Program-made: the position numbers and the translations under genes
Notes under the pieces: generated by a model
Databases searched by the model: none
What the model saw: the letters and a program-made list of their open reading frames with translations, nothing else
Told to the model about the DNA's origin: nothing
Shown: one piece after another, positions 1 to 53,298 of the stretch
Position numbering within the stretch: position 1 is the stretch's first letter
Layout of the letters: every line of letters begins with the position of its first letter
Assembly: GCA_016935835.1 (NCBI GenBank)
Contig: JAFGQE010000150.1
Span: 1-53,298, forward strand
Reading direction: 5' to 3'
DNA: 53,298 bases
From: Clostridia bacterium
GTDB lineage: Bacteria; Bacillota; Clostridia; DUPQ01

Positions 1-1794
1 AAAAACAAAAAACTGCTTAAGTGGGTTTCCGAGGTCGAGGCGATGTGCAAACCCGACAGGGTAGTATGGTGCGACGGTTCGAAGGAAGAATATGCCAGGA
101 TGATGGACGAAATGGTCGCCGCGGGGAAGACGGTGAAGCTCAATGAGAAAAAGCGTCCCAACAGCTATGCCTTCAATTCACATCCTTCAGATGTGGCCCG
201 AGTTGAAAGCCGTACATATATCGCTTCCGTCAAGGAGGAGGACGCCGGTCCCACAAACAACTGGATTGATCCCGTCGAATTGAAGAAAACCATGTCCGGG
301 CTTTATGACGGATGCATGAAGGGGCGTACATTATATGTCATACCTTTCTCAATGGGACCGATTGGTTCGGATATCTCAAAGATAGGCATAGAAATCACGG
401 ATTCGCTTTATGTTGTAACAAACATGGTGATTATGACGCGCGTAGGCAACAAGGTGCTCGAAGTTCTTGGCGATGACGGGGAGTTCATACCGTGCCTTCA
501 CTCAATAGGCGCTCCTTTGAAGGAAGGCGAGGAAGACGTGGCATGGCCGTGCGCTCCGATGGAACAAAAATATATAGCCCACTTCCCGGATGAAAACCTC
601 ATATGGTCCTACGGCTCGGGATATGGCGGCAACGCCCTGCTTGGCAAAAAATGCCTGGCACTTAGAATCGCTTCCAATATAGCAAGGCATGAAGGCTGGA
701 TGGCTGAGCATATGCTTATACTCCGGATGACCAATCCCGAAGGCAGGAAATTCCATATAGCCGCCGCCTTCCCGTCGGCATGCGGCAAAACCAACCTGGC
801 GATGCTTCAATCAACGGTTCCAGGATGGAAGGTTGAAACGATCGGCGATGACATAGCCTGGATGAAACCGGAAGCCGACGGACGTCTTTATGCCATTAAT
901 CCTGAGGCAGGTTTCTTCGGGGTGGCTCCGGGGACTTCCGAGGAATCGAATCCGATGGCTCTTGCTTCGCTCAGTGCAAACAGCATATTCACCAATGTTG
1001 TCGTAACGCATGACAAGGATGTATGGTGGGAAGGCATGGGAGTCGAATGCGAAGGCGGAACGGACTGGAAGGGAAACCCTTTCAAACCCGGAATGAAGGA
1101 TGCTGACGGCAAGCCGATTTTGGGCGCTCATCCAAACAGCCGCTTCACGGCGCCCGCATCGCAATGCCCCGTAATATGCCCTGACTGGGAGGACCCGGCT
1201 GGTGTCCCGATTGACATATTCATATTCGGCGGCCGCCGCACGAACACAATACCTCTGGTTCATGAGGCATTTGACTGGGATCATGGCGTTTATCTTGGTG
1301 CGACAGCGGCTTCAGAAGCTACGGCGGCGGCCCTGGACGTCGGCTCATCAATTAGATTCGATCCGTTTGCGATGACTCCGTTCATCGGTTACCATGCCGG
1401 GGACTATATCGCACACTGGTTTGAAATGGGCGATTTGCTGGGTGACAAGGCACCGAGATGCTTCTACGTCAACTGGTTCCGAAAGGATGAAAACGGAAAG
1501 TGGCTGTGGCCCGGGTTCGGCGACAACTCAAGGGTTTTGAAATGGATGTGTGAGCGCGTCGAGGGCAAGGTGGGAGCGCGTGAAACGGCTATCGGCCTTA
1601 TGCCAAAAGAGGGCGATTTAACGCTTGATGGCCTGGATATTCCCGAAAAAGACTGGCAGGAACTGATGAAGGTTGACAAGGAGCTGTTTAGGAAGACAGT
1701 AAATGATGCGGAAGCCTATCTTGCCAAACTGGGCGACAAGCTTCCCGCAAGGCTTACAAAACAACTTGAAGCGCTGAAATCACGTCTGAAATAA
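1..1794 (+). CDS. pckG: Phosphoenolpyruvate carboxykinase (GTP), 5'-truncated by the window edge
   Basis: Interconverts oxaloacetate + GTP and PEP + GDP + CO2 in the cytoplasm, at the link between C4 acids and glycolysis or gluconeogenesis. The reading frame is open from base 1, so the first visible ATG (43) is internal and the true start lies just upstream; 597 residues are visible against about 600 for the family. Diagnostic sites are the P-loop-like [12 protein letters not shown] with its reactive Cys (about nt 770-805), the GDDIAWMK kinase-2 site, [12 protein letters not shown] (about 1245-1280) and an N-terminal WCDGS. These mark the GTP-dependent rather than the ATP-dependent family. 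A strong terminator follows at 1883-1911. No other gene appears to share the transcript. Very sure of identity. Confidence 0.97.
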
Positions 1795-1882
1795 TAAGGA
1801 CGTCACTGGACAAGGGAAGGCCAGGCGTGCATTCTTTCAATGCTGCCGTTGGCCGAAACAGCCCAGGATAATGTAATTTATG

Positions 1883-1911
1883 AAGCAACCCGCCCAAGGC
1901 GGGTTGCTTTT
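1883..1911 (+). terminator. Rho-independent terminator of pckG
   Basis: A perfect 12-bp stem (AAGCAACCCGCC at 1883-1894 with GGCGGGTTGCTT at 1898-1909) closes a CAA loop and runs into TTTT. The core GCC-CAA-GGC is the same as in the palindromes at 44140-44399. The rest of the 304-base gap up to the next gene holds only a possible promoter near 2031-2060. Confidence 0.85.
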
Positions 1912-2030
1912 GCATGTGTTTTCCAATCTTGAAATTTTATCAACCCCGTCAGCATTTATACCAATCCTACGAAAGCCGGCATCAACAATAAATTTAAGGC
2001 ATCCCGAAACTGACGGTCATTCAGGGAACA

Positions 2031-2060
2031 TTCAAAGCCGATAATGCGTTTAATTATAGT
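2031..2060 (+). promoter_or_regulatory. Possible sigma-A promoter for the PrcB-like lipoprotein
   Basis: TTCAAA (2031-2036), an 18-bp spacer and TATAGT (2055-2060) resemble -35 and -10 boxes. They lie about 40 bp before the ATG at 2099. Assigned by pattern only. Confidence 0.35.
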
Positions 2061-2098
2061 AAGTAATACGAATGACAATAATAACAAGGAGAATCGGA

Positions 2099-3049
2099 AT
2101 GAAAAGTAAAAGCAAAGCAGTTATAGCTATAATATGTGCGACAGTGGCAATTGGAATGCTAGCCGGATGCAAAAATGACAAAATGGCGGGGCAGGACGCG
2201 CCAACTCCTACGCCCGGGGCATCAGCGGGTCCGTCCACTGAGCCGCCGCAGGGAATAACTGTCAACAAGATAGAATTCAAGGAAGTTGAACCCGGCGATT
2301 TGACCGAAGGACAAATAAGGCAGATAAATGATTTTGCCCTTGTCGGAGGCTATTATCATTGGGTGGATTCAAATGGCGTTTACAGGGTTTTCATCAGTGC
2401 GGGTGAAAAACCGACCGGCGGCCATGGAATCAAAGTGATATCGGTGGAAGACAACGAAGGAATGACCAACATTATCGTCGAGGAAACCTCCCCTGGAGAG
2501 GATGATATCGTTACGCAGGCAATTACATATCCATATGTCGTCGTTGAGATGAAGGGCATTACGGACAGATTCTCAATCACAGGCCTGGACGGCAGGGAGT
2601 TTGAACTGATTGATGAAAATGATATTGAGCTGCATATCGTGGAGTGCATATACGAGGGACAGATTGACAATAACAGCATCGAGGTCGTCGCGGACGGTTC
2701 ATACCTGGTTTTTAGAAACCCCGGAATGACCAATCTTGTATCAACGCTGAAGACCGGCGACCTGATCAGGGTTGTCTATACGATATCCGATGAAGACCAG
2801 CTGATGCTTGCCAGTATATTGCCGGCAACCGGCGGAATCTTGGAAATTCTTTCGGTGGAGGGAGAATTCCAGGGGCTTATAGACAACAACAGCATAGAAG
2901 TCAAAACCGGCGAAACATTCATGGTATTCAAATATACCGGGGCTGCCGGGCTTGTGGAAGGACTGAAGAAGGATGATACCGTCAAAATAAGCTATACGAT
3001 ATCGCCCGAAGACCAGCTCATGCTGATAACAATCGAACGCGTGGAATAA
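2099..3049 (+). CDS. Lipoprotein with a PrcB-like domain and two C-terminal repeats
   Basis: A 316-residue exported lipoprotein of unknown role. The ATG at 2099 is chosen because AAGGAGAA (2087-2093) sits just before it and it gives a clean signal peptide ending in lipobox LAGC (Cys24); an in-frame ATG at 2072 has no such site. Residues 25-50 are a Pro/Thr/Ser linker. Residues about 75-152 resemble the PrcB C-terminal domain, named from a subunit of a spirochete protease complex. Two related units follow (about 185-242 and 257-313), each with IDNNSIEV, a VF core, a LVxxLKxxD turn and YTISxEDQLML; they look like small beta domains. Flanked by its own promoter candidate and terminator, so probably monocistronic. 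The PrcB assignment is by recognition of the GGYY...VFI...GGHGIKV pattern; binding partner unknown. Confidence 0.75.
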   Translation: MKSKSKAVIAIICATVAIGMLAGCKNDKMAGQDAPTPTPGASAGPSTEPPQGITVNKIEFKEVEPGDLTEGQIRQINDFALVGGYYHWVDSNGVYRVFISAGEKPTGGHGIKVISVEDNEGMTNIIVEETSPGEDDIVTQAITYPYVVVEMKGITDRFSITGLDGREFELIDENDIELHIVECIYEGQIDNNSIEVVADGSYLVFRNPGMTNLVSTLKTGDLIRVVYTISDEDQLMLASILPATGGILEILSVEGEFQGLIDNNSIEVKTGETFMVFKYTGAAGLVEGLKKDDTVKISYTISPEDQLMLITIERVE

Positions 3050-3072
3050 TCCCCGTTTTATAAACAAACAAT

Positions 3073-3108
3073 AAACCTTCTGGGCGACCATTTGTTCCGA
3101 AGGTTTTT
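3073..3108 (+). terminator. Terminator after the PrcB-like lipoprotein
   Basis: AAACCTTC (3073-3080) pairs with GAAGGTTT (3099-3106) across an 18-nt loop and runs into a T-tract. It lies 24 bases after the stop codon. Confidence 0.7.
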
Positions 3109-3174
3109 ATTTGCGCTGATAACGACATAAAAAATGTTTGCGGCTTTGCCTGCGTAAAAAACCGGATTAAGGAA

Positions 3175-3202
3175 TTAACATAATGTTAACCAACGCTTAA
3201 CA
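3175..3202 (+). promoter_or_regulatory. Pho box: three direct repeats before pstS
   Basis: TTAACA (3175-3180), TTAACC (3186-3191) and TTAACA (3197-3202) recur at exact 11-bp intervals, one helical turn. This is the arrangement known for PhoP operators in Bacillus (TTAACA-like direct repeats, about 5-bp spacers). A TATAGT -10 candidate lies at 3234-3239, placing the repeats at roughly -70 to -44, the usual activating position. Predicts induction of the pst operon by phosphate starvation. Confidence 0.75.
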
Positions 3203-3285
3203 CCGCCATAACCCCTGCCGGTCTGCTTCACTGTATAGTTTTATCGATAGAAAAAATAACAATTATGCAGGAGGTTATCAAACCC

Positions 3286-4278
3286 ATGAAGAAATTACTA
3301 GTACTTGGATTAAGCTTATGCCTTGTATTTACGGCAGTTGCCTGCGGCAATGGATCCAATGGTGAGGCGGAAGCGACCCCAAAAGCATCAGAAGCTCCAA
3401 AACTTGAAGGAAATGTAATAATCGACGGTTCCGGAACGGTATACCCGCTGATGGCTGCAATCGCAGAGGAATATATGACCGGAGTGCAAAAGGATGTCAG
3501 CGTGCAGGTCAGCCGTGCGGGATCATCCGCGGGGTTCAAGAAGTTCATCGCAGGTGAAACCGATTTTTCGGATGCTTCGAGAAAAATCAAGGATTCGGAA
3601 ATTACAGAACTGAAGGACAAGGGATATGAATTCGGCACCGATGTGCTTGAGTTCAAGATGGCTCTCGACGGTCTTACGATTGTAATCAATAAAAACAATA
3701 CCTGGGCACAGGAAATGACCAGGGAGGAAATCATCAACATGTATATCTCGGGCACATATAATTCCGAGGATAAGGTAATGTGGTCCGACATAAGGCCTGA
3801 ATGGCCCAACGAAGAAGTCAAGTTCTTCGGCCCCAATGAAAACCACGGTACATATGAGTTCTTCTGGGAAGTAATTCTTGGCAAGCAGGACTTGGTGAAA
3901 ACGGCGACCCTTGAGCAGGAATATTCCACGCTCGTCGATCTTGTTTCCAAAGAAAAGAACGCAATCGCTTTCTTTGGCTTTGGATACTATGTAAGCAATA
4001 CTGACAAGCTTACGGCGGTCAAGGTTGATTTCGGCAGCGGCCCGGTGGAGCCTACGCTTGCCACAATCGGTGAAACCCTGCCATACGCAGGATTCACACG
4101 GCCGGTCTTCACTTACCTGAATGTAAAGTATGCATTGGACAAGCCGCAGGTGCTGGACTATGCCAAATATGTAGTATCACCCGAAGGAGCCCTGAAGCTC
4201 GCCGGTGAAAAGGGATTCGCGCCGCTGCCGGCCTCGGAATATGCCGCATACGCAGCACAGCTTGAAAACCTTGATTGA
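3286..4278 (+). CDS. pstS: Phosphate-binding lipoprotein PstS
   Basis: Extracellular, lipid-anchored substrate-binding subunit of the PstSCAB high-affinity phosphate importer, 330 residues. The start at 3286 is preferred over the ATG at 3265, because AGGAGG (3269-3274) lies between them and the protein then begins with a typical signal peptide ending TAVAC (Cys20). The mature part opens with IDGSGTVYPLM and continues with GSSAGFKKF and DFSDASR, the phosphate-coordinating loops of the PstS family. First gene of pstSCAB, behind the Pho box. A hairpin after the stop codon may allow more PstS than permease to be made. Confidence 0.95.
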   Translation: MKKLLVLGLSLCLVFTAVACGNGSNGEAEATPKASEAPKLEGNVIIDGSGTVYPLMAAIAEEYMTGVQKDVSVQVSRAGSSAGFKKFIAGETDFSDASRKIKDSEITELKDKGYEFGTDVLEFKMALDGLTIVINKNNTWAQEMTREEIINMYISGTYNSEDKVMWSDIRPEWPNEEVKFFGPNENHGTYEFFWEVILGKQDLVKTATLEQEYSTLVDLVSKEKNAIAFFGFGYYVSNTDKLTAVKVDFGSGPVEPTLATIGETLPYAGFTRPVFTYLNVKYALDKPQVLDYAKYVVSPEGALKLAGEKGFAPLPASEYAAYAAQLENLD

Positions 4279-4304
4279 TTTATTGAAGTAAGAAACTCCC
4301 CCTG

Positions 4305-4343
4305 GCTTAAGATGAGGAGCACCGAGGCTTCTCATCTTAAAGC
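4305..4343 (+). promoter_or_regulatory. Intercistronic stem-loop between pstS and pstC
   Basis: TTAAGATGAG (4307-4316) pairs with CTCATCTTAA (4331-4340), extended by GC/GC beyond a bulged A, with possible outer pairing of CCCCT (4299-4303) and AGGGG (4350-4354). No T-tract follows, so it looks like an mRNA-stabilising or processing hairpin rather than a terminator. Such an element would favour pstS message over pstCAB. Confidence 0.6.
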
Positions 4344-4408
4344 TGTATAAGGGGAAGGAAAGCATGGATTATCAGAAACGCTGCCGATAATGGGAAGGAG
4401 GCATGCAT

Positions 4409-5335
4409 ATGGATGGCAGGATCAATATAAGGGAACTCATAATGAAAAGCGCCGGCGGCGCCCTGCATAGAAGGGCTGACAGAATTGTGTCGGTTTTTCT
4501 GCTGCTCGCTGCATCAATATCGATAATAACATCCATCGGGATAGTATTGACGCTTGTAACGGATGCGGCGCATTTCTTTAGCGAGGTATCCCTGCGGGAT
4601 TTCTTTGGGAAAAACCTGGCGCCCCTTGGGTCGAACCCTTCGTTCGGCGTCCTTCCTTTGATTGTCGGCACACTTGCGTCATCCTTGCTGGCAATGATTG
4701 TGGCCGTGCCGGTCGGGCTCACCGCTGCTATATATATGAGCGAATTCGCACCCGCAGGCCTTCGAAACACGCTTAAACCAATGATGGAAGTGCTGGCGGG
4801 GATACCCACAATCGTATATGGGTTTTTCGCATATTCTTTTGTAACGCCGATGCTGATGAAGATGCTGCCCGGGCTTGAGGCCAAGAATGTATTGAGCGCA
4901 GGACTTGTAATGGGAGTGATGATAATACCGATGGTGGCATCATTGTCAGAGGATGCAATGAATGCGGTGCCGACCGCCCTGAGGGAAGGCGCGCTCGCCC
5001 TTGGCTCCACTAAACTGGAGGTTACGCTGAAGGTGGTTGTGCCCGCTGCAATATCGGGTATAATAGCATCCTTTATACTCGGGATTTCCCGTGCCGTCGG
5101 AGAGACGATGATTGTGGTCATTGCCAGCGGGAGCTCGAAGAAACTGACTTTTGACATAATGCAATCAATGCAGACGATGACATCATATATAGTGGAGTTC
5201 ACAGGGGGCGACGCAGGAAGCGGCACAACCGGATACTACAGCCTCTATGCGGTCGGGCTCCTCCTGTTCATCTTTACCCTCATTATGAATCTTATCGCAC
5301 AGTACATATCGAAAAAATACAGGGAGGCATATTGA
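4409..5335 (+). CDS. pstC: Phosphate ABC transporter permease PstC
   Basis: One of two membrane subunits forming the phosphate channel, 308 residues with about six membrane segments. ATG 4409 is favoured over ATG 4403 because AAGGAGG (4395-4401) leaves 7 bases to 4409 but only one to 4403. The permease core includes VAVPVGLTAAIYMSEF, the MEVLAGIPTIVYGFFA segment and the coupling-loop EGALALGSTKLEVTLKVVVPAA that contacts the ATPase. Followed after three bases by pstA, whose ribosome binding site lies inside this gene, so translation is coupled. Confidence 0.95.
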   Translation: MDGRINIRELIMKSAGGALHRRADRIVSVFLLLAASISIITSIGIVLTLVTDAAHFFSEVSLRDFFGKNLAPLGSNPSFGVLPLIVGTLASSLLAMIVAVPVGLTAAIYMSEFAPAGLRNTLKPMMEVLAGIPTIVYGFFAYSFVTPMLMKMLPGLEAKNVLSAGLVMGVMIIPMVASLSEDAMNAVPTALREGALALGSTKLEVTLKVVVPAAISGIIASFILGISRAVGETMIVVIASGSSKKLTFDIMQSMQTMTSYIVEFTGGDAGSGTTGYYSLYAVGLLLFIFTLIMNLIAQYISKKYREAY

Positions 5336-5338
5336 ATC

Positions 5339-6256
5339 ATGGCAAACGGATCCGGCTCTGGCAAATATGAGAAACTTGCAATCGAAGCCCCGTCTTTCCA
5401 AAAGAGAACCAAAAGAAGGATTCTGCTGGACAAGGTTGCGGGCAAGTTGTTCTCGCTGTCAATTTTCTTTGCGCTGGCAGTATTGTGCATCCTGTTGTAT
5501 CAGATAGTTTCCAAGAGCATAGGGTGGCTTGATTTCAAATTTCTTACAGGCAACCTTTCGATGGATCCTTACAAAGCGGGGATAAGGGGAGTCATAATAG
5601 GATCCGTACTGCTCATGGTGGTAGTAATACCCGTGACGCTGCTCCTAGGGGTTTCAACGGCAATCTATCTCGAGGAGTATGCCGGTAAAAGCAGGCTCCG
5701 GTCAATCATAAACACCAACATCTCAAATCTGGCAAGCGTTCCGTCGGTAATATTCGGTTTGCTTGGACTTACGGTGTTCGGAAGGCTGTTCAATCTCGGG
5801 TCCAGCATACTGGCGGGCGGTCTGACGTTGTCTCTCCTTGTGCTGCCGATTGTGGTTGTGGCCAGCCAGGAGGCGATCAGGGCGGTGCCGGGTTTCCTCA
5901 GGGATGCGTCATATGCGATAGGTGCAACAAAATGGACAACGGTTAAAAAAGTCGTCCTGCCTGCGTCGCTGCCTGGAATACTTACAGGCTCGATACTGGC
6001 GATGTCAAGGGCGATAGGTGAAACCGCGCCACTGGTAGTCCTCGGGATACCAACCCTGATCCTCAGGATACCCAATGGCCTTTTGGATGATTTCACAGCC
6101 CTGCCCATACAAATTTATTACTGGACGCTGGATACGGTGCTGACCGCGGAATACGCCAACCTTGCCGCGGCCACCATAGTGGTTTTGCTGGTGCTGCTGT
6201 TCCTGATGAACTCGGCTGCGATAATCATAAGAAACAAGTTTCAGAAAAGATATTAA
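5339..6256 (+). CDS. pstA: Phosphate ABC transporter permease PstA
   Basis: Second permease subunit of the Pst importer, 305 residues. GGGAGG (5322-5327) within the end of pstC serves as ribosome binding site. Shows VTLLLGVSTAIYLEEYAG, the SVPSVIFGLLGL segment, the coupling loop RDASYAIGATKWTTVKKVVLP and ISRAIGETAPL-like features (here MSRAIGETAPLVVLG). The N-terminal 40 residues are basic and cytoplasmic. Sits between pstC and pstB. Confidence 0.95.
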   Translation: MANGSGSGKYEKLAIEAPSFQKRTKRRILLDKVAGKLFSLSIFFALAVLCILLYQIVSKSIGWLDFKFLTGNLSMDPYKAGIRGVIIGSVLLMVVVIPVTLLLGVSTAIYLEEYAGKSRLRSIINTNISNLASVPSVIFGLLGLTVFGRLFNLGSSILAGGLTLSLLVLPIVVVASQEAIRAVPGFLRDASYAIGATKWTTVKKVVLPASLPGILTGSILAMSRAIGETAPLVVLGIPTLILRIPNGLLDDFTALPIQIYYWTLDTVLTAEYANLAAATIVVLLVLLFLMNSAAIIIRNKFQKRY

Positions 6257-6273
6257 TTCGGAGGTAAGTGGAA

Positions 6274-7059
6274 TTGACTTCAAAGGCTAATGACGAAAGA
6301 AAAAGCGATATTGTTTACGATGTTGACAACCTGAACCTTTGGTATGGCAACGACCAGGCGCTCAGGGATGTCACGCTCGATATAAAGCGGAACGAAGTAA
6401 CTGCGATCATAGGGCCTTCCGGCTGCGGAAAGTCGACTTTTATAAAGACACTCAACAGAATGGTTGAACTTATACCCATTGTCAGGACTTCGGGCGAAAT
6501 TTATTATCACGGGAACAACATATTTGAAAAGACCACCAGGGTGGAGGACCTAAGGACAAAGGTCGGCATGGTTTTTCAAAAACCCAATCCATTTCCCAAA
6601 TCAGTGTTTGAAAATGTGGTTTACGGTCCTAGGATACATGGAATTAAAAGCAGGAAGGTGCTTGAGGAAATAGCGGAAATAAGCCTGAAAAGGGCCGCCC
6701 TGTGGGACGAGGTGAAGGACCGCCTCCATGACAATGCATACGGCTTGTCCGGCGGCCAGCAGCAGCGGCTTTGCATAGCCCGGGTTCTGGCGGTTGAACC
6801 CGAGGTGGTCCTGATGGATGAGCCTACCTCAGCGCTCGACCCCATATCCACATTGAAGATAGAGGACCTCATACATGAGCTGAAACAAACCTACACGATA
6901 ATAATAGTAACCCACAACATGCAACAGGCGGGGCGCATATCCGAGAAGACGGCGTTTTTCCTCAATGGTGAAGTTATCGAATACGACAGGACCGAAATGA
7001 TATTCAGTACGCCAAAAGACAAAAGGACAGAGGATTATATAACGGGACGATTCGGATGA
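6274..7059 (+). CDS. pstB: Phosphate ABC transporter ATP-binding protein PstB
   Basis: Cytoplasmic ATPase powering phosphate import, 261 residues. Walker [10 protein letters not shown], the Q-loop [12 protein letters not shown] (the latter stretch is characteristic of PstB), signature LSGGQQQRL, Walker B VVLMDEP and the switch His in VTHN are all present. A TTG at 6274 is proposed as start because GGAGG (6260-6264) is nine bases away; the in-frame GTG at 6268 would leave only three. The phoU gene that commonly follows pstB is absent; the next gene is an unrelated signalling protein with its own promoter. Confidence 0.94.
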
Positions 7060-7156
7060 ATTGACATACAATGCAAATTGTACCGGTGCGGGATTTCTAA
7101 TAAAATGCTTTCTGATAAGCTTGAAGCGATACTTATTATCCGGCATATCTTTCTTT

Positions 7157-7186
7157 TTGACATTATTACAGGTGGAATCATATAAT
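7157..7186 (+). promoter_or_regulatory. Consensus sigma-A promoter for the GGDEF gene
   Basis: TTGACA (7157-7162), an 18-bp spacer and TATAAT (7181-7186) are both perfect hexamers. They leave a leader of about 115 bases before the ATG at 7310, with no obvious riboswitch fold. The best promoter seen in the window. Confidence 0.75.
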
Positions 7187-7309
7187 GATAACTGTAGTAT
7201 TTGTGCAAAATGCCAAGCGGTAAATCCTAAGGTACGGAATATTTTACCGGCAGCCGCATATCCATTAATACCAATGGCTGCATTGAATTGGTCTGAAAGA
7301 GGTGTTTGA

Positions 7310-8659
7310 ATGAGATTAACAAAAAAGGTATTCACAGACCTGGCAATATATATGGTTGCACTTGGAGTTGCCATAGGCCTGTTGTTTCCATTTTTTTCTT
7401 TGTTGCTTGGTGTTCCTCGTGATGTAATCTTCAAACCATTGTTCTTTATTTCATGTATATTGGCAGGCATCCTGCTGGGAACCATCAATATTATCCTTGC
7501 TAGGAAAACAGTTGGCAGCCGGATAAGCAGTCTGTCCCACAAGATGAAATATGTCAGCAGGATACTTGTTGACAGGAATCAGGGAAATGAATCCGCCCTA
7601 TGCGATTATGAGGATTGTCTGATAAAAGTAGATTCAGAGGACGAACTTGGTGAAAGTGCGGATTCATTCAATAAACTTATAGTAACATTGTCGGAAGTAC
7701 TGGACACACAGACGGACATCCGGCAGTTTTCTCAGATGCTTTCTGCTCACCTTGACTTGGAGGAGCTGACCGAACAAGCATTGATACATCTGATAAAGAT
7801 CACGGGTGCAGGGGGAGGCGCTATTCTTATTGAGAAGAGCGGAGAACTGCAGGTTAAGGCAGTAATGGCTATAAAGGATATAAACCTTCTTGAAAACAAT
7901 TCCCGGGTATTGGGTGTTATGAAAACAATGGAGCGCCAGCTTATACAGTTTCCGCAGGACATATCGCTGGATTGCGTAATAGCGGGGTTTATGCCCAGGG
8001 AACTTTTACTTGAACCGATTATCTACAAGAACGTATTGCTTGGGGTCCTTATGCTCGCGGGCGGGGCTTCGTTCACACCGAAGGCATTGGAGGAATTGAG
8101 TTTGTGCAATCCAAATCTATCAATGGCATTGAACAATGCAATAACCCATAATCAGATGCAGCAGCTGGCTGCACTTGACCCGCTGACAGGACTGTATAAC
8201 AGAAGATTCGGCAACAAGCGAATCCAGGAGGAATTCAGCCGGTCCATAAGGGCAGGTACCCCGCTTACACTCCTGATGCTTGATATAGATCACTTTAAAA
8301 ATGTAAATGACACATACGGACATATGGTGGGGGACAGAATTCTGGTGACTATTTCAAAAACAGTGCTTGGAGCCATAAGAGAAGGGGATGTCCTTGTAAG
8401 ATATGGCGGCGAAGAGTTTCTTTGCGTATTGCCCGGAGCAAACCAGACTGATGCGGCGGCTGTTGCCGAGCGCATACGTATAATGATAAAGGATACGGTA
8501 GTGCGTCATGCGGAACAGGAAATAAGCGTAACCGTAAGCATCGGTGCCGCGACATATCCTCATAAGGATGTCTTGGATATTCATCAGCTTATCAAAATTA
8601 CGGATGAAGCAATGTATGCCGCCAAGGAAACCGGCCGCGACAGGGTGGTATCCGTATAG
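7310..8659 (+). CDS. Membrane-bound GAF-GGDEF diguanylate cyclase
   Basis: Makes the second messenger cyclic di-GMP from two GTP. The 449 residues comprise two membrane segments (about 10-32 and 42-63), a linker or HAMP-like stretch, a GAF sensor domain (about 140-275) and a GGDEF domain (about 285-449). The active-site motif is GGEEF (366-370), a functional variant. RxxD at 357-360, five residues before it, is the inhibitory product-binding I-site, so feedback inhibition is expected. Metal-binding LDIDHFKNVNDTYGH is intact. No EAL or HD-GYP domain is attached. AAAGAGGTG precedes the ATG. The signal sensed is not evident; proximity to pst is not proof of a phosphate link. Confidence 0.93.
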   Translation: MRLTKKVFTDLAIYMVALGVAIGLLFPFFSLLLGVPRDVIFKPLFFISCILAGILLGTINIILARKTVGSRISSLSHKMKYVSRILVDRNQGNESALCDYEDCLIKVDSEDELGESADSFNKLIVTLSEVLDTQTDIRQFSQMLSAHLDLEELTEQALIHLIKITGAGGGAILIEKSGELQVKAVMAIKDINLLENNSRVLGVMKTMERQLIQFPQDISLDCVIAGFMPRELLLEPIIYKNVLLGVLMLAGGASFTPKALEELSLCNPNLSMALNNAITHNQMQQLAALDPLTGLYNRRFGNKRIQEEFSRSIRAGTPLTLLMLDIDHFKNVNDTYGHMVGDRILVTISKTVLGAIREGDVLVRYGGEEFLCVLPGANQTDAAAVAERIRIMIKDTVVRHAEQEISVTVSIGAATYPHKDVLDIHQLIKITDEAMYAAKETGRDRVVSV

Positions 8660-8761
8660 ATTTATCCCGTCAGGGCAGTCCCTTGGAGTCAGTAATGCAC
8701 CAACTGCATAACATGTCAATATTATGCCATTGACTTAAGTAAAAGGAGAATCATCCGCAAA

Positions 8762-9715
8762 ATGAACAAAAGAAATCTGCCTGTCCTGGCTGGGATTGCG
8801 GTTGCCGTCATCTTTGGATTTTCCTTCACGGTTACAAAAAGCGCACTTGCTTCACTGGGGCTTTTCCACATGCTGGGACTGCGCTTTATGTTTGCGGCGC
8901 TGCTTTTGTGGTTGCTCCGCATCCTGGGCCTTATAAAGATAAGATACTCGGGCAAGAGGCTTCGGACACTGCTTTTTCTGGCGTTGTTCCAGCCTGTCCT
9001 GTATTTTATATTCGAAACAACGGGCATCGGGCTGACCACTGCTTCAGAAAGCGGAATGATGATAGCCTTGATTCCGGTTGTCGCAGCGATTCTGGGGGCT
9101 GTATTTCTAAAGGAAAGACCTGGCCTGGCGCAGTGGATTTTCATCATTATATCCGTAGGAGGAGTATTTTTCATAGCACTCATGAGAAAGACAGAGACGC
9201 AGGGAAGCATAGCCGGGGTAGTGCTGTTGCTGATTGCCGTTATTGCCTCCGGGGCATATAACATTTTATCAAGAAAACTGTCGGTCAGGTTCTCCCCGAT
9301 AGAAATTACCTTCATGATGATGAACACAGGATTCATTGTTTTCAATGGAATAGCCATTACGGGGCATATCGCAAGAGGAGGGCTTGGCGAATATTTTCTG
9401 CCGTTGAAAAACCCGGGAACCCTTTTCTCAATGGCATATCTTGGATTTCTCTCGTCGGTTGCGGCATTTTTCATGGTTAATTATATGCTGTCAAGACTTG
9501 AGGCGACGAAAGTCGCGGTCTTTGGAAACCTTGTAACCGTTGTATCGATAGCGGCGGGCATACTTGTCCTGGGCGAGACACTGCACTGGTTCCATGCCAT
9601 CGGCGCGGCACTGATTCTCATTGGTGTCTGGGGAACGAATTATTACGGGGCGGCCGCAAGAAGAAACGGAAGGGCCGTCATGGAGGAACACATGAGGAAA
9701 ACGGAACGATATTAA
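8762..9715 (+). CDS. EamA/DMT-family permease
   Basis: A 317-residue inner-membrane protein with about ten hydrophobic segments and two EamA repeats, the drug/metabolite transporter superfamily. Repeat 1 carries the typical GFSFTVTKSAL opening and repeat 2 ends in LGETLHWFHAIGAALILIGV. Substrate cannot be predicted; members export amino acids, nucleosides or other metabolites, or take up cofactors. AAGGAG lies rather far (about 13 bases) from the ATG. The following cyclophilin gene is on the same strand but is probably independent. Confidence 0.88.
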   Translation: MNKRNLPVLAGIAVAVIFGFSFTVTKSALASLGLFHMLGLRFMFAALLLWLLRILGLIKIRYSGKRLRTLLFLALFQPVLYFIFETTGIGLTTASESGMMIALIPVVAAILGAVFLKERPGLAQWIFIIISVGGVFFIALMRKTETQGSIAGVVLLLIAVIASGAYNILSRKLSVRFSPIEITFMMMNTGFIVFNGIAITGHIARGGLGEYFLPLKNPGTLFSMAYLGFLSSVAAFFMVNYMLSRLEATKVAVFGNLVTVVSIAAGILVLGETLHWFHAIGAALILIGVWGTNYYGAAARRNGRAVMEEHMRKTERY

Positions 9716-9783
9716 TCTGAATCCGTGCAATGAACAGCCGGCTCGTATATAATATTATGAATCAATGGAAAGGATATGTTGAA

Positions 9784-10269
9784 ATGGAAAATATAACGGC
9801 AACAATTGAAATGGAGAACGGCGGGATAATCAAGCTGGAGCTATATCCGGATACAGCCCCCGGTACAGTCGAAAATTTTGTGTCCCTTGCGAAAAAGAAT
9901 TTTTATGACGGGCTGATATTCCACAGGGTTATACCGGGGTTTATGGTGCAGGGGGGGTGCCCTCTTGGCAATGGCACAGGAGGCCCGGTCCATAACATAA
10001 AGGGCGAGTTCAAAAGCAATGGGGTCGAGAACAATCTCAGGCATGAGAGAGGCGTAATATCAATGGCACGTTCGGGCCACCCTGATTCGGCCGGCTCGCA
10101 GTTTTTCATAATGGTCGCAGGCTCTCCCCATCTTGACGGACAATACGCGGCATTCGGGAAAGTCATGGATGGAATGGATGTCGTCGATAATATCGCAGGC
10201 GCTCGAAGGGATGCCAGGGACAAACCGTATGAGGACCAGATAATAAGGAAGGTTACTGCCGGAGATTAA
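9784..10269 (+). CDS. Cyclophilin-type peptidyl-prolyl cis-trans isomerase
   Basis: Catalyses cis-trans isomerisation of Xaa-Pro bonds in the cytoplasm. A 161-residue single-domain cyclophilin starting at ATG 9784, eight bases after AAAGGA; upstream in-frame ATGs at 9730 and 9757 lack a binding site and would add an unrelated tail. The signature FHRVIPGFMVQGG with catalytic Arg, SQFFIM and AAFGKV are intact. It lacks a signal peptide, unlike the trigger-factor-like foldase at 12870-13973. Confidence 0.93.
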   Translation: MENITATIEMENGGIIKLELYPDTAPGTVENFVSLAKKNFYDGLIFHRVIPGFMVQGGCPLGNGTGGPVHNIKGEFKSNGVENNLRHERGVISMARSGHPDSAGSQFFIMVAGSPHLDGQYAAFGKVMDGMDVVDNIAGARRDARDKPYEDQIIRKVTAGD

Positions 10270-10307
10270 TCGGGACAGCTAATTTTTACAGTCTGGAGGC
10301 GATTAGA

Positions 10308-12725
10308 GTGACTTATGGGATTGAAGGTCGGCAAGGCGGCGCAATTGAAGCAGATTGCATGGAATTCAAGGCGGACGCATCGGGGTGGAGCTTTGTAAAC
10401 AGTGATACCGGCATTGGGATCACAAATGCCCTGCCCGGTCTTTTTATAAATGAAAACTTTTACCCGGCGGAGTTTCCGTATGATTTTTCGGGCGATTTTC
10501 ATAAACAGGTTTCCAAAGACTCCACATTTTTCAAGGGGATAGTGGAAAATGACAACTTTCAAGCCCGGTTTGATTTCAGCCGTATACGCGGCGGCCGTCT
10601 GTCGCTGAATGCATCCGTGGCCAACAATTCCGATGAATCGCTTGTTCTTGGGAAGGTCGAGTTCACAGCCGGAAACGGCTACGGAGGGAAAATTACATCT
10701 TCTTCGGATACGAAACAAATCAAGGTTCTGAATACAACCGGAACCTGTTGCAATGCGGCTTATCCGGTCATGCCGTGCGATATGGCCGGAAACAGCTGCG
10801 TAAGCAGGGTTTTTTCACTTGCCTATGACCAGGGCCTTGGTTTTGGCATAATGACAGGCTTCATGACGTTCGACCGCCTTAATTGTGAAATACATACAAG
10901 TGCCGGGGAAAGCGGACCGGTGGTTTCCGTTTTCTGCGACTTCAACGGATACCGGCTCCCGCCCGGGGAAACCATTGTGAGTGAAACCGTTGTTTTCGAT
11001 GTAAACTACGGCTATGACAGGCTTTTGAATGCCTGGGCGGATTTGACGGCGGACCATTATAAACCCAAGTTTTCCGATAAACCCGCCATCGGTTGGGTAG
11101 GGGGCTGGAATTACCGGAATGCATTTATAGGAGAGGATTCATTCGAAAAGATAGTGAAGGACAATGTCGATGCCATTGAAAGTGAATTCAGGGGCTATGG
11201 CATAAGATATATCTGGGTAAGCATAGGGAACCTCGTCAATGACCTGCCGGGCAATTGGTTTTCAGAGAACAGGAAAAGATTCCCGTCAGGATTGAAATCC
11301 CTAGCCGATGACATTGCATCGCATGGGATGGCGCTTGGGTTTTGGATAGCACCGTTTTGGGTGCCGGACAAATACACGGACATGCATGAAAGATTCGGCG
11401 ACTGCCTTTTGAAATACAGGGGGGAACCGGTTCATTTCAAAAATGCGTGGCGTATCGGGGAAACCGGAAACAGCGGACCTGAAGGAAGGGCAGGATTTTA
11501 CAGTCTTGACGCCAGCCATCCGAAGGCGCAGGAATTCCTGAAGGAAGTCTTCAGGCATTACTCGGAAATGGGAATAAGGTACTTCATGCTTGATTTTTTA
11601 AATGCGGGTGAAGGACCGATGTCCTCCTCATTCATGTATGACGGGTATCATGACCAGTCAATGGTCAACGGCCCCCAGGTTTACCGGAAGGCGATGCGGA
11701 TTATCAGGGAGACCTCCGGTCCCGGGACATATACAGTGGCTTCCACAGGCCCGACCCTGATAAACATAGGGCTTGTCGATGCTGTCCGCACCGGGCCGGA
11801 CTTCGGGGAGGGACGCGAGCCCCTGCCCAAATATCCGTCCTTCTATCCCGCCGCCTGCAAGACCGATGCATGGGGGATGTTCCGCAAGGCGATCAACTAT
11901 TATGCCTCAAGCTATCACATGGACAAGAAACTGTTCCATATCGACTCATTCAATGTCCTCAACATAGACCCGCCGGCATCCGTCAGCGAGATGCAGACCG
12001 TAGTCAGCCTGTTTGCAATGGCCGCGGGGCCTGTGATGCTGGGCGGCGACATCGTTGCGTTGGGGAAATACAGGATTGATGCAATCAAGAAATGCCTTCC
12101 CCAGGCTCAGAAGGGGGCGAAGCCGCTCGATTTGTTCGAACCTGCTTCACCCGAAGGACCGAGCCTGTTTTTGCAAAGGCACTTGGCCGGATGGGATGAA
12201 TGGAGCGTTCTGTATGCCGTGAACACAGGTGCAAAAACAATGTCCGCGCACGTTGATTTTCACAGCCTGGGCGTGGATCCGGACGGGGAATCGGGGGCAT
12301 ACGATTTCTGGGACGAAAAATACCTGGGGACCATGAAAGGCGGAATCGACATATGCGTCCAGCCTTACGGCATCAGGGTGATCAGGCTCTTTCGGCATCG
12401 GAAGCATCCCTTCATCATATCCACCGATATGCATGTGTCGCAGGGGGCGGTGGAACTTCGGGATGTCAAATGGGATGAGGAAGAATATGTTTTGAGAGGA
12501 ACGGCTGTCAGGAACGCGGGATTTGAAGGGGCGGTCGTCGTATCCCTGCCGAAGGGATGGCTCCCTGCGGAGTACAGGGGCATCAACGTCGCCAGGAGCG
12601 AGCTTCATGATGAATCATACATATGGAAGAAGATTGTTTTCGAAACCGATGAACAGGAGTTTGCAATCGGTTTCAGGCCGGAAGACCAAAGGGATGACAA
12701 GGAGCTGGAAGCCGGCCGGATGTAA
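10308..12725 (+). CDS. GH36-like glycosidase (alpha-galactosidase family, clan GH-D)
   Basis: An 805-residue predicted retaining alpha-glycosidase. Starts at GTG 10308, eight bases after GGAGG (10295-10299). The N-terminal half is a beta-sandwich; the catalytic barrel begins near IGWVGGWNYRNAF. Likely nucleophile is the Asp in YFMLDFLNAG and likely acid/base the Asp in AVRTGPDFGEG, the usual GH36/GH27 positions. A C-terminal beta domain follows (from about residue 620). No signal peptide, so it should act on imported oligosaccharides. Substrate could be alpha-galactosides, alpha-N-acetylgalactosaminides or something else. Separated from its neighbours and ended by a bidirectional terminator. 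Confidence 0.78.
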   Translation: MTYGIEGRQGGAIEADCMEFKADASGWSFVNSDTGIGITNALPGLFINENFYPAEFPYDFSGDFHKQVSKDSTFFKGIVENDNFQARFDFSRIRGGRLSLNASVANNSDESLVLGKVEFTAGNGYGGKITSSSDTKQIKVLNTTGTCCNAAYPVMPCDMAGNSCVSRVFSLAYDQGLGFGIMTGFMTFDRLNCEIHTSAGESGPVVSVFCDFNGYRLPPGETIVSETVVFDVNYGYDRLLNAWADLTADHYKPKFSDKPAIGWVGGWNYRNAFIGEDSFEKIVKDNVDAIESEFRGYGIRYIWVSIGNLVNDLPGNWFSENRKRFPSGLKSLADDIASHGMALGFWIAPFWVPDKYTDMHERFGDCLLKYRGEPVHFKNAWRIGETGNSGPEGRAGFYSLDASHPKAQEFLKEVFRHYSEMGIRYFMLDFLNAGEGPMSSSFMYDGYHDQSMVNGPQVYRKAMRIIRETSGPGTYTVASTGPTLINIGLVDAVRTGPDFGEGREPLPKYPSFYPAACKTDAWGMFRKAINYYASSYHMDKKLFHIDSFNVLNIDPPASVSEMQTVVSLFAMAAGPVMLGGDIVALGKYRIDAIKKCLPQAQKGAKPLDLFEPASPEGPSLFLQRHLAGWDEWSVLYAVNTGAKTMSAHVDFHSLGVDPDGESGAYDFWDEKYLGTMKGGIDICVQPYGIRVIRLFRHRKHPFIISTDMHVSQGAVELRDVKWDEEEYVLRGTAVRNAGFEGAVVVSLPKGWLPAEYRGINVARSELHDESYIWKKIVFETDEQEFAIGFRPEDQRDDKELEAGRM

Positions 12726-12786
12726 CTGATGATTCAAATCCCCGCAAGGACGCGGAGTGCGGGCGCATCAATGATATATCGAAATG

Positions 12787-12828
12787 AAAAAACCATGCGG
12801 GCATCTGAAATGTCCCCATGGTTTTTTT
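12787..12828. terminator. Bidirectional terminator between convergent genes
   Basis: AAAAAACCATG (12787-12797) pairs with CATGGTTTTTT, with an imperfect inner stem, giving A-tract and T-tract on either side. It can serve both the plus-strand glycosidase ending at 12725 and the minus-strand foldase ending at 12870. Confidence 0.75.
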
Positions 12829-12869
12829 AATGGCAGCCGGTTCAAGGTCCGGCCGCCTGTATATCCAGG

Positions 12870-13973
12870 CTATTCAAGGATCATGCTTTCCCGCAGATGT
12901 TCCAGAACCTTTTCCTGGAGAGTGACCATCTTGAGATGAGGCAAGCCGTATACGGCCTTGAAATCCTCAAAACTTCCCGATGACGAGTATCCTTCGAAAT
13001 ATGCAGCGACTTCCTCGTCGGTCACCATTATTCCGGCATCCTCGGCGATTGCCTGCAGAATCAGATAAAGGCCGGCGGTATTGGTATTGTCGGCCATCGT
13101 AGACTCGATAAGCCCGTCGATGCCCGGCACGTTCATATAGCTTGTCAGAAACTCGTCCAGACCGACATTGTAGTAATTGGCGTAGTTTCTGTAAAACTGC
13201 AGCATTGTGAATTCCTGGTACTCGAGCAGTATGGGCGGCAGTTCGTCTATAACCGTATTGTCAAGCAAATACTCCTGCAGATAATATTCAATCGCGGTAT
13301 CCCGGAGTGATGACCTGAGTCCTTCCTCCATTTCGGAAACAGTATTCCAGCCATACTGTTCAAGGAGAAATTCAAAAACGAACGCATCCGTCAATTCAGG
13401 AAGTTCCCTGCCGATTATGTAATTGACCGTTATCGCAAAGACGGCGTCCTTCCCGTTGAGCTCCTCATTGCCGTAATCGACCGGGAAAGTAACCTCTATG
13501 TCAAAGGACTCCCCGGGCATGTGCCCTATAAGCTGCTCAAGAAAGTCATCGATATAGCTTGTAACGCCGATTGTGACATCGGTTCCGAGGCCTCCTGTGT
13601 TCCCTCCCTCGAATTCCTTGCCGTCTATGCTGCCGATATAGTCGATGTTGACCGTGTCGCCATCCTGTACGGCCCTGTCCTTGATCCTGATATCCTCGGA
13701 ATAATCAGCCAGGACTTTGTCTATTTCAGCCTGGACATCCTCATCGGGTATCACATGGGTTTCGGCCGGTATGGCGATGTCCTCGTACTCGCACAGGTCA
13801 AGGAGCCGGAGCGCCTTAATGTCCTTCCATATGCCGTTGTCGTCGATTCCATAGCTGTAGGAGAAATCCTCGTCGGTGCTTTCAAGAACCTTTTTCCCGG
13901 AACAGCCGCCCAGCAACATGGTGGAGGCGAGAATAACCATGGTCATTATAGATATGAATTTTAATTTTCTCAT
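12870..13973 (-). CDS. Lipid-anchored trigger-factor-like PPIase (exported foldase)
   Basis: A 367-residue lipoprotein predicted to isomerise prolyl bonds and chaperone exported proteins on the outer face of the membrane. ATG 13973 gives a signal peptide ending LLGGC (Cys24); the upstream TTG at 14021 would place extra residues before it. An FKBP-type domain lies at about 95-200 (VQDGDTVNIDYIGSIDGKEF, then FPVDYGNEELNGKDAVFAITV), followed by a helical C-terminal part like that of trigger factor. The ribosome-binding N-domain of trigger factor is replaced by the signal peptide and a short leader. The same role is filled in other Gram-positives by PrsA, which has an unrelated PPIase domain. Confidence 0.8.
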   Translation of the reverse strand: MRKLKFISIMTMVILASTMLLGGCSGKKVLESTDEDFSYSYGIDDNGIWKDIKALRLLDLCEYEDIAIPAETHVIPDEDVQAEIDKVLADYSEDIRIKDRAVQDGDTVNIDYIGSIDGKEFEGGNTGGLGTDVTIGVTSYIDDFLEQLIGHMPGESFDIEVTFPVDYGNEELNGKDAVFAITVNYIIGRELPELTDAFVFEFLLEQYGWNTVSEMEEGLRSSLRDTAIEYYLQEYLLDNTVIDELPPILLEYQEFTMLQFYRNYANYYNVGLDEFLTSYMNVPGIDGLIESTMADNTNTAGLYLILQAIAEDAGIMVTDEEVAAYFEGYSSSGSFEDFKAVYGLPHLKMVTLQEKVLEHLRESMILE

Positions 13974-14182
13974 TTTTTGGAACCCCGTTAATTTATTATT
14001 ATTTTCAGGCAGGTAAACCAATGAACATCAATGCCGGCAATAACTTTTTCCATTATACCCTGTATTTGAGGGGAAAATATGAAGATAATGTAAATTCTTG
14101 AAAAACAGTCCCTGGAACAAACGGCGGGCCGGAGCCCGGATTATAAAACATTGGCCCTGCCGGGGATTTCCATAACCCGTGT

Positions 14183-14188
14183 TATAAT
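14183..14188 (+). promoter_or_regulatory. Possible -10 box for ppk2
   Basis: TATAAT within GTTATAATGA, about 97 bases before the PPK2 ATG; no convincing -35 is seen. On the opposite strand, ATTATA at 14052-14057 reads as TATAAT towards the foldase gene. The 311-base gap holds nothing else I recognise. Confidence 0.3.
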
Positions 14189-14284
14189 GATATTGTCAAA
14201 AAAACCAGAGGGGCGGGACCTGCAAGGCAAGAGGCCGGCGGCTTCCCGGGCCCTTTCGCAACTAAAAAACTTCGGAGGTGTTTC

Positions 14285-15124
14285 ATGGTCGATAAGAAAA
14301 ATTACAAAAAGGTCGGGATGGACGGGCGGGAGGTATGGAAGATAAAGAACAAGCATTATGAAGAGGAGCTTGCAAAACTTCAGTATGAGCTTGTCAAGCT
14401 TCAGGAATGGGTGAAAAAAGAAGGACTGAAAGTTGTTGTGATTTTCGAGGGAAGGGATGCCGCCGGAAAAGGGGGCGTAATCAAGAGAATAACAGCCCAT
14501 CTGAATCCCAGGATATGCAGGATAGAAGCGCTTCCGGTTCCTACTGACAAAGAAAAAACACAGTGGTATTTCCAAAGGTATGCCGCAAAACTCCCGGCGG
14601 CAGGCGAGATGGTTCTGTTCGACCGGAGCTGGTACAACAGGGCCGGGGTTGAGAAAGTGATGGGGTTCTGCACCAATGATGAATACATCGAATTCCTTCG
14701 CTCATGCCCGGAATTTGAAAGGATGCTCGTGCGCTCGGGGATAATGCTTATCAAATACTATTTTTCCATATCCGATGAAGAACAGGAAAGAAGATTCATG
14801 GACAGGGCGAACGAACCCATGAAAAGATGGAAGCTGAGTCCCATGGACATCAAGTCCAGGGAAAAATGGGTCGAGTATTCCAAGGCCGCGGAAATAATGT
14901 TTGAAAAAACCGACATAGGCGAGGCTCCGTGGTTCTTGGTAAAGGCTGATATCAAGAAGCACGCAAGGCTGAACTGCATCCACCATCTTCTGCGGCAAAT
15001 AAAATATGAGGATGCCATCGGGGAAAGGATCGAGCTTCCTGAAAGACCCGGCGGAACAGACTATGAGACGCCTTCCCATGAGGGGCTGGAAATGGTTCCG
15101 GAGGTGTACGGCGGGAACGGTTGA
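14285..15124 (+). CDS. ppk2: Polyphosphate kinase 2 family protein
   Basis: Transfers phosphate between polyphosphate and nucleotides (NDP or NMP), usually to regenerate ATP or GTP from polyphosphate. 279 residues, one PPK2 domain. Walker A is GRDAAGKGG (56-64) and the Walker B/lid region is FDRSWYNRAGVE (112-123). GGAGG (14273-14277) lies seven bases before the ATG. Single-domain length and sequence fit class I or III; I cannot decide between them. Together with the nearby pst genes it suggests phosphate storage and use, though it is not in their operon. Confidence 0.92.
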   Translation: MVDKKNYKKVGMDGREVWKIKNKHYEEELAKLQYELVKLQEWVKKEGLKVVVIFEGRDAAGKGGVIKRITAHLNPRICRIEALPVPTDKEKTQWYFQRYAAKLPAAGEMVLFDRSWYNRAGVEKVMGFCTNDEYIEFLRSCPEFERMLVRSGIMLIKYYFSISDEEQERRFMDRANEPMKRWKLSPMDIKSREKWVEYSKAAEIMFEKTDIGEAPWFLVKADIKKHARLNCIHHLLRQIKYEDAIGERIELPERPGGTDYETPSHEGLEMVPEVYGGNG

Positions 15125-15172
15125 AATTTTCCGTTGATCATATTTTTACATTCATTTGTTTATTAAGCTTAT

Positions 15173-15200
15173 TTTAAGTTTCCCGGAATATCATTATAGA
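15173..15200 (+). promoter_or_regulatory. Possible promoter for the ABC exporter genes
   Basis: TTTAAG (15173-15178), a 16-bp spacer and TATAGA (15195-15200), followed within 20 bases by GAGGGGAG and the start codons. Pattern match only. Confidence 0.3.
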
Positions 15201-15223
15201 AAAACAAGAGGGGAGCAATGCAT

Positions 15224-16804
15224 ATGTATATTTTGGGAAATGCGCTGAGGAATTTGATTCGCAACAAGGGAAGGAATATCCTTATGGCCGCAATCATATT
15301 TGCGATCATTGCCACGACAGTTGTTGCCTTGATAATAAACAACACCTCGGACGCGGTTATAGCAAGCTATAGCGAAAGATTCGCGTCGGAGGTTTCAATA
15401 ACACCCGATATGCAGAAGCTCAGGGAAGAGGCCCTAGCCGCCGCGGGGTCCGCGGAAGGCCGGCTGCAGATGATTCGTCCTGAGATTTCACCCGAACTGA
15501 TGCTGGAATTCACAAAGTCAGAAGCATTGAGGGAGAGCGTGGCCTATGCTTCCCTGGGGGCGAATTCCGATGAAATCATTGCCATAGATCAGGCTGAAGA
15601 GACGGAAACCCAGGCGGAGACGGGCGGAAGACTGCCCGATATGGCAATATTCGGAAGTACATCCGCAGGCAATTTCAAGGTGCAGGGAGACTACTGGCAG
15701 GATTTCATCGACGGCAACAGGGCTTTGGATGACGATGGGATCAGCGCCATGCCCGCCATGGACGGCGAGTGCCTGGTAAGCGGAGACCTGGCGGAAGCCA
15801 ATGCGATAGCAGTCGGGGATATTCTTGCATTTTCATCCGTATTTACAATACCGATTCCCGGGGACATGGATACTGAAAATTTCGCAGATGGCGTGATCGT
15901 GGAAATAAATGAAACTGAATATACGCTTTCGGTGAGACAGGACGGTATGTTTACGGCATCTAGGAGTGTCGATTATGATCTGAAGGTGACCGGAATCTAC
16001 ATAGACCTGACCGACGAATATTCAAATTCATTTACACAGGGAAATTCATCGCAAAACAGAAGGAATGAGATACTGACTACGCTCGGCACGCTGCTTGACC
16101 TTAGGAAAGCCGATGAAACCGGAATCAATCTCAGCGTCACATATTATCTTAAGAACCCGGATTTCCTGGGCCAGTTCGAGGCGGAGGTCAGGGCAATGGG
16201 GCTTGACGACATATTCCTGGTATCAACGGATTCGGCCTCATATGAAAAAATTGTAAGGCCTGTCGAGGGATTGAAAAGCATATCCATCACATTCATGATA
16301 GTAGTGATAATACTCGGCGCCAGCATCCTGCTTCTATTGTCATCCATTTCTATTCGTGAACGGAAATACGAGATAGGGGTGCTCAGGGCCATGGGAATGA
16401 AGAAATCAAAGGTAGCCCTGGGGTTATGGACCGAGATCCTGGTTATAACAGCAATATGCCTGATTCTTGGAATAGGTGCCGGGGTGGCCGCCGCCCAGCC
16501 CATAACGGACTCGCTGCTGCAGGTCCAGATAGAGGCGGAACAAGATGATGCTTCGGGCCAGGCGGTTTTTCAAGGCGCCGGCAGCGGAGCGGGGCAGGGC
16601 GGAGGAAGGTTCGGGGGAATCATAAGGAATCCCGAAAGCAGCGCGAATGTTCAGCCGCTGTCCGAAATGAAGGTAACCGTGGGACTTGATACGATTTTGG
16701 AAATAGTGCTCATAGCCTTCGGACTGGCCTCCGCAGCGGGACTTTTTTCAATAAGCAAGATAACGAAATATGAGCCGATCAAGATACTTATGGAAAGGAA
16801 TTAG
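15224..16804 (+). CDS. MacB/FtsX-type ABC transporter permease
   Basis: A 526-residue membrane subunit of a type VII-like ABC system, which couples ATP use in the cytoplasm to movement of an extracytoplasmic domain. ATG 15224 is nine bases from GAGGGGAG (15208-15214); ATG 15218 would leave only three. One membrane segment near the N-terminus (about 18-42), a large extracytoplasmic domain (about 45-350), and three further segments (about 355-385, 400-430, 490-515) with the FtsX-domain sequence RKYEIGVLRAMGMKKSKV. A Gly-rich insert (about 450-475) sits between the last two segments. Followed after nine bases by its ATPase. Exported substrate or stress signal unknown. Confidence 0.88.
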   Translation: MYILGNALRNLIRNKGRNILMAAIIFAIIATTVVALIINNTSDAVIASYSERFASEVSITPDMQKLREEALAAAGSAEGRLQMIRPEISPELMLEFTKSEALRESVAYASLGANSDEIIAIDQAEETETQAETGGRLPDMAIFGSTSAGNFKVQGDYWQDFIDGNRALDDDGISAMPAMDGECLVSGDLAEANAIAVGDILAFSSVFTIPIPGDMDTENFADGVIVEINETEYTLSVRQDGMFTASRSVDYDLKVTGIYIDLTDEYSNSFTQGNSSQNRRNEILTTLGTLLDLRKADETGINLSVTYYLKNPDFLGQFEAEVRAMGLDDIFLVSTDSASYEKIVRPVEGLKSISITFMIVVIILGASILLLLSSISIRERKYEIGVLRAMGMKKSKVALGLWTEILVITAICLILGIGAGVAAAQPITDSLLQVQIEAEQDDASGQAVFQGAGSGAGQGGGRFGGIIRNPESSANVQPLSEMKVTVGLDTILEIVLIAFGLASAAGLFSISKITKYEPIKILMERN

Positions 16805-16813
16805 GTGATTTCA

Positions 16814-17488
16814 ATGAATGTACTGGAAATGAAAGATGTTAGATACAGGTATGAGGGCACAGACAAGGATGTCCTGAAGGGAATCAGCATTGAATTCAAG
16901 GCCGGGAAAGTGTATACGATCGTAGGCAAGTCGGGATCGGGAAAATCCACCATATTGTCTTTGATCGCAGGACTTGACACATGTTCGCAGGGCGAGATAC
17001 TGCATGGTGGGAGCGACCTGAAAAAAATCGACAGGGACTCATACAGGGCGCGCGACATTGGAGTCATATTCCAAAGCTTCAACCTTCTGACAAATGCGAC
17101 GGCGATCGAGAACATAGTGCTTTCCATGAACATAAGTAAAAACCCGGAAAAAGATAAGAAAGCTTTTGCATATGCGCTCCTGGGAAAACTCGGCATCGAC
17201 AGTGAAACCGCGGGACGCAGGATATTGAAGCTTTCCGGCGGGGAACAGCAGCGTGTCGGGATCGCCAGGGCGATAGCTAACAATCCGGACATCATAATAG
17301 CCGACGAGCCTACCGGCAACCTGGACTCCGTGACCGAAAGTGCCATTTTGGATATATTTACGTCGCTTGCCCATGTTGAAGGTAAATGCGTCGTCATAGC
17401 AACCCACTCCAAGGAGGTAACGGCGGTGGCTGATCAAGTCCTGGGCATAAGCGAAGGCGTGATGACGTCCACTGCGGCGACTGCCTGA
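16814..17488 (+). CDS. MacB/LolD-type ABC transporter ATP-binding protein
   Basis: ATPase partner of the preceding permease, 224 residues. Walker A GKSGSGKST, signature LSGGEQQRVG, Walker B IIIADEPTGNLDS and switch VIATHS are intact, with the DEPTGNLD wording typical of the MacB/LolD/FtsE group. ATG 16814 follows AGGTG (16803-16807) by six bases; a GTG at 16805 is in frame but overlaps that site. A terminator follows at 17545. Confidence 0.93.
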   Translation: MNVLEMKDVRYRYEGTDKDVLKGISIEFKAGKVYTIVGKSGSGKSTILSLIAGLDTCSQGEILHGGSDLKKIDRDSYRARDIGVIFQSFNLLTNATAIENIVLSMNISKNPEKDKKAFAYALLGKLGIDSETAGRRILKLSGGEQQRVGIARAIANNPDIIIADEPTGNLDSVTESAILDIFTSLAHVEGKCVVIATHSKEVTAVADQVLGISEGVMTSTAATA

Positions 17489-17544
17489 ATCGTAATCAAA
17501 GGGTTTGCATGCCTGGGCCAAGGGAACATTGATTAATAACATGA

Positions 17545-17583
17545 GGCGGGTTCCTGCCGATGGAAGGCACCCGCCCTTTCTTT
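17545..17583 (+). terminator. Terminator after the ABC exporter
   Basis: GGCGGGT (17545-17551) pairs with ACCCGCC (17569-17575) with further CCT/AGG pairing inside, then a T-rich tail. The 248-base gap to the next gene also holds a 13-base direct repeat CGTAATCAAAGGG (17491-17503 and 17716-17728) of unknown meaning. Confidence 0.75.
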
Positions 17584-17736
17584 GATGCATTTTGAATCAT
17601 GGGATGGCTTTTTGTTCGTTTTTATTATCCCCGGTTCATTGCAGGATATTATTGATGGTATACTTGAAAGGGAATCAAAAACGGATTGTCCGGTTTTATA
17701 TACGACGGGCCGATTCGTAATCAAAGGGGTGATTTT

Positions 17737-18573
17737 ATGAAAAAAGCCATTAGCATATGGTCGTTTGGCGACAGAACTGTGAAGTCGGGCATTTTGCTTG
17801 CCGTCCGGGCCGGATTCGACGGGATTGAGCTTGCGCTTGATGAAAAAGGCGAGGTCGGCATGGAAAGCACTCCATCCGAACTGGCGGGAATAAGGGATTT
17901 CGCGCGCGACTCCGGACTTGCGGTGCACAGCCTGGCGACCGGGCTCTACTGGACGTATTCACTGACATCGAATGATATGGATCAACGCCAAAAGGCATAT
18001 AAAATAGCCTTGAAGCAACTGGAAGCCGCTTATGCACTGGAAGCTGACAGCGTTCTTATAGTTCCGGGGGCGGTCGGCGTGGATTTCGCCCCGTCCCTGG
18101 GAATCGTTGATTATGACATTGCATACGAGAGGTCGTTGGAAGCCTTGTCCGGTTTGAAGGACAGGGCCGCGGAGCTTGGAATAAGCATCGGAATAGAAAA
18201 CGTATGGAATAAATTCCTGTTGTCGCCGCTTGAGTTCCGGGATTTCATAGATAAGATAGGAAGTCCGTTCGTCGGGGCCTATCTTGACGTCGGGAACATT
18301 GTTTACGACGGATATCCGGAGCAATGGATAAGGATACTTGGCGGGAGGATCAAAAAAGTTCATTTCAAGGACTACAGGAGGGGAGCCGCCGGGATTCCCG
18401 GTTTCGTCGATCTTCTTTCGGGTGATGTGGACTGGCCGAAGGTCATGGAGGCTTTCAGGCAAACGGGTTATGACTCATGGGTCACCGCCGAGATGCTGCC
18501 GCCGTACACACATCATTCCGATCAGATAATATTCAACACCGCGGCTTCGATGTCGAGAATACTGGGAGGGTGA
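17737..18573 (+). CDS. Sugar phosphate isomerase/epimerase family (xylose isomerase-like TIM barrel)
   Basis: A 278-residue predicted metal-dependent isomerase or epimerase of the AP-endonuclease-2 superfamily. ATG 17737 follows AAAGGGGTG (17723-17731); an ATG at 17686 in frame has no binding site. Likely metal ligands lie in GIENVWN, YLDVGN, VHFKDY and VTAEM, the usual Glu-Asp-His-Glu order of this fold. First gene of an apparent operon with the dehydrogenase four bases downstream. Such pairs often act on keto-sugars or inositols; the exact substrate is not predictable. Confidence 0.88.
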   Translation: MKKAISIWSFGDRTVKSGILLAVRAGFDGIELALDEKGEVGMESTPSELAGIRDFARDSGLAVHSLATGLYWTYSLTSNDMDQRQKAYKIALKQLEAAYALEADSVLIVPGAVGVDFAPSLGIVDYDIAYERSLEALSGLKDRAAELGISIGIENVWNKFLLSPLEFRDFIDKIGSPFVGAYLDVGNIVYDGYPEQWIRILGGRIKKVHFKDYRRGAAGIPGFVDLLSGDVDWPKVMEAFRQTGYDSWVTAEMLPPYTHHSDQIIFNTAASMSRILGG

Positions 18574-18577
18574 AAAA

Positions 18578-19591
18578 ATGATTAGAGTCGGATTGATCGG
18601 GGCGGGGTTCATGGGCGTGATGCATGCCTCATGCTATGGGGCATTGAGGGAAAATGATGTCTTTATAACCGCCGTCGCCGATGTAAGGGAGGAAAAGGCC
18701 AGCAAGATAGCCTCTGCGCACGGCGCAACAGTATACGGAACGGGAATAGAACTCATTGAATCGGCGGATGTCGATATCATAGACATATGCCTGCCGACAT
18801 ACCTGCACTCCGGGCATGCAGTAGCCGCGATGGAAAAAGGCAGGGCGGTCTTCATTGAAAAACCGGTATGCCTTGGAATCGGGGAATCGGAACTGATGCT
18901 GCGGACACAGAAAAAAACAGGGACAAGCGTTATGACCGGGCATTGCATCAGGTTCTGGCCTGAATACATGTGGTTGAAGGAAACGCTTGCCTCAGGTATT
19001 TATGGAAGGATTGTTTCAGCCATATTCAGCCGTGTGAGTCCAAAACCTCTTTGGTCATGGGAGAACTGGCTGCACAGGGTTGAGCGCAGCGGTTCGGCCG
19101 CGCTTGATTTGCATATACACGATTCGGATTTCATAAGGTATCTTCTGGGGGAACCGGAAGGGGTTTCATCAACGGCGGTTCGCGATGACACGGGGGCAAT
19201 ACAGCATATAATGACTTCATATGAATATCCGGATATGCTGGTATCCGCGGAAGGAGCCTGGGACTACCCCCCCGCTTTTCCTTTCCGAATGGAATACAGG
19301 GTGAAGTTTGAAAAGGCAACCGTCGTATACTCTTGCGCAAACAATCCGGCCCTGGTGGTTTATGGCGCGGACGGAAGCGTCCTTACGCCGGATGCAGGAT
19401 CCGTGCTGATGGAGAACAAAGCCGCGGGCGGCAATGTTTCCGGCCTGGGCGGATATTACAACGAACTGAAATATTTCACAGACAGGGTGGCTTTTGGAGC
19501 GGCCGTCGAAGAAGCCACGCTGGAAGAGGGAATCAAGTCGCTTGAGCTTGTTTTAAGGGAAATTGAAAGCGCCGGCGGAATGCTTCCGTGA
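18578..19591 (+). CDS. Gfo/Idh/MocA-family NAD(P)-dependent oxidoreductase
   Basis: A 337-residue predicted sugar or inositol dehydrogenase. Begins with the Rossmann motif GLIGAGFMG, carries the family EKPVC motif with the catalytic-site Lys (about residue 93), and later HIHDSDFIRYLLG, where His and Asp flank the substrate. GGGAGGGTG ends the preceding gene and provides the binding site, so the two are translated together. Probably oxidises the product or substrate of the isomerase. Confidence 0.92.
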   Translation: MIRVGLIGAGFMGVMHASCYGALRENDVFITAVADVREEKASKIASAHGATVYGTGIELIESADVDIIDICLPTYLHSGHAVAAMEKGRAVFIEKPVCLGIGESELMLRTQKKTGTSVMTGHCIRFWPEYMWLKETLASGIYGRIVSAIFSRVSPKPLWSWENWLHRVERSGSAALDLHIHDSDFIRYLLGEPEGVSSTAVRDDTGAIQHIMTSYEYPDMLVSAEGAWDYPPAFPFRMEYRVKFEKATVVYSCANNPALVVYGADGSVLTPDAGSVLMENKAAGGNVSGLGGYYNELKYFTDRVAFGAAVEEATLEEGIKSLELVLREIESAGGMLP

Positions 19592-19648
19592 TGGAAACCG
19601 GACTAACCGGGCGCATTGTGGTTTTTGGCTTTTATGGAGGCAATTATT

Positions 19649-20653
19649 ATGATCATGTTGTCAAAGAAGGATATCTATAGGTACACAGGCGATGTTTCGC
19701 AGGTTTTTTATGCAAGGCAATATGCTTTTACGGAAGGAAGGGCCGCAGGGGTACGCGCTGTCGATGTGAACAATGGATCCGGACTGCAATTCACCGTTCT
19801 TGCGGACAGGGCGATGGATATCGGGGCGCTATCATACCGCGGAGTCAACTTCAGCTATATTACGGCGGCAGGTATAACCGCTCCGGCTTATTATGACAGC
19901 AGCAGCCTGGGGTGGCTGAAGACTTTCGGCGGCGGCTTCCTTGCGACATGCGGTCTGTCGCAGGCTGGATCGCCATGTGAATGCGACGGGGAAGAGCTGG
20001 GGCTGCACGGCGATATATCTGCTGCGCCGGCCGAGGAGCTGTGCGTGGATACAAGGATGGACGGGGATGTTCCCGAAACAGTCATCACAGGCAAGATGAG
20101 GACCGGCAGGCTTTTCGGAGGGAACCTTTGGCTTCGAAGGTCGATTACGGTCCGATACGGGGAAAACAGGATATTTCTAAAAGATGTCATAGAGAACAGG
20201 GGAGGAACTGCAAGCCCTTGCATGATTCTCTACCACTTCAACCTGGGCTATCCGCTTCTGGATGAAAGCATACGCTTCGATACGGAAGCTGAGTACCTGA
20301 GACCCAGGGATTCAGATGCTGAAAAGGGGGAGCCGGATCGCCTTGGTTTTTCCGAGCCGAAGGCAGGTTTCCGGGAGCAGGTTTTCTATTACAGGAACAG
20401 GGATTTCGCAAACGGCCTGTGTAATGCCGGGGTATTCAATGAGAAGCTTGGCACCGGGGTCAGGATATGGACGGATCCGAAGCAGCTGCCTGACCTTATC
20501 CAGTGGAAAAACGCAGGTTACGGGGATTATGTCATGGGCATAGAGCCGGCAAACTGCTACCCGGAGGGAAGGATGAGGCAAAAGGAGTACGGTCTTGAAT
20601 ATCTGGGGCCTTCGCAAGTAAAAACAGTTGACATTCAAATTGAAATACTGTGA
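19649..20653 (+). CDS. DUF4432 / aldose 1-epimerase-like protein
   Basis: A 334-residue protein of the galactose mutarotase-like beta-sandwich superfamily, closest by pattern to DUF4432. ATG 19649 is eight bases from GGAGG (19636-19640). Motifs are LADRAMDIG, WLKTFGGGFLATCGL, LHGDIS and ILYHFNLGYPLL, where conserved His and Asp/Glu residues bind the sugar in relatives. Third gene of the sugar operon; a mutarotase or isomerase role upstream of the dehydrogenase is inferred from position only. Confidence 0.82.
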   Translation: MIMLSKKDIYRYTGDVSQVFYARQYAFTEGRAAGVRAVDVNNGSGLQFTVLADRAMDIGALSYRGVNFSYITAAGITAPAYYDSSSLGWLKTFGGGFLATCGLSQAGSPCECDGEELGLHGDISAAPAEELCVDTRMDGDVPETVITGKMRTGRLFGGNLWLRRSITVRYGENRIFLKDVIENRGGTASPCMILYHFNLGYPLLDESIRFDTEAEYLRPRDSDAEKGEPDRLGFSEPKAGFREQVFYYRNRDFANGLCNAGVFNEKLGTGVRIWTDPKQLPDLIQWKNAGYGDYVMGIEPANCYPEGRMRQKEYGLEYLGPSQVKTVDIQIEIL

Positions 20654-20694
20654 TAGAATTATATCCGGCATAATTAATTTACGGGAGTGAATAA

Positions 20695-21738
20695 ATGAAA
20701 AGACGCGACAGGCTGCTGACGACAATCAACCATATCGAGCCCGACAGGATACCGATCGGATTTGATATCCACGACAAGAAGAAAATTGAGATGATGAAAT
20801 ATTACGGGGTTTCGGATTACAGGTATTTCTATGAGAAGACCGGGGTCGAATGCTTCTCGGTATGGGACTGGCCCGCCTGCCTGCCGAAGTACAGGGGTCC
20901 GGTGAGGCCCGGGGTGATATACAAGCATGACAAGGAGATGGCTTCCCACAGCTGCTGGGGAAAGGAAAGCGAGCTTGTATATCCCATGGAGAACGAGAGC
21001 CTGGACTCGTATATATGGCCCGATATAGAGGACTTTGATTTTTCCGGACTTGAGAAGGACCTTGATGAAGTGCACGGGATGGATATGACGACCGCGGCGG
21101 CCCATGCGGGCGTCGGGTTCACGCACCATTATCAGCTCAGGAGCTATGACAAGGCTTTCTATGACCTTATGGACGATGATTGGATGGAGGAATACATGGC
21201 GAGGAACAGGGAGTTCTTCATCGTGTATTTCAACAGGTTGTTTCAATATGCAAACGGTAAGATTGACATAATAAGGGCGGACGAGGACCTTGGGGGGCAG
21301 GAGAACATGTCGATAAGCCCGGCTATGTGGCGGCGGTGGTATAAACCCCTTTGGAAGGAAGTATTCGGAATATGCAAGGCCAACGGAGCGAAGATATGGA
21401 TGCATTCGTGCGGATTCTGCAGGGATGTCGTCGATGACTTCGTTGAGATAGGCGTCGATATCCTCAATCCCGTGCCGGCATATGTAAGGGGAAGCGATCC
21501 CCTGGACATGAAGAAAACATACGGCGATGCGCTTGCCTTCGACGGGGGCGTCGACCAGATCAATGTGCTTGTCAAGGGGACGCCGGCCATGGTGGCGGAT
21601 GAGGTCAGGCTGAGGATCGGGCAAATGGCGAAGGGCGGCGGTTTCATAATAGGGCCTTCCCAGGTATTCACCGATGACATGCCCCTTGAAAACATCGTGG
21701 CGTTTTTTGATGCGGTGCATAAATACGGCGCCTATTGA
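20695..21738 (+). CDS. Uroporphyrinogen decarboxylase-like protein (UroD/MtaA superfamily)
   Basis: A 347-residue TIM-barrel protein of the family that includes haem-pathway UroD and corrinoid:coenzyme M methyltransferases such as MtaA. GGGAGTGA precedes the ATG. It opens with RLLTTINHIEPDRIPIGFD, typical of UroD-like proteins outside haem synthesis, and has MHSCGFC (about residue 234-240), the His-x-Cys of the zinc site in the methyltransferases. The third Cys ligand expected later is replaced by the GGGFIIGPSQ segment. It lies in a sugar operon with no haem genes nearby, so haem synthesis is unlikely. Function unknown. Confidence 0.83.
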   Translation: MKRRDRLLTTINHIEPDRIPIGFDIHDKKKIEMMKYYGVSDYRYFYEKTGVECFSVWDWPACLPKYRGPVRPGVIYKHDKEMASHSCWGKESELVYPMENESLDSYIWPDIEDFDFSGLEKDLDEVHGMDMTTAAAHAGVGFTHHYQLRSYDKAFYDLMDDDWMEEYMARNREFFIVYFNRLFQYANGKIDIIRADEDLGGQENMSISPAMWRRWYKPLWKEVFGICKANGAKIWMHSCGFCRDVVDDFVEIGVDILNPVPAYVRGSDPLDMKKTYGDALAFDGGVDQINVLVKGTPAMVADEVRLRIGQMAKGGGFIIGPSQVFTDDMPLENIVAFFDAVHKYGAY

Positions 21739-21810
21739 TCGAAGGCCGGATCCCGACTTATCTGGCAAGCAGTGATTTACAGGAAATAATGAGGATAATG
21801 GAGGCTGGCC

Positions 21811-23271
21811 ATGACAAATCCTATCATAATCCATCCGGGCAACAGAAAGATATTCGAATACAAGGGCAAGCCCGTGGTTCTGTTTTGCGCCACGGAACAT
21901 TACGGGGCCGTCATGAACAGGCCCTTCGATTTTAAGGCATACCTTGATTATTGCGGTGCGAACGGACAGAATTATACGCGGCTTTTCCTGCTGTTCCGCG
22001 AGCTTCAGACGCCGCTGAACCCATATTCAACGTGCAAGCCCGAGTCCACCGATTATATATCCCCCTATGTGCGTACCGGTCCCGGTCCAGCCGCTGACGG
22101 ACTTTTGAAGTACGACCTTGACATCTGGAACGAAGAGTATTTCGAGCGCCTGCACGGGTTCATGGCTTGCGCCGAAGAGAACGATGTCATCGTAGAGGCG
22201 ACGCTGTTCTCCAATGAATATACGAACGATCTTTTTTCACTGATTCCTTTTCATCCCGGCGCAAATGTCAATAATACCGGGGATGTTGATTTCGCGGAGT
22301 GGATGAGCAGGAAGAATGAAACCATTTTCGGCTACCAAAAGGAATTCATAAGGAAAATAGTCGGGGAGCTGAACAGGTATCCCAATCTATTCTATGAGAT
22401 ATGCAATGAGCCTGTGTGCTTCAAGCCCGGGCTGGCATCGGCCGATGACATCAACGCATGGCAGCGGGAGTTGATTGACTTCATCAGGATGCAGGAAGAG
22501 GACCTGCCGAATAAACATCTGGTCGCAGTTACGGAATGCTGGACGTTCGATGAGGGCGGCGCGCTGTCGGTAAATACAGACCTGTCCTTTTCAGCGCTGG
22601 CGGCAGACATTGCAAATGTCCACCCGCTTCCCGGCGTAAAGTACGGGGGAAGGACATACGACCTTGGGTTGTTTATGTCAAAGCAGCTGAAGCTTGGACA
22701 GTTGCGCGATTACTGCCTGGATTCATACAAGGAAGGACGGCCGCTCAATCTGGACGAGGACAACATAGCTTCGAGATTCATGGATGAGGAAGCCTGGACA
22801 ATCCACAGGAAGAGGGCCTGGACAACCATATTCTGCGGAGCCCATTATGATTATATAGATTTTTCGATAATAAACCGGCTCCCCACGGGTACGGTGGAAT
22901 CAGGGAAGCATCTGCACAGGTGGTTCTGCAACTTAAGGGAGTATATGGGCAGGATGGACCTTGTCAATGGCAGGCCTTTGAAGAATATTGTGACAGATCT
23001 TCCTGACGAAGTCCTGGAAAGCGTATTCGGAATCCCTGACGGCGATATATTCATCTATCTGGCCGATCAAAGGGAACTGACGGATGAGAAGGCAGGGACA
23101 CCGGTTGAGGGCCGGCTTGCTGTTAATCTATGCCAGGGCGGGTATGCCGTGGAATTTTATTCCCCGGAATCCGGTATGGTCGTCGGCGAATCGAAAACAA
23201 GCGGCGGCAATGCTGTCATCGCGCTGCCCCGGTTCAGCGGGGACATAGCAATCCGCCTTTTTAGAATCTGA
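21811..23271 (+). CDS. Clan GH-A glycoside hydrolase (cellulase-like TIM barrel), cytoplasmic
   Basis: A 486-residue predicted retaining glycosidase. GGAGG (21800-21804) precedes the ATG. The barrel holds FYEICNEPVCF, the NEP motif with the acid/base Glu typical of clan GH-A; the nucleophile may be the Glu in NLDEDNIASR. The C-terminal 90 residues form a small beta domain (DIFIYLADQREL... DIAIRLF), like that of DUF4038-type enzymes. No signal peptide. Last gene of the five-gene sugar operon, ended by a terminator at 23299. Family number and substrate not assigned. Confidence 0.78.
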   Translation: MTNPIIIHPGNRKIFEYKGKPVVLFCATEHYGAVMNRPFDFKAYLDYCGANGQNYTRLFLLFRELQTPLNPYSTCKPESTDYISPYVRTGPGPAADGLLKYDLDIWNEEYFERLHGFMACAEENDVIVEATLFSNEYTNDLFSLIPFHPGANVNNTGDVDFAEWMSRKNETIFGYQKEFIRKIVGELNRYPNLFYEICNEPVCFKPGLASADDINAWQRELIDFIRMQEEDLPNKHLVAVTECWTFDEGGALSVNTDLSFSALAADIANVHPLPGVKYGGRTYDLGLFMSKQLKLGQLRDYCLDSYKEGRPLNLDEDNIASRFMDEEAWTIHRKRAWTTIFCGAHYDYIDFSIINRLPTGTVESGKHLHRWFCNLREYMGRMDLVNGRPLKNIVTDLPDEVLESVFGIPDGDIFIYLADQRELTDEKAGTPVEGRLAVNLCQGGYAVEFYSPESGMVVGESKTSGGNAVIALPRFSGDIAIRLFRI

Positions 23272-23298
23272 CCGATTTCAGGCAAAACCGCAGGAAAC

Positions 23299-23327
23299 GC
23301 CCGGGGATTCTCGCTAACCGGGCTTTT
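23299..23327 (+). terminator. Terminator of the sugar operon
   Basis: GCCCGG (23299-23304) pairs with CCGGGC (23318-23323), followed by TTTT. Confidence 0.65.
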
Positions 23328-23333
23328 ATCATG

Positions 23334-23347
23334 TCAAATCAAAGATT
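23334..23347 (+). repeat. Shared 14-mer, copy 1 (upstream of ccdA)
   Basis: TCAAATCAAAGATT lies 81 bases before the ccdA-like ATG. The identical 14-mer recurs at 24782-24795 before the TlpA-like gene. A candidate binding site for a common regulator of the redox cluster. Confidence 0.45.
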
Positions 23348-23427
23348 CTACAATTCATTTTAAATTATAAAAACTCCGTCCAAAGGGAATAATAAGAGAA
23401 AGAAAAGTTTGGACGGAGGACTGGTTC

Positions 23428-24150
23428 ATGACTGGAGAAATATTTTTACCATTGGCCGTTTTCGCTGCGGGATTGCTTTCATTCTTTGCACCATGCATAG
23501 TTCCGCTTCTGCCGGTCTATATAGGCTACCTGTCAAAGGGAGCCGACGGCAGGACCGCCGATGAAACCGGGAATGCCGGCGCAAGGCCTGCATTGATAAA
23601 CAGAAGGCTCGTTGTGCAGACGTTGGTTTTCGTAATCGGGCTTTCAACGGCGTTCGTCCTCCTTGGATTTGGAGCCGGCGCGATAGGCAGGCTTTTAAAC
23701 AACAGGATCGTGCTTATTGTCAGCGGGGCGGTGGTAATATTGCTCGGGCTGCACCAGATCGGTCTGTTCAGGTTCGCATTCCTTGAAAGAACGAAAAAAG
23801 TAGAGGTTGAAAAAAGCAGCAGGGGAGGCGTGCTTGGAGCCTATTTGCTCGGGCTGACATTCAGCCTTGGGTGGACGCCTTGCGTTGGTCCCGTTCTTGC
23901 GACCGTCCTTGGGCTTGCCTCGGGAAACGGCAGCGCTTTGTACGGGGGATTTCTGATGATGATATATTCGGCTGGCCTTGCGCTTCCGTTCATATTGATT
24001 TCCCTTTTCGCGGGATTTTTCCTGACGAAGTTCAAGAAACTCAACAGACATCTCGGCAAGATCCGTATTGCAGGTGGAATACTGATAATAATCATGGGAA
24101 TACTGCTGATGACAAACAGCCTTAATGCCATAAGCGGCTGGTTTGTATAA
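23428..24150 (+). CDS. ccdA: CcdA-type thiol:disulfide membrane transporter
   Basis: Carries electrons from cytoplasmic thioredoxin across the membrane to extracytoplasmic thiol proteins. 240 residues with about six membrane segments. The two redox cysteines lie in [12 protein letters not shown] and GWTPCVGP, the paired Pro-Cys motifs of CcdA/DsbD-beta. GGAGG precedes the ATG by nine bases. It heads a cluster with a TlpA-like lipoprotein and MsrAB, so its electrons probably feed methionine sulfoxide repair rather than cytochrome c maturation; no cytochrome genes are nearby. Confidence 0.93.
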
Positions 24151-24174
24151 GCGATAATGAAGGAGGATTTTAAA

Positions 24175-24693
24175 ATGAAAAATAAAACCATATTATTGAT
24201 TGCGATAATTACAGCGCTGGCAATAACGCTTGTGTCCTGTTCGGTCATTGAAACTCAGCAAGCCGGGCCGACAGCGCCCGCAGCGACAGGAACCCCCGCG
24301 GAAAATGAAGCCGTTGACCCGGATAACCCCGCGCCCCTTGCAGCGGATATGAAGACCAGGAATCCGGAGGATATCTTCAGGTTTGAAACAACGGCGCTCC
24401 ATGACCCATATGCCAAAACCATAAATCCCACGGGAATGCTTCTCAACATCGGGTGCGAGGACTGCCAGGACATTTTCTATGCATCCAGATCCCTGACGGT
24501 CGAGGAAGTCAAAGTGAAGATAATGGAGGATTTCGGAATAACCGAGATGGTGTCCGATGAGAATTTCGTAAGGTTCGACCTTCATATAGACCTGGTGAGA
24601 CAACTGGAGATTGAACTTGACCTGATAGCGGCGAAGAAACTGTCGGTGCCTGACGAATACGTCAACATACGGATAATATCCATCAAGCCGTAA
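24175..24693 (+). CDS. Uncharacterised lipoprotein with a CEDC motif
   Basis: A 172-residue exported lipoprotein I do not recognise. ATG 24175 follows GGAGG (24162-24166); an earlier in-frame ATG (24157) overlaps that site. The signal peptide ends LVSC (Cys22) and a Pro/Ala/Thr-rich linker runs to about residue 60. The folded part has CEDC (Cys94, Cys97) and then a mixed alpha-beta stretch with many acidic residues and no clear thioredoxin fold. Placed between CcdA and the TlpA-like protein, it may be an added thiol relay or a metal-binding accessory. Both are inference. Confidence 0.7.
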   Translation: MKNKTILLIAIITALAITLVSCSVIETQQAGPTAPAATGTPAENEAVDPDNPAPLAADMKTRNPEDIFRFETTALHDPYAKTINPTGMLLNIGCEDCQDIFYASRSLTVEEVKVKIMEDFGITEMVSDENFVRFDLHIDLVRQLEIELDLIAAKKLSVPDEYVNIRIISIKP

Positions 24694-24781
24694 AGATAAT
24701 GCCGGCGGTTGCAATTGGCTGCCTCCGTACGGATTTCAACAAGGGTCTGCCCTGATGCAGGCTCCGGGGGCAATGACATAA

Positions 24782-24795
24782 TCAAATCAAAGATT
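24782..24795 (+). repeat. Shared 14-mer, copy 2, within an inverted repeat
   Basis: TCAAATCAAAGATT is identical to 23334-23347. Here it overlaps an inverted repeat, AATCAAATC (24780-24788) with GATTTGATT (24806-24814). It lies in the 180-base gap before the TlpA-like gene, which otherwise shows no clear promoter. Confidence 0.45.
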
Positions 24796-24873
24796 GTCCC
24801 GATAGGATTTGATTTAGCCGGGAAAGGCAAAGGGGCATAATAAACCATGACCTTTATAGAAGGAGTTTTGAAT

Positions 24874-25455
24874 ATGAAAAACAAAAAAATAATAATATTG
24901 ATGGCGTTGGCCATGTCGGCATTGTTCATGTTTACAGCCTGTACGACTGCAGCGGTTCCCGCGGCTTTGCCGGATGTTGAAAACGGCGGCGGTTCTCCGG
25001 CCGGAACGCAGGAGCCTGAAGCTTCTTCATTTACAGGAGATGCATATAATTTCACGCTGATGGATACCGACGGAAACACACATAGCCTTGAGGATTATCT
25101 GGGGAAAAAAGTATATCTGAAGTTCTGGGCTACATGGTGCCCTTCATGCCTGACGGGCCTGGCGGAGCTTGACATGCTTCCCGCGCTTGCCCAGGAGAAT
25201 GATATAGTGGTCCTTACAATTGTAGCTCCCGGATACAGCGGGGAAAAATCGTCTGAAAAGTTCGTGGAGTGGTTCAACGGAAGGGGACATGGTTTCACGG
25301 TTCTGCTTGATGAAGGCGGAAATTCGTTTTATGAGTATGGGATCAGGGCGGTGCCTTCGTCATATTTCATTGATACAAAGGGGAATCTGGCGGAAAGCAA
25401 GCTTGGGCATGTGTCCAATGAACAAATCATTGAAATATTCAATGGGATAAGGTAA
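24874..25455 (+). CDS. TlpA/ResA-like thioredoxin-fold lipoprotein
   Basis: A 193-residue membrane-anchored thiol reductase acting outside the cell. ATG 24874 follows AAGGAG (24859-24864). The signal peptide ends FTAC (Cys23); the thioredoxin domain starts about residue 53 with active site WCPSC (Cys89, Cys92) and cis-Pro in AVPSSYFID (Pro161). Expected to take electrons from the CcdA-like protein and pass them to MsrAB, as the Etrx lipoproteins do in pneumococcus. The MsrAB gene follows closely and is probably cotranscribed. Confidence 0.92.
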   Translation: MKNKKIIILMALAMSALFMFTACTTAAVPAALPDVENGGGSPAGTQEPEASSFTGDAYNFTLMDTDGNTHSLEDYLGKKVYLKFWATWCPSCLTGLAELDMLPALAQENDIVVLTIVAPGYSGEKSSEKFVEWFNGRGHGFTVLLDEGGNSFYEYGIRAVPSSYFIDTKGNLAESKLGHVSNEQIIEIFNGIR

Positions 25456-25488
25456 GGCGGGAAAATGGACCGGCAAAGGAGGCTTATT

Positions 25489-26649
25489 ATGAAAAAATCA
25501 AGAAATGGAATCGTGCTCGCGGCGCTTATTGTGTCGTTTGCACTGGTGCTTGTCTCATGCGGCGGCGCGGCGACAGGAAATATTGTTCCTCTGGAAACAC
25601 AGCCCGGGACCACGTCTGTTCCTTCAAAGGAACCGGCATCGCTTTTCCCTGACAATCCGAACACAGGGATTGTATTCGATGAAAGCAGGCTGGAGGAAAT
25701 CTGGCTTGCGGGAGGCTGCTTCTGGGGACTTGAGGCTTATATGGACAGGGTGCCGGGTGTCGCGGATGTTGTGTCGGGTTATGCCAACGGAACGACGGAG
25801 AACCCTTCCTATGAGGACGTTGTATACAAAGGAACGGGGCATGCAGAGACAGTGTGGGTGAAATATGATCCGGGCATGATAAGCCTTGATGAAATCCTGA
25901 ACTATTTCTTCAGGGTGATAAACCCGACGATACTCAACCAGCAGGGCAATGATGTAGGCTCCCAGTACAGGACCGGAATATATTATACCGATTCTAAAAC
26001 CGAGCTTCCGGTAATACTTGAATCCGTTGAGAAAGAACAGGAAAATCACAAGGCCGTGATAGTTACGGAGGTTCTGCCCCTTGTTCATTTTTATCCCGCG
26101 GAGGAATACCATCAGGACTACCTGGACAAGAATCCAACCGGTTACTGCCATATTGATTTTGACAAGCTTTATGACGAGGAAGCCATAGAGGTGGATCCGG
26201 ATAAATACTTCAAGCCGGATGACATAGCGATAAGGGCGATGCTGACGGACGAACAATATAATGTGACGCAGATGGGTGATACGGAATTTGCGTTCTCCAG
26301 TGAAATGCACGAGAAGTTCGATCCCGGAATATATGTAGACATAGTTACCGGCGAGCCATTGTTCAGCTCAAGGGATAAATACGACTCCGGCTGCGGCTGG
26401 CCAAGCTTTACAAAGCCGATTGACATCGAGTCCATAATATTCCTTCAGGACTACAGCTACGACATGGTAAGGACAGAGGTCAGGAGCAGGACCGGGAACT
26501 CGCATCTCGGGCATGTTTTCACTGACGGGCCAAAGGACCGGGGCGGTCTCCGGTACTGCATAAACAGTGTTTCGCTCAGGTTCATCCCGTTGGAGGACAT
26601 GGTTGAGGAAGGATACGGATTTTTCCTGCCGGTTGTGCAAGAGCATTGA
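25489..26649 (+). CDS. msrAB: Lipid-anchored methionine sulfoxide reductase MsrA-MsrB fusion
   Basis: Repairs both epimers of methionine sulfoxide in exported proteins. 386 residues; ATG 25489 follows GGAGG. Lipobox LVSC (Cys24). The MsrA domain is about 70-230 with catalytic Cys77 in GGCFWG. The MsrB domain is about 250-372 with catalytic Cys357 in RYCINS and Cys302 in SGCGWPSF as a possible resolving residue. The zinc-binding CxxC pairs found in many MsrB proteins are absent. MsrA-then-MsrB order on an anchored protein next to ccdA and a thioredoxin-like lipoprotein matches the pneumococcal SpMsrAB2 arrangement. Confidence 0.95.
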
Positions 26650-26692
26650 ATCGGTGTAGAATTGAAGCAACGACAGGGCGGGGAATGCTATT

Positions 26693-27469
26693 ATGTATAA
26701 ATTGCTCGTGGTTGATGATGAACCGCTGATCCGAAAGGGAATCATAAGTTTGATTGATTACAGGGAACTTGCCGTCGATGGTGTTTTTGAAGCCGCCGAC
26801 GGCATTTCCGCGCTAAAGATTGCAGGGGATGAGAAACCTGACATAGTTTTGGCGGACATCAATATGCCGGGCATGGACGGCCTGGAGTTGGCGTCAAGGA
26901 TCAGGGAGATGAATCCCGGGGTCAAGATTGCAATCATTACCGGATACGATTATTTCGATTATGCGGTCGCCGCTATAAAGGCGGGGGTGGATGACTTTGT
27001 CCTTAAGCCTGTTTCGAAAGCCGACATAACCGGAATCCTCAGTAAACTCATATATGAACTGGACAGGGATAAAAGCACGAGGGAAGCGGTCGGCTCGATC
27101 GGCAAACTGGCGGACATCGGGGGGGACCGGGGGAATGAATCCGGCTATCGGCGGCAGATTGCCGGGGTCATGGATGAGAAGTACAGGGATTCTGAGTTTT
27201 CGCTCAGGAAACTCGCGGAGGAGGTATCGCTGAGCCCCGGATATCTAAGCACGCTTTTCAAGGATATATTCGGGATAACCTTCCATGATTACCTTACGTC
27301 CCTTCGCCTTGAAAGGGCGAAGATACTCCTTCTTTCCTCGGATTTGAAGAATTACGAAGTCGCGGCACAGGTGGGATTCGAGGATCCCAACTATTTCAGC
27401 ACCGCCTTTAAAAGAAGGTTCGGAAAACCGCCGGGCGAATACAGGGGTTATGCAGGCGGTGGGAAATGA
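26693..27469 (+). CDS. YesN-like response regulator with AraC-type DNA-binding domain
   Basis: A 258-residue transcription factor. The receiver domain (about 1-120) has phospho-acceptor Asp55 in LADINMPG, acidic pair VVDDE and Lys in VLKPVS. The AraC-type helix-turn-helix pair is about 155-258, with SPGYLSTLFKDIFG and the ending VGFEDPNYFSTAFKRRFG. Overlaps the kinase gene by four bases. YesN-type regulators usually control carbohydrate uptake or glycosidase genes; the convergent GH2 gene and the distant solute-binding gene at 48917 are possible targets. Confidence 0.93.
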   Translation: MYKLLVVDDEPLIRKGIISLIDYRELAVDGVFEAADGISALKIAGDEKPDIVLADINMPGMDGLELASRIREMNPGVKIAIITGYDYFDYAVAAIKAGVDDFVLKPVSKADITGILSKLIYELDRDKSTREAVGSIGKLADIGGDRGNESGYRRQIAGVMDEKYRDSEFSLRKLAEEVSLSPGYLSTLFKDIFGITFHDYLTSLRLERAKILLLSSDLKNYEVAAQVGFEDPNYFSTAFKRRFGKPPGEYRGYAGGGK

Positions 27470-29217
27470 GAAAGAGAAAGTCTCCCCGCATTGGTTCCCA
27501 GATATTCATATATTTCCTGCTTTCAACGGGATTGATATTCATCGCCAGCGGAATTCTCCTTTATTTCAATTTTGCAGGCCTGGTGGAAAGTGAAATACTA
27601 AAAGCCACCAGGATGGGCATAGACAGCAGCGGCAAGCAGCTTGAGCTGTACATAGGGCAGGTCAAGGCCATATCCTCAATACTTGCGGGCGACGCAAACA
27701 CATGCAGCTATTTTGAACACGGCCATGACGGCCATGTCGCCGATGAAAACGACAGGAGCGAGATCGAGGGGCTTATCTCCAACATCATGGCAGCCAATGA
27801 AGAGCTGGTTACCGTCGTCATGGTGGGATATGACGGAAAGATCCTGTCAAACGAGCCGGACCTTGGAATGGAGGTTTCGAAGGACATGATGGAGCAGCAA
27901 TGGTACAAGGATGCCATTGCCAACAGCATGCCGGTCCTGACTTCGGCGCGGATGCAGGAATTCACGATGGACAAGGACGAATGGGTTCTGTCGCTGAGCA
28001 GGGAAATTGTCGGCGAATGCGATGAAAACATAGGCGTGCTGCTGATTGATTTCAAATATGATGCCATTGAGGGCATATTGGACGAGCTGGATCTCGGCTC
28101 CAGGGGATACCCCTTCATATTGAACGGCAGGAATGAGGTGGTATACCATTTCGACGACACCTATTTCAGCGACGAGGAAAAAAGGTCTGAACTTGTAGAA
28201 ATTGCAAACATGGGCAGCGACTCGATTGGGGCGGGCAGGCTAATACACAGCTATCAGATCAAGGGAACGGACTGGATGCTCGTGGGAGTGGCATCGACTG
28301 ACGCGGTCAGGATGATGCGGCAGGACATGGTTGTCGTCCTGTGGATACTCGGGTCGGCGGTTTTCATGATTGCGCTGGGAAGCGGCGTCATATTCTCAAG
28401 AAGGGTCGCGTCTCCGCTGAAAAAGCTTGAAAAGGCGATGGAGGAAGTGGAATCGGGCAAGCTTGATCAGACGGTCGACATCAGGGGAAGCCTGGAGGCT
28501 GAAAGCATCGCGGGACACTATGTCTCCATGATGAAAAGGATACGAAAACTTCTCGATGAGATTCAACAAAAGGAAAGATATCTGAGGACAAGCGAACTCA
28601 ATACGCTGCAGAGCCAGATAAACCCGCATTTTTTGTACAATACGCTTGATACCATTCTGTGGGCGGCTGAATTCAGGGACAGCGGCAAGGTAATATCGCT
28701 GACCAAGGCGCTGGCCAGGTTCTTCAGGCTTTCACTTGGCGGGGGCGGGGAGCTTACCTCGGTTGCGGACGAGCTTGACCATGCGGAGCAATATCTTTTC
28801 ATTCAGAAACAAAGGTACGGGGATAAACTCAATTATTCATTTGAATCCGACGATGGGATCGGAGATATCAAAATACCGAGGCTGATTCTTCAGCCTATAG
28901 TTGAAAACGCCATTTATCACGGCATACGCACCCTGGATGACGGAGGAATGATTTCCGTCAGCGCACGCAGGCAGGACGACGGCTTGCTTTTCACCATAAG
29001 GGACAATGGACCGGGTTACGATTTGAACCCGGACAGGGCTGCCGGGGACAGGGAATCCGGTGGAAATGATTCCGTTGGCAAAACGGGCGTCGGGCAGGCC
29101 AACGTAGATAAAAGGATCAAACTTTATTATGGCGGTGGATATGGCCTGAGGATAGACAGCGCCCCGGGCAAAGGAACGACTGTATATATCAGGACAGGTC
29201 TTCAGGTCGACAGCTGA
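27466..29217 (+). CDS. YesM-like sensor histidine kinase
   Basis: A 583-residue membrane kinase, partner of the preceding regulator. The ATG overlaps the regulator stop codon (ATGA), so they are coupled. Segments: first membrane helix (about 12-35), an extracellular dCache-like sensor (about 36-285), second membrane helix (about 290-312), HAMP, then a His_kinase domain with phospho-accepting His388 in QINPHFLYN and an ATPase domain with ENAIYHGI, DNGPGYD and GVGQANVDKRI. The ligand is unknown; relatives sense sugars or oligosaccharides. Its last 16 bases overlap the end of the convergent GH2 gene. Confidence 0.93.
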   Translation: MRKRKSPRIGSQIFIYFLLSTGLIFIASGILLYFNFAGLVESEILKATRMGIDSSGKQLELYIGQVKAISSILAGDANTCSYFEHGHDGHVADENDRSEIEGLISNIMAANEELVTVVMVGYDGKILSNEPDLGMEVSKDMMEQQWYKDAIANSMPVLTSARMQEFTMDKDEWVLSLSREIVGECDENIGVLLIDFKYDAIEGILDELDLGSRGYPFILNGRNEVVYHFDDTYFSDEEKRSELVEIANMGSDSIGAGRLIHSYQIKGTDWMLVGVASTDAVRMMRQDMVVVLWILGSAVFMIALGSGVIFSRRVASPLKKLEKAMEEVESGKLDQTVDIRGSLEAESIAGHYVSMMKRIRKLLDEIQQKERYLRTSELNTLQSQINPHFLYNTLDTILWAAEFRDSGKVISLTKALARFFRLSLGGGGELTSVADELDHAEQYLFIQKQRYGDKLNYSFESDDGIGDIKIPRLILQPIVENAIYHGIRTLDDGGMISVSARRQDDGLLFTIRDNGPGYDLNPDRAAGDRESGGNDSVGKTGVGQANVDKRIKLYYGGGYGLRIDSAPGKGTTVYIRTGLQVDS

Positions 29218-31040
29218 CCCTGTCCCTGATTGTTCTGTTTGCGAAATGCGTCGTCCAGCATGGCGTGGAGGCTTCTCATTCTCATCGCATCGAATTTCAG
29301 CACCTTGCGGTCATATGTGTATATGCCGTTGGTTTCTATCTCAACATCGGACAGCTGGGTGTAGATCGTTCCGCACAGCCCGTATTCAATCAATGGCAGG
29401 ACCTGGCCTTTCAGCAGTTCCTCATAGGCATCCATCAGCATGCCGGTCGTAGGGAAATATTTATACCCGGAAGTGTCGTCATCCCTCCACAGGTTGTCAG
29501 TGAGTATGCAGTTATAGCCACCGTATTCGCTTATCAGATATGCCCTTTTATCGCAATCCGGCGGTCGTTTCAGCTCCTTGATATATGTATGCCTGCTCAG
29601 GAAATCGCCGCAGCCCTGGTCAATCCAGCCCGAAGCATGGTCGACCGCCCTGGAAGGGTCCGTTTCCCTGACTTTCTCATAAATCCTTTTTGAGTCGTAC
29701 TGGCCCCATGCCTCATTGAAAGGGCACCAGACTATTATTGCCGGGGAGTTGTGCAGGTGCGACAGCATCCCCCCGAGTTCATTCTCATAGCCTTCGCGTG
29801 AAGCGGGATCCGACCTCCATGCAAGGGAATGAGTCCTGCCGTTGTTGTCCCTGACAAGATGGCCGGGGAGCCTCGACAGCCTCACCCGCCGCCTGGTGGT
29901 CATGTCCCTTCCCCCGGAAACCATGTCCTGTATGACAAGGATTCCGATCCTGTCGGCATGGTAATACCAGCGGCGGGGCTCGATCTTGATATGTTTTCTT
30001 ATTGCATTGAAGCCAAGCTCCTTCATTCTGCGTATGTCGAATTCCATTGCGGCGTCGCAAGGCGGGGTCAACCCGCTTTCGGGCCAGTATCCCTGGTCAA
30101 GCGGTCCATTAAGGAATACTGGCGACCCGTTCAGCAGCAGCATATTCCTTCCGGAGCTTCCCTTTGCAAATGAAACCGAGCGGATTCCAAAGTACGAGGT
30201 CACCGAATCAATGGTATCCTGACCGGACACAAGGTCAATTTCCACATCATAGAGGAAAGGGTCGGCGGGGCTCCACAGCCTGGGGGATTCAAGGAGTATG
30301 TCAAACGGCTCGTTCGATTTGAACACGGCTGAGGCCGCCGGATGCCCTCCTTCGTATATTCGGGCGCGAACGTCCAGGCCTGATGCCGATGATACCTCGA
30401 TGCGAACTCCGTTGGCCCCGGAAAGGGGAGTCATGCGGAGGCCTTCCACATAATCCTTGGGAACGGTTTCCATCCATACCGTCTGCCAGATTCCGCTCGT
30501 AGGCGTGTACCATATGCCTGACGGATGAAGGCGCTGCTTACCGCGCTGCTGCCAGTGGGTGTCGGATGGATCCGTTACGGAAACAACCAGCACGTTGACG
30601 CCGGGCCTTGAAAGATCCGTTATATCGATTGAAAAGGGAAGGTAGCCTCCTTCATGAGAGCCTGCCATGGTTCCGTTTATAAAAATTTCACATTTCCAGT
30701 CGACGGCTTCGAAATTCAACAGAATGCGATTGGAGGATCCGGTTTCCGGGGCGGGAAAGGAGCGTCTGTAATGAAGCTTCCGGTCGGGCGGGAAGGGCTT
30801 TTCCACACCGCCCAGGGCTGTTTCGAATGAGAAAGGAACCAGGATGAAGCCGTCCGCCGTTTCGGGCATCGGCTCATCAATCCCCGTTACGGCGTATTCC
30901 CAGGGACCGTTCAGGCAAATCCAGTCCCGCCGGACCATCTGGGGCCTCGGGTATTCGCCCAGTGGACAGGTCCTGTCGATGGTTGCACCCCAGATTGTGC
31001 TGATGCCGGAATCCTTCCGTGTTTTTTGTTCTTTGGTCAT
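29202..31040 (-). CDS. GH2 family glycosidase (beta-galactosidase/beta-glucuronidase-like)
   Basis: A 612-residue predicted retaining beta-glycosidase. ATG 31040 is chosen because GCGGGGTG lies just before it; the ATG at 31067 has no binding site. Three domains: sugar-binding jelly roll (about 20-190), immunoglobulin-like (about 190-285) and TIM barrel (about 285-612). Acid/base Glu is in WCPFNEAWGQ and nucleophile Glu in ISEYGGYN. It lacks the long C-terminal domains of E. coli LacZ and any signal peptide. Beta-galactosidase, glucuronidase or mannosidase activity cannot be told apart here. Confidence 0.88.
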   Translation of the reverse strand: MTKEQKTRKDSGISTIWGATIDRTCPLGEYPRPQMVRRDWICLNGPWEYAVTGIDEPMPETADGFILVPFSFETALGGVEKPFPPDRKLHYRRSFPAPETGSSNRILLNFEAVDWKCEIFINGTMAGSHEGGYLPFSIDITDLSRPGVNVLVVSVTDPSDTHWQQRGKQRLHPSGIWYTPTSGIWQTVWMETVPKDYVEGLRMTPLSGANGVRIEVSSASGLDVRARIYEGGHPAASAVFKSNEPFDILLESPRLWSPADPFLYDVEIDLVSGQDTIDSVTSYFGIRSVSFAKGSSGRNMLLLNGSPVFLNGPLDQGYWPESGLTPPCDAAMEFDIRRMKELGFNAIRKHIKIEPRRWYYHADRIGILVIQDMVSGGRDMTTRRRVRLSRLPGHLVRDNNGRTHSLAWRSDPASREGYENELGGMLSHLHNSPAIIVWCPFNEAWGQYDSKRIYEKVRETDPSRAVDHASGWIDQGCGDFLSRHTYIKELKRPPDCDKRAYLISEYGGYNCILTDNLWRDDDTSGYKYFPTTGMLMDAYEELLKGQVLPLIEYGLCGTIYTQLSDVEIETNGIYTYDRKVLKFDAMRMRSLHAMLDDAFRKQNNQGQGQLST

Positions 31041-31152
31041 GTCAGGCACCCCGCTTATTATTTCCATGAAATTATATCATAATATATTATAATGCAGTTA
31101 TTCCTGACAGCCCCCGGGCTTTGGATCCGCATGAGCATCCGGGGAAATATGA

Positions 31153-31158
31153 TATAAT
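31153..31158 (+). promoter_or_regulatory. -10 box candidate for the SLC13-type carrier gene
   Basis: TATAAT within GATATAATG, 29 bases before the proposed ATG 31187; no convincing -35. It rules against the earlier in-frame ATG at 31121 if used. On the other strand, ATTATA at 31071-31076 reads as TATAAT towards the GH2 gene. Confidence 0.35.
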
Positions 31159-31186
31159 GTCCTGGAGCCGGGAGGCATGGGCTGAT

Positions 31187-32581
31187 ATGAAAAAATATAA
31201 AAGAATTCTGGATATTCTGGCAGGGGCGGCTTTATTCGCAACCATCGCCCTGATATTGCCTGATGGGTTCGCCGCGGAGGCGAAGATAGCCATGGGAATG
31301 ATAGCGATGATGGTTTACTGGTGGATAACCCGGCCGGTGCATTATGCAGTCACCGCATTGGTTCCTTTGGTGGTCAACTCAGTTTATCCAATGATTCCCA
31401 TGGCTGATCTGCTCGGGGAATATGCGGACCCTATAGTTTTGCTGATACTCGGGGCAAGCATCCTGACGGCCGCCTGGACCCTTCACGGGCTTGACAAGAG
31501 AATAGCGCTGAAATCCCTGACATGGATAGGAACATCGGTCAATAAGCAGCTGGCCGTTTGGTTTCTGCTCGCGGTTGGCATGAGTGCATTCCTGCCAAAC
31601 ATGGTTGTAGCCGCGGCGTTGTGCCCGGTGGCGTATGCGATGATGAAATACTCAGGCGGTTCGAATGACGGAAAAACATCAAATCTTTTGCTGCTTGCAA
31701 TAGTATGGGGCGCTGGAATCGGCGGAATCGGAACACCCATGGGCGGTGCGATGAACCTGGTTGTGATATCGAACATAGAAAAGCAAACGGGCAATGAGTT
31801 TCTTTACTGGGAATGGGTTGCGCGGATATTCCCGTTCCTGCTGGTGCTGTCGGCGGTTGTCCTTGCATATATTTTATTAATAAGGAAGGATACCCGTGAA
31901 CTTGAAGGGAGCAAGGAATATTTCAAAACACAGCTTCAGGCCGCGGGTCCATTGAGCAAGCCTGAGGCAGCTGTACTGCTTCTTTTTCTGTTTGCCGTTG
32001 CATTGTCGTTCACAAGGCCTTTTTACCAGGGCTTGTTTCCGGGTTTCACCCCGCCGTTCGCCTTTTTGTTGATGGGCCTTATGACATTCCTGATAAAACC
32101 CAGGGGACATGGCCGGCTGATGGACTGGAATTATACGGCGGCAAATATCAACTGGGGTCTTCTCATTCTTTTTGCGGGAGGGCTGGCAGCGGGCGGATTG
32201 ATAACCGGAACGGGAGCGGCCGAATCCATGGCAGTGATGTTAAATGACAACGGCTCTGCCGGAGTGATTGGTGCGGTCATGGTCATTGCGGCAGTAGGTA
32301 TGTTCCTTGCAAACGCTTCAAGCAATACTGCCGCGTGCGCGGTTCTGGTTCCCATGGTGATTACCATTGCGGTCGGAATGGGCCACGACCCGCTGCCATA
32401 TGTGTTCCTGACCGCCGCGGCATGCAACAGTGCATATGCGCTGCCGACGTCAATCAGGGCGGTTCCGGTCGGATACGGACTGGACACAGGCTTTATGTTC
32501 AGGAAGGGTATGATTGCCATTCTGATATCATATGCGGCCCTTGTTTTGTCGGGATACGCATATATATTGCTTTTGGCATAG
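31187..32581 (+). CDS. SLC13/DASS-type anion transporter (candidate sulfur oxyanion or dicarboxylate carrier)
   Basis: A 464-residue membrane protein with about 11-12 hydrophobic segments. GGAGG (31171-31175) lies 11 bases before ATG 31187. The two family-defining hairpins are recognisable: GIGTPMGGAMNLVV and NASSNTAACAVLVPM, each with the Ser/Asn-Thr type signature that binds sodium and anion in this superfamily. Substrates in the family are sulfate, dicarboxylates, citrate or phosphate. A TusA gene follows after 12 bases, so sulfate, sulfite or thiosulfate is an attractive guess but not shown by sequence. Confidence 0.83.
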   Translation: MKKYKRILDILAGAALFATIALILPDGFAAEAKIAMGMIAMMVYWWITRPVHYAVTALVPLVVNSVYPMIPMADLLGEYADPIVLLILGASILTAAWTLHGLDKRIALKSLTWIGTSVNKQLAVWFLLAVGMSAFLPNMVVAAALCPVAYAMMKYSGGSNDGKTSNLLLLAIVWGAGIGGIGTPMGGAMNLVVISNIEKQTGNEFLYWEWVARIFPFLLVLSAVVLAYILLIRKDTRELEGSKEYFKTQLQAAGPLSKPEAAVLLLFLFAVALSFTRPFYQGLFPGFTPPFAFLLMGLMTFLIKPRGHGRLMDWNYTAANINWGLLILFAGGLAAGGLITGTGAAESMAVMLNDNGSAGVIGAVMVIAAVGMFLANASSNTAACAVLVPMVITIAVGMGHDPLPYVFLTAAACNSAYALPTSIRAVPVGYGLDTGFMFRKGMIAILISYAALVLSGYAYILLLA

Positions 32582-32593
32582 GCGGTGAGTCTT

Positions 32594-32824
32594 ATGAAAG
32601 AAAATGCCAGGATGCTGGATTGTTTCGGGGACATGTGTCCCTTGCCCTTGCTCAGAATAGAGGCTGAAATTCCCAGGACCGGGAAAGGGGACAGCTTTGT
32701 GGTTGTCACTGACCACAGCTGCGTGCTTGAATCAATAAAAGACAAATACAAGGACAAGAACATAACGATGGAAATAGAGGAAGTTATGAACGGCGTATGG
32801 GAAATTACATTTACGAAGCTATGA
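32594..32824 (+). CDS. TusA-family sulfur carrier protein (copy 1)
   Basis: A 76-residue cytoplasmic sulfur-relay protein. ATG 32594 is preferred to GTG 32585, which overlaps the AGGCGGTGAG binding region. Active Cys15 lies in MCPLPLL, the family CPxP motif; a second Cys in VVVTDHSC matches the other copy at 34664. TusA proteins carry sulfur as a persulfide between rhodaneses, transporters and acceptors. Probably cotranscribed with the carrier. Two TusA copies in 2.1 kb imply separate partners. Confidence 0.92.
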   Translation: MKENARMLDCFGDMCPLPLLRIEAEIPRTGKGDSFVVVTDHSCVLESIKDKYKDKNITMEIEEVMNGVWEITFTKL

Positions 32825-32870
32825 AAAGAGTATTCACAGGCCTTTGCCTGATATATATATGACGCTTGCC

Positions 32871-33770
32871 TCAGCAGAATGATTTCGTTCCTTTGCTTAT
32901 GAACCAGGATATGAATTCCTCGACCTGGCGCGAATGGCTTTTCTTAAACAGAAGTATCATCTCGAGGTCCATGTTGAAATCAGGTACCTTTATTTGCTTG
33001 AAATCCTTTTTGTACAGCTCCTCCTTCACGGAGATATACGGGAGAAATGCAAGCCCGTAATTCCTGGATATCATGATCTTGGCGCCCTCTATCCCCTCGA
33101 CCTCCATGTGGCAGTTGAGGTTGTCCCTGGCGTAACCGAGTTTCTTAAGGTTGTTCATAAGGATATCGTTGATATCATTCCTTCCTGTAAATGTTATTAT
33201 ACAGGCATCCAGGAGTTCTTCGATTGACAGGACGTCCGGGTTGGACGGAATGTTTTTTCCCGCCAGTACGATATTGTTTATTCCTGTCTTGATCGAAACC
33301 ACATCCTTGGGAAGCCGGAGGGGACCGGTGAAATATGAAAAGCCTATATCGCAGATATTATTGACGACATCCGTGGCGATATCCGTGGAAAGACGGGATT
33401 TCAATTCGTACTTGTGCGACGGAAACTGCTTGTTGGCGAGCATGAGGGTGCATGGGAGCGCATAATTGGCTATGGCGCTGCATGCTTCTATCTTGATCAG
33501 CTCCCCGACGCCGCCCTGTGTCTTGATTTCATCAAGCATCTCATCATAGGTGCGTATTATATTTTCAGCGAACTTATAGACTGTCTCGCCCGCAGGGGTC
33601 AGAACCACCCCTTTGTTGCTTCTTTCAAGCAGCTTGCAGGACATGTCCGCCTCCAGCTTGCTTATCTGCTGGCTCAGGGCGGATTGCGAGATATGGGCTT
33701 CACCCGCTATGCTGCTTATGCTGCCCGCGTTTGCAATCTTATAAAAGAATTTCAAAGATTCTATATTCAT
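32871..33770 (-). CDS. LysR-type transcriptional regulator of the sulfur island
   Basis: A 299-residue regulator. The N-terminal winged helix (about 1-65) reads FYKIANAGSISSIAGEAHISQSALSQQISKLE; the substrate-binding domain follows (about 88-295). GGAGC precedes the ATG. It is transcribed away from the YeeE-type gene, with LysR-like dyads between them, the classic arrangement of a regulator and its target. The effector may be a sulfur compound by analogy with CysB; not seen in the sequence. Confidence 0.92.
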   Translation of the reverse strand: MNIESLKFFYKIANAGSISSIAGEAHISQSALSQQISKLEADMSCKLLERSNKGVVLTPAGETVYKFAENIIRTYDEMLDEIKTQGGVGELIKIEACSAIANYALPCTLMLANKQFPSHKYELKSRLSTDIATDVVNNICDIGFSYFTGPLRLPKDVVSIKTGINNIVLAGKNIPSNPDVLSIEELLDACIITFTGRNDINDILMNNLKKLGYARDNLNCHMEVEGIEGAKIMISRNYGLAFLPYISVKEELYKKDFKQIKVPDFNMDLEMILLFKKSHSRQVEEFISWFISKGTKSFC

Positions 33771-33844
33771 ACCAGGCTCCGTTCGGCATTTTGTTGAGTG
33801 CGGCCGCAGGTGTAAATTATATCACAGCTCTGCCATAAAAAAAA

Positions 33845-33859
33845 CTTATACTGCATAAG
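33845..33859. promoter_or_regulatory. LysR-type operator candidate (T-N11-A dyad)
   Basis: CTTAT-ACTGC-ATAAG is a perfect 5-bp dyad containing the T-N11-A core recognised by LysR proteins. It sits between the divergent LysR gene (start 33770) and the YeeE-type gene (start 33949). Two more dyads lie in the same gap: GGATATATCC (33866-33875) and GTTAAT-TT-ATTAAC (33910-33923). ATTATA at 33816-33821 reads as a TATAAT box for the LysR gene. Confidence 0.55.
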
Positions 33860-33948
33860 CAAAACGGATATATCCATTTCCCGTGCATATGTTAAAATCG
33901 TTAAGGAATGTTAATTTATTAACAAAGTTTTGGAAAGGATGTGAAAAA

Positions 33949-34641
33949 GTGACTGAAGGAGTGGAAAGGAAATCCTCAAGGGCTTCGGCCGGGGGAGCCA
34001 AGCGAAAGAAAAAGAACCAGCTTCCGATTGCGGTTGTCATTTTCGTCGTCATAGCAGGAATAGGCGTATGGCTTGGCTTCAGGGGTGAGAACCTTCTTTT
34101 GTACTGGCTGCTGGGCCTGGCATTCGGGTTTGTCCTGCAAAGGTCAAGATTTTGTTTCACGGCTTCCATGAGGGATCCGTATCTGACGAAAAGCACATCG
34201 ATAACCAGGGCGGTGCTGATTGCGTTCGCGTTGACAAGCATCGGGTTCACCGCGATAAAATACGGTTATTTCGCGAACGGTCTTGCCATACCCGGGCAAA
34301 GCTTCGTCGCCACGATAAGCATAGCGACGGCCGTAGGCGCAATAATGTTCGGAATAGGCATGGTCATAGCGGGCGGATGCGCATCAGGAACGCTCATGAG
34401 GGTCGGCGAGGGTTTTTGGATGCAGGTTATATCCCTTTTCTTCTTTATCGTGGGATCCCTCTGGGGAGCGCATGATTTCGGATGGTGGAAAAGAACTTTC
34501 ATGCTGAAAGGATTCGAGGTGTTTTTACCCGATTACCTTGGATGGCTGGGCGGACTGGGCGCCAACCTGCTTATAATAGCGGTCATTTATGTCATAGCGC
34601 ATAAATGGGAGAAAAAGCACAGCAACGAGCTGTCGCACTAA
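33949..34641 (+). CDS. YeeE/YedE-family sulfur transporter, first half
   Basis: A 230-residue membrane protein of the Sulf_transp family, whose characterised member (TsuA) takes up thiosulfate. GTG 33949 follows GGAAAGG (33932-33938) by ten bases; the ATG at 33883 has no site. A basic Ser/Lys-rich N-tail precedes about five or six membrane segments. Conserved cysteines are Cys69 in LQRSRFCF and Cys144 in AGGCASGTLMR. The third conserved Cys region of the full-length family is missing here and is found in the protein at 34929, so the transporter appears split in two. A TusA gene lies between the halves. Confidence 0.87.
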   Translation: MTEGVERKSSRASAGGAKRKKKNQLPIAVVIFVVIAGIGVWLGFRGENLLLYWLLGLAFGFVLQRSRFCFTASMRDPYLTKSTSITRAVLIAFALTSIGFTAIKYGYFANGLAIPGQSFVATISIATAVGAIMFGIGMVIAGGCASGTLMRVGEGFWMQVISLFFFIVGSLWGAHDFGWWKRTFMLKGFEVFLPDYLGWLGGLGANLLIIAVIYVIAHKWEKKHSNELSH

Positions 34642-34663
34642 AAAATAATTGGAGGAAATTGAA

Positions 34664-34894
34664 ATGAGTAAAGAAGTTGTATTGGATTGTCTGGGAGAGG
34701 CTTGCCCGATCCCCTTGGTCAAGAGCGAGAAAGCCATTGAGAAAATGGCTGTCGGCGACGTGCTTGTAGTACAGGTTGACCACAGTTGCGCGATGAAGAA
34801 TGTTCCCGAGTGGGCCAGGAAACAAGGATATGAAGTTGAAGTCGAGGAAGTCGACGACGGCGAATGGGAAATCATAATAGAAAAGACAAAATGA
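34664..34894 (+). CDS. TusA-family sulfur carrier protein (copy 2, TsuB-like)
   Basis: A 76-residue sulfur carrier. ATG 34664 follows GGAGGAA; an ATG at 34649 in frame lies before that site. Active Cys14 is in ACPIPLV, with LDCLGEACPIP the standard family opening and VDHSC shared with copy 1. In thiosulfate-uptake loci a TusA-like protein encoded beside the transporter receives sulfur on the inner face; gene order here, between two transporter halves, fits that role. Confidence 0.94.
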   Translation: MSKEVVLDCLGEACPIPLVKSEKAIEKMAVGDVLVVQVDHSCAMKNVPEWARKQGYEVEVEEVDDGEWEIIIEKTK

Positions 34895-34928
34895 CAAACC
34901 GGTAAAATTCTGCAGGAGGTGAAAGGCC

Positions 34929-35477
34929 TTGAAGGCATTTTTCGAAAAAATCAAAGAGAACGAATTTTACAAGCTTTGGTTCAAGGATGCGCTGCCGTAT
35001 GTAACCGGTGCGGTTCTGCTGTCGGTTTTCCAGATCGTGACGTTTGCGACGACAGGCAACCCATGGGGAGTTTCCGGGGTTTTCGCGGAGTGGGGCGCAT
35101 GGATCTTTGAATTGTTCGGCGGCTCGGTTGACAAATGGTATTATTTCAGTTCGCCTGGGGCACAGGCGACGCTGAATGCCGGAATTCTGAACCATGCCCC
35201 GACATGGAGAAACCTGGGGATAATCGCCGGCGCATTGTTCGCCGCCATGATGGCCTCCGGTTTCAAGATCAAGAAAATCAAGTCCTACAAGCAGGTGGTC
35301 GCCGCGGTCCTTGGAGGTTTGCTCATGGGCTATGGAGCAAGGATTGCGTTTGGCTGCAACATCGGCGCGCTTTACAGCGGGATAGCGTCGCTGTCGCTTT
35401 CAGGATGGGTTTTCGCGGCATTCATGTTCGTGGGAGCGATCATCGGAAGCAAGCTGCTTGTAAAATATTTTATGTAA
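34929..35477 (+). CDS. YeeE/YedE-family sulfur transporter, second half
   Basis: A 182-residue membrane protein with about four or five segments. Starts at TTG 34929, nine bases after GGAGG (34915-34919). Carries ARIAFGCNIGALYSGIASLSLSGWVF, the family C-terminal motif with Cys143. It lacks the AGGCASG motif found in the first half, so the two together make a full set. N-terminal residues 1-60 contain a cytoplasmic helix and a hydrophobic stretch unlike short YeeE domains. A heteromeric transporter is inferred. Confidence 0.86.
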   Translation: MKAFFEKIKENEFYKLWFKDALPYVTGAVLLSVFQIVTFATTGNPWGVSGVFAEWGAWIFELFGGSVDKWYYFSSPGAQATLNAGILNHAPTWRNLGIIAGALFAAMMASGFKIKKIKSYKQVVAAVLGGLLMGYGARIAFGCNIGALYSGIASLSLSGWVFAAFMFVGAIIGSKLLVKYFM

Positions 35478-35492
35478 GAAGGAAGTATTGAA

Positions 35493-36713
35493 ATGGATAG
35501 AGAAAAAATCGTGGAAAAGTATGACGTCGTTATTATCGGCGGAGGAGCTTCAGGGCTGACCGCAGGGATATACTGCGGACGGGCGAGGCTGAACACCCTT
35601 GTGCTCGAGGAATCGCTCGTAGGAGGAATTGCCACGAATACCTGGGAGATTGAGAATTATCCCGGATTTCCCGAAAGTATCTCGGGCACCGGGCTTATGA
35701 ACCTGTTCTACCAGCAGGCAAAGAAATTCGGCGTCAAGTTCAAGCTGACGAATGTCAAGAATGTTGATTTTTCAGGCGATGTCAAGATAGTCGAGACGTT
35801 CAGGAACAGATATGAGGCAAAGGCCGTAATAATCTGCAACGGAAGCAAACCAAGGCTTACCAATGCTGAAAATGAACAGCAGTACATCGGCAAGGGCATA
35901 GCCTTCTGTGCGACATGCGATGCCGCCTCATGCACGGGGGAGGAAGTCCTGGTTATCGGGTCAGGCGATGCGGCCATCGAGGAGGGAATGTTCCTTACCA
36001 AGTTCGCAAGCAAGGTCAAGGTATCCATCATTCATGACGAGGGAATCATGGACTGCAATGCGATTGCAAAATCGGCGGCCCTTGCAAACCCGAAGATGGA
36101 GTTCCTGCACAACACGGTTGTCGAGAGATTCGAGGGCGGGGAAGAGATGAACAGGGTAATCCTGAAAAATCTAAAGACCGGCGCACTTGTTCCGGTCGAC
36201 TGCTTCAGATGTTTCCTTTTCATCGGTTATATACCTAACACATCCCTTTACAAAGGCATTATCGATATGAGCGGGAAGGGCTATATACTTACCAATGAGA
36301 ACATGGAAACCAACGTTCACGGCGTGTTCGCGGCGGGCGACGTCAGGGAGAAATTCCTGCGCCAGGTTGCGACTTGCGTCGGCGATGCCGCGACGGCGGG
36401 TGTAATGGCGGAGAAGTACATAGCCGAATCCGAGATATTCGAGAATATAATTATGAACGGCAACGGCATCGCGTATATATATGATGCGTCGGATGCGGAA
36501 CACAGGGAGTTCCTTGAGGAGATAGAGAAGCTTGAGGCCGAGTATGACGAATACTGCTGCCATAAGGTGGACACATATAAATCCCAGGGACTTGCCAAGA
36601 GACTGTGCAAGACCGGGCACTGTCCTTCCGTCGTAATCATCAAGAATGGAAAAATCGTCAAGGTGATTGACGAGGAGCACCTTAGCAAAAAGAACATAGA
36701 GGAAAATCTGTGA
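35493..36713 (+). CDS. Thioredoxin-reductase-like flavoprotein with a degenerate C-terminal thioredoxin domain
   Basis: A 406-residue cytoplasmic FAD enzyme. FAD-binding GGGASG (16-21), redox CATC (Cys139, Cys142) and second Rossmann GSGDAA (156-161) match low-molecular-weight thioredoxin reductases. The HRRxxxR motif that binds the NADPH 2'-phosphate is absent; the stretch reads IIHDEGIMD. An extra CFRC pair (237, 240) precedes the FAD-domain motif FIGYIPNT. Residues about 322-406 resemble thioredoxin, with CPSVVIIKNG as the cis-Pro region, but the CxxC site is replaced by DASD. The stop overlaps the next gene's upstream region. It probably reduces TusA or transporter persulfides; electron donor unknown. 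Confidence 0.87.
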   Translation: MDREKIVEKYDVVIIGGGASGLTAGIYCGRARLNTLVLEESLVGGIATNTWEIENYPGFPESISGTGLMNLFYQQAKKFGVKFKLTNVKNVDFSGDVKIVETFRNRYEAKAVIICNGSKPRLTNAENEQQYIGKGIAFCATCDAASCTGEEVLVIGSGDAAIEEGMFLTKFASKVKVSIIHDEGIMDCNAIAKSAALANPKMEFLHNTVVERFEGGEEMNRVILKNLKTGALVPVDCFRCFLFIGYIPNTSLYKGIIDMSGKGYILTNENMETNVHGVFAAGDVREKFLRQVATCVGDAATAGVMAEKYIAESEIFENIIMNGNGIAYIYDASDAEHREFLEEIEKLEAEYDEYCCHKVDTYKSQGLAKRLCKTGHCPSVVIIKNGKIVKVIDEEHLSKKNIEENL

Positions 36714-36736
36714 TTTTTATGAAAGGAAGGGAGCAA

Positions 36737-37633
36737 GTGAAAAAAACTGTTTTATTGATTACGCTGGTCCTGATGATCACAGTCATGCTGTCCGGATGCG
36801 GAAGCTTTGATTTCGCGGAAACCGGCGGATATATCGTAACTCCCAAGGAAGCCCTTGAAATGGCCGGCAACGGTGCAATACTCATTGATGCGCAATCGGC
36901 GGCGGACTACGGTCTCGCCCACATTGAAGGCGCGGTCAATATACCGATGTCGGAACTGGTGGTCAACGAACCTTATGCGAACATGCTTGCCGGTTCATCA
37001 CAGATCGAGCAATGCCTGGGTGCAGCGGGAATAACTGAAAATGACATGCTGCTGGTTTATGACAATAGTTCGAACATGGCGGCTGCAAGGGTGCAGTGGA
37101 CCCTCAACATGTACGGCAATTTCAATGTTCGCGTCGTAAGCGGCGGAATAAACGCATTGAAGGATGCAGGGGCGAAGACCACCATGGCGGCCGTGGAATT
37201 GCCTGAGGCCGAATACAAGGCCGGCGACACGCAGAAGAACCTTATAGTTACGCTTGATTATATCAAGTCGCAGCTCAACATGCCGGACGAAAACACGGTT
37301 ATCATCGATACAAGGAGCTTCGAGGAGTACAGGGCCGGCACGATACCGGGATCGGTGCACATAGAGTATATATGGAATAATTACGCCACGGGCGAGTACA
37401 AGAGCGTCCGCGACATACAGATTACCTATCTTGACAAAGGCATCATGCCGGAGATGAAGCTGATCCTTTTCTGCAAGACATCGGTAAGGGCGGCGCAGAC
37501 CTATACGGCATTGAAAAACGCAGGCTACAGGGATGTAAGGATTTATGACGGGGCATGGCTCGAATACGAGGACGTTGAAAATCCTGCGCCTCCGTCTGAA
37601 GATACGCCTCCTGAACCACAGGATGCGTCATAA
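36737..37633 (+). CDS. Tandem-rhodanese lipoprotein (SseA-like)
   Basis: A 298-residue exported sulfurtransferase. GTG 36737 follows AAGGAAGGGAG; the earlier ATG at 36710 overlaps the flavoprotein stop. The signal peptide ends LSGC (Cys21). Rhodanese domain 1 (about 33-150) is inactive, with Asp109 where the Cys would be in LLVYDNSS. Domain 2 (about 168-280) has the catalytic loop CKTSVRA (Cys246). This inactive-active order is that of classical thiosulfate sulfurtransferases. A Pro-rich acidic tail ends the protein. Expected to move sulfane sulfur on the cell surface. Confidence 0.92.
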   Translation: MKKTVLLITLVLMITVMLSGCGSFDFAETGGYIVTPKEALEMAGNGAILIDAQSAADYGLAHIEGAVNIPMSELVVNEPYANMLAGSSQIEQCLGAAGITENDMLLVYDNSSNMAAARVQWTLNMYGNFNVRVVSGGINALKDAGAKTTMAAVELPEAEYKAGDTQKNLIVTLDYIKSQLNMPDENTVIIDTRSFEEYRAGTIPGSVHIEYIWNNYATGEYKSVRDIQITYLDKGIMPEMKLILFCKTSVRAAQTYTALKNAGYRDVRIYDGAWLEYEDVENPAPPSEDTPPEPQDAS

Positions 37634-37648
37634 GGAAAGGAAATATTT

Positions 37649-39241
37649 ATGAAGAAACTATTAGTTATTTTAATTGCGCTCGTGATGATTTTCACGGCTG
37701 GATGCGCCTCAACGGGGTCCGTGGAGGATGCCGCGACAAAGTATTTCGCGGAATATCCCGGCAACCGCATAGTTGAATGGGCGGATGTGTTTGCGAAGAT
37801 GGATGCGGGCGACGAGCCTTTCATCCTGAGCATAAGGTCCGCTGAGGATTATGCAAAGGCCCATATCAAGGGGGCTTACAACGCCGCATGGGGCGCGGAC
37901 CTCGCAGGCAAGGTTGCGATGCTTCCCACCGACAAGCCCGTCTATGTCTACTGTTATTCGGGACAGACCGCAGGCCAGGCGATCGCCCTGATGAATATGC
38001 TTGGAATCGAGGCATATTCAATTAAATCAGGCTTCAACTACGGTGCGATGAAAATCAGCGGCTATGAGGCTTATGTCGATACCTCCGCAGTAACCCTTCC
38101 AGATGCCGGGGCAAAGATGGACAAGAAGATCCTTGAGTTTGTCGAGGGATACTTCAGCACGGTTGCAGACAACGCCAACAACATCATTGCATCCGCTGAT
38201 GCGAAACCCCTAATTGAAGCAGGCGATGTTCTGGTTGTCGACATCAGAAGTGCAGCCGACTACGAAAAGGCCCACATAGACGGGGCTGTCAGCCTCCCGT
38301 TCGGAGCCGGAATGCAGGGGAAATTTGAAAATCTTCCAATGGATAAAAAACTTATCGTTGCCTGTTACTCCGGGCAGACAGCAGGACAGGCCGTTGCGAT
38401 TATGAAAGCCCTTGGTTACAATGCGGTATCCCTGAGATTTGGAATGGGGGACAACGGCTGGGCGGGATTCGTCAAGTCAGCGGCCGCGAACAACTATTTC
38501 GCTGATTATCCGGGGAACAGGATAGTTGCATGGGAAGATCTTTTCGCAAAGATGGACGCAGGCGAGGAACCATTCATACTCAGCATAAGGTCGGCTGAGG
38601 ACTATGGCAAGGGACACATCAAAACCGCAATGCTTGCCGCCTGGGGACAGGACCTTGCGGACAAGGTCTCCATGCTTCCTACGGACGAAACGGTATATGT
38701 GTACTGCTACTCCGGCCAGACGGCGGGACAGGCAGTGGCCATGTTCAATATGCTCGGAATAGATGCAGTATCGGTAAAAGCAGGCTTCAATTACGGTGCG
38801 ATGAAGATAGAGGGCTATGAAGCCTATGTAACTACCGATGCAACGGAACTTGCCGATGCGGGTGCGGATTTTGACGCGGTCATGCTCAATGAAGCGGTCA
38901 AATACTTCGCCGGAATAGCTGACAATGCAAGTTATAAGATCGGCTGGGACGACACGCTTGCAGCCGTGGAGGCAGGCGAGGCAACCGTAGTTGACATCAG
39001 GAGAGCCGAGGACTTCGCGGCGGGCCATATCCAGGGAGCCGTAAATGTTCCTTTCGGCGAAGGTATGCAGGAAAGCTTCGGTACTCTTCCTTCAGGCAAA
39101 CTGATAATCGCATGCTACACGGGACAGACGGCCGGTCAGGCTACGACGGTTCTCAGGATGCTTGGCAAGGATGCCGTGTCGCTTCATTTCGGAATGACGG
39201 CGGGCTGGGTGGCCAACGGATATCCTGTTGTAACGGACTGA
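37649..39241 (+). CDS. Lipoprotein with four catalytic rhodanese domains
   Basis: A 530-residue surface sulfurtransferase array. AAGGAAAGG precedes the ATG; signal peptide ends FTAGC (Cys19). Four rhodanese domains (about 30-145, 165-275, 282-395, 412-528) each keep a Cys in the loop C-Y-S/T-G-Q-T-A: Cys102, Cys239, Cys353, Cys489. Domains 1 and 3, and 2 and 4, are closest to each other, with a period of about 250 residues, so a two-domain unit was duplicated. No domain is inactive, unlike the classical tandem enzymes. Last gene of the sulfur island, followed by a strong terminator. Confidence 0.93.
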   Translation: MKKLLVILIALVMIFTAGCASTGSVEDAATKYFAEYPGNRIVEWADVFAKMDAGDEPFILSIRSAEDYAKAHIKGAYNAAWGADLAGKVAMLPTDKPVYVYCYSGQTAGQAIALMNMLGIEAYSIKSGFNYGAMKISGYEAYVDTSAVTLPDAGAKMDKKILEFVEGYFSTVADNANNIIASADAKPLIEAGDVLVVDIRSAADYEKAHIDGAVSLPFGAGMQGKFENLPMDKKLIVACYSGQTAGQAVAIMKALGYNAVSLRFGMGDNGWAGFVKSAAANNYFADYPGNRIVAWEDLFAKMDAGEEPFILSIRSAEDYGKGHIKTAMLAAWGQDLADKVSMLPTDETVYVYCYSGQTAGQAVAMFNMLGIDAVSVKAGFNYGAMKIEGYEAYVTTDATELADAGADFDAVMLNEAVKYFAGIADNASYKIGWDDTLAAVEAGEATVVDIRRAEDFAAGHIQGAVNVPFGEGMQESFGTLPSGKLIIACYTGQTAGQATTVLRMLGKDAVSLHFGMTAGWVANGYPVVTD

Positions 39242-39257
39242 TTTAAATTATTAATCC

Positions 39258-39288
39258 AAAGCCCCCGGATATGCCGGGGGCTTTTTTT
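39258..39288 (+). terminator. Terminator of the sulfur island
   Basis: GCCCCCGG (39261-39268) pairs with CCGGGGGC (39274-39281) around ATATG, with flanking AAA/TTT and a run of seven T. Confidence 0.92.
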
Positions 39289-39310
39289 AAATCATATTAT
39301 GTAATAGGGA

Positions 39311-39378
39311 AATCATCCCTGGGATAAAAGGTCGAAAATGGGGAAATCATCCCAGGTATGAAAATCATCCCAGGGATA
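39311..39378. repeat. Three short imperfect repeats (AATCATCCC-AGGGAT type)
   Basis: AATCATCCC occurs at 39311, 39345 and 39363, each followed by TGGGAT, AGGTAT or AGGGAT. Two copies hold near-palindromes ATCCCTGGGAT and ATCCCAGGGAT. They lie between the island terminator and the promoter of the glycan genes. They may be operators or simple local duplication. Confidence 0.5.
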
Positions 39379-39432
39379 ACTTTCCGAAAATGGGAAATAA
39401 ACCAAGGAATGAACTGCCGGTATGGGTTTTTC

Positions 39433-39460
39433 TTGATATCGGCCTGCGATGATTTATAAT
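39433..39460 (+). promoter_or_regulatory. Promoter of the GT39/DegT/GT2/ATP-grasp operon
   Basis: TTGATA (39433-39438), a 16-bp spacer and TATAAT (39455-39460). Transcription would begin near 39467, at or just before the first usable ATG. Confidence 0.6.
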
Positions 39461-39466
39461 TGGAGC

Positions 39467-41011
39467 ATGGAAAAGCTTATGCGCAGGATAAAATCCATTG
39501 ACACGGCCTACTGGTATATATCGGCCTACTTTCTGGTCAACCTGATTTTTTTGACCCGGTTTCCTTTCATGCATTCCGATGAATCCTGGCTGTCCGGACT
39601 TTCCCGTTCAATGCAATCCGGGGGATTGGGCACGACCGAGACCTTCTTCGACCTTTTTCCGAGGCATCCCCATGCAATAAAGATACTGTTTCATATGGTA
39701 CAGATCGGATTTGAAAGTATCCTCGGCTACAGTCTTTTCACTTTCAGGCTTATATCGCTTATCGCTGGCATCGCCGTACTGGTGCTTTTCTATAAATCAG
39801 CCCGACTATTACTGAAGACCCGGATGGATGCCTTCCTTGCGACCGCGGCGCTTTCACTTTGCATCCAGTTCATATATGCGTCGCACTTCGCCCGGCAGGA
39901 AATAATCATTCTCGCCGGCATGACCGGAGTACTGTACTTCATAATGAGCAAAAGCATGGAGTGGGGCTATTGGAAGGATATTGCCGCCGCACTGGCTACA
40001 GGGGTTTTCGCAGGGGTTCATCCCAACAGCCTTATCATAGCGCTGGCAGCGGGCTCCCTGTATCTTTACTATATTGTCAGGAAGCAGGGCATGCGGATAT
40101 CAAACCTGCTTGTTTATATTTTTTCCACAGCCCTGACAGCGGGAATTTTCATAGGCATCAGCTTCATGTTCGACGGAAACTTCATATCGAATTATCTGTC
40201 ATACGGAAGCGGACTTGGTGTTTCCGATTCCCTGGCGGCCAAATCCGGGGGCATTCTGAGTTATTATCAAAAACTTTTCAATGGCGTCAGCGGAACTTAT
40301 TATACCCCCGGCATCCGTGCGGCCCTTATTTTGTTCGCGGTATCGCTGGCGGGGGGAACCTTTGCATTTTTCCGGGACAAAAACCTGGCAAGGCTTTTAA
40401 TGCCTATTGCAGCCGTCAACATCGGATTCATTTTGATAGGCAGGTTCTCACAACCCGGGGTGGTGCTGATATTTCCGCTTTGCATCCTATTGCTTTTTTG
40501 CCTTATCGGGAAAATCGCAGGGAGCAAGTCATGGATGGCCGCGGTCGCGGTATGCCTTTGCCTTGCGGTAAATTCAGCCATCGGAATAATTCCATATTCG
40601 GGCAATGAATACAAGGAGTACCTTGATGAAATAAAATCCACTGTTCCGGGCGACTCCGTGGTTCTTGCGAATCTCAATGCGGAATACGCATTCGGGCCGG
40701 GCGGACTGTACGACTACAGGAATCTCGCGTATCTCGGCGACGCCGGCCTGGATTTCGCAGGATACATTGAATCAAGGAATATAGAATATATAATTTATCC
40801 CGCGGAAATGGATTTCATATATGAGCGCAGGCCGGTATGGAACGTGGTATATGGAAACCTGTATCCATATTATGGGCAGATGCAGGAGTTCCTTGATCAA
40901 AGATGCAGGCTGATATATGAATTCAACTCGCCGTATGCTATGAGAATCGTGCGCTTTTCGTACGAACGGGAGTGGCCGGTCAGGATATATGAGGTGATTG
41001 CGGATGAATAA
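39467..41011 (+). CDS. GT39-like membrane glycosyltransferase (ArnT/PMT superfamily)
   Basis: A 514-residue polytopic membrane protein with about ten to twelve segments. The first extracytoplasmic loop has FMHSDESWLSGLSRSM, where the acidic pair matches the catalytic DE region of GT-C enzymes that use lipid-linked sugars. The rest (YASHFARQEIIILA, GVHPNSLIIALAAG) is typical of the family. Start choice is uncertain: ATG 39449 lies within the -10 box, 39467 is nearly leaderless and 39479 has a distant GGAG. Its stop overlaps the aminotransferase start by eight bases. Acceptor may be a surface polymer. Confidence 0.78.
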   Translation: MEKLMRRIKSIDTAYWYISAYFLVNLIFLTRFPFMHSDESWLSGLSRSMQSGGLGTTETFFDLFPRHPHAIKILFHMVQIGFESILGYSLFTFRLISLIAGIAVLVLFYKSARLLLKTRMDAFLATAALSLCIQFIYASHFARQEIIILAGMTGVLYFIMSKSMEWGYWKDIAAALATGVFAGVHPNSLIIALAAGSLYLYYIVRKQGMRISNLLVYIFSTALTAGIFIGISFMFDGNFISNYLSYGSGLGVSDSLAAKSGGILSYYQKLFNGVSGTYYTPGIRAALILFAVSLAGGTFAFFRDKNLARLLMPIAAVNIGFILIGRFSQPGVVLIFPLCILLLFCLIGKIAGSKSWMAAVAVCLCLAVNSAIGIIPYSGNEYKEYLDEIKSTVPGDSVVLANLNAEYAFGPGGLYDYRNLAYLGDAGLDFAGYIESRNIEYIIYPAEMDFIYERRPVWNVVYGNLYPYYGQMQEFLDQRCRLIYEFNSPYAMRIVRFSYEREWPVRIYEVIADE

Positions 41012-42128
41012 GATAAAATTCAACAAACCGTTTTATGACGTCGGGGAGATCGAAAACCTCAGGAAATATTTGCTTGGGGGAGTGGATTTCAGGCAGACCG
41101 TTGCCGGCCATCTGAAAAGAGCCACCGGCGCTGTGAAGGTTATTCCGACCGCCGGCGCCGCGGCGGCTATGGATGCTTATTTCGCCGCGATGAATTTCCC
41201 GTCGGGGGGAGAGGTGGCCATGCCCTCATTTACTTTTCCCTCCGCGGCCAATTCAGTGGTCAACGCAGGCCTGAGACCGGTTTTCACAGACATCGACCAA
41301 AGGACACTCGTCATGGACCAAGGGTGTCTTAAGGAGGGTTTATCTAAAAGGACCGTGTGCATAATGCCTGTTCACTATGGAGGCGCCTCGATGGATATGG
41401 ACTCCCTGATGGAAATCTCGCTCGAATACGGCATTCCGGTTTTCGAGGATGCGGCGCTTTCATACGGGGCTTTTTACAAGGGACGGCATCTTGGAACCAT
41501 CGGGGATGCGGGGGCGCTGAGTTTTCATGCCACCAAGAACATATCGGGCGACGGAGGCGGGGCGTTGCTTCTAAATGGCATGAATGTTGATGATGCATTT
41601 GAAGAGATACTTGCAGACGGCACGGACAGGCCCGCGTTCAATCGAGGCGAGGTAGCTGCATATACATGGCGGCGGGCGGGCAGGGGCGGCGCCATGACCG
41701 GCCTGACCGCGGCAGTGCTGGCGGCGCAGCTTGAAAAAGAGGACGACATCCGCCGCAGGCGAAAAATCGTGTGGGATGCATATTATTCGGGTTTGAAGAA
41801 ACTTGCCGGATCAGGCGTATTTGAGCTTCCGTCCATACCTCCGTACAACACCAACAATTATCATGTTTTCCATCTGGGATTCAAAGACAGGAAAGCGCGG
41901 GACGTCGTCGCCGGGGAACTGGCGGCGGCCGGGGTCGAGGCTTTCATACATTATATGCCGCTGCACTCATCCTCAATGGGAGCCAGCCTTGGCTATCGCC
42001 GCGGCGACCTTCCGGTCACCGAGTCGGCCGCATCCGGCCTTCTTCGCCTTCCCATGCACGCATGGCTTGACTCCGGCGACGTTGATGGAATCTGTAAACT
42101 CATTGCACGGGCGGTGGCGCATGTTTGA
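41004..42128 (+). CDS. DegT/DnrJ/EryC1-type PLP aminotransferase
   Basis: A 374-residue predicted sugar aminotransferase that adds an amino group to a nucleotide-linked keto-sugar. ATG 41004 follows GAGGTG (40991-40996). PLP-binding Lys178 is in SFHATKN, with Asp149 in FEDAALSYGA and TAGAAAAMDA near the phosphate site. The wording is close to WecE/RffA-like enzymes (dTDP-4-keto-6-deoxyglucose transaminase), but the substrate is not assigned. No nucleotide-sugar dehydratase is in the window. Overlaps both neighbours, so the operon is tightly coupled. Confidence 0.9.
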   Translation: MNKIKFNKPFYDVGEIENLRKYLLGGVDFRQTVAGHLKRATGAVKVIPTAGAAAAMDAYFAAMNFPSGGEVAMPSFTFPSAANSVVNAGLRPVFTDIDQRTLVMDQGCLKEGLSKRTVCIMPVHYGGASMDMDSLMEISLEYGIPVFEDAALSYGAFYKGRHLGTIGDAGALSFHATKNISGDGGGALLLNGMNVDDAFEEILADGTDRPAFNRGEVAAYTWRRAGRGGAMTGLTAAVLAAQLEKEDDIRRRRKIVWDAYYSGLKKLAGSGVFELPSIPPYNTNNYHVFHLGFKDRKARDVVAGELAAAGVEAFIHYMPLHSSSMGASLGYRRGDLPVTESAASGLLRLPMHAWLDSGDVDGICKLIARAVAHV

Positions 42129-42867
42129 TTGCAGCGTGTGCGTGGTTATACCGGTATATAACGGCTCGAGGCATCTGCCCCTGCTGATTGAAAGGACAGT
42201 GTCGGTTCTTTCGAATTTCAAGGATGGCAGGATCATAATGGTCGACGACAACAGCACAGACGTGAGCTATGGGATCATCAGGACGCTGGCTGACGGGAAT
42301 GACATCCTGACGGGAATCAGGCTTGACTCAAATTATGGCCAGCAGAGCGCCATTCTGTGCGGCCTTAATCACTGTGATTGCGATTATGCGGTCATAATGG
42401 ACGATGACCTCGAAAACAAACCGGAGGATATAACAAGGCTGTATGAAGCCGCGGCCAAGGGCCATGACGCGGTGTATGCGATTAATTCACGGCCTGGAGA
42501 CAAAAATCTTTTCAGGCGGTTCGGTTCAATGCTCAGGGATGCCACATTCAGCCTTCTTACGGACAAACCGCGCGGGATCAAGGTGTGCAGTTTTCGCATC
42601 ATCAACAGAAAGACGGTGGATGCGATAAAAGGCGCGGACAGGCGTTTTGTATATATATCGATGGAGATTCTGAAAAAGACGACCAGCATCGGCAATATCA
42701 CCGTGGAATACGGTCCAGCGGGCAGAACGGGGCACAGTCCGCAAAAACTCATCAGGCTGCTGGCAAATATTTATGTATATTATTCCGGCTGCAAACTTTT
42801 GGAAAAACTGGCGAAACCGGGACCGGCATATAAGGTCCTTGAAAAGACAGGGGATCATGGCTTATGA
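42121..42867 (+). CDS. Family 2 glycosyltransferase
   Basis: A 248-residue transferase with a GT-A fold. The real start is ATG 42121, overlapping the aminotransferase stop by eight bases; the frame stays open upstream to 41803 but that part only shadows the aminotransferase. VVIPVYNG opening, DDN (42-44) and MDDDLENKPED (Asp94-96) give the nucleotide- and metal-binding sites of dolichol/undecaprenyl-phosphate sugar transferases. The two C-terminal membrane helices of GtrB-type proteins are missing. It may charge a lipid with the amino-sugar for the GT39-like protein. Confidence 0.9.
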   Translation: MFDCSVCVVIPVYNGSRHLPLLIERTVSVLSNFKDGRIIMVDDNSTDVSYGIIRTLADGNDILTGIRLDSNYGQQSAILCGLNHCDCDYAVIMDDDLENKPEDITRLYEAAAKGHDAVYAINSRPGDKNLFRRFGSMLRDATFSLLTDKPRGIKVCSFRIINRKTVDAIKGADRRFVYISMEILKKTTSIGNITVEYGPAGRTGHSPQKLIRLLANIYVYYSGCKLLEKLAKPGPAYKVLEKTGDHGL

Positions 42868-44123
42868 AGGTAATGGTTCTTGGCGGCGGCGGCTGCCAGA
42901 TGAACATGATAAGGCGGCTGAAGCTGCAAGGACACGGGATTGTACTCGTGGATTATTTGTCCGGCTGCCCGGGAAGCGCGCTTGCCGATGAACATTATAG
43001 GATAAGCACGTTTGATTCCGTCGCGGTATCGGAATTGCTGGAATCCACTAAGCCGGAGGCGATCATAACAATGGGCACCGACCAGCCTGTACTGACCGCG
43101 GCCGTCTGCGCAGGGAGGGCGGGACTGCCTTTTTATCTGACTCCGGGGCAGGCTCTTTTAGCTACTAATAAAAGGATAATGAAGAAAATTTTCAAAGACA
43201 ACGGCATACCGACGGCGGAATACAGGCTCGCAGGGATTGATTTCAATGATGATGAAATAGCAGGCCTGCGCTTTCCCGCGGTACTGAAACCTGTTGACAG
43301 CCAGGGCCAGAGAGGGATATTCAAGGTGGCCGACGCGGATGAAGCCAGGAAACACATCCGTGAAACTTTGTCCTATTCGAGGGAGGACAAGGCGCTTTTG
43401 GAAGAATATTATGAAAACGACGAGATAACAGTGAACGGCTGGGTGGATGAAGGCAGGGCCCATATTCTTTCTGTAGTCGACAGGGTGACGATGGAGGCGG
43501 GCGACAGGATCGGAATATGCATGGCGCACAATTGCCCGTCGCTTCATCTTGCCGGAAACAGGGATGAAATCCTGTTCCTGACGCAGAAGATAACCGAGGC
43601 ATTCGGTTTCGGGGAAGGTCCGCTTTACTATCAGTTCCTGATCGGGGCGCAGGGAATAAAGGTCAATGAAATAGCCATGAGGATAGGCGGGGCGTACGAG
43701 GATATCACAATTCCGTTGATCAGCGGGGTCGATATACTCGGAATGCTTATTGAGAGTGTTCTGAAAGGGCGGTGCGGCAAGGAGGCTTTGCGTGCGCATG
43801 ACGGCAACCTTTCCAATTCATTTGTAACAACGCAGATGTTTTTCATCCGTCCCGGAAAAATCCAAAGCTTAACGCCGCTGTCCGGGATCACCGGGGAGAC
43901 ATATGTCATGGACGCAAGGTACCTGATATCCGAGGGCATGGAATCAGGGGAAGTGGAGAACGCCACAGCGCGCGCGGGGTATTTCATAGTCAGGGGAAAT
44001 GATTTCAACGACATGCTTGAAAAATCCGATGCGATATACGAAAAAATAAAAATACTTGACAGCAAAGGCCGTAACCTCCTTATAAAATACAAGGACTACA
44101 GTAACAAATACAAATTCCTCTAA
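42864..44123 (+). CDS. ATP-grasp ligase (carbamoyl-phosphate-synthase-like)
   Basis: A 419-residue predicted ligase that joins a carboxylate to an amine or thiol through an acyl-phosphate. N-terminal Rossmann-like domain (MVLGGGGCQMNMI), then the ATP-grasp fold with FPAVLKPVDSQGQRGI, ALLEEYYENDEITVNGWV and the metal-binding KVNEIAMRIGGAYE. Related by pattern to CarB, PurK and PylC-type enzymes. Start overlaps the GT2 stop (ATGA). Placed after an aminotransferase and a glycosyltransferase, it may attach an amino acid or other acid to an amino-sugar; this is inference. Followed by palindromic repeats. Confidence 0.88.
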   Translation: MKVMVLGGGGCQMNMIRRLKLQGHGIVLVDYLSGCPGSALADEHYRISTFDSVAVSELLESTKPEAIITMGTDQPVLTAAVCAGRAGLPFYLTPGQALLATNKRIMKKIFKDNGIPTAEYRLAGIDFNDDEIAGLRFPAVLKPVDSQGQRGIFKVADADEARKHIRETLSYSREDKALLEEYYENDEITVNGWVDEGRAHILSVVDRVTMEAGDRIGICMAHNCPSLHLAGNRDEILFLTQKITEAFGFGEGPLYYQFLIGAQGIKVNEIAMRIGGAYEDITIPLISGVDILGMLIESVLKGRCGKEALRAHDGNLSNSFVTTQMFFIRPGKIQSLTPLSGITGETYVMDARYLISEGMESGEVENATARAGYFIVRGNDFNDMLEKSDAIYEKIKILDSKGRNLLIKYKDYSNKYKFL

Positions 44124-44139
44124 TCCCCCATATAAATCA

Positions 44140-44162
44140 AACAGTTGCCCAAGGCAACTGTT
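44140..44162. repeat. Palindrome copy 1
   Basis: AACAGTTGCC-CAA-GGCAACTGTT, a perfect 10-bp stem with CAA loop. No T-tract follows. Confidence 0.85.
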
Positions 44163-44191
44163 AAACAATCGCATAAACCATGCATAAAAAC

Positions 44192-44218
44192 CAAACAGTT
44201 GCCCAAGGCAACTGTTTG
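44192..44218. repeat. Palindrome copy 2
   Basis: CAAACAGTTGCC-CAA-GGCAACTGTTTG, a perfect 12-bp stem. It is preceded by GCATAAACCATGCATAAAAA (44171-44190), which recurs before copy 4. Confidence 0.85.
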
Positions 44219-44314
44219 AAAAATCAACGACCAAAATTCAACCATCAGATAAATAAAGCATTTTCAGCCACTATTTGAATAATTGTAAAAAGTTCACGGC
44301 TAAAAACAGTAAAA

Positions 44315-44349
44315 ACATCAAACAATTGCCCAAGGCAATTGTTTGATGT
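44315..44349. repeat. Palindrome copy 3, with compensatory change
   Basis: A perfect 16-bp stem, ACATCAAACAATTGCC with its complement, again around CAA. One stem base differs from the other copies (GTTGCC to ATTGCC) and its partner differs too (GGCAAC to GGCAAT), so pairing is kept. Confidence 0.85.
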
Positions 44350-44370
44350 TGCATAAACCATGCATAAAAA

Positions 44371-44399
44371 TCAAACAGTTGCCCAAGGCAACTGTTTGA
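44371..44399. repeat. Palindrome copy 4
   Basis: TCAAACAGTTGCC-CAA-GGCAACTGTTTGA, a perfect 13-bp stem. Together with the 20-base lead-in at 44351-44370 it makes copies 3-4 a diverged duplicate of copies 1-2. The 329-base gap holds no gene that I can support. Confidence 0.85.
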
Positions 44400-44452
44400 G
44401 GCAATGGTTTGCATGAGGAAGCATGGGTGTTATTCGTGATAATCAGGGCCTG

Positions 44453-46699
44453 TCAATAAAAGATTGCAATTGCGTGCGCTTCCCGGTAATCGGGCAGATG
44501 AACGCATATGCAGCCGTTTTCATATTTATGTGCGCAGGCTTCCATATCGAGCCTGACATCCGGGGATTCAGGTGCATGTATCCTGATGTTCATTGCGGGG
44601 GAAGGTGCGCGAAAGCCGTTTTTGTAGGATGCCGCCGAAACCATTACGCGTATGCCCCGGCTGTCCGCAATGCATGAAACCGGAATCTCAACCCACCGGC
44701 CATCCCTGTAGTCAAGGGTAATACCGTCGTCGTCATATATGGTGAATGATGATTCGCCATCCGGGAAAATGTCCAGGGTCAGCTCGTCGACAGGTCTTTC
44801 ACCCACATAGTTCATCACGGGCTGGCTTGGGATGATCGCCCCGGACCTGACGAAAAGACCGCCCCCCTTGCCTTTTGGGAATTCGTATTTGCCTGAATAA
44901 GGCCCCGTAAATTCCCTGCCGGTAAAATAATCAATCCATTTTCCTTCGGGAAGGTAAAGGTCGTCGGTGAAGCAGCTTACCAGGAAATTGTCGCCGAGCA
45001 TATATTCGGTCTTGATGTCGTCTGCATGCCCGTCTTTTGGAAAAACAAACGGAAGCGGACGCATGACCGGCATGCCCTTCAGATAAGCCTGATAGGCGGT
45101 GGAATAAATGTACGGTATCAGGGAGTAGCGCAACCGGGCATAATCCTTGAAGATACCCTCCAGTTCCGTTCCGAGAAGCCACGGATGCCTCCAGTAGGCC
45201 CAGCTGCAAAGCTGCGACCATGACTGAAGGAAGCCGAAATGGATGCCCTCTTTGGTGAAAACCAGCATGTCGCAGCTGGTGTTGACATGGCCCGACATGG
45301 CGTGATTGAGCATGGAAAGCAACGGCTTTGGGCCGCCGCCCGTATCGCCGGCCCATGTAGCCGCATATTTCTGTATGCCTGCAAAACCTCCCGATGAATA
45401 AATCATGGACCTTCGGCCGGTATGTTTTGAAAATCCCGTGCTCATTTGCTTGGAAAGCAGGAGAGGATAAAGGTTGTGCATCTGCACATCGTCCATTCCG
45501 TTGCCCCATTTTCTGTCGGGATGCTCGTTTACCTGCCAGGCGCCGTCCATCTTGAACGCGGATGCGCCCATATCCACGAATTTCTTCAAATGCTCGAAGA
45601 ATCCCTGGTCCTTTACGGTGAATTCATCCATTTTAAGGGGCTCGTGCCCTATGTTCATGTCCTGCTCAAAGTCGTCCTTGGACGGAAGGCAGTCCGTCTT
45701 TTCCTCATGAATGAAACCCGGAGGCGGAATCAAGGCGTTGCGTTCTTCTTCAAATCCCAGGTCGTAATCGCAGCAAAGCCAAAGGCTGAGCTTGAAGCCC
45801 AGGCGCCTGATGGCTCCGAAGAATGTATTTTCAAGGCCTTCCCGGGTGTCCGAGCACCAGGGCGGGATATAGAAGCGCTCCTCGTCGAATTTCTTGTTCA
45901 CGGACTTGTCGTAATAAGTTTCCATCCACTTCGGCTCAAGCCCCACGACATCGCACGGAATCTCCCGGTTGCGGAAATTCATGCAATCGTCAAACATTTC
46001 CTTGGCGTTGGCCTGCATGTTGCATACGAATGTAAGCCCGTAGCCGAATTTGGGCAGCAGGGACGGGCGGCCCGAAACAGCCGTATACTGGTCAAGCAAA
46101 GACGCATATCCGCTTCCCGTGAAGAAAAGGAAATCCATTTCACCGTAATATCCAAAAACCTTCAGCACATTTGGGTCCGTGGCGCAGATGTCGAAATTAT
46201 GACGGAATGTGGTGTTGCAAAAAAGCGCCCAGCCGGCGCTGCTCATGAGAAACGGAATGGGCACATAGCTCTTGACATTCCTGACCCATATCTGCTCGAC
46301 GGATCCACGGCGTTCAAGCGTCTCCCTGTTTACGTCGCCGAGGCCGTAGAACTTCTCGTCGCCGCCCACGGCCAGCTCAAGCGAGAACCCGCCTTCCCTG
46401 CCGGCCCATAAAGGCGCGGCTGATTTTATAAGCTCTTTTCCTTCCGGGTCCATGACCGACAGAAGGGACATCCCGCGGTTTATGGCGATGCTCATCCCGG
46501 ATGTCGCGATCATTTCAACGCCGTCGACAGATGATGTTCCCACGGAAGCGCCGTTCCCCGAAAAATCAAATATTCCATACCTTGCATACGGATTGGTTTC
46601 CCTGAAATCCTTGTCCATGGACATTCGAAGCCGAAAGCATGTTTCGGTCAGGACATCGATTTTAAGGGAAAAACCGTTTTTTAGTTCGATAGCAGCCAT
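44453..46699 (-). CDS. GH31 family alpha-glycosidase
   Basis: A 748-residue predicted retaining alpha-glycosidase (alpha-glucosidase or alpha-xylosidase group). ATG 46699 lies seven bases after GGGGGTG; the ATG at 46705 is only one base from it. Domains: N-terminal beta-sandwich (to about residue 210), TIM barrel, then C-terminal beta domains. Nucleophile Asp is in AFKMDGAW and acid/base Asp in AGDTGGG. No signal peptide, so it acts inside the cell. A TATAAT box for this strand (ATTATA at 46729-46734) lies in the gap shared with the divergent heparinase-like gene. Confidence 0.9.
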   Translation of the reverse strand: MAAIELKNGFSLKIDVLTETCFRLRMSMDKDFRETNPYARYGIFDFSGNGASVGTSSVDGVEMIATSGMSIAINRGMSLLSVMDPEGKELIKSAAPLWAGREGGFSLELAVGGDEKFYGLGDVNRETLERRGSVEQIWVRNVKSYVPIPFLMSSAGWALFCNTTFRHNFDICATDPNVLKVFGYYGEMDFLFFTGSGYASLLDQYTAVSGRPSLLPKFGYGLTFVCNMQANAKEMFDDCMNFRNREIPCDVVGLEPKWMETYYDKSVNKKFDEERFYIPPWCSDTREGLENTFFGAIRRLGFKLSLWLCCDYDLGFEEERNALIPPPGFIHEEKTDCLPSKDDFEQDMNIGHEPLKMDEFTVKDQGFFEHLKKFVDMGASAFKMDGAWQVNEHPDRKWGNGMDDVQMHNLYPLLLSKQMSTGFSKHTGRRSMIYSSGGFAGIQKYAATWAGDTGGGPKPLLSMLNHAMSGHVNTSCDMLVFTKEGIHFGFLQSWSQLCSWAYWRHPWLLGTELEGIFKDYARLRYSLIPYIYSTAYQAYLKGMPVMRPLPFVFPKDGHADDIKTEYMLGDNFLVSCFTDDLYLPEGKWIDYFTGREFTGPYSGKYEFPKGKGGGLFVRSGAIIPSQPVMNYVGERPVDELTLDIFPDGESSFTIYDDDGITLDYRDGRWVEIPVSCIADSRGIRVMVSAASYKNGFRAPSPAMNIRIHAPESPDVRLDMEACAHKYENGCICVHLPDYREAHAIAIFY

Positions 46700-46746
46700 T
46701 TCCATACACCCCCGAATAAGATAACCTGATTATACAACAAATCGAC

Positions 46747-46774
46747 TTCACCAAAGCCGGATATATTGTATACT
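46747..46774 (+). promoter_or_regulatory. Possible promoter of the heparinase-like gene
   Basis: TTCACC (46747-46752), a 16-bp spacer and TATACT (46769-46774), about 35 bases before GTG 46809. It overlaps the region that should hold the -35 of the divergent GH31 gene, so the two may be coregulated. Confidence 0.4.
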
Positions 46775-46808
46775 ATTAATAAATAATTCATAACAGGGGG
46801 TCTTTCGG

Positions 46809-48695
46809 GTGATTGATATAATCAAATGGGACGAAGTCGGGTCAAGGATAAAAAATGATGCGGATGCAGGCGCATTTTACAAGGATATGATGGAAAAGCT
46901 GGACAGGTTCATCGGGACCTACCATGACGAGGCTTCAAGGGTCACAGGCTGGTTCCACCACTACAATTGCGAAAGATGCCAGGGAAGGCTTATTTTCAAC
47001 ATCGACAATTCAAGCGAGCATATCTGCTCCGTATGCGGCCATGTAAACAAAAGCGAAACGCTTAGCAGGGTCTGGTACAACATGTACCGCAGCCAGGCGA
47101 ACTCAAGCATATACAGCTCGGCGGCCGCCTACAGGCTGACCGGCGACATGAAGTATATAGGGCACATTGAAAGGATACTGGATTTCTATTCAGGGAACTA
47201 CGACGATTTCGTCAGCGACCCAATCGCAAAGCGGTTCGAGGGCAAGCTGATGAACCAGCACCTTGATGACGCGACGTCCATGATGACGATACTGCTCGGC
47301 CTGGATATGGTCAGGGAATGCTTCAGCGTGGAAAAGTTGAAATACTACTATGAAAAGCTTTTTAAAAGTGAAGCCGAAATGTTCGACTTCTTTGCCAACA
47401 GGATATACAACATACCCGTATGGATCAAATGCGCACAGGCCATGACAGGCGTCTTCTTCAACGAAAAGGAGCATATTCAAAAGGGCATATACGGCGTATA
47501 CGGCGTCCTCGACCAGCTTAGGAAGGGCGTCACCGCGGAAGGAATGTGGTACGAAGGCTCGATGCACTATCACTTTTATACACTGATGCCCATCGCATAC
47601 CTTATGTTCATCTGCCGCCGCATGGAATTCGACATACCCGAGATGCCGTACATATATGAAACGGTCGAAAAGATGTTCGAATATCCGCTGAAGATGATGT
47701 TTTCCAGCGGCAGGCTTCCAAACCCGAACGACGCCCACCCATATCTCGAGATATCCATGTACAGGAATCAATACGAATACGCGGCGGCGATATATGAAAA
47801 TCCTCTCTTCAAAGGCCTGTGCTCCGGGTTCAGAAGAGACCGCACCAGGCCGGGAACCCTGGCGGGGCTTTTGCTGAATGTTTGGGATGGTGATGCCGTA
47901 AAAATGGATTTTGGAACCGTCGTCAATCCCGGATCATGCACGGCGATGCTGAGAAAAGACAAAACGGAGGTTTTCTTCAAGTTCGGCACACTGACGCACC
48001 TGCACAGGCATCCCGATGTCATGAATTTTGAAATGGCATTCGACGGCGACGTCGTTTCCTATGACATAGGCAACGGGGGCTACGCCTCGTCCCTGTTCGT
48101 GGAATGGCAGAGAAAGACGCTTTGCCACAACACCGTGGCCGTGGACCAAACGGATCAGTACCGGATGAGCCTCCCGTTTGGGACAGTGGAGGAGTCGGAT
48201 CCTGAAAACGCATATATAAAGGCCAAGGCCAAGGCTGTCTATGAGGCGACTGACTATACAAGGTCGTTCCGGGTGTCCCGTGACAGGGTCGAGGACGAGT
48301 TCCTGGTCAGGAACTGGGACACGCATGACGTCGATTGGTTCTTTTACTGCAAGGGCGAGCTGTCATGCCCGTATCCGACCGGGGAAGTTGAAACGCTGGC
48401 GTCTAGCTATCTGGCCAAGGGCAGCCCCGGCGACAGGGAATATCAGGCGGAAAGGGAAGCCGGCTACCAGCATTTCAAGGACATCAGGAAATTTGAGACC
48501 GACGGGGACTGGTTCGTCGATTTCGTATTGCCCGGCAAGAAGATAAGGGTTTCCATGAAGGGCGAACCCGGCACGACGGTTTATCGCGTGAACAGCCCGA
48601 CCTCCGACAAGGAAAACATGAGAAGGGGCCTAATAGTCAGAAGGGTTGCTTCAACGACGACATATGCGGCGGCGTACGAATGCATCCGGGACTGA
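46809..48695 (+). CDS. Heparinase II/III-like polysaccharide lyase
   Basis: A 628-residue predicted uronate-polysaccharide lyase. Starts at GTG 46809 after AGGGGGTC. An N-terminal zinc-ribbon-like pair of CxxC motifs (CERC, about residue 59; CSVC, about 77) precedes an alpha/alpha-toroid domain (about 90-370) and a beta-sandwich (about 375-628) containing THLHRHPDVMNFEM, the His-rich motif of heparinase II/III relatives. Candidate catalytic residues lie in GMWYEGSMHYH. No signal peptide, so imported oligosaccharides are the likely substrate. Divergent from the GH31 gene; substrate could be heparin-like, alginate or another uronan. Confidence 0.82.
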   Translation: MIDIIKWDEVGSRIKNDADAGAFYKDMMEKLDRFIGTYHDEASRVTGWFHHYNCERCQGRLIFNIDNSSEHICSVCGHVNKSETLSRVWYNMYRSQANSSIYSSAAAYRLTGDMKYIGHIERILDFYSGNYDDFVSDPIAKRFEGKLMNQHLDDATSMMTILLGLDMVRECFSVEKLKYYYEKLFKSEAEMFDFFANRIYNIPVWIKCAQAMTGVFFNEKEHIQKGIYGVYGVLDQLRKGVTAEGMWYEGSMHYHFYTLMPIAYLMFICRRMEFDIPEMPYIYETVEKMFEYPLKMMFSSGRLPNPNDAHPYLEISMYRNQYEYAAAIYENPLFKGLCSGFRRDRTRPGTLAGLLLNVWDGDAVKMDFGTVVNPGSCTAMLRKDKTEVFFKFGTLTHLHRHPDVMNFEMAFDGDVVSYDIGNGGYASSLFVEWQRKTLCHNTVAVDQTDQYRMSLPFGTVEESDPENAYIKAKAKAVYEATDYTRSFRVSRDRVEDEFLVRNWDTHDVDWFFYCKGELSCPYPTGEVETLASSYLAKGSPGDREYQAEREAGYQHFKDIRKFETDGDWFVDFVLPGKKIRVSMKGEPGTTVYRVNSPTSDKENMRRGLIVRRVASTTTYAAAYECIRD

Positions 48696-48720
48696 TGCCG
48701 GCTCTATTGCATTGAACGGT

Positions 48721-48758
48721 GTCCGCCCTGGGATTACGTCGGCCGGCGGGTATTTTTT
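48721..48758 (+). terminator. Possible terminator after the heparinase-like gene
   Basis: CCGCC (48723-48727) pairs with GGCGG (48745-48749), extended by wobble pairs, and is followed by a T-tract. Short stem, so moderate support. Confidence 0.45.
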
Positions 48759-48780
48759 AAAGCAGGGGCATCCTGCCGAT

Positions 48781-48798
48781 TTGTTCAAATGTAAACAA
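48781..48798. promoter_or_regulatory. Operator-like inverted repeat before the solute-binding gene
   Basis: TTGTTCA-AATG-TAAACAA: the half sites match at six of seven positions when one is inverted. It lies 119 bases before ATG 48917 and resembles sites of dimeric regulators. No protein can be named. Confidence 0.4.
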
Positions 48799-48916
48799 TT
48801 TATTAACAAACCCCGGTCAGGGGGCATCCCGGCTGCCTGTGTGATAAAATTTATTTGCATTCAAGCGATGATACGCTTCATTATGGCGTCCATATGGACG
48901 GATAAGGAGGTATTCA

Positions 48917-50488
48917 ATGAAAAAGGCAGGAATTTTCGTCATTGTCATAATACTGGTGCTCGGCGGATGCGGCCGGGGGGAGACGAATACATCGAAAAAT
49001 CCGGGTCCGTCCCTTAGCTTGCCTCCCTCGGCATCGGCGACTGTGGATCCCGAAAAACCAACGGGCCTTCCTTTGCCGGATTATTTCGAGGAAGCGGACG
49101 CACTGAGGATATACCAGCCTGTATACTCCGGCGGCGTCTACTATATGCTGAGCGACTGGCAGGACTATATCCGTGAAAAATTCGGGATTGATGTCTTTGT
49201 ATACCACCAAAGCACTTACCGAAGTGAATCCGGCAGCGACGTAATAAAATATCTTAATAATCCTGACGATATGTTTTTCGGATACAATGCGAATGTGCTC
49301 ATGGACTGCAATGAAGAGTCATCCTACGAACTCTCGCCGTATTATGAAAAATACGGGTGGTACGATTACATCGGTCAGGATTACATAAGCGCCCTGACCG
49401 TGGGCGGCGAAATCTACGCCGTTCCCGCGGAAGGAGGCAGATATATAATGCCCAGGTTTTACAACAGGCAATACCTGGAATCGACGGGCGTCGATGTACC
49501 GGAAACAGTCCTTGATTTTTATGATTTTTTAAAGAAAGCGAAGCTGCAGAAAGCCGGGGATGACTCATTTTTCCCGATGTGCTTTCCATTGCGGTACACC
49601 ACGAAAGCTACATCCGACATATTCAGGGCCTATGGGGTCTTTGTTAACACCGAGTTCAATTCAATGGCTTCATACAATCCGTCCACCGGGTCGTTTGAAG
49701 ACTGCGTTTTCTCTGAAAATATCGTACCTGCCCTGGAAATGATCAGGGCGCTGCAGACGGAAGCCCTCGTTTCTATCATCGGACAAGGTTTTTCAAATTC
49801 GACGGATGTTTTCAGCGAGGATATTTATTCGATTGACAAGAACTTTGCGACGGAATACATGAGTGTATACAGGCCGGAACGCAATAACTTCATTCATGGT
49901 AAATCGCTTGTTCCCGACTATGAATATGAGAAGGGATATTATCTTGCCGGCCCCAATACTGAGAACATCTGCGAGGTCAGGAATGAACTGGGCTTTTATG
50001 TCTTTCCGAAGGATATAAACAACATCAACGGCGTCGTCGACATTTTCAACCGGGTCCTTTCCGACAGATCATTGTATCCCGATTTCCACTATGGAATCAT
50101 GGGCATTGACTACACCATCAAAGACGACCGGATCGTGCTCAATCCGCCCGAAATGGGTACATTTGTGGACCTGAGGCTTATCAAACCCGCGGCGGAGCAG
50201 GATTCTTCAAAAATATCGGATGCGGAAAGATTCATTGGATCCCTGGACGCCGGGCAATGGTTTGAAAAAAATGTCTTGAACGGAATGACTTTCTATTCGC
50301 ACGCGGACCAGTCGATTAAGCCGGATATCAACAATCACTATTTTGAAGTGCTGTTCAATCCGAATATATCCGTCGGGGATGCGATCGATGAATATATCGC
50401 CGAATTCAAAAAAACGGGCAGGCTTGACGCCATCGACAAGCTCAACAAACGGACAGGCGCCGCAACAGCATATGACTATGGGGATTGA
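48917..50488 (+). CDS. Extracellular solute-binding lipoprotein (ABC family 1-like), orphan
   Basis: A 523-residue lipoprotein of the kind that feeds oligosaccharides to ABC importers in Firmicutes. AAGGAGG precedes the ATG; signal peptide ends LGGC (Cys18), then a Pro/Ser-rich linker to about residue 55. The folded part (ISALTVGGEIYAVPAEGGRYI, FYNRQYLESTGVDVPETVLDFYDFLKKA) is typical of the LplA/YtcQ-type binding proteins that go with YesM/YesN pairs. No permease genes (LplB/YteP-like) are adjacent, so the partner must lie elsewhere. Role fits uptake of oligosaccharides for the GH31 and heparinase-like enzymes. Confidence 0.83.
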   Translation: MKKAGIFVIVIILVLGGCGRGETNTSKNPGPSLSLPPSASATVDPEKPTGLPLPDYFEEADALRIYQPVYSGGVYYMLSDWQDYIREKFGIDVFVYHQSTYRSESGSDVIKYLNNPDDMFFGYNANVLMDCNEESSYELSPYYEKYGWYDYIGQDYISALTVGGEIYAVPAEGGRYIMPRFYNRQYLESTGVDVPETVLDFYDFLKKAKLQKAGDDSFFPMCFPLRYTTKATSDIFRAYGVFVNTEFNSMASYNPSTGSFEDCVFSENIVPALEMIRALQTEALVSIIGQGFSNSTDVFSEDIYSIDKNFATEYMSVYRPERNNFIHGKSLVPDYEYEKGYYLAGPNTENICEVRNELGFYVFPKDINNINGVVDIFNRVLSDRSLYPDFHYGIMGIDYTIKDDRIVLNPPEMGTFVDLRLIKPAAEQDSSKISDAERFIGSLDAGQWFEKNVLNGMTFYSHADQSIKPDINNHYFEVLFNPNISVGDAIDEYIAEFKKTGRLDAIDKLNKRTGAATAYDYGD

Positions 50489-50549
50489 GCAAAGCCATCA
50501 CCTGATTACGTATGATTCAAAAACTGGTGCCAAGTCCGCCGCGTTGGTA

Positions 50550-50555
50550 TATAAT
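50550..50555 (+). promoter_or_regulatory. -10 box candidate for guaA
   Basis: TATAAT at 50550-50555, 29 bases before ATG 50585, with no clear -35. No purine riboswitch was recognised in the 96-base gap. Confidence 0.35.
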
Positions 50556-50584
50556 CTATATTAATATCCGGCACGGAGGAACTG

Positions 50585-52117
50585 ATGAAGCACGAACTAG
50601 TTTTGGTCCTTGATTTCGGGGGGCAGTACAACCAGCTCATAGCGCGGCGCGTGAGGGAGGCGGGGGTCTACTGCGAGATGCTCCCGTATTCGGCGCCAAT
50701 CGAAAAGATAAGGGATAAAAAGCCCATCGGCATTATTTTCACGGGAGGCCCCGCATCCGTTACGGACAAGGGGGCTCCTTTCATTGACGAAGAAATATTG
50801 GCCCTTGGCATTCCGATACTTGGCATCTGCTACGGAATGCAGCTTATATCGGCTTTGTGCGGAGGCACCGTCAGAAAAGCCGCCCAGCGCGAATACGGCC
50901 GTGTGGGGATAAGCCTTGGGGACAGCGGTTTGTTCCGGGGATGCGAAAAGGAAACCGTTTGCTGGATGAGCCACACATATCATGTGGACCGGCTTCCCGC
51001 AGGCTTTTTGACAACAGCCTTCAGCGCAAACTGCCCGGCGGGAGCCTTTGAAAACAAAGAGAAACGCCTTTACGGCGTTCAGTTCCATCCCGAGGTCAAC
51101 CATACGCCCGAGGGCAGGAAGATTCTTTGGAACTTCCTTTACGGCATATGCGGCGCGAAGGGCGACTGGAGGATGTCGGCGTATGTCGACGATATGATAA
51201 CAAAGATAAGGGATAAGGTAGGGGACAGGAAGGTTCTCTGCGCTATGTCCGGCGGGGTTGATTCATCCGTCGCCGCGCTGATGGTGCACAAGGCGGTCGG
51301 CAGGCAGCTGACATGCATATTCGTGGACCACGGCCTGCTCCGTAAGAACGAGGGCGACCAGGTTGAGGAAGTTTTCAACCGCCAGTTCGACATGAAGCTG
51401 ATAAGGGTGAACGCCCAGAGGCAGTTCCTCGACAGGCTGGCCGGGGTATCCGATCCCGAAACAAAGAGAAAGATAATCGGCGAGGAATTCATAAGGGTCT
51501 TCGAGGCCGAGGCCAGGAAAATAGGAAAGGTTGATTTTTTGGTACAGGGAACCATATACCCTGATGTGATAGAAAGCGGGCTTGGCGACGCGGCGGTCAT
51601 CAAAAGCCATCACAATGTAGGGGGTCTGCCCGACATAGTGGATTTCGAGGAGATAATAGAGCCTCTGAGGGATCTGTTCAAGGACGAGGTGAGGAAAGCC
51701 GGCCTGGAGCTTGGAATGCCGGAGCACATTGTGTGGAGGCAGCCTTTCCCGGGTCCCGGGCTTGCCATCAGGATCATTGGCGAGATTACAGACGAGAAAC
51801 TTGATATCCTGAAGGACGCCGACTGGATATTCCGCGAGGAAATCAAGGCGGCCGGGCTTGGGAATGAAATAAACCAATACTTCGCGGTGCTGACCGGGAT
51901 GAGGAGCGTCGGCGTCATGGGCGACGAGCGCACTTACGACTACACGCTTGCACTGCGCGGCGTCACGACTACGGATTTCATGACCGCGGACTGGGCGAGG
52001 ATACCTTACGACGTGCTTGAAAAGGTATCGAGCCGCATAGTCAACGAAGTAAAGGGAATAAACAGGATCGTTTACGACATAACCAGCAAGCCTCCCTCGA
52101 CCATAGAGTGGGAGTGA
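50585..52117 (+). CDS. guaA: GMP synthase (glutamine-hydrolysing)
   Basis: Makes GMP from XMP, ATP and glutamine, the last step of guanine nucleotide synthesis. 510 residues, the usual length. Class I glutamine amidotransferase domain (about 1-190) with nucleophile Cys82 in GICYGMQ and FHPEV supplying His; ATP-pyrophosphatase domain with P-loop [10 protein letters not shown] (about residue 224); C-terminal dimerisation domain ending [13 protein letters not shown] precedes the ATG. The metallophosphoesterase start follows after two bases, so they are likely coupled. Confidence 0.98.
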
Positions 52118-52119
52118 TC

Positions 52120-52965
52120 ATGACCGGATTCAAGCCTGGAGGAAAAGGAACGGCTAAAATATTGTTGATATTGCTTGCCTTCGTGCTTGCGGCCGCAGGG
52201 TTTTTGGCCTATGTGTTTTTCATCGAACCGGTCTGGCTCAAAACAACGGAATATACGATATATGATGAAAAAATCCCCGCGGAATTCGACGGGTATGAAA
52301 TTGTCTTTGTTTCGGACATACACCACGGGCCATTTGTTTCTTATGAAAGGGTTGAGGAACTAAAGGAACGCATCAACTCCATGGAACCGGACCTTGTGCT
52401 TCTGGGCGGCGACTATGTTCACCGCGGGCCGGCGTATGTGGCCCCCGTATTCCGGGCACTGACCGGTTTGCAGGCCGCGGACGGGGTGATGGGCGTGCTT
52501 GGAAACCACGACCACTGGGACGGCGAGCAGGAAACAAGGGATGGTTTTGCCATTGCGGGGATAACGGACATTGACAACAGGAGCGTCTTTATTGAAAATG
52601 GTCATTCCATGATCAATGTTTCCGGTGTCGGCGACTTCGATGAGGATGTCCAGGTTTTTGTCCGGGATGAAGATGTCTTCACAATCCTTGTATCGCATAA
52701 TCCCGACTATATTTCAAAACTTGATGCAGACAGGCCCGACCTGATGCTGAGCGGGCATACCCATGGCGGGCAGGTCACTTTATTCGGGCTCTGGGCGCCG
52801 TTCATCCCGTCTGAATTCGGCAATCGTTTCAGGTACGGCGAAATCACATATAATGACATTACGCTGATAGTGACAAGCGGCGTGGGTACGATAACCCCAC
52901 CTGCAAGATTTTTCGCAAGGCCCGAGATTGTCAGGATTACGCTCAGAAGCGGGAACGGGGATTGA
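52120..52965 (+). CDS. Membrane-anchored metallophosphoesterase (YkuE/YaeI-like)
   Basis: A 281-residue calcineurin-like phosphoesterase with an N-terminal membrane segment (about 13-35) that leaves the catalytic domain outside. ATG 52120 follows GGGAGTGA at the end of guaA. The full set of metal ligands is present: VSDIHHG, LGGDYVHRG, GNHDHWD, VSHNPDY and SGHTHGGQ. Relatives act on lipid-type phosphates or phosphodiesters in the envelope; the substrate is not known here. Confidence 0.9.
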   Translation: MTGFKPGGKGTAKILLILLAFVLAAAGFLAYVFFIEPVWLKTTEYTIYDEKIPAEFDGYEIVFVSDIHHGPFVSYERVEELKERINSMEPDLVLLGGDYVHRGPAYVAPVFRALTGLQAADGVMGVLGNHDHWDGEQETRDGFAIAGITDIDNRSVFIENGHSMINVSGVGDFDEDVQVFVRDEDVFTILVSHNPDYISKLDADRPDLMLSGHTHGGQVTLFGLWAPFIPSEFGNRFRYGEITYNDITLIVTSGVGTITPPARFFARPEIVRITLRSGNGD

Positions 52966-52966
52966 T

Positions 52967-53298
52967 ATGAAGGTGAATTATCATTTCCACAGCGGGGTAT
53001 CGGTCGAGGCGGACGGCAGCCTTTTCATTTTCGATTATTACAAAAAAGGGCCCGACGATTCTATTTTTGGAAATTTTGAATTTGTCTATGTTTTCGCATC
53101 CCACGGCCACAGGGATCATTTCGACAAAAAGATACTCGAATGGGAAGAAATCCATGATAATGTGAGATATGTCTTTTCATACGACATACCGGTTCAGTCC
53201 GGCACGGCGACGGTCGTCAGGCCCGGGGAGTCCATAAGAGTCGGTTCGGTCGGGGTGTCTGCGCTGAAATCCACGGACGAAGGAGTGGCGTTTGTCGT
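52967..53298 (+). CDS. Metallo-beta-lactamase-fold protein, cut by the window end
   Basis: Begins at ATG 52967, one base after the phosphoesterase stop, and stays open to the last base, 110 codons visible. It opens with YHFHSGVSVEADGSLFIFDYY and has ASHGHRDHFD (about residues 45-54), the HxHxDH metal site of the metallo-beta-lactamase superfamily, here with the spacing of short UlaG-like members. Tightly packed behind the phosphoesterase, so probably the same transcript. Function cannot be given from the visible part. Confidence 0.85.
   Translation, partial: MKVNYHFHSGVSVEADGSLFIFDYYKKGPDDSIFGNFEFVYVFASHGHRDHFDKKILEWEEIHDNVRYVFSYDIPVQSGTATVVRPGESIRVGSVGVSALKSTDEGVAFV

Follow-up and report, generated by a model that had tools for sequence, protein, structure and literature searches.

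A stretch of 53,298 nucleotides from a Clostridia bacterium (contig JAFGQE010000150.1; here, the window) encodes a rhodanese lipoprotein, Rho4, with four domains and a cysteine in the active-site loop of each, which raises the question of why a surface protein would carry so many sites and what it would do with them. The gene (37649..39241, + strand) is an open reading frame of 530 amino acids with an ATG start. It begins with a signal peptide ending in the lipobox IFTAGC (37649..37705; Cys19, codon 37703-37705), followed on the same strand by the rhodanese domains D1 (37793..38038; Cys102, codon 37952-37954), D2 (38198..38434; Cys239, codon 38363-38365), D3 (38546..38788; Cys353, codon 38705-38707), and D4 (38954..39208; Cys489, codon 39113-39115). 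In all four domains the cysteine starts a six-residue loop, CYSGQT or CYTGQT (CYSGQTAGQ three times and CYTGQTAGQ once), and apart from Cys19 in the TAGC of the lipobox the protein has no further cysteines. Equivalent cysteines are spaced by 251 (353-102) and 250 (489-239) residues. The cysteine positions, loops, and spacings given in a first-pass annotation of this DNA all proved correct when we re-read the open reading frame, as did its designation of the protein as a lipoprotein: signal peptide, lipobox, and +1 cysteine predict lipid anchoring, and the lipobox, judged by pattern, is also kept in two orthologues (L034 and L035).

Pfam PF00581 matches Rho4 in four stretches (E 2.3e-52; 176 bits against a cut-off of 22.2), each domain singly exceeds the curated cut-off (41 to 51.5 bits), and the active-site loop motif did not occur in any of 2000 shuffles of the protein. 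The Pfam match and the loop cysteines place Rho4 in the rhodanese superfamily, with predicted sulfurtransferase activity. Modeled on its own with AF2, D2 takes a rhodanese fold (pLDDT 86); the full-length model, made from single-sequence input, has a pLDDT of 37. Against the NCBIfam models of GlpE and PspE, Rho4 scores 97.6 and 96.8 bits, sums over several domains that lie under the 102-bit cut-off. It also departs from the classical tandem TST/MST type, in which the N-terminal domain lacks the cysteine, by having one in every domain.

The two halves of Rho4, H1 and H2, align without large gaps and are 62.7% identical. Because equivalent domains (D1/D3, 76%; D2/D4, 47.5%) are closer than nonequivalent ones (36-44%), the alignment of the four domains bears out the duplication of a two-domain unit that the first-pass annotation had proposed. 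Identity between the halves is 76, 77, and 38% at codon positions 1, 2, and 3, a pattern suggesting that the duplication is old and that purifying selection has acted on it.

The rhodanese family and its four-domain forms

To place Rho4 in a broader perspective, we searched 60 genomes of relatives, 391 genomes of the class, 398 genomes of the phylum, and a record of Acetoanaerobium noterae (Bacillota, Clostridia). With the 32 homologues found, the family comprises 33 full-length proteins, 7 with four domains and 26 with two, the latter being the common form; an eighth four-domain member, in genome G598, is broken across contigs and stands outside this count. Two of the four-domain proteins are orthologues of Rho4 in related genomes (71% and 65% identical). 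Each of the 80 domains in these 33 proteins has the loop cysteine, within the consensus C-[YVFW]-[ST]-[GA]-[QH]-T-[AS], and the threonine at the loop end (Thr107 and its equivalents in Rho4) is invariant. The constraint on all four cysteines supposed at the outset is thus seen across the orthologues, none of which shows random loss, and intact sites are the state of the whole family, since two-domain members, too, have a cysteine in each of their loops. In most members the mature chain has no cysteine other than those of the loops and the lipobox, which makes a disulfide role unlikely.

Membership was limited in two directions. We left outside the family the single-domain matches L036 and L064 and a distant two-domain lipoprotein pair of about 25% identity that has lost both cysteines (L037, 5650-6510; L038, 253-1095), which is perhaps a binding protein. 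A contig scan returned only unrelated rhodaneses of Ignavibacteria and Bacteroidetes, followed by DoxX-like genes, and these were rejected as members. A search for a Rho4-type protein in phages found no carrier, and a loop-only search of the PDB gave no match. Spo0A was looked for and not found, from which nothing firm on taxonomy follows. Membrane anchoring does not seem to be essential, since six two-domain homologues and the four-domain protein of G160 show no visible lipobox; anchoring appears, from these sequences, to have been lost or gained within the family. The homologues at several loci (L053, 7964-9796; L093, L095, L097, L099, L101, and L102) have no lipobox and a signal peptide that looks ordinary.

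We then asked how often the four-domain form arose, using a tree whose tips are the two-domain units of the family proteins. The window's family contributes six units from three genomes, which cluster with support of 100/100; within this cluster the H1 units (97/90) and the H2 units (97/91) each form a clade of their own, and therefore the duplication in Rho4 is older than the split of these genomes. The two units of the G160 protein pair with each other (100/99) in a position nested next to a two-domain protein, and those of G336 and f162 form a third group (100/98). Half-to-half identity among the four-domain forms ranges from 60 to 81%, and some two-domain rows with long branches are placed in the tree with little certainty. 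A single four-domain ancestor was rejected when all four-domain units were forced into one clade (AU p 0.008), and it is also unlikely because two-domain proteins are nested between the four-domain groups, although gene conversion between halves could mimic part of this pattern. With that caveat, the tree shows at least three independent origins of the four-domain form. The best reading of this recurrence is that additional sites were selected repeatedly in surface rhodaneses, and the repeated doubling, with every cysteine kept, lets one ask from natural variation whether selection acts on the number of sites as such.

The gene row and the source of sulfur

Rho4 is the last gene of a row that runs in one direction on the + strand. 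The row starts with the N-terminal half of a split YeeE/YedE protein (YedE-a, 33883..34641; PF04143), followed by a TusA-family sulfur carrier (34664..34894; PF01206, E 3e-26), which we found by reading the gap between the two importer halves, and by the C-terminal half (YedE-b, 34929..35477; PF04143). Next come a thioredoxin-reductase-like flavoprotein with a CATC motif and a C-terminal extension (35493..36713), the two-domain rhodanese lipoprotein Rho2 (36710..37633), and Rho4 itself, behind which lies the strongest terminator-like hairpin of the region by pattern match (39258..39290; 11 pairs, 8 of them G-C, with a T tail). A LysR-type regulator is divergent from the row (32871..33770, - strand). 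On its far side, a second TusA-family gene (32585-32824) directly follows a DASS-type anion symporter (31121-32581), and relatives keep a second TusA-family copy adjoining the DASS or LysR gene.

In alignments, YedE-a and YedE-b correspond to the two ends of TsuA from S. thermophila, and all three TsuA cysteines are conserved, Cys91 and Cys166 in YedE-a and, at the cysteine of the GCNIG motif, Cys143 in YedE-b. Both halves score below the cut-off of the NCBIfam TsuA model, a whole-length model (73.6 and 53.9 bits against 400), so we call the importer TsuA-type and not TsuA. The nearest curated names in and beside the row, all below cut-off, are linked to selenium (YedE/FdhT for the halves, YedF beside TsuB/YeeD for TusA, and LysR_Sec_metab for the regulator), and they raise an alternative, that the rhodaneses bind selenium as a cysteine perselenide for import by a route of the YedE/YedF type. 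SelD is indeed enriched among carriers of the family in the class sample (11/14 against 77/377), but the enrichment is weak in the phylum sample (17/20 against 242/378, p 0.06, with relatedness ignored), and SelD was found neither in the window's genome nor in the two others of its genus; the search for it in two near-complete carriers, G295 and G587, was negative as well. Selenium therefore cannot be the general role, and we regard this alternative as unlikely, while a dual role in sulfur and selenium is possible.

The second rhodanese of the row is of a different type. In Rho2 the N-terminal domain lacks the cysteine and the C-terminal loop reads CKTSVR; in all 15 sequences compared (Rho2 and 14 homologues), aspartate replaces the cysteine of the first domain and the second loop is C[KQ][TS]S[VIY]R. 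Rho2 thus reads as a classical one-site tandem rhodanese with a loop-end arginine, a type complementary to Rho4. It accompanies the four-domain forms in 7/7 cases against 7/26 for the two-domain forms, a count that ignores relatedness and on which we claim no association.

The first-pass annotation had taken the missing loop arginine as a sign that the donor is not thiosulfate. The loop of E. coli GlpE, CYHGNS, is without arginine as well. Structural and mutational evidence overturns the argument: according to Wang et al., the sixth loop residue does the thiosulfate job as arginine or as threonine/serine (arginine in 8, threonine in 3, and serine in 2 of 13 solved rhodaneses), changing arginine to isoleucine or threonine to valine at this position weakens or eliminates the capture of sulfur from thiosulfate, and human TST, whose loop ends in threonine, loses its thiosulfate activity in the T253V mutant (PMC8533005). 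GlpE does work on thiosulfate, with a Km of 33.6 mM, against 7.8 mM for PspE (PMC10215317). Since all Rho4 loops end in threonine, they do not reveal the donor. No PF01077 sulfite/nitrite reductase was found in the window's genome, which is 90.6% complete, and this fits use of the sulfane sulfur atom only.

Given that its gene lies in one row with those of a sulfur importer, Rho4 probably passes external sulfur to that importer, and we lean toward seeing it as an extracytoplasmic, membrane-anchored sulfane-sulfur transferase or carrier that feeds the split, TsuA-like YeeE/YedE protein. We infer that each Rho4 domain would take sulfur from an external donor, either directly or loaded by its Arg-loop neighbor Rho2, would hold it as a cysteine persulfide, as family knowledge suggests, and would deliver it to the importer, as the gene context suggests; the TusA encoded between the importer halves would then take the sulfur over inside the cell. 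Doubling two sites to four would let each molecule load sulfur at more places, which may be the benefit. The relay and the high-capacity store put forward in the first-pass annotation are speculative, as the evidence fits a relay and four independently acting sites equally well. That annotation overlooked the two-domain form, the Arg-loop neighbor, and the importer and TusA genes. The same row bears on another alternative, that the rhodaneses serve surface detoxification or redox defense against cyanide, reactive sulfur, or metalloids, as has been suggested for the Geobacter ExtH region. ExtH, which we liken to Rho4 by description only, is a lipoprotein of the rhodanese family whose gene cluster has been linked to the reduction of selenite and tellurite (PMC6148476, PMC5877670). 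The Rho4 row, however, contains no cytochrome or metal genes, and its importer and internal sulfur carrier point to uptake and not to detoxification, so we consider a defensive role improbable.

The row from YedE-a to Rho4 is retained in two relatives (L034 and L035), and the set of YedE-a, TusA, YedE-b, and the flavoprotein shares a locus with a family gene in A. noterae. A record of this species (NZ_CP154629.1) is labelled plasmid pTPELB2, but at 2.63 Mb it looks chromosome-like. YedE, whole or split, lies near the family gene in 15 of the 34 loci examined; at many loci, including those of the four-domain proteins of G160, G336, G521, and G574, none was seen within the stretch examined, and the importer link is therefore not universal. 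Phylum-wide, the neighbors that recur most steadily are genes for glycosyltransferases, DegT, ATP-grasp proteins, and ABC transporters, which delivery to the importer leaves unexplained.

These neighbors belong to a phylum-wide locus that couples rhodaneses to glycosylation, ligase, and transport genes (39449-44123 in the window; L053-L062, L092-L106, and L112). It encodes a PMT/ArnT-like membrane glycosyltransferase, a DegT aminotransferase, an ArnC-like GT2, an ATP-grasp ligase, and an SsuABC-like ABC transporter, in the order DegT-GT2-ATPgrasp-SBP-permease-ATPase with a divergent GT39, and may be a more novel finding than Rho4. At L054, L057, L058, L059, L061, L095, L099, and L101, two-domain homologues often lie beside full-length YedE and TauABC-like genes, often adjoining a CoA-disulfide-reductase-like protein with a rhodanese domain of its own. 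The SsuA-family and TauA-like ABC genes that adjoin the family gene in many relatives suggest a further alternative, in which the rhodaneses serve the uptake or breakdown of organosulfur compounds (sulfonates, taurine-like). We give this little credence, because a rhodanese acts on sulfane sulfur and not on sulfonate sulfur; moreover, a weak search, run with no positive control, found no match for an SsuA-like binding protein in the window's genome or the two nearest carriers.

Comparison with known systems

The first-pass annotation had set Rho4 against classical tandem rhodaneses with a single active domain, but more than one intact site has precedents. The tandem rhodanese of Desulfitobacterium hafniense that Prat et al. 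reportedly described in 2012 has two active sites. As far as the available description of it goes, and by description only, this protein resembles Rho4 in being tandem, in having more than one active site, and in coming from an anaerobic Gram-positive bacterium, and differs in having two sites instead of four. The two-domain rhodanese of Francisella (PDB 6mxv) likewise has a cysteine in both loops, as in the two-domain form of our family, but its loops are of the CGxGFR kind and end in arginine, whereas those of Rho4 end in threonine. Given the published Desulfitobacterium protein with its two active sites, the retention of every site is no novelty in itself. More surprising are the count of four and the recurrent duplication, in what is a little-described family. 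"Tandem rhodanese" need not mean one dead domain, and this affects automatic annotation. The four-domain thiosulfate sulfurtransferase of PDB 1yt8 matches Rho4 in having four domains in a chain of similar length, yet in alignments its domains 1 and 3 lack the loop cysteine, and the similarity is weak (E 1e-9). NCBIfam NF045521 (rhoda_near_glyco) describes a rhodanese domain near glycosyltransferases, as found around the family genes, but it is a 144-amino-acid model with a cut-off of 145 bits, and Rho4 scores 72.6.

The closest parallel for the importer is TsuA-TsuB (YeeE-YeeD), which shares with it the protein family, the three conserved cysteines, and a TusA-like partner; in the window, by contrast, the importer is encoded by two genes with TusA between them and with surface rhodaneses in the row. 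TsuA needs the TusA-like TsuB for thiosulfate uptake, PmpA/PmpB have been described as split YeeE-family proteins, and the question of how YeeE-family importers are offered sulfane sulfur or thiosulfate, still unanswered, has been discussed for SoxT (PMC11582611). As a generalization that we hold to be doubtful at present, repeated-unit surface rhodaneses could be modular sulfur-loading antennae. Selection for additional persulfide sites on each anchored molecule would have doubled the two-site unit in several lineages independently, and the units would pass their sulfur directly to a split TsuA-type importer backed by TusA on the inside, such that sulfane sulfur would cross the membrane from protein to protein. 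Surface rhodaneses encoded together with a split importer and TusA provide a concrete, testable donor side for YeeE-family importers.
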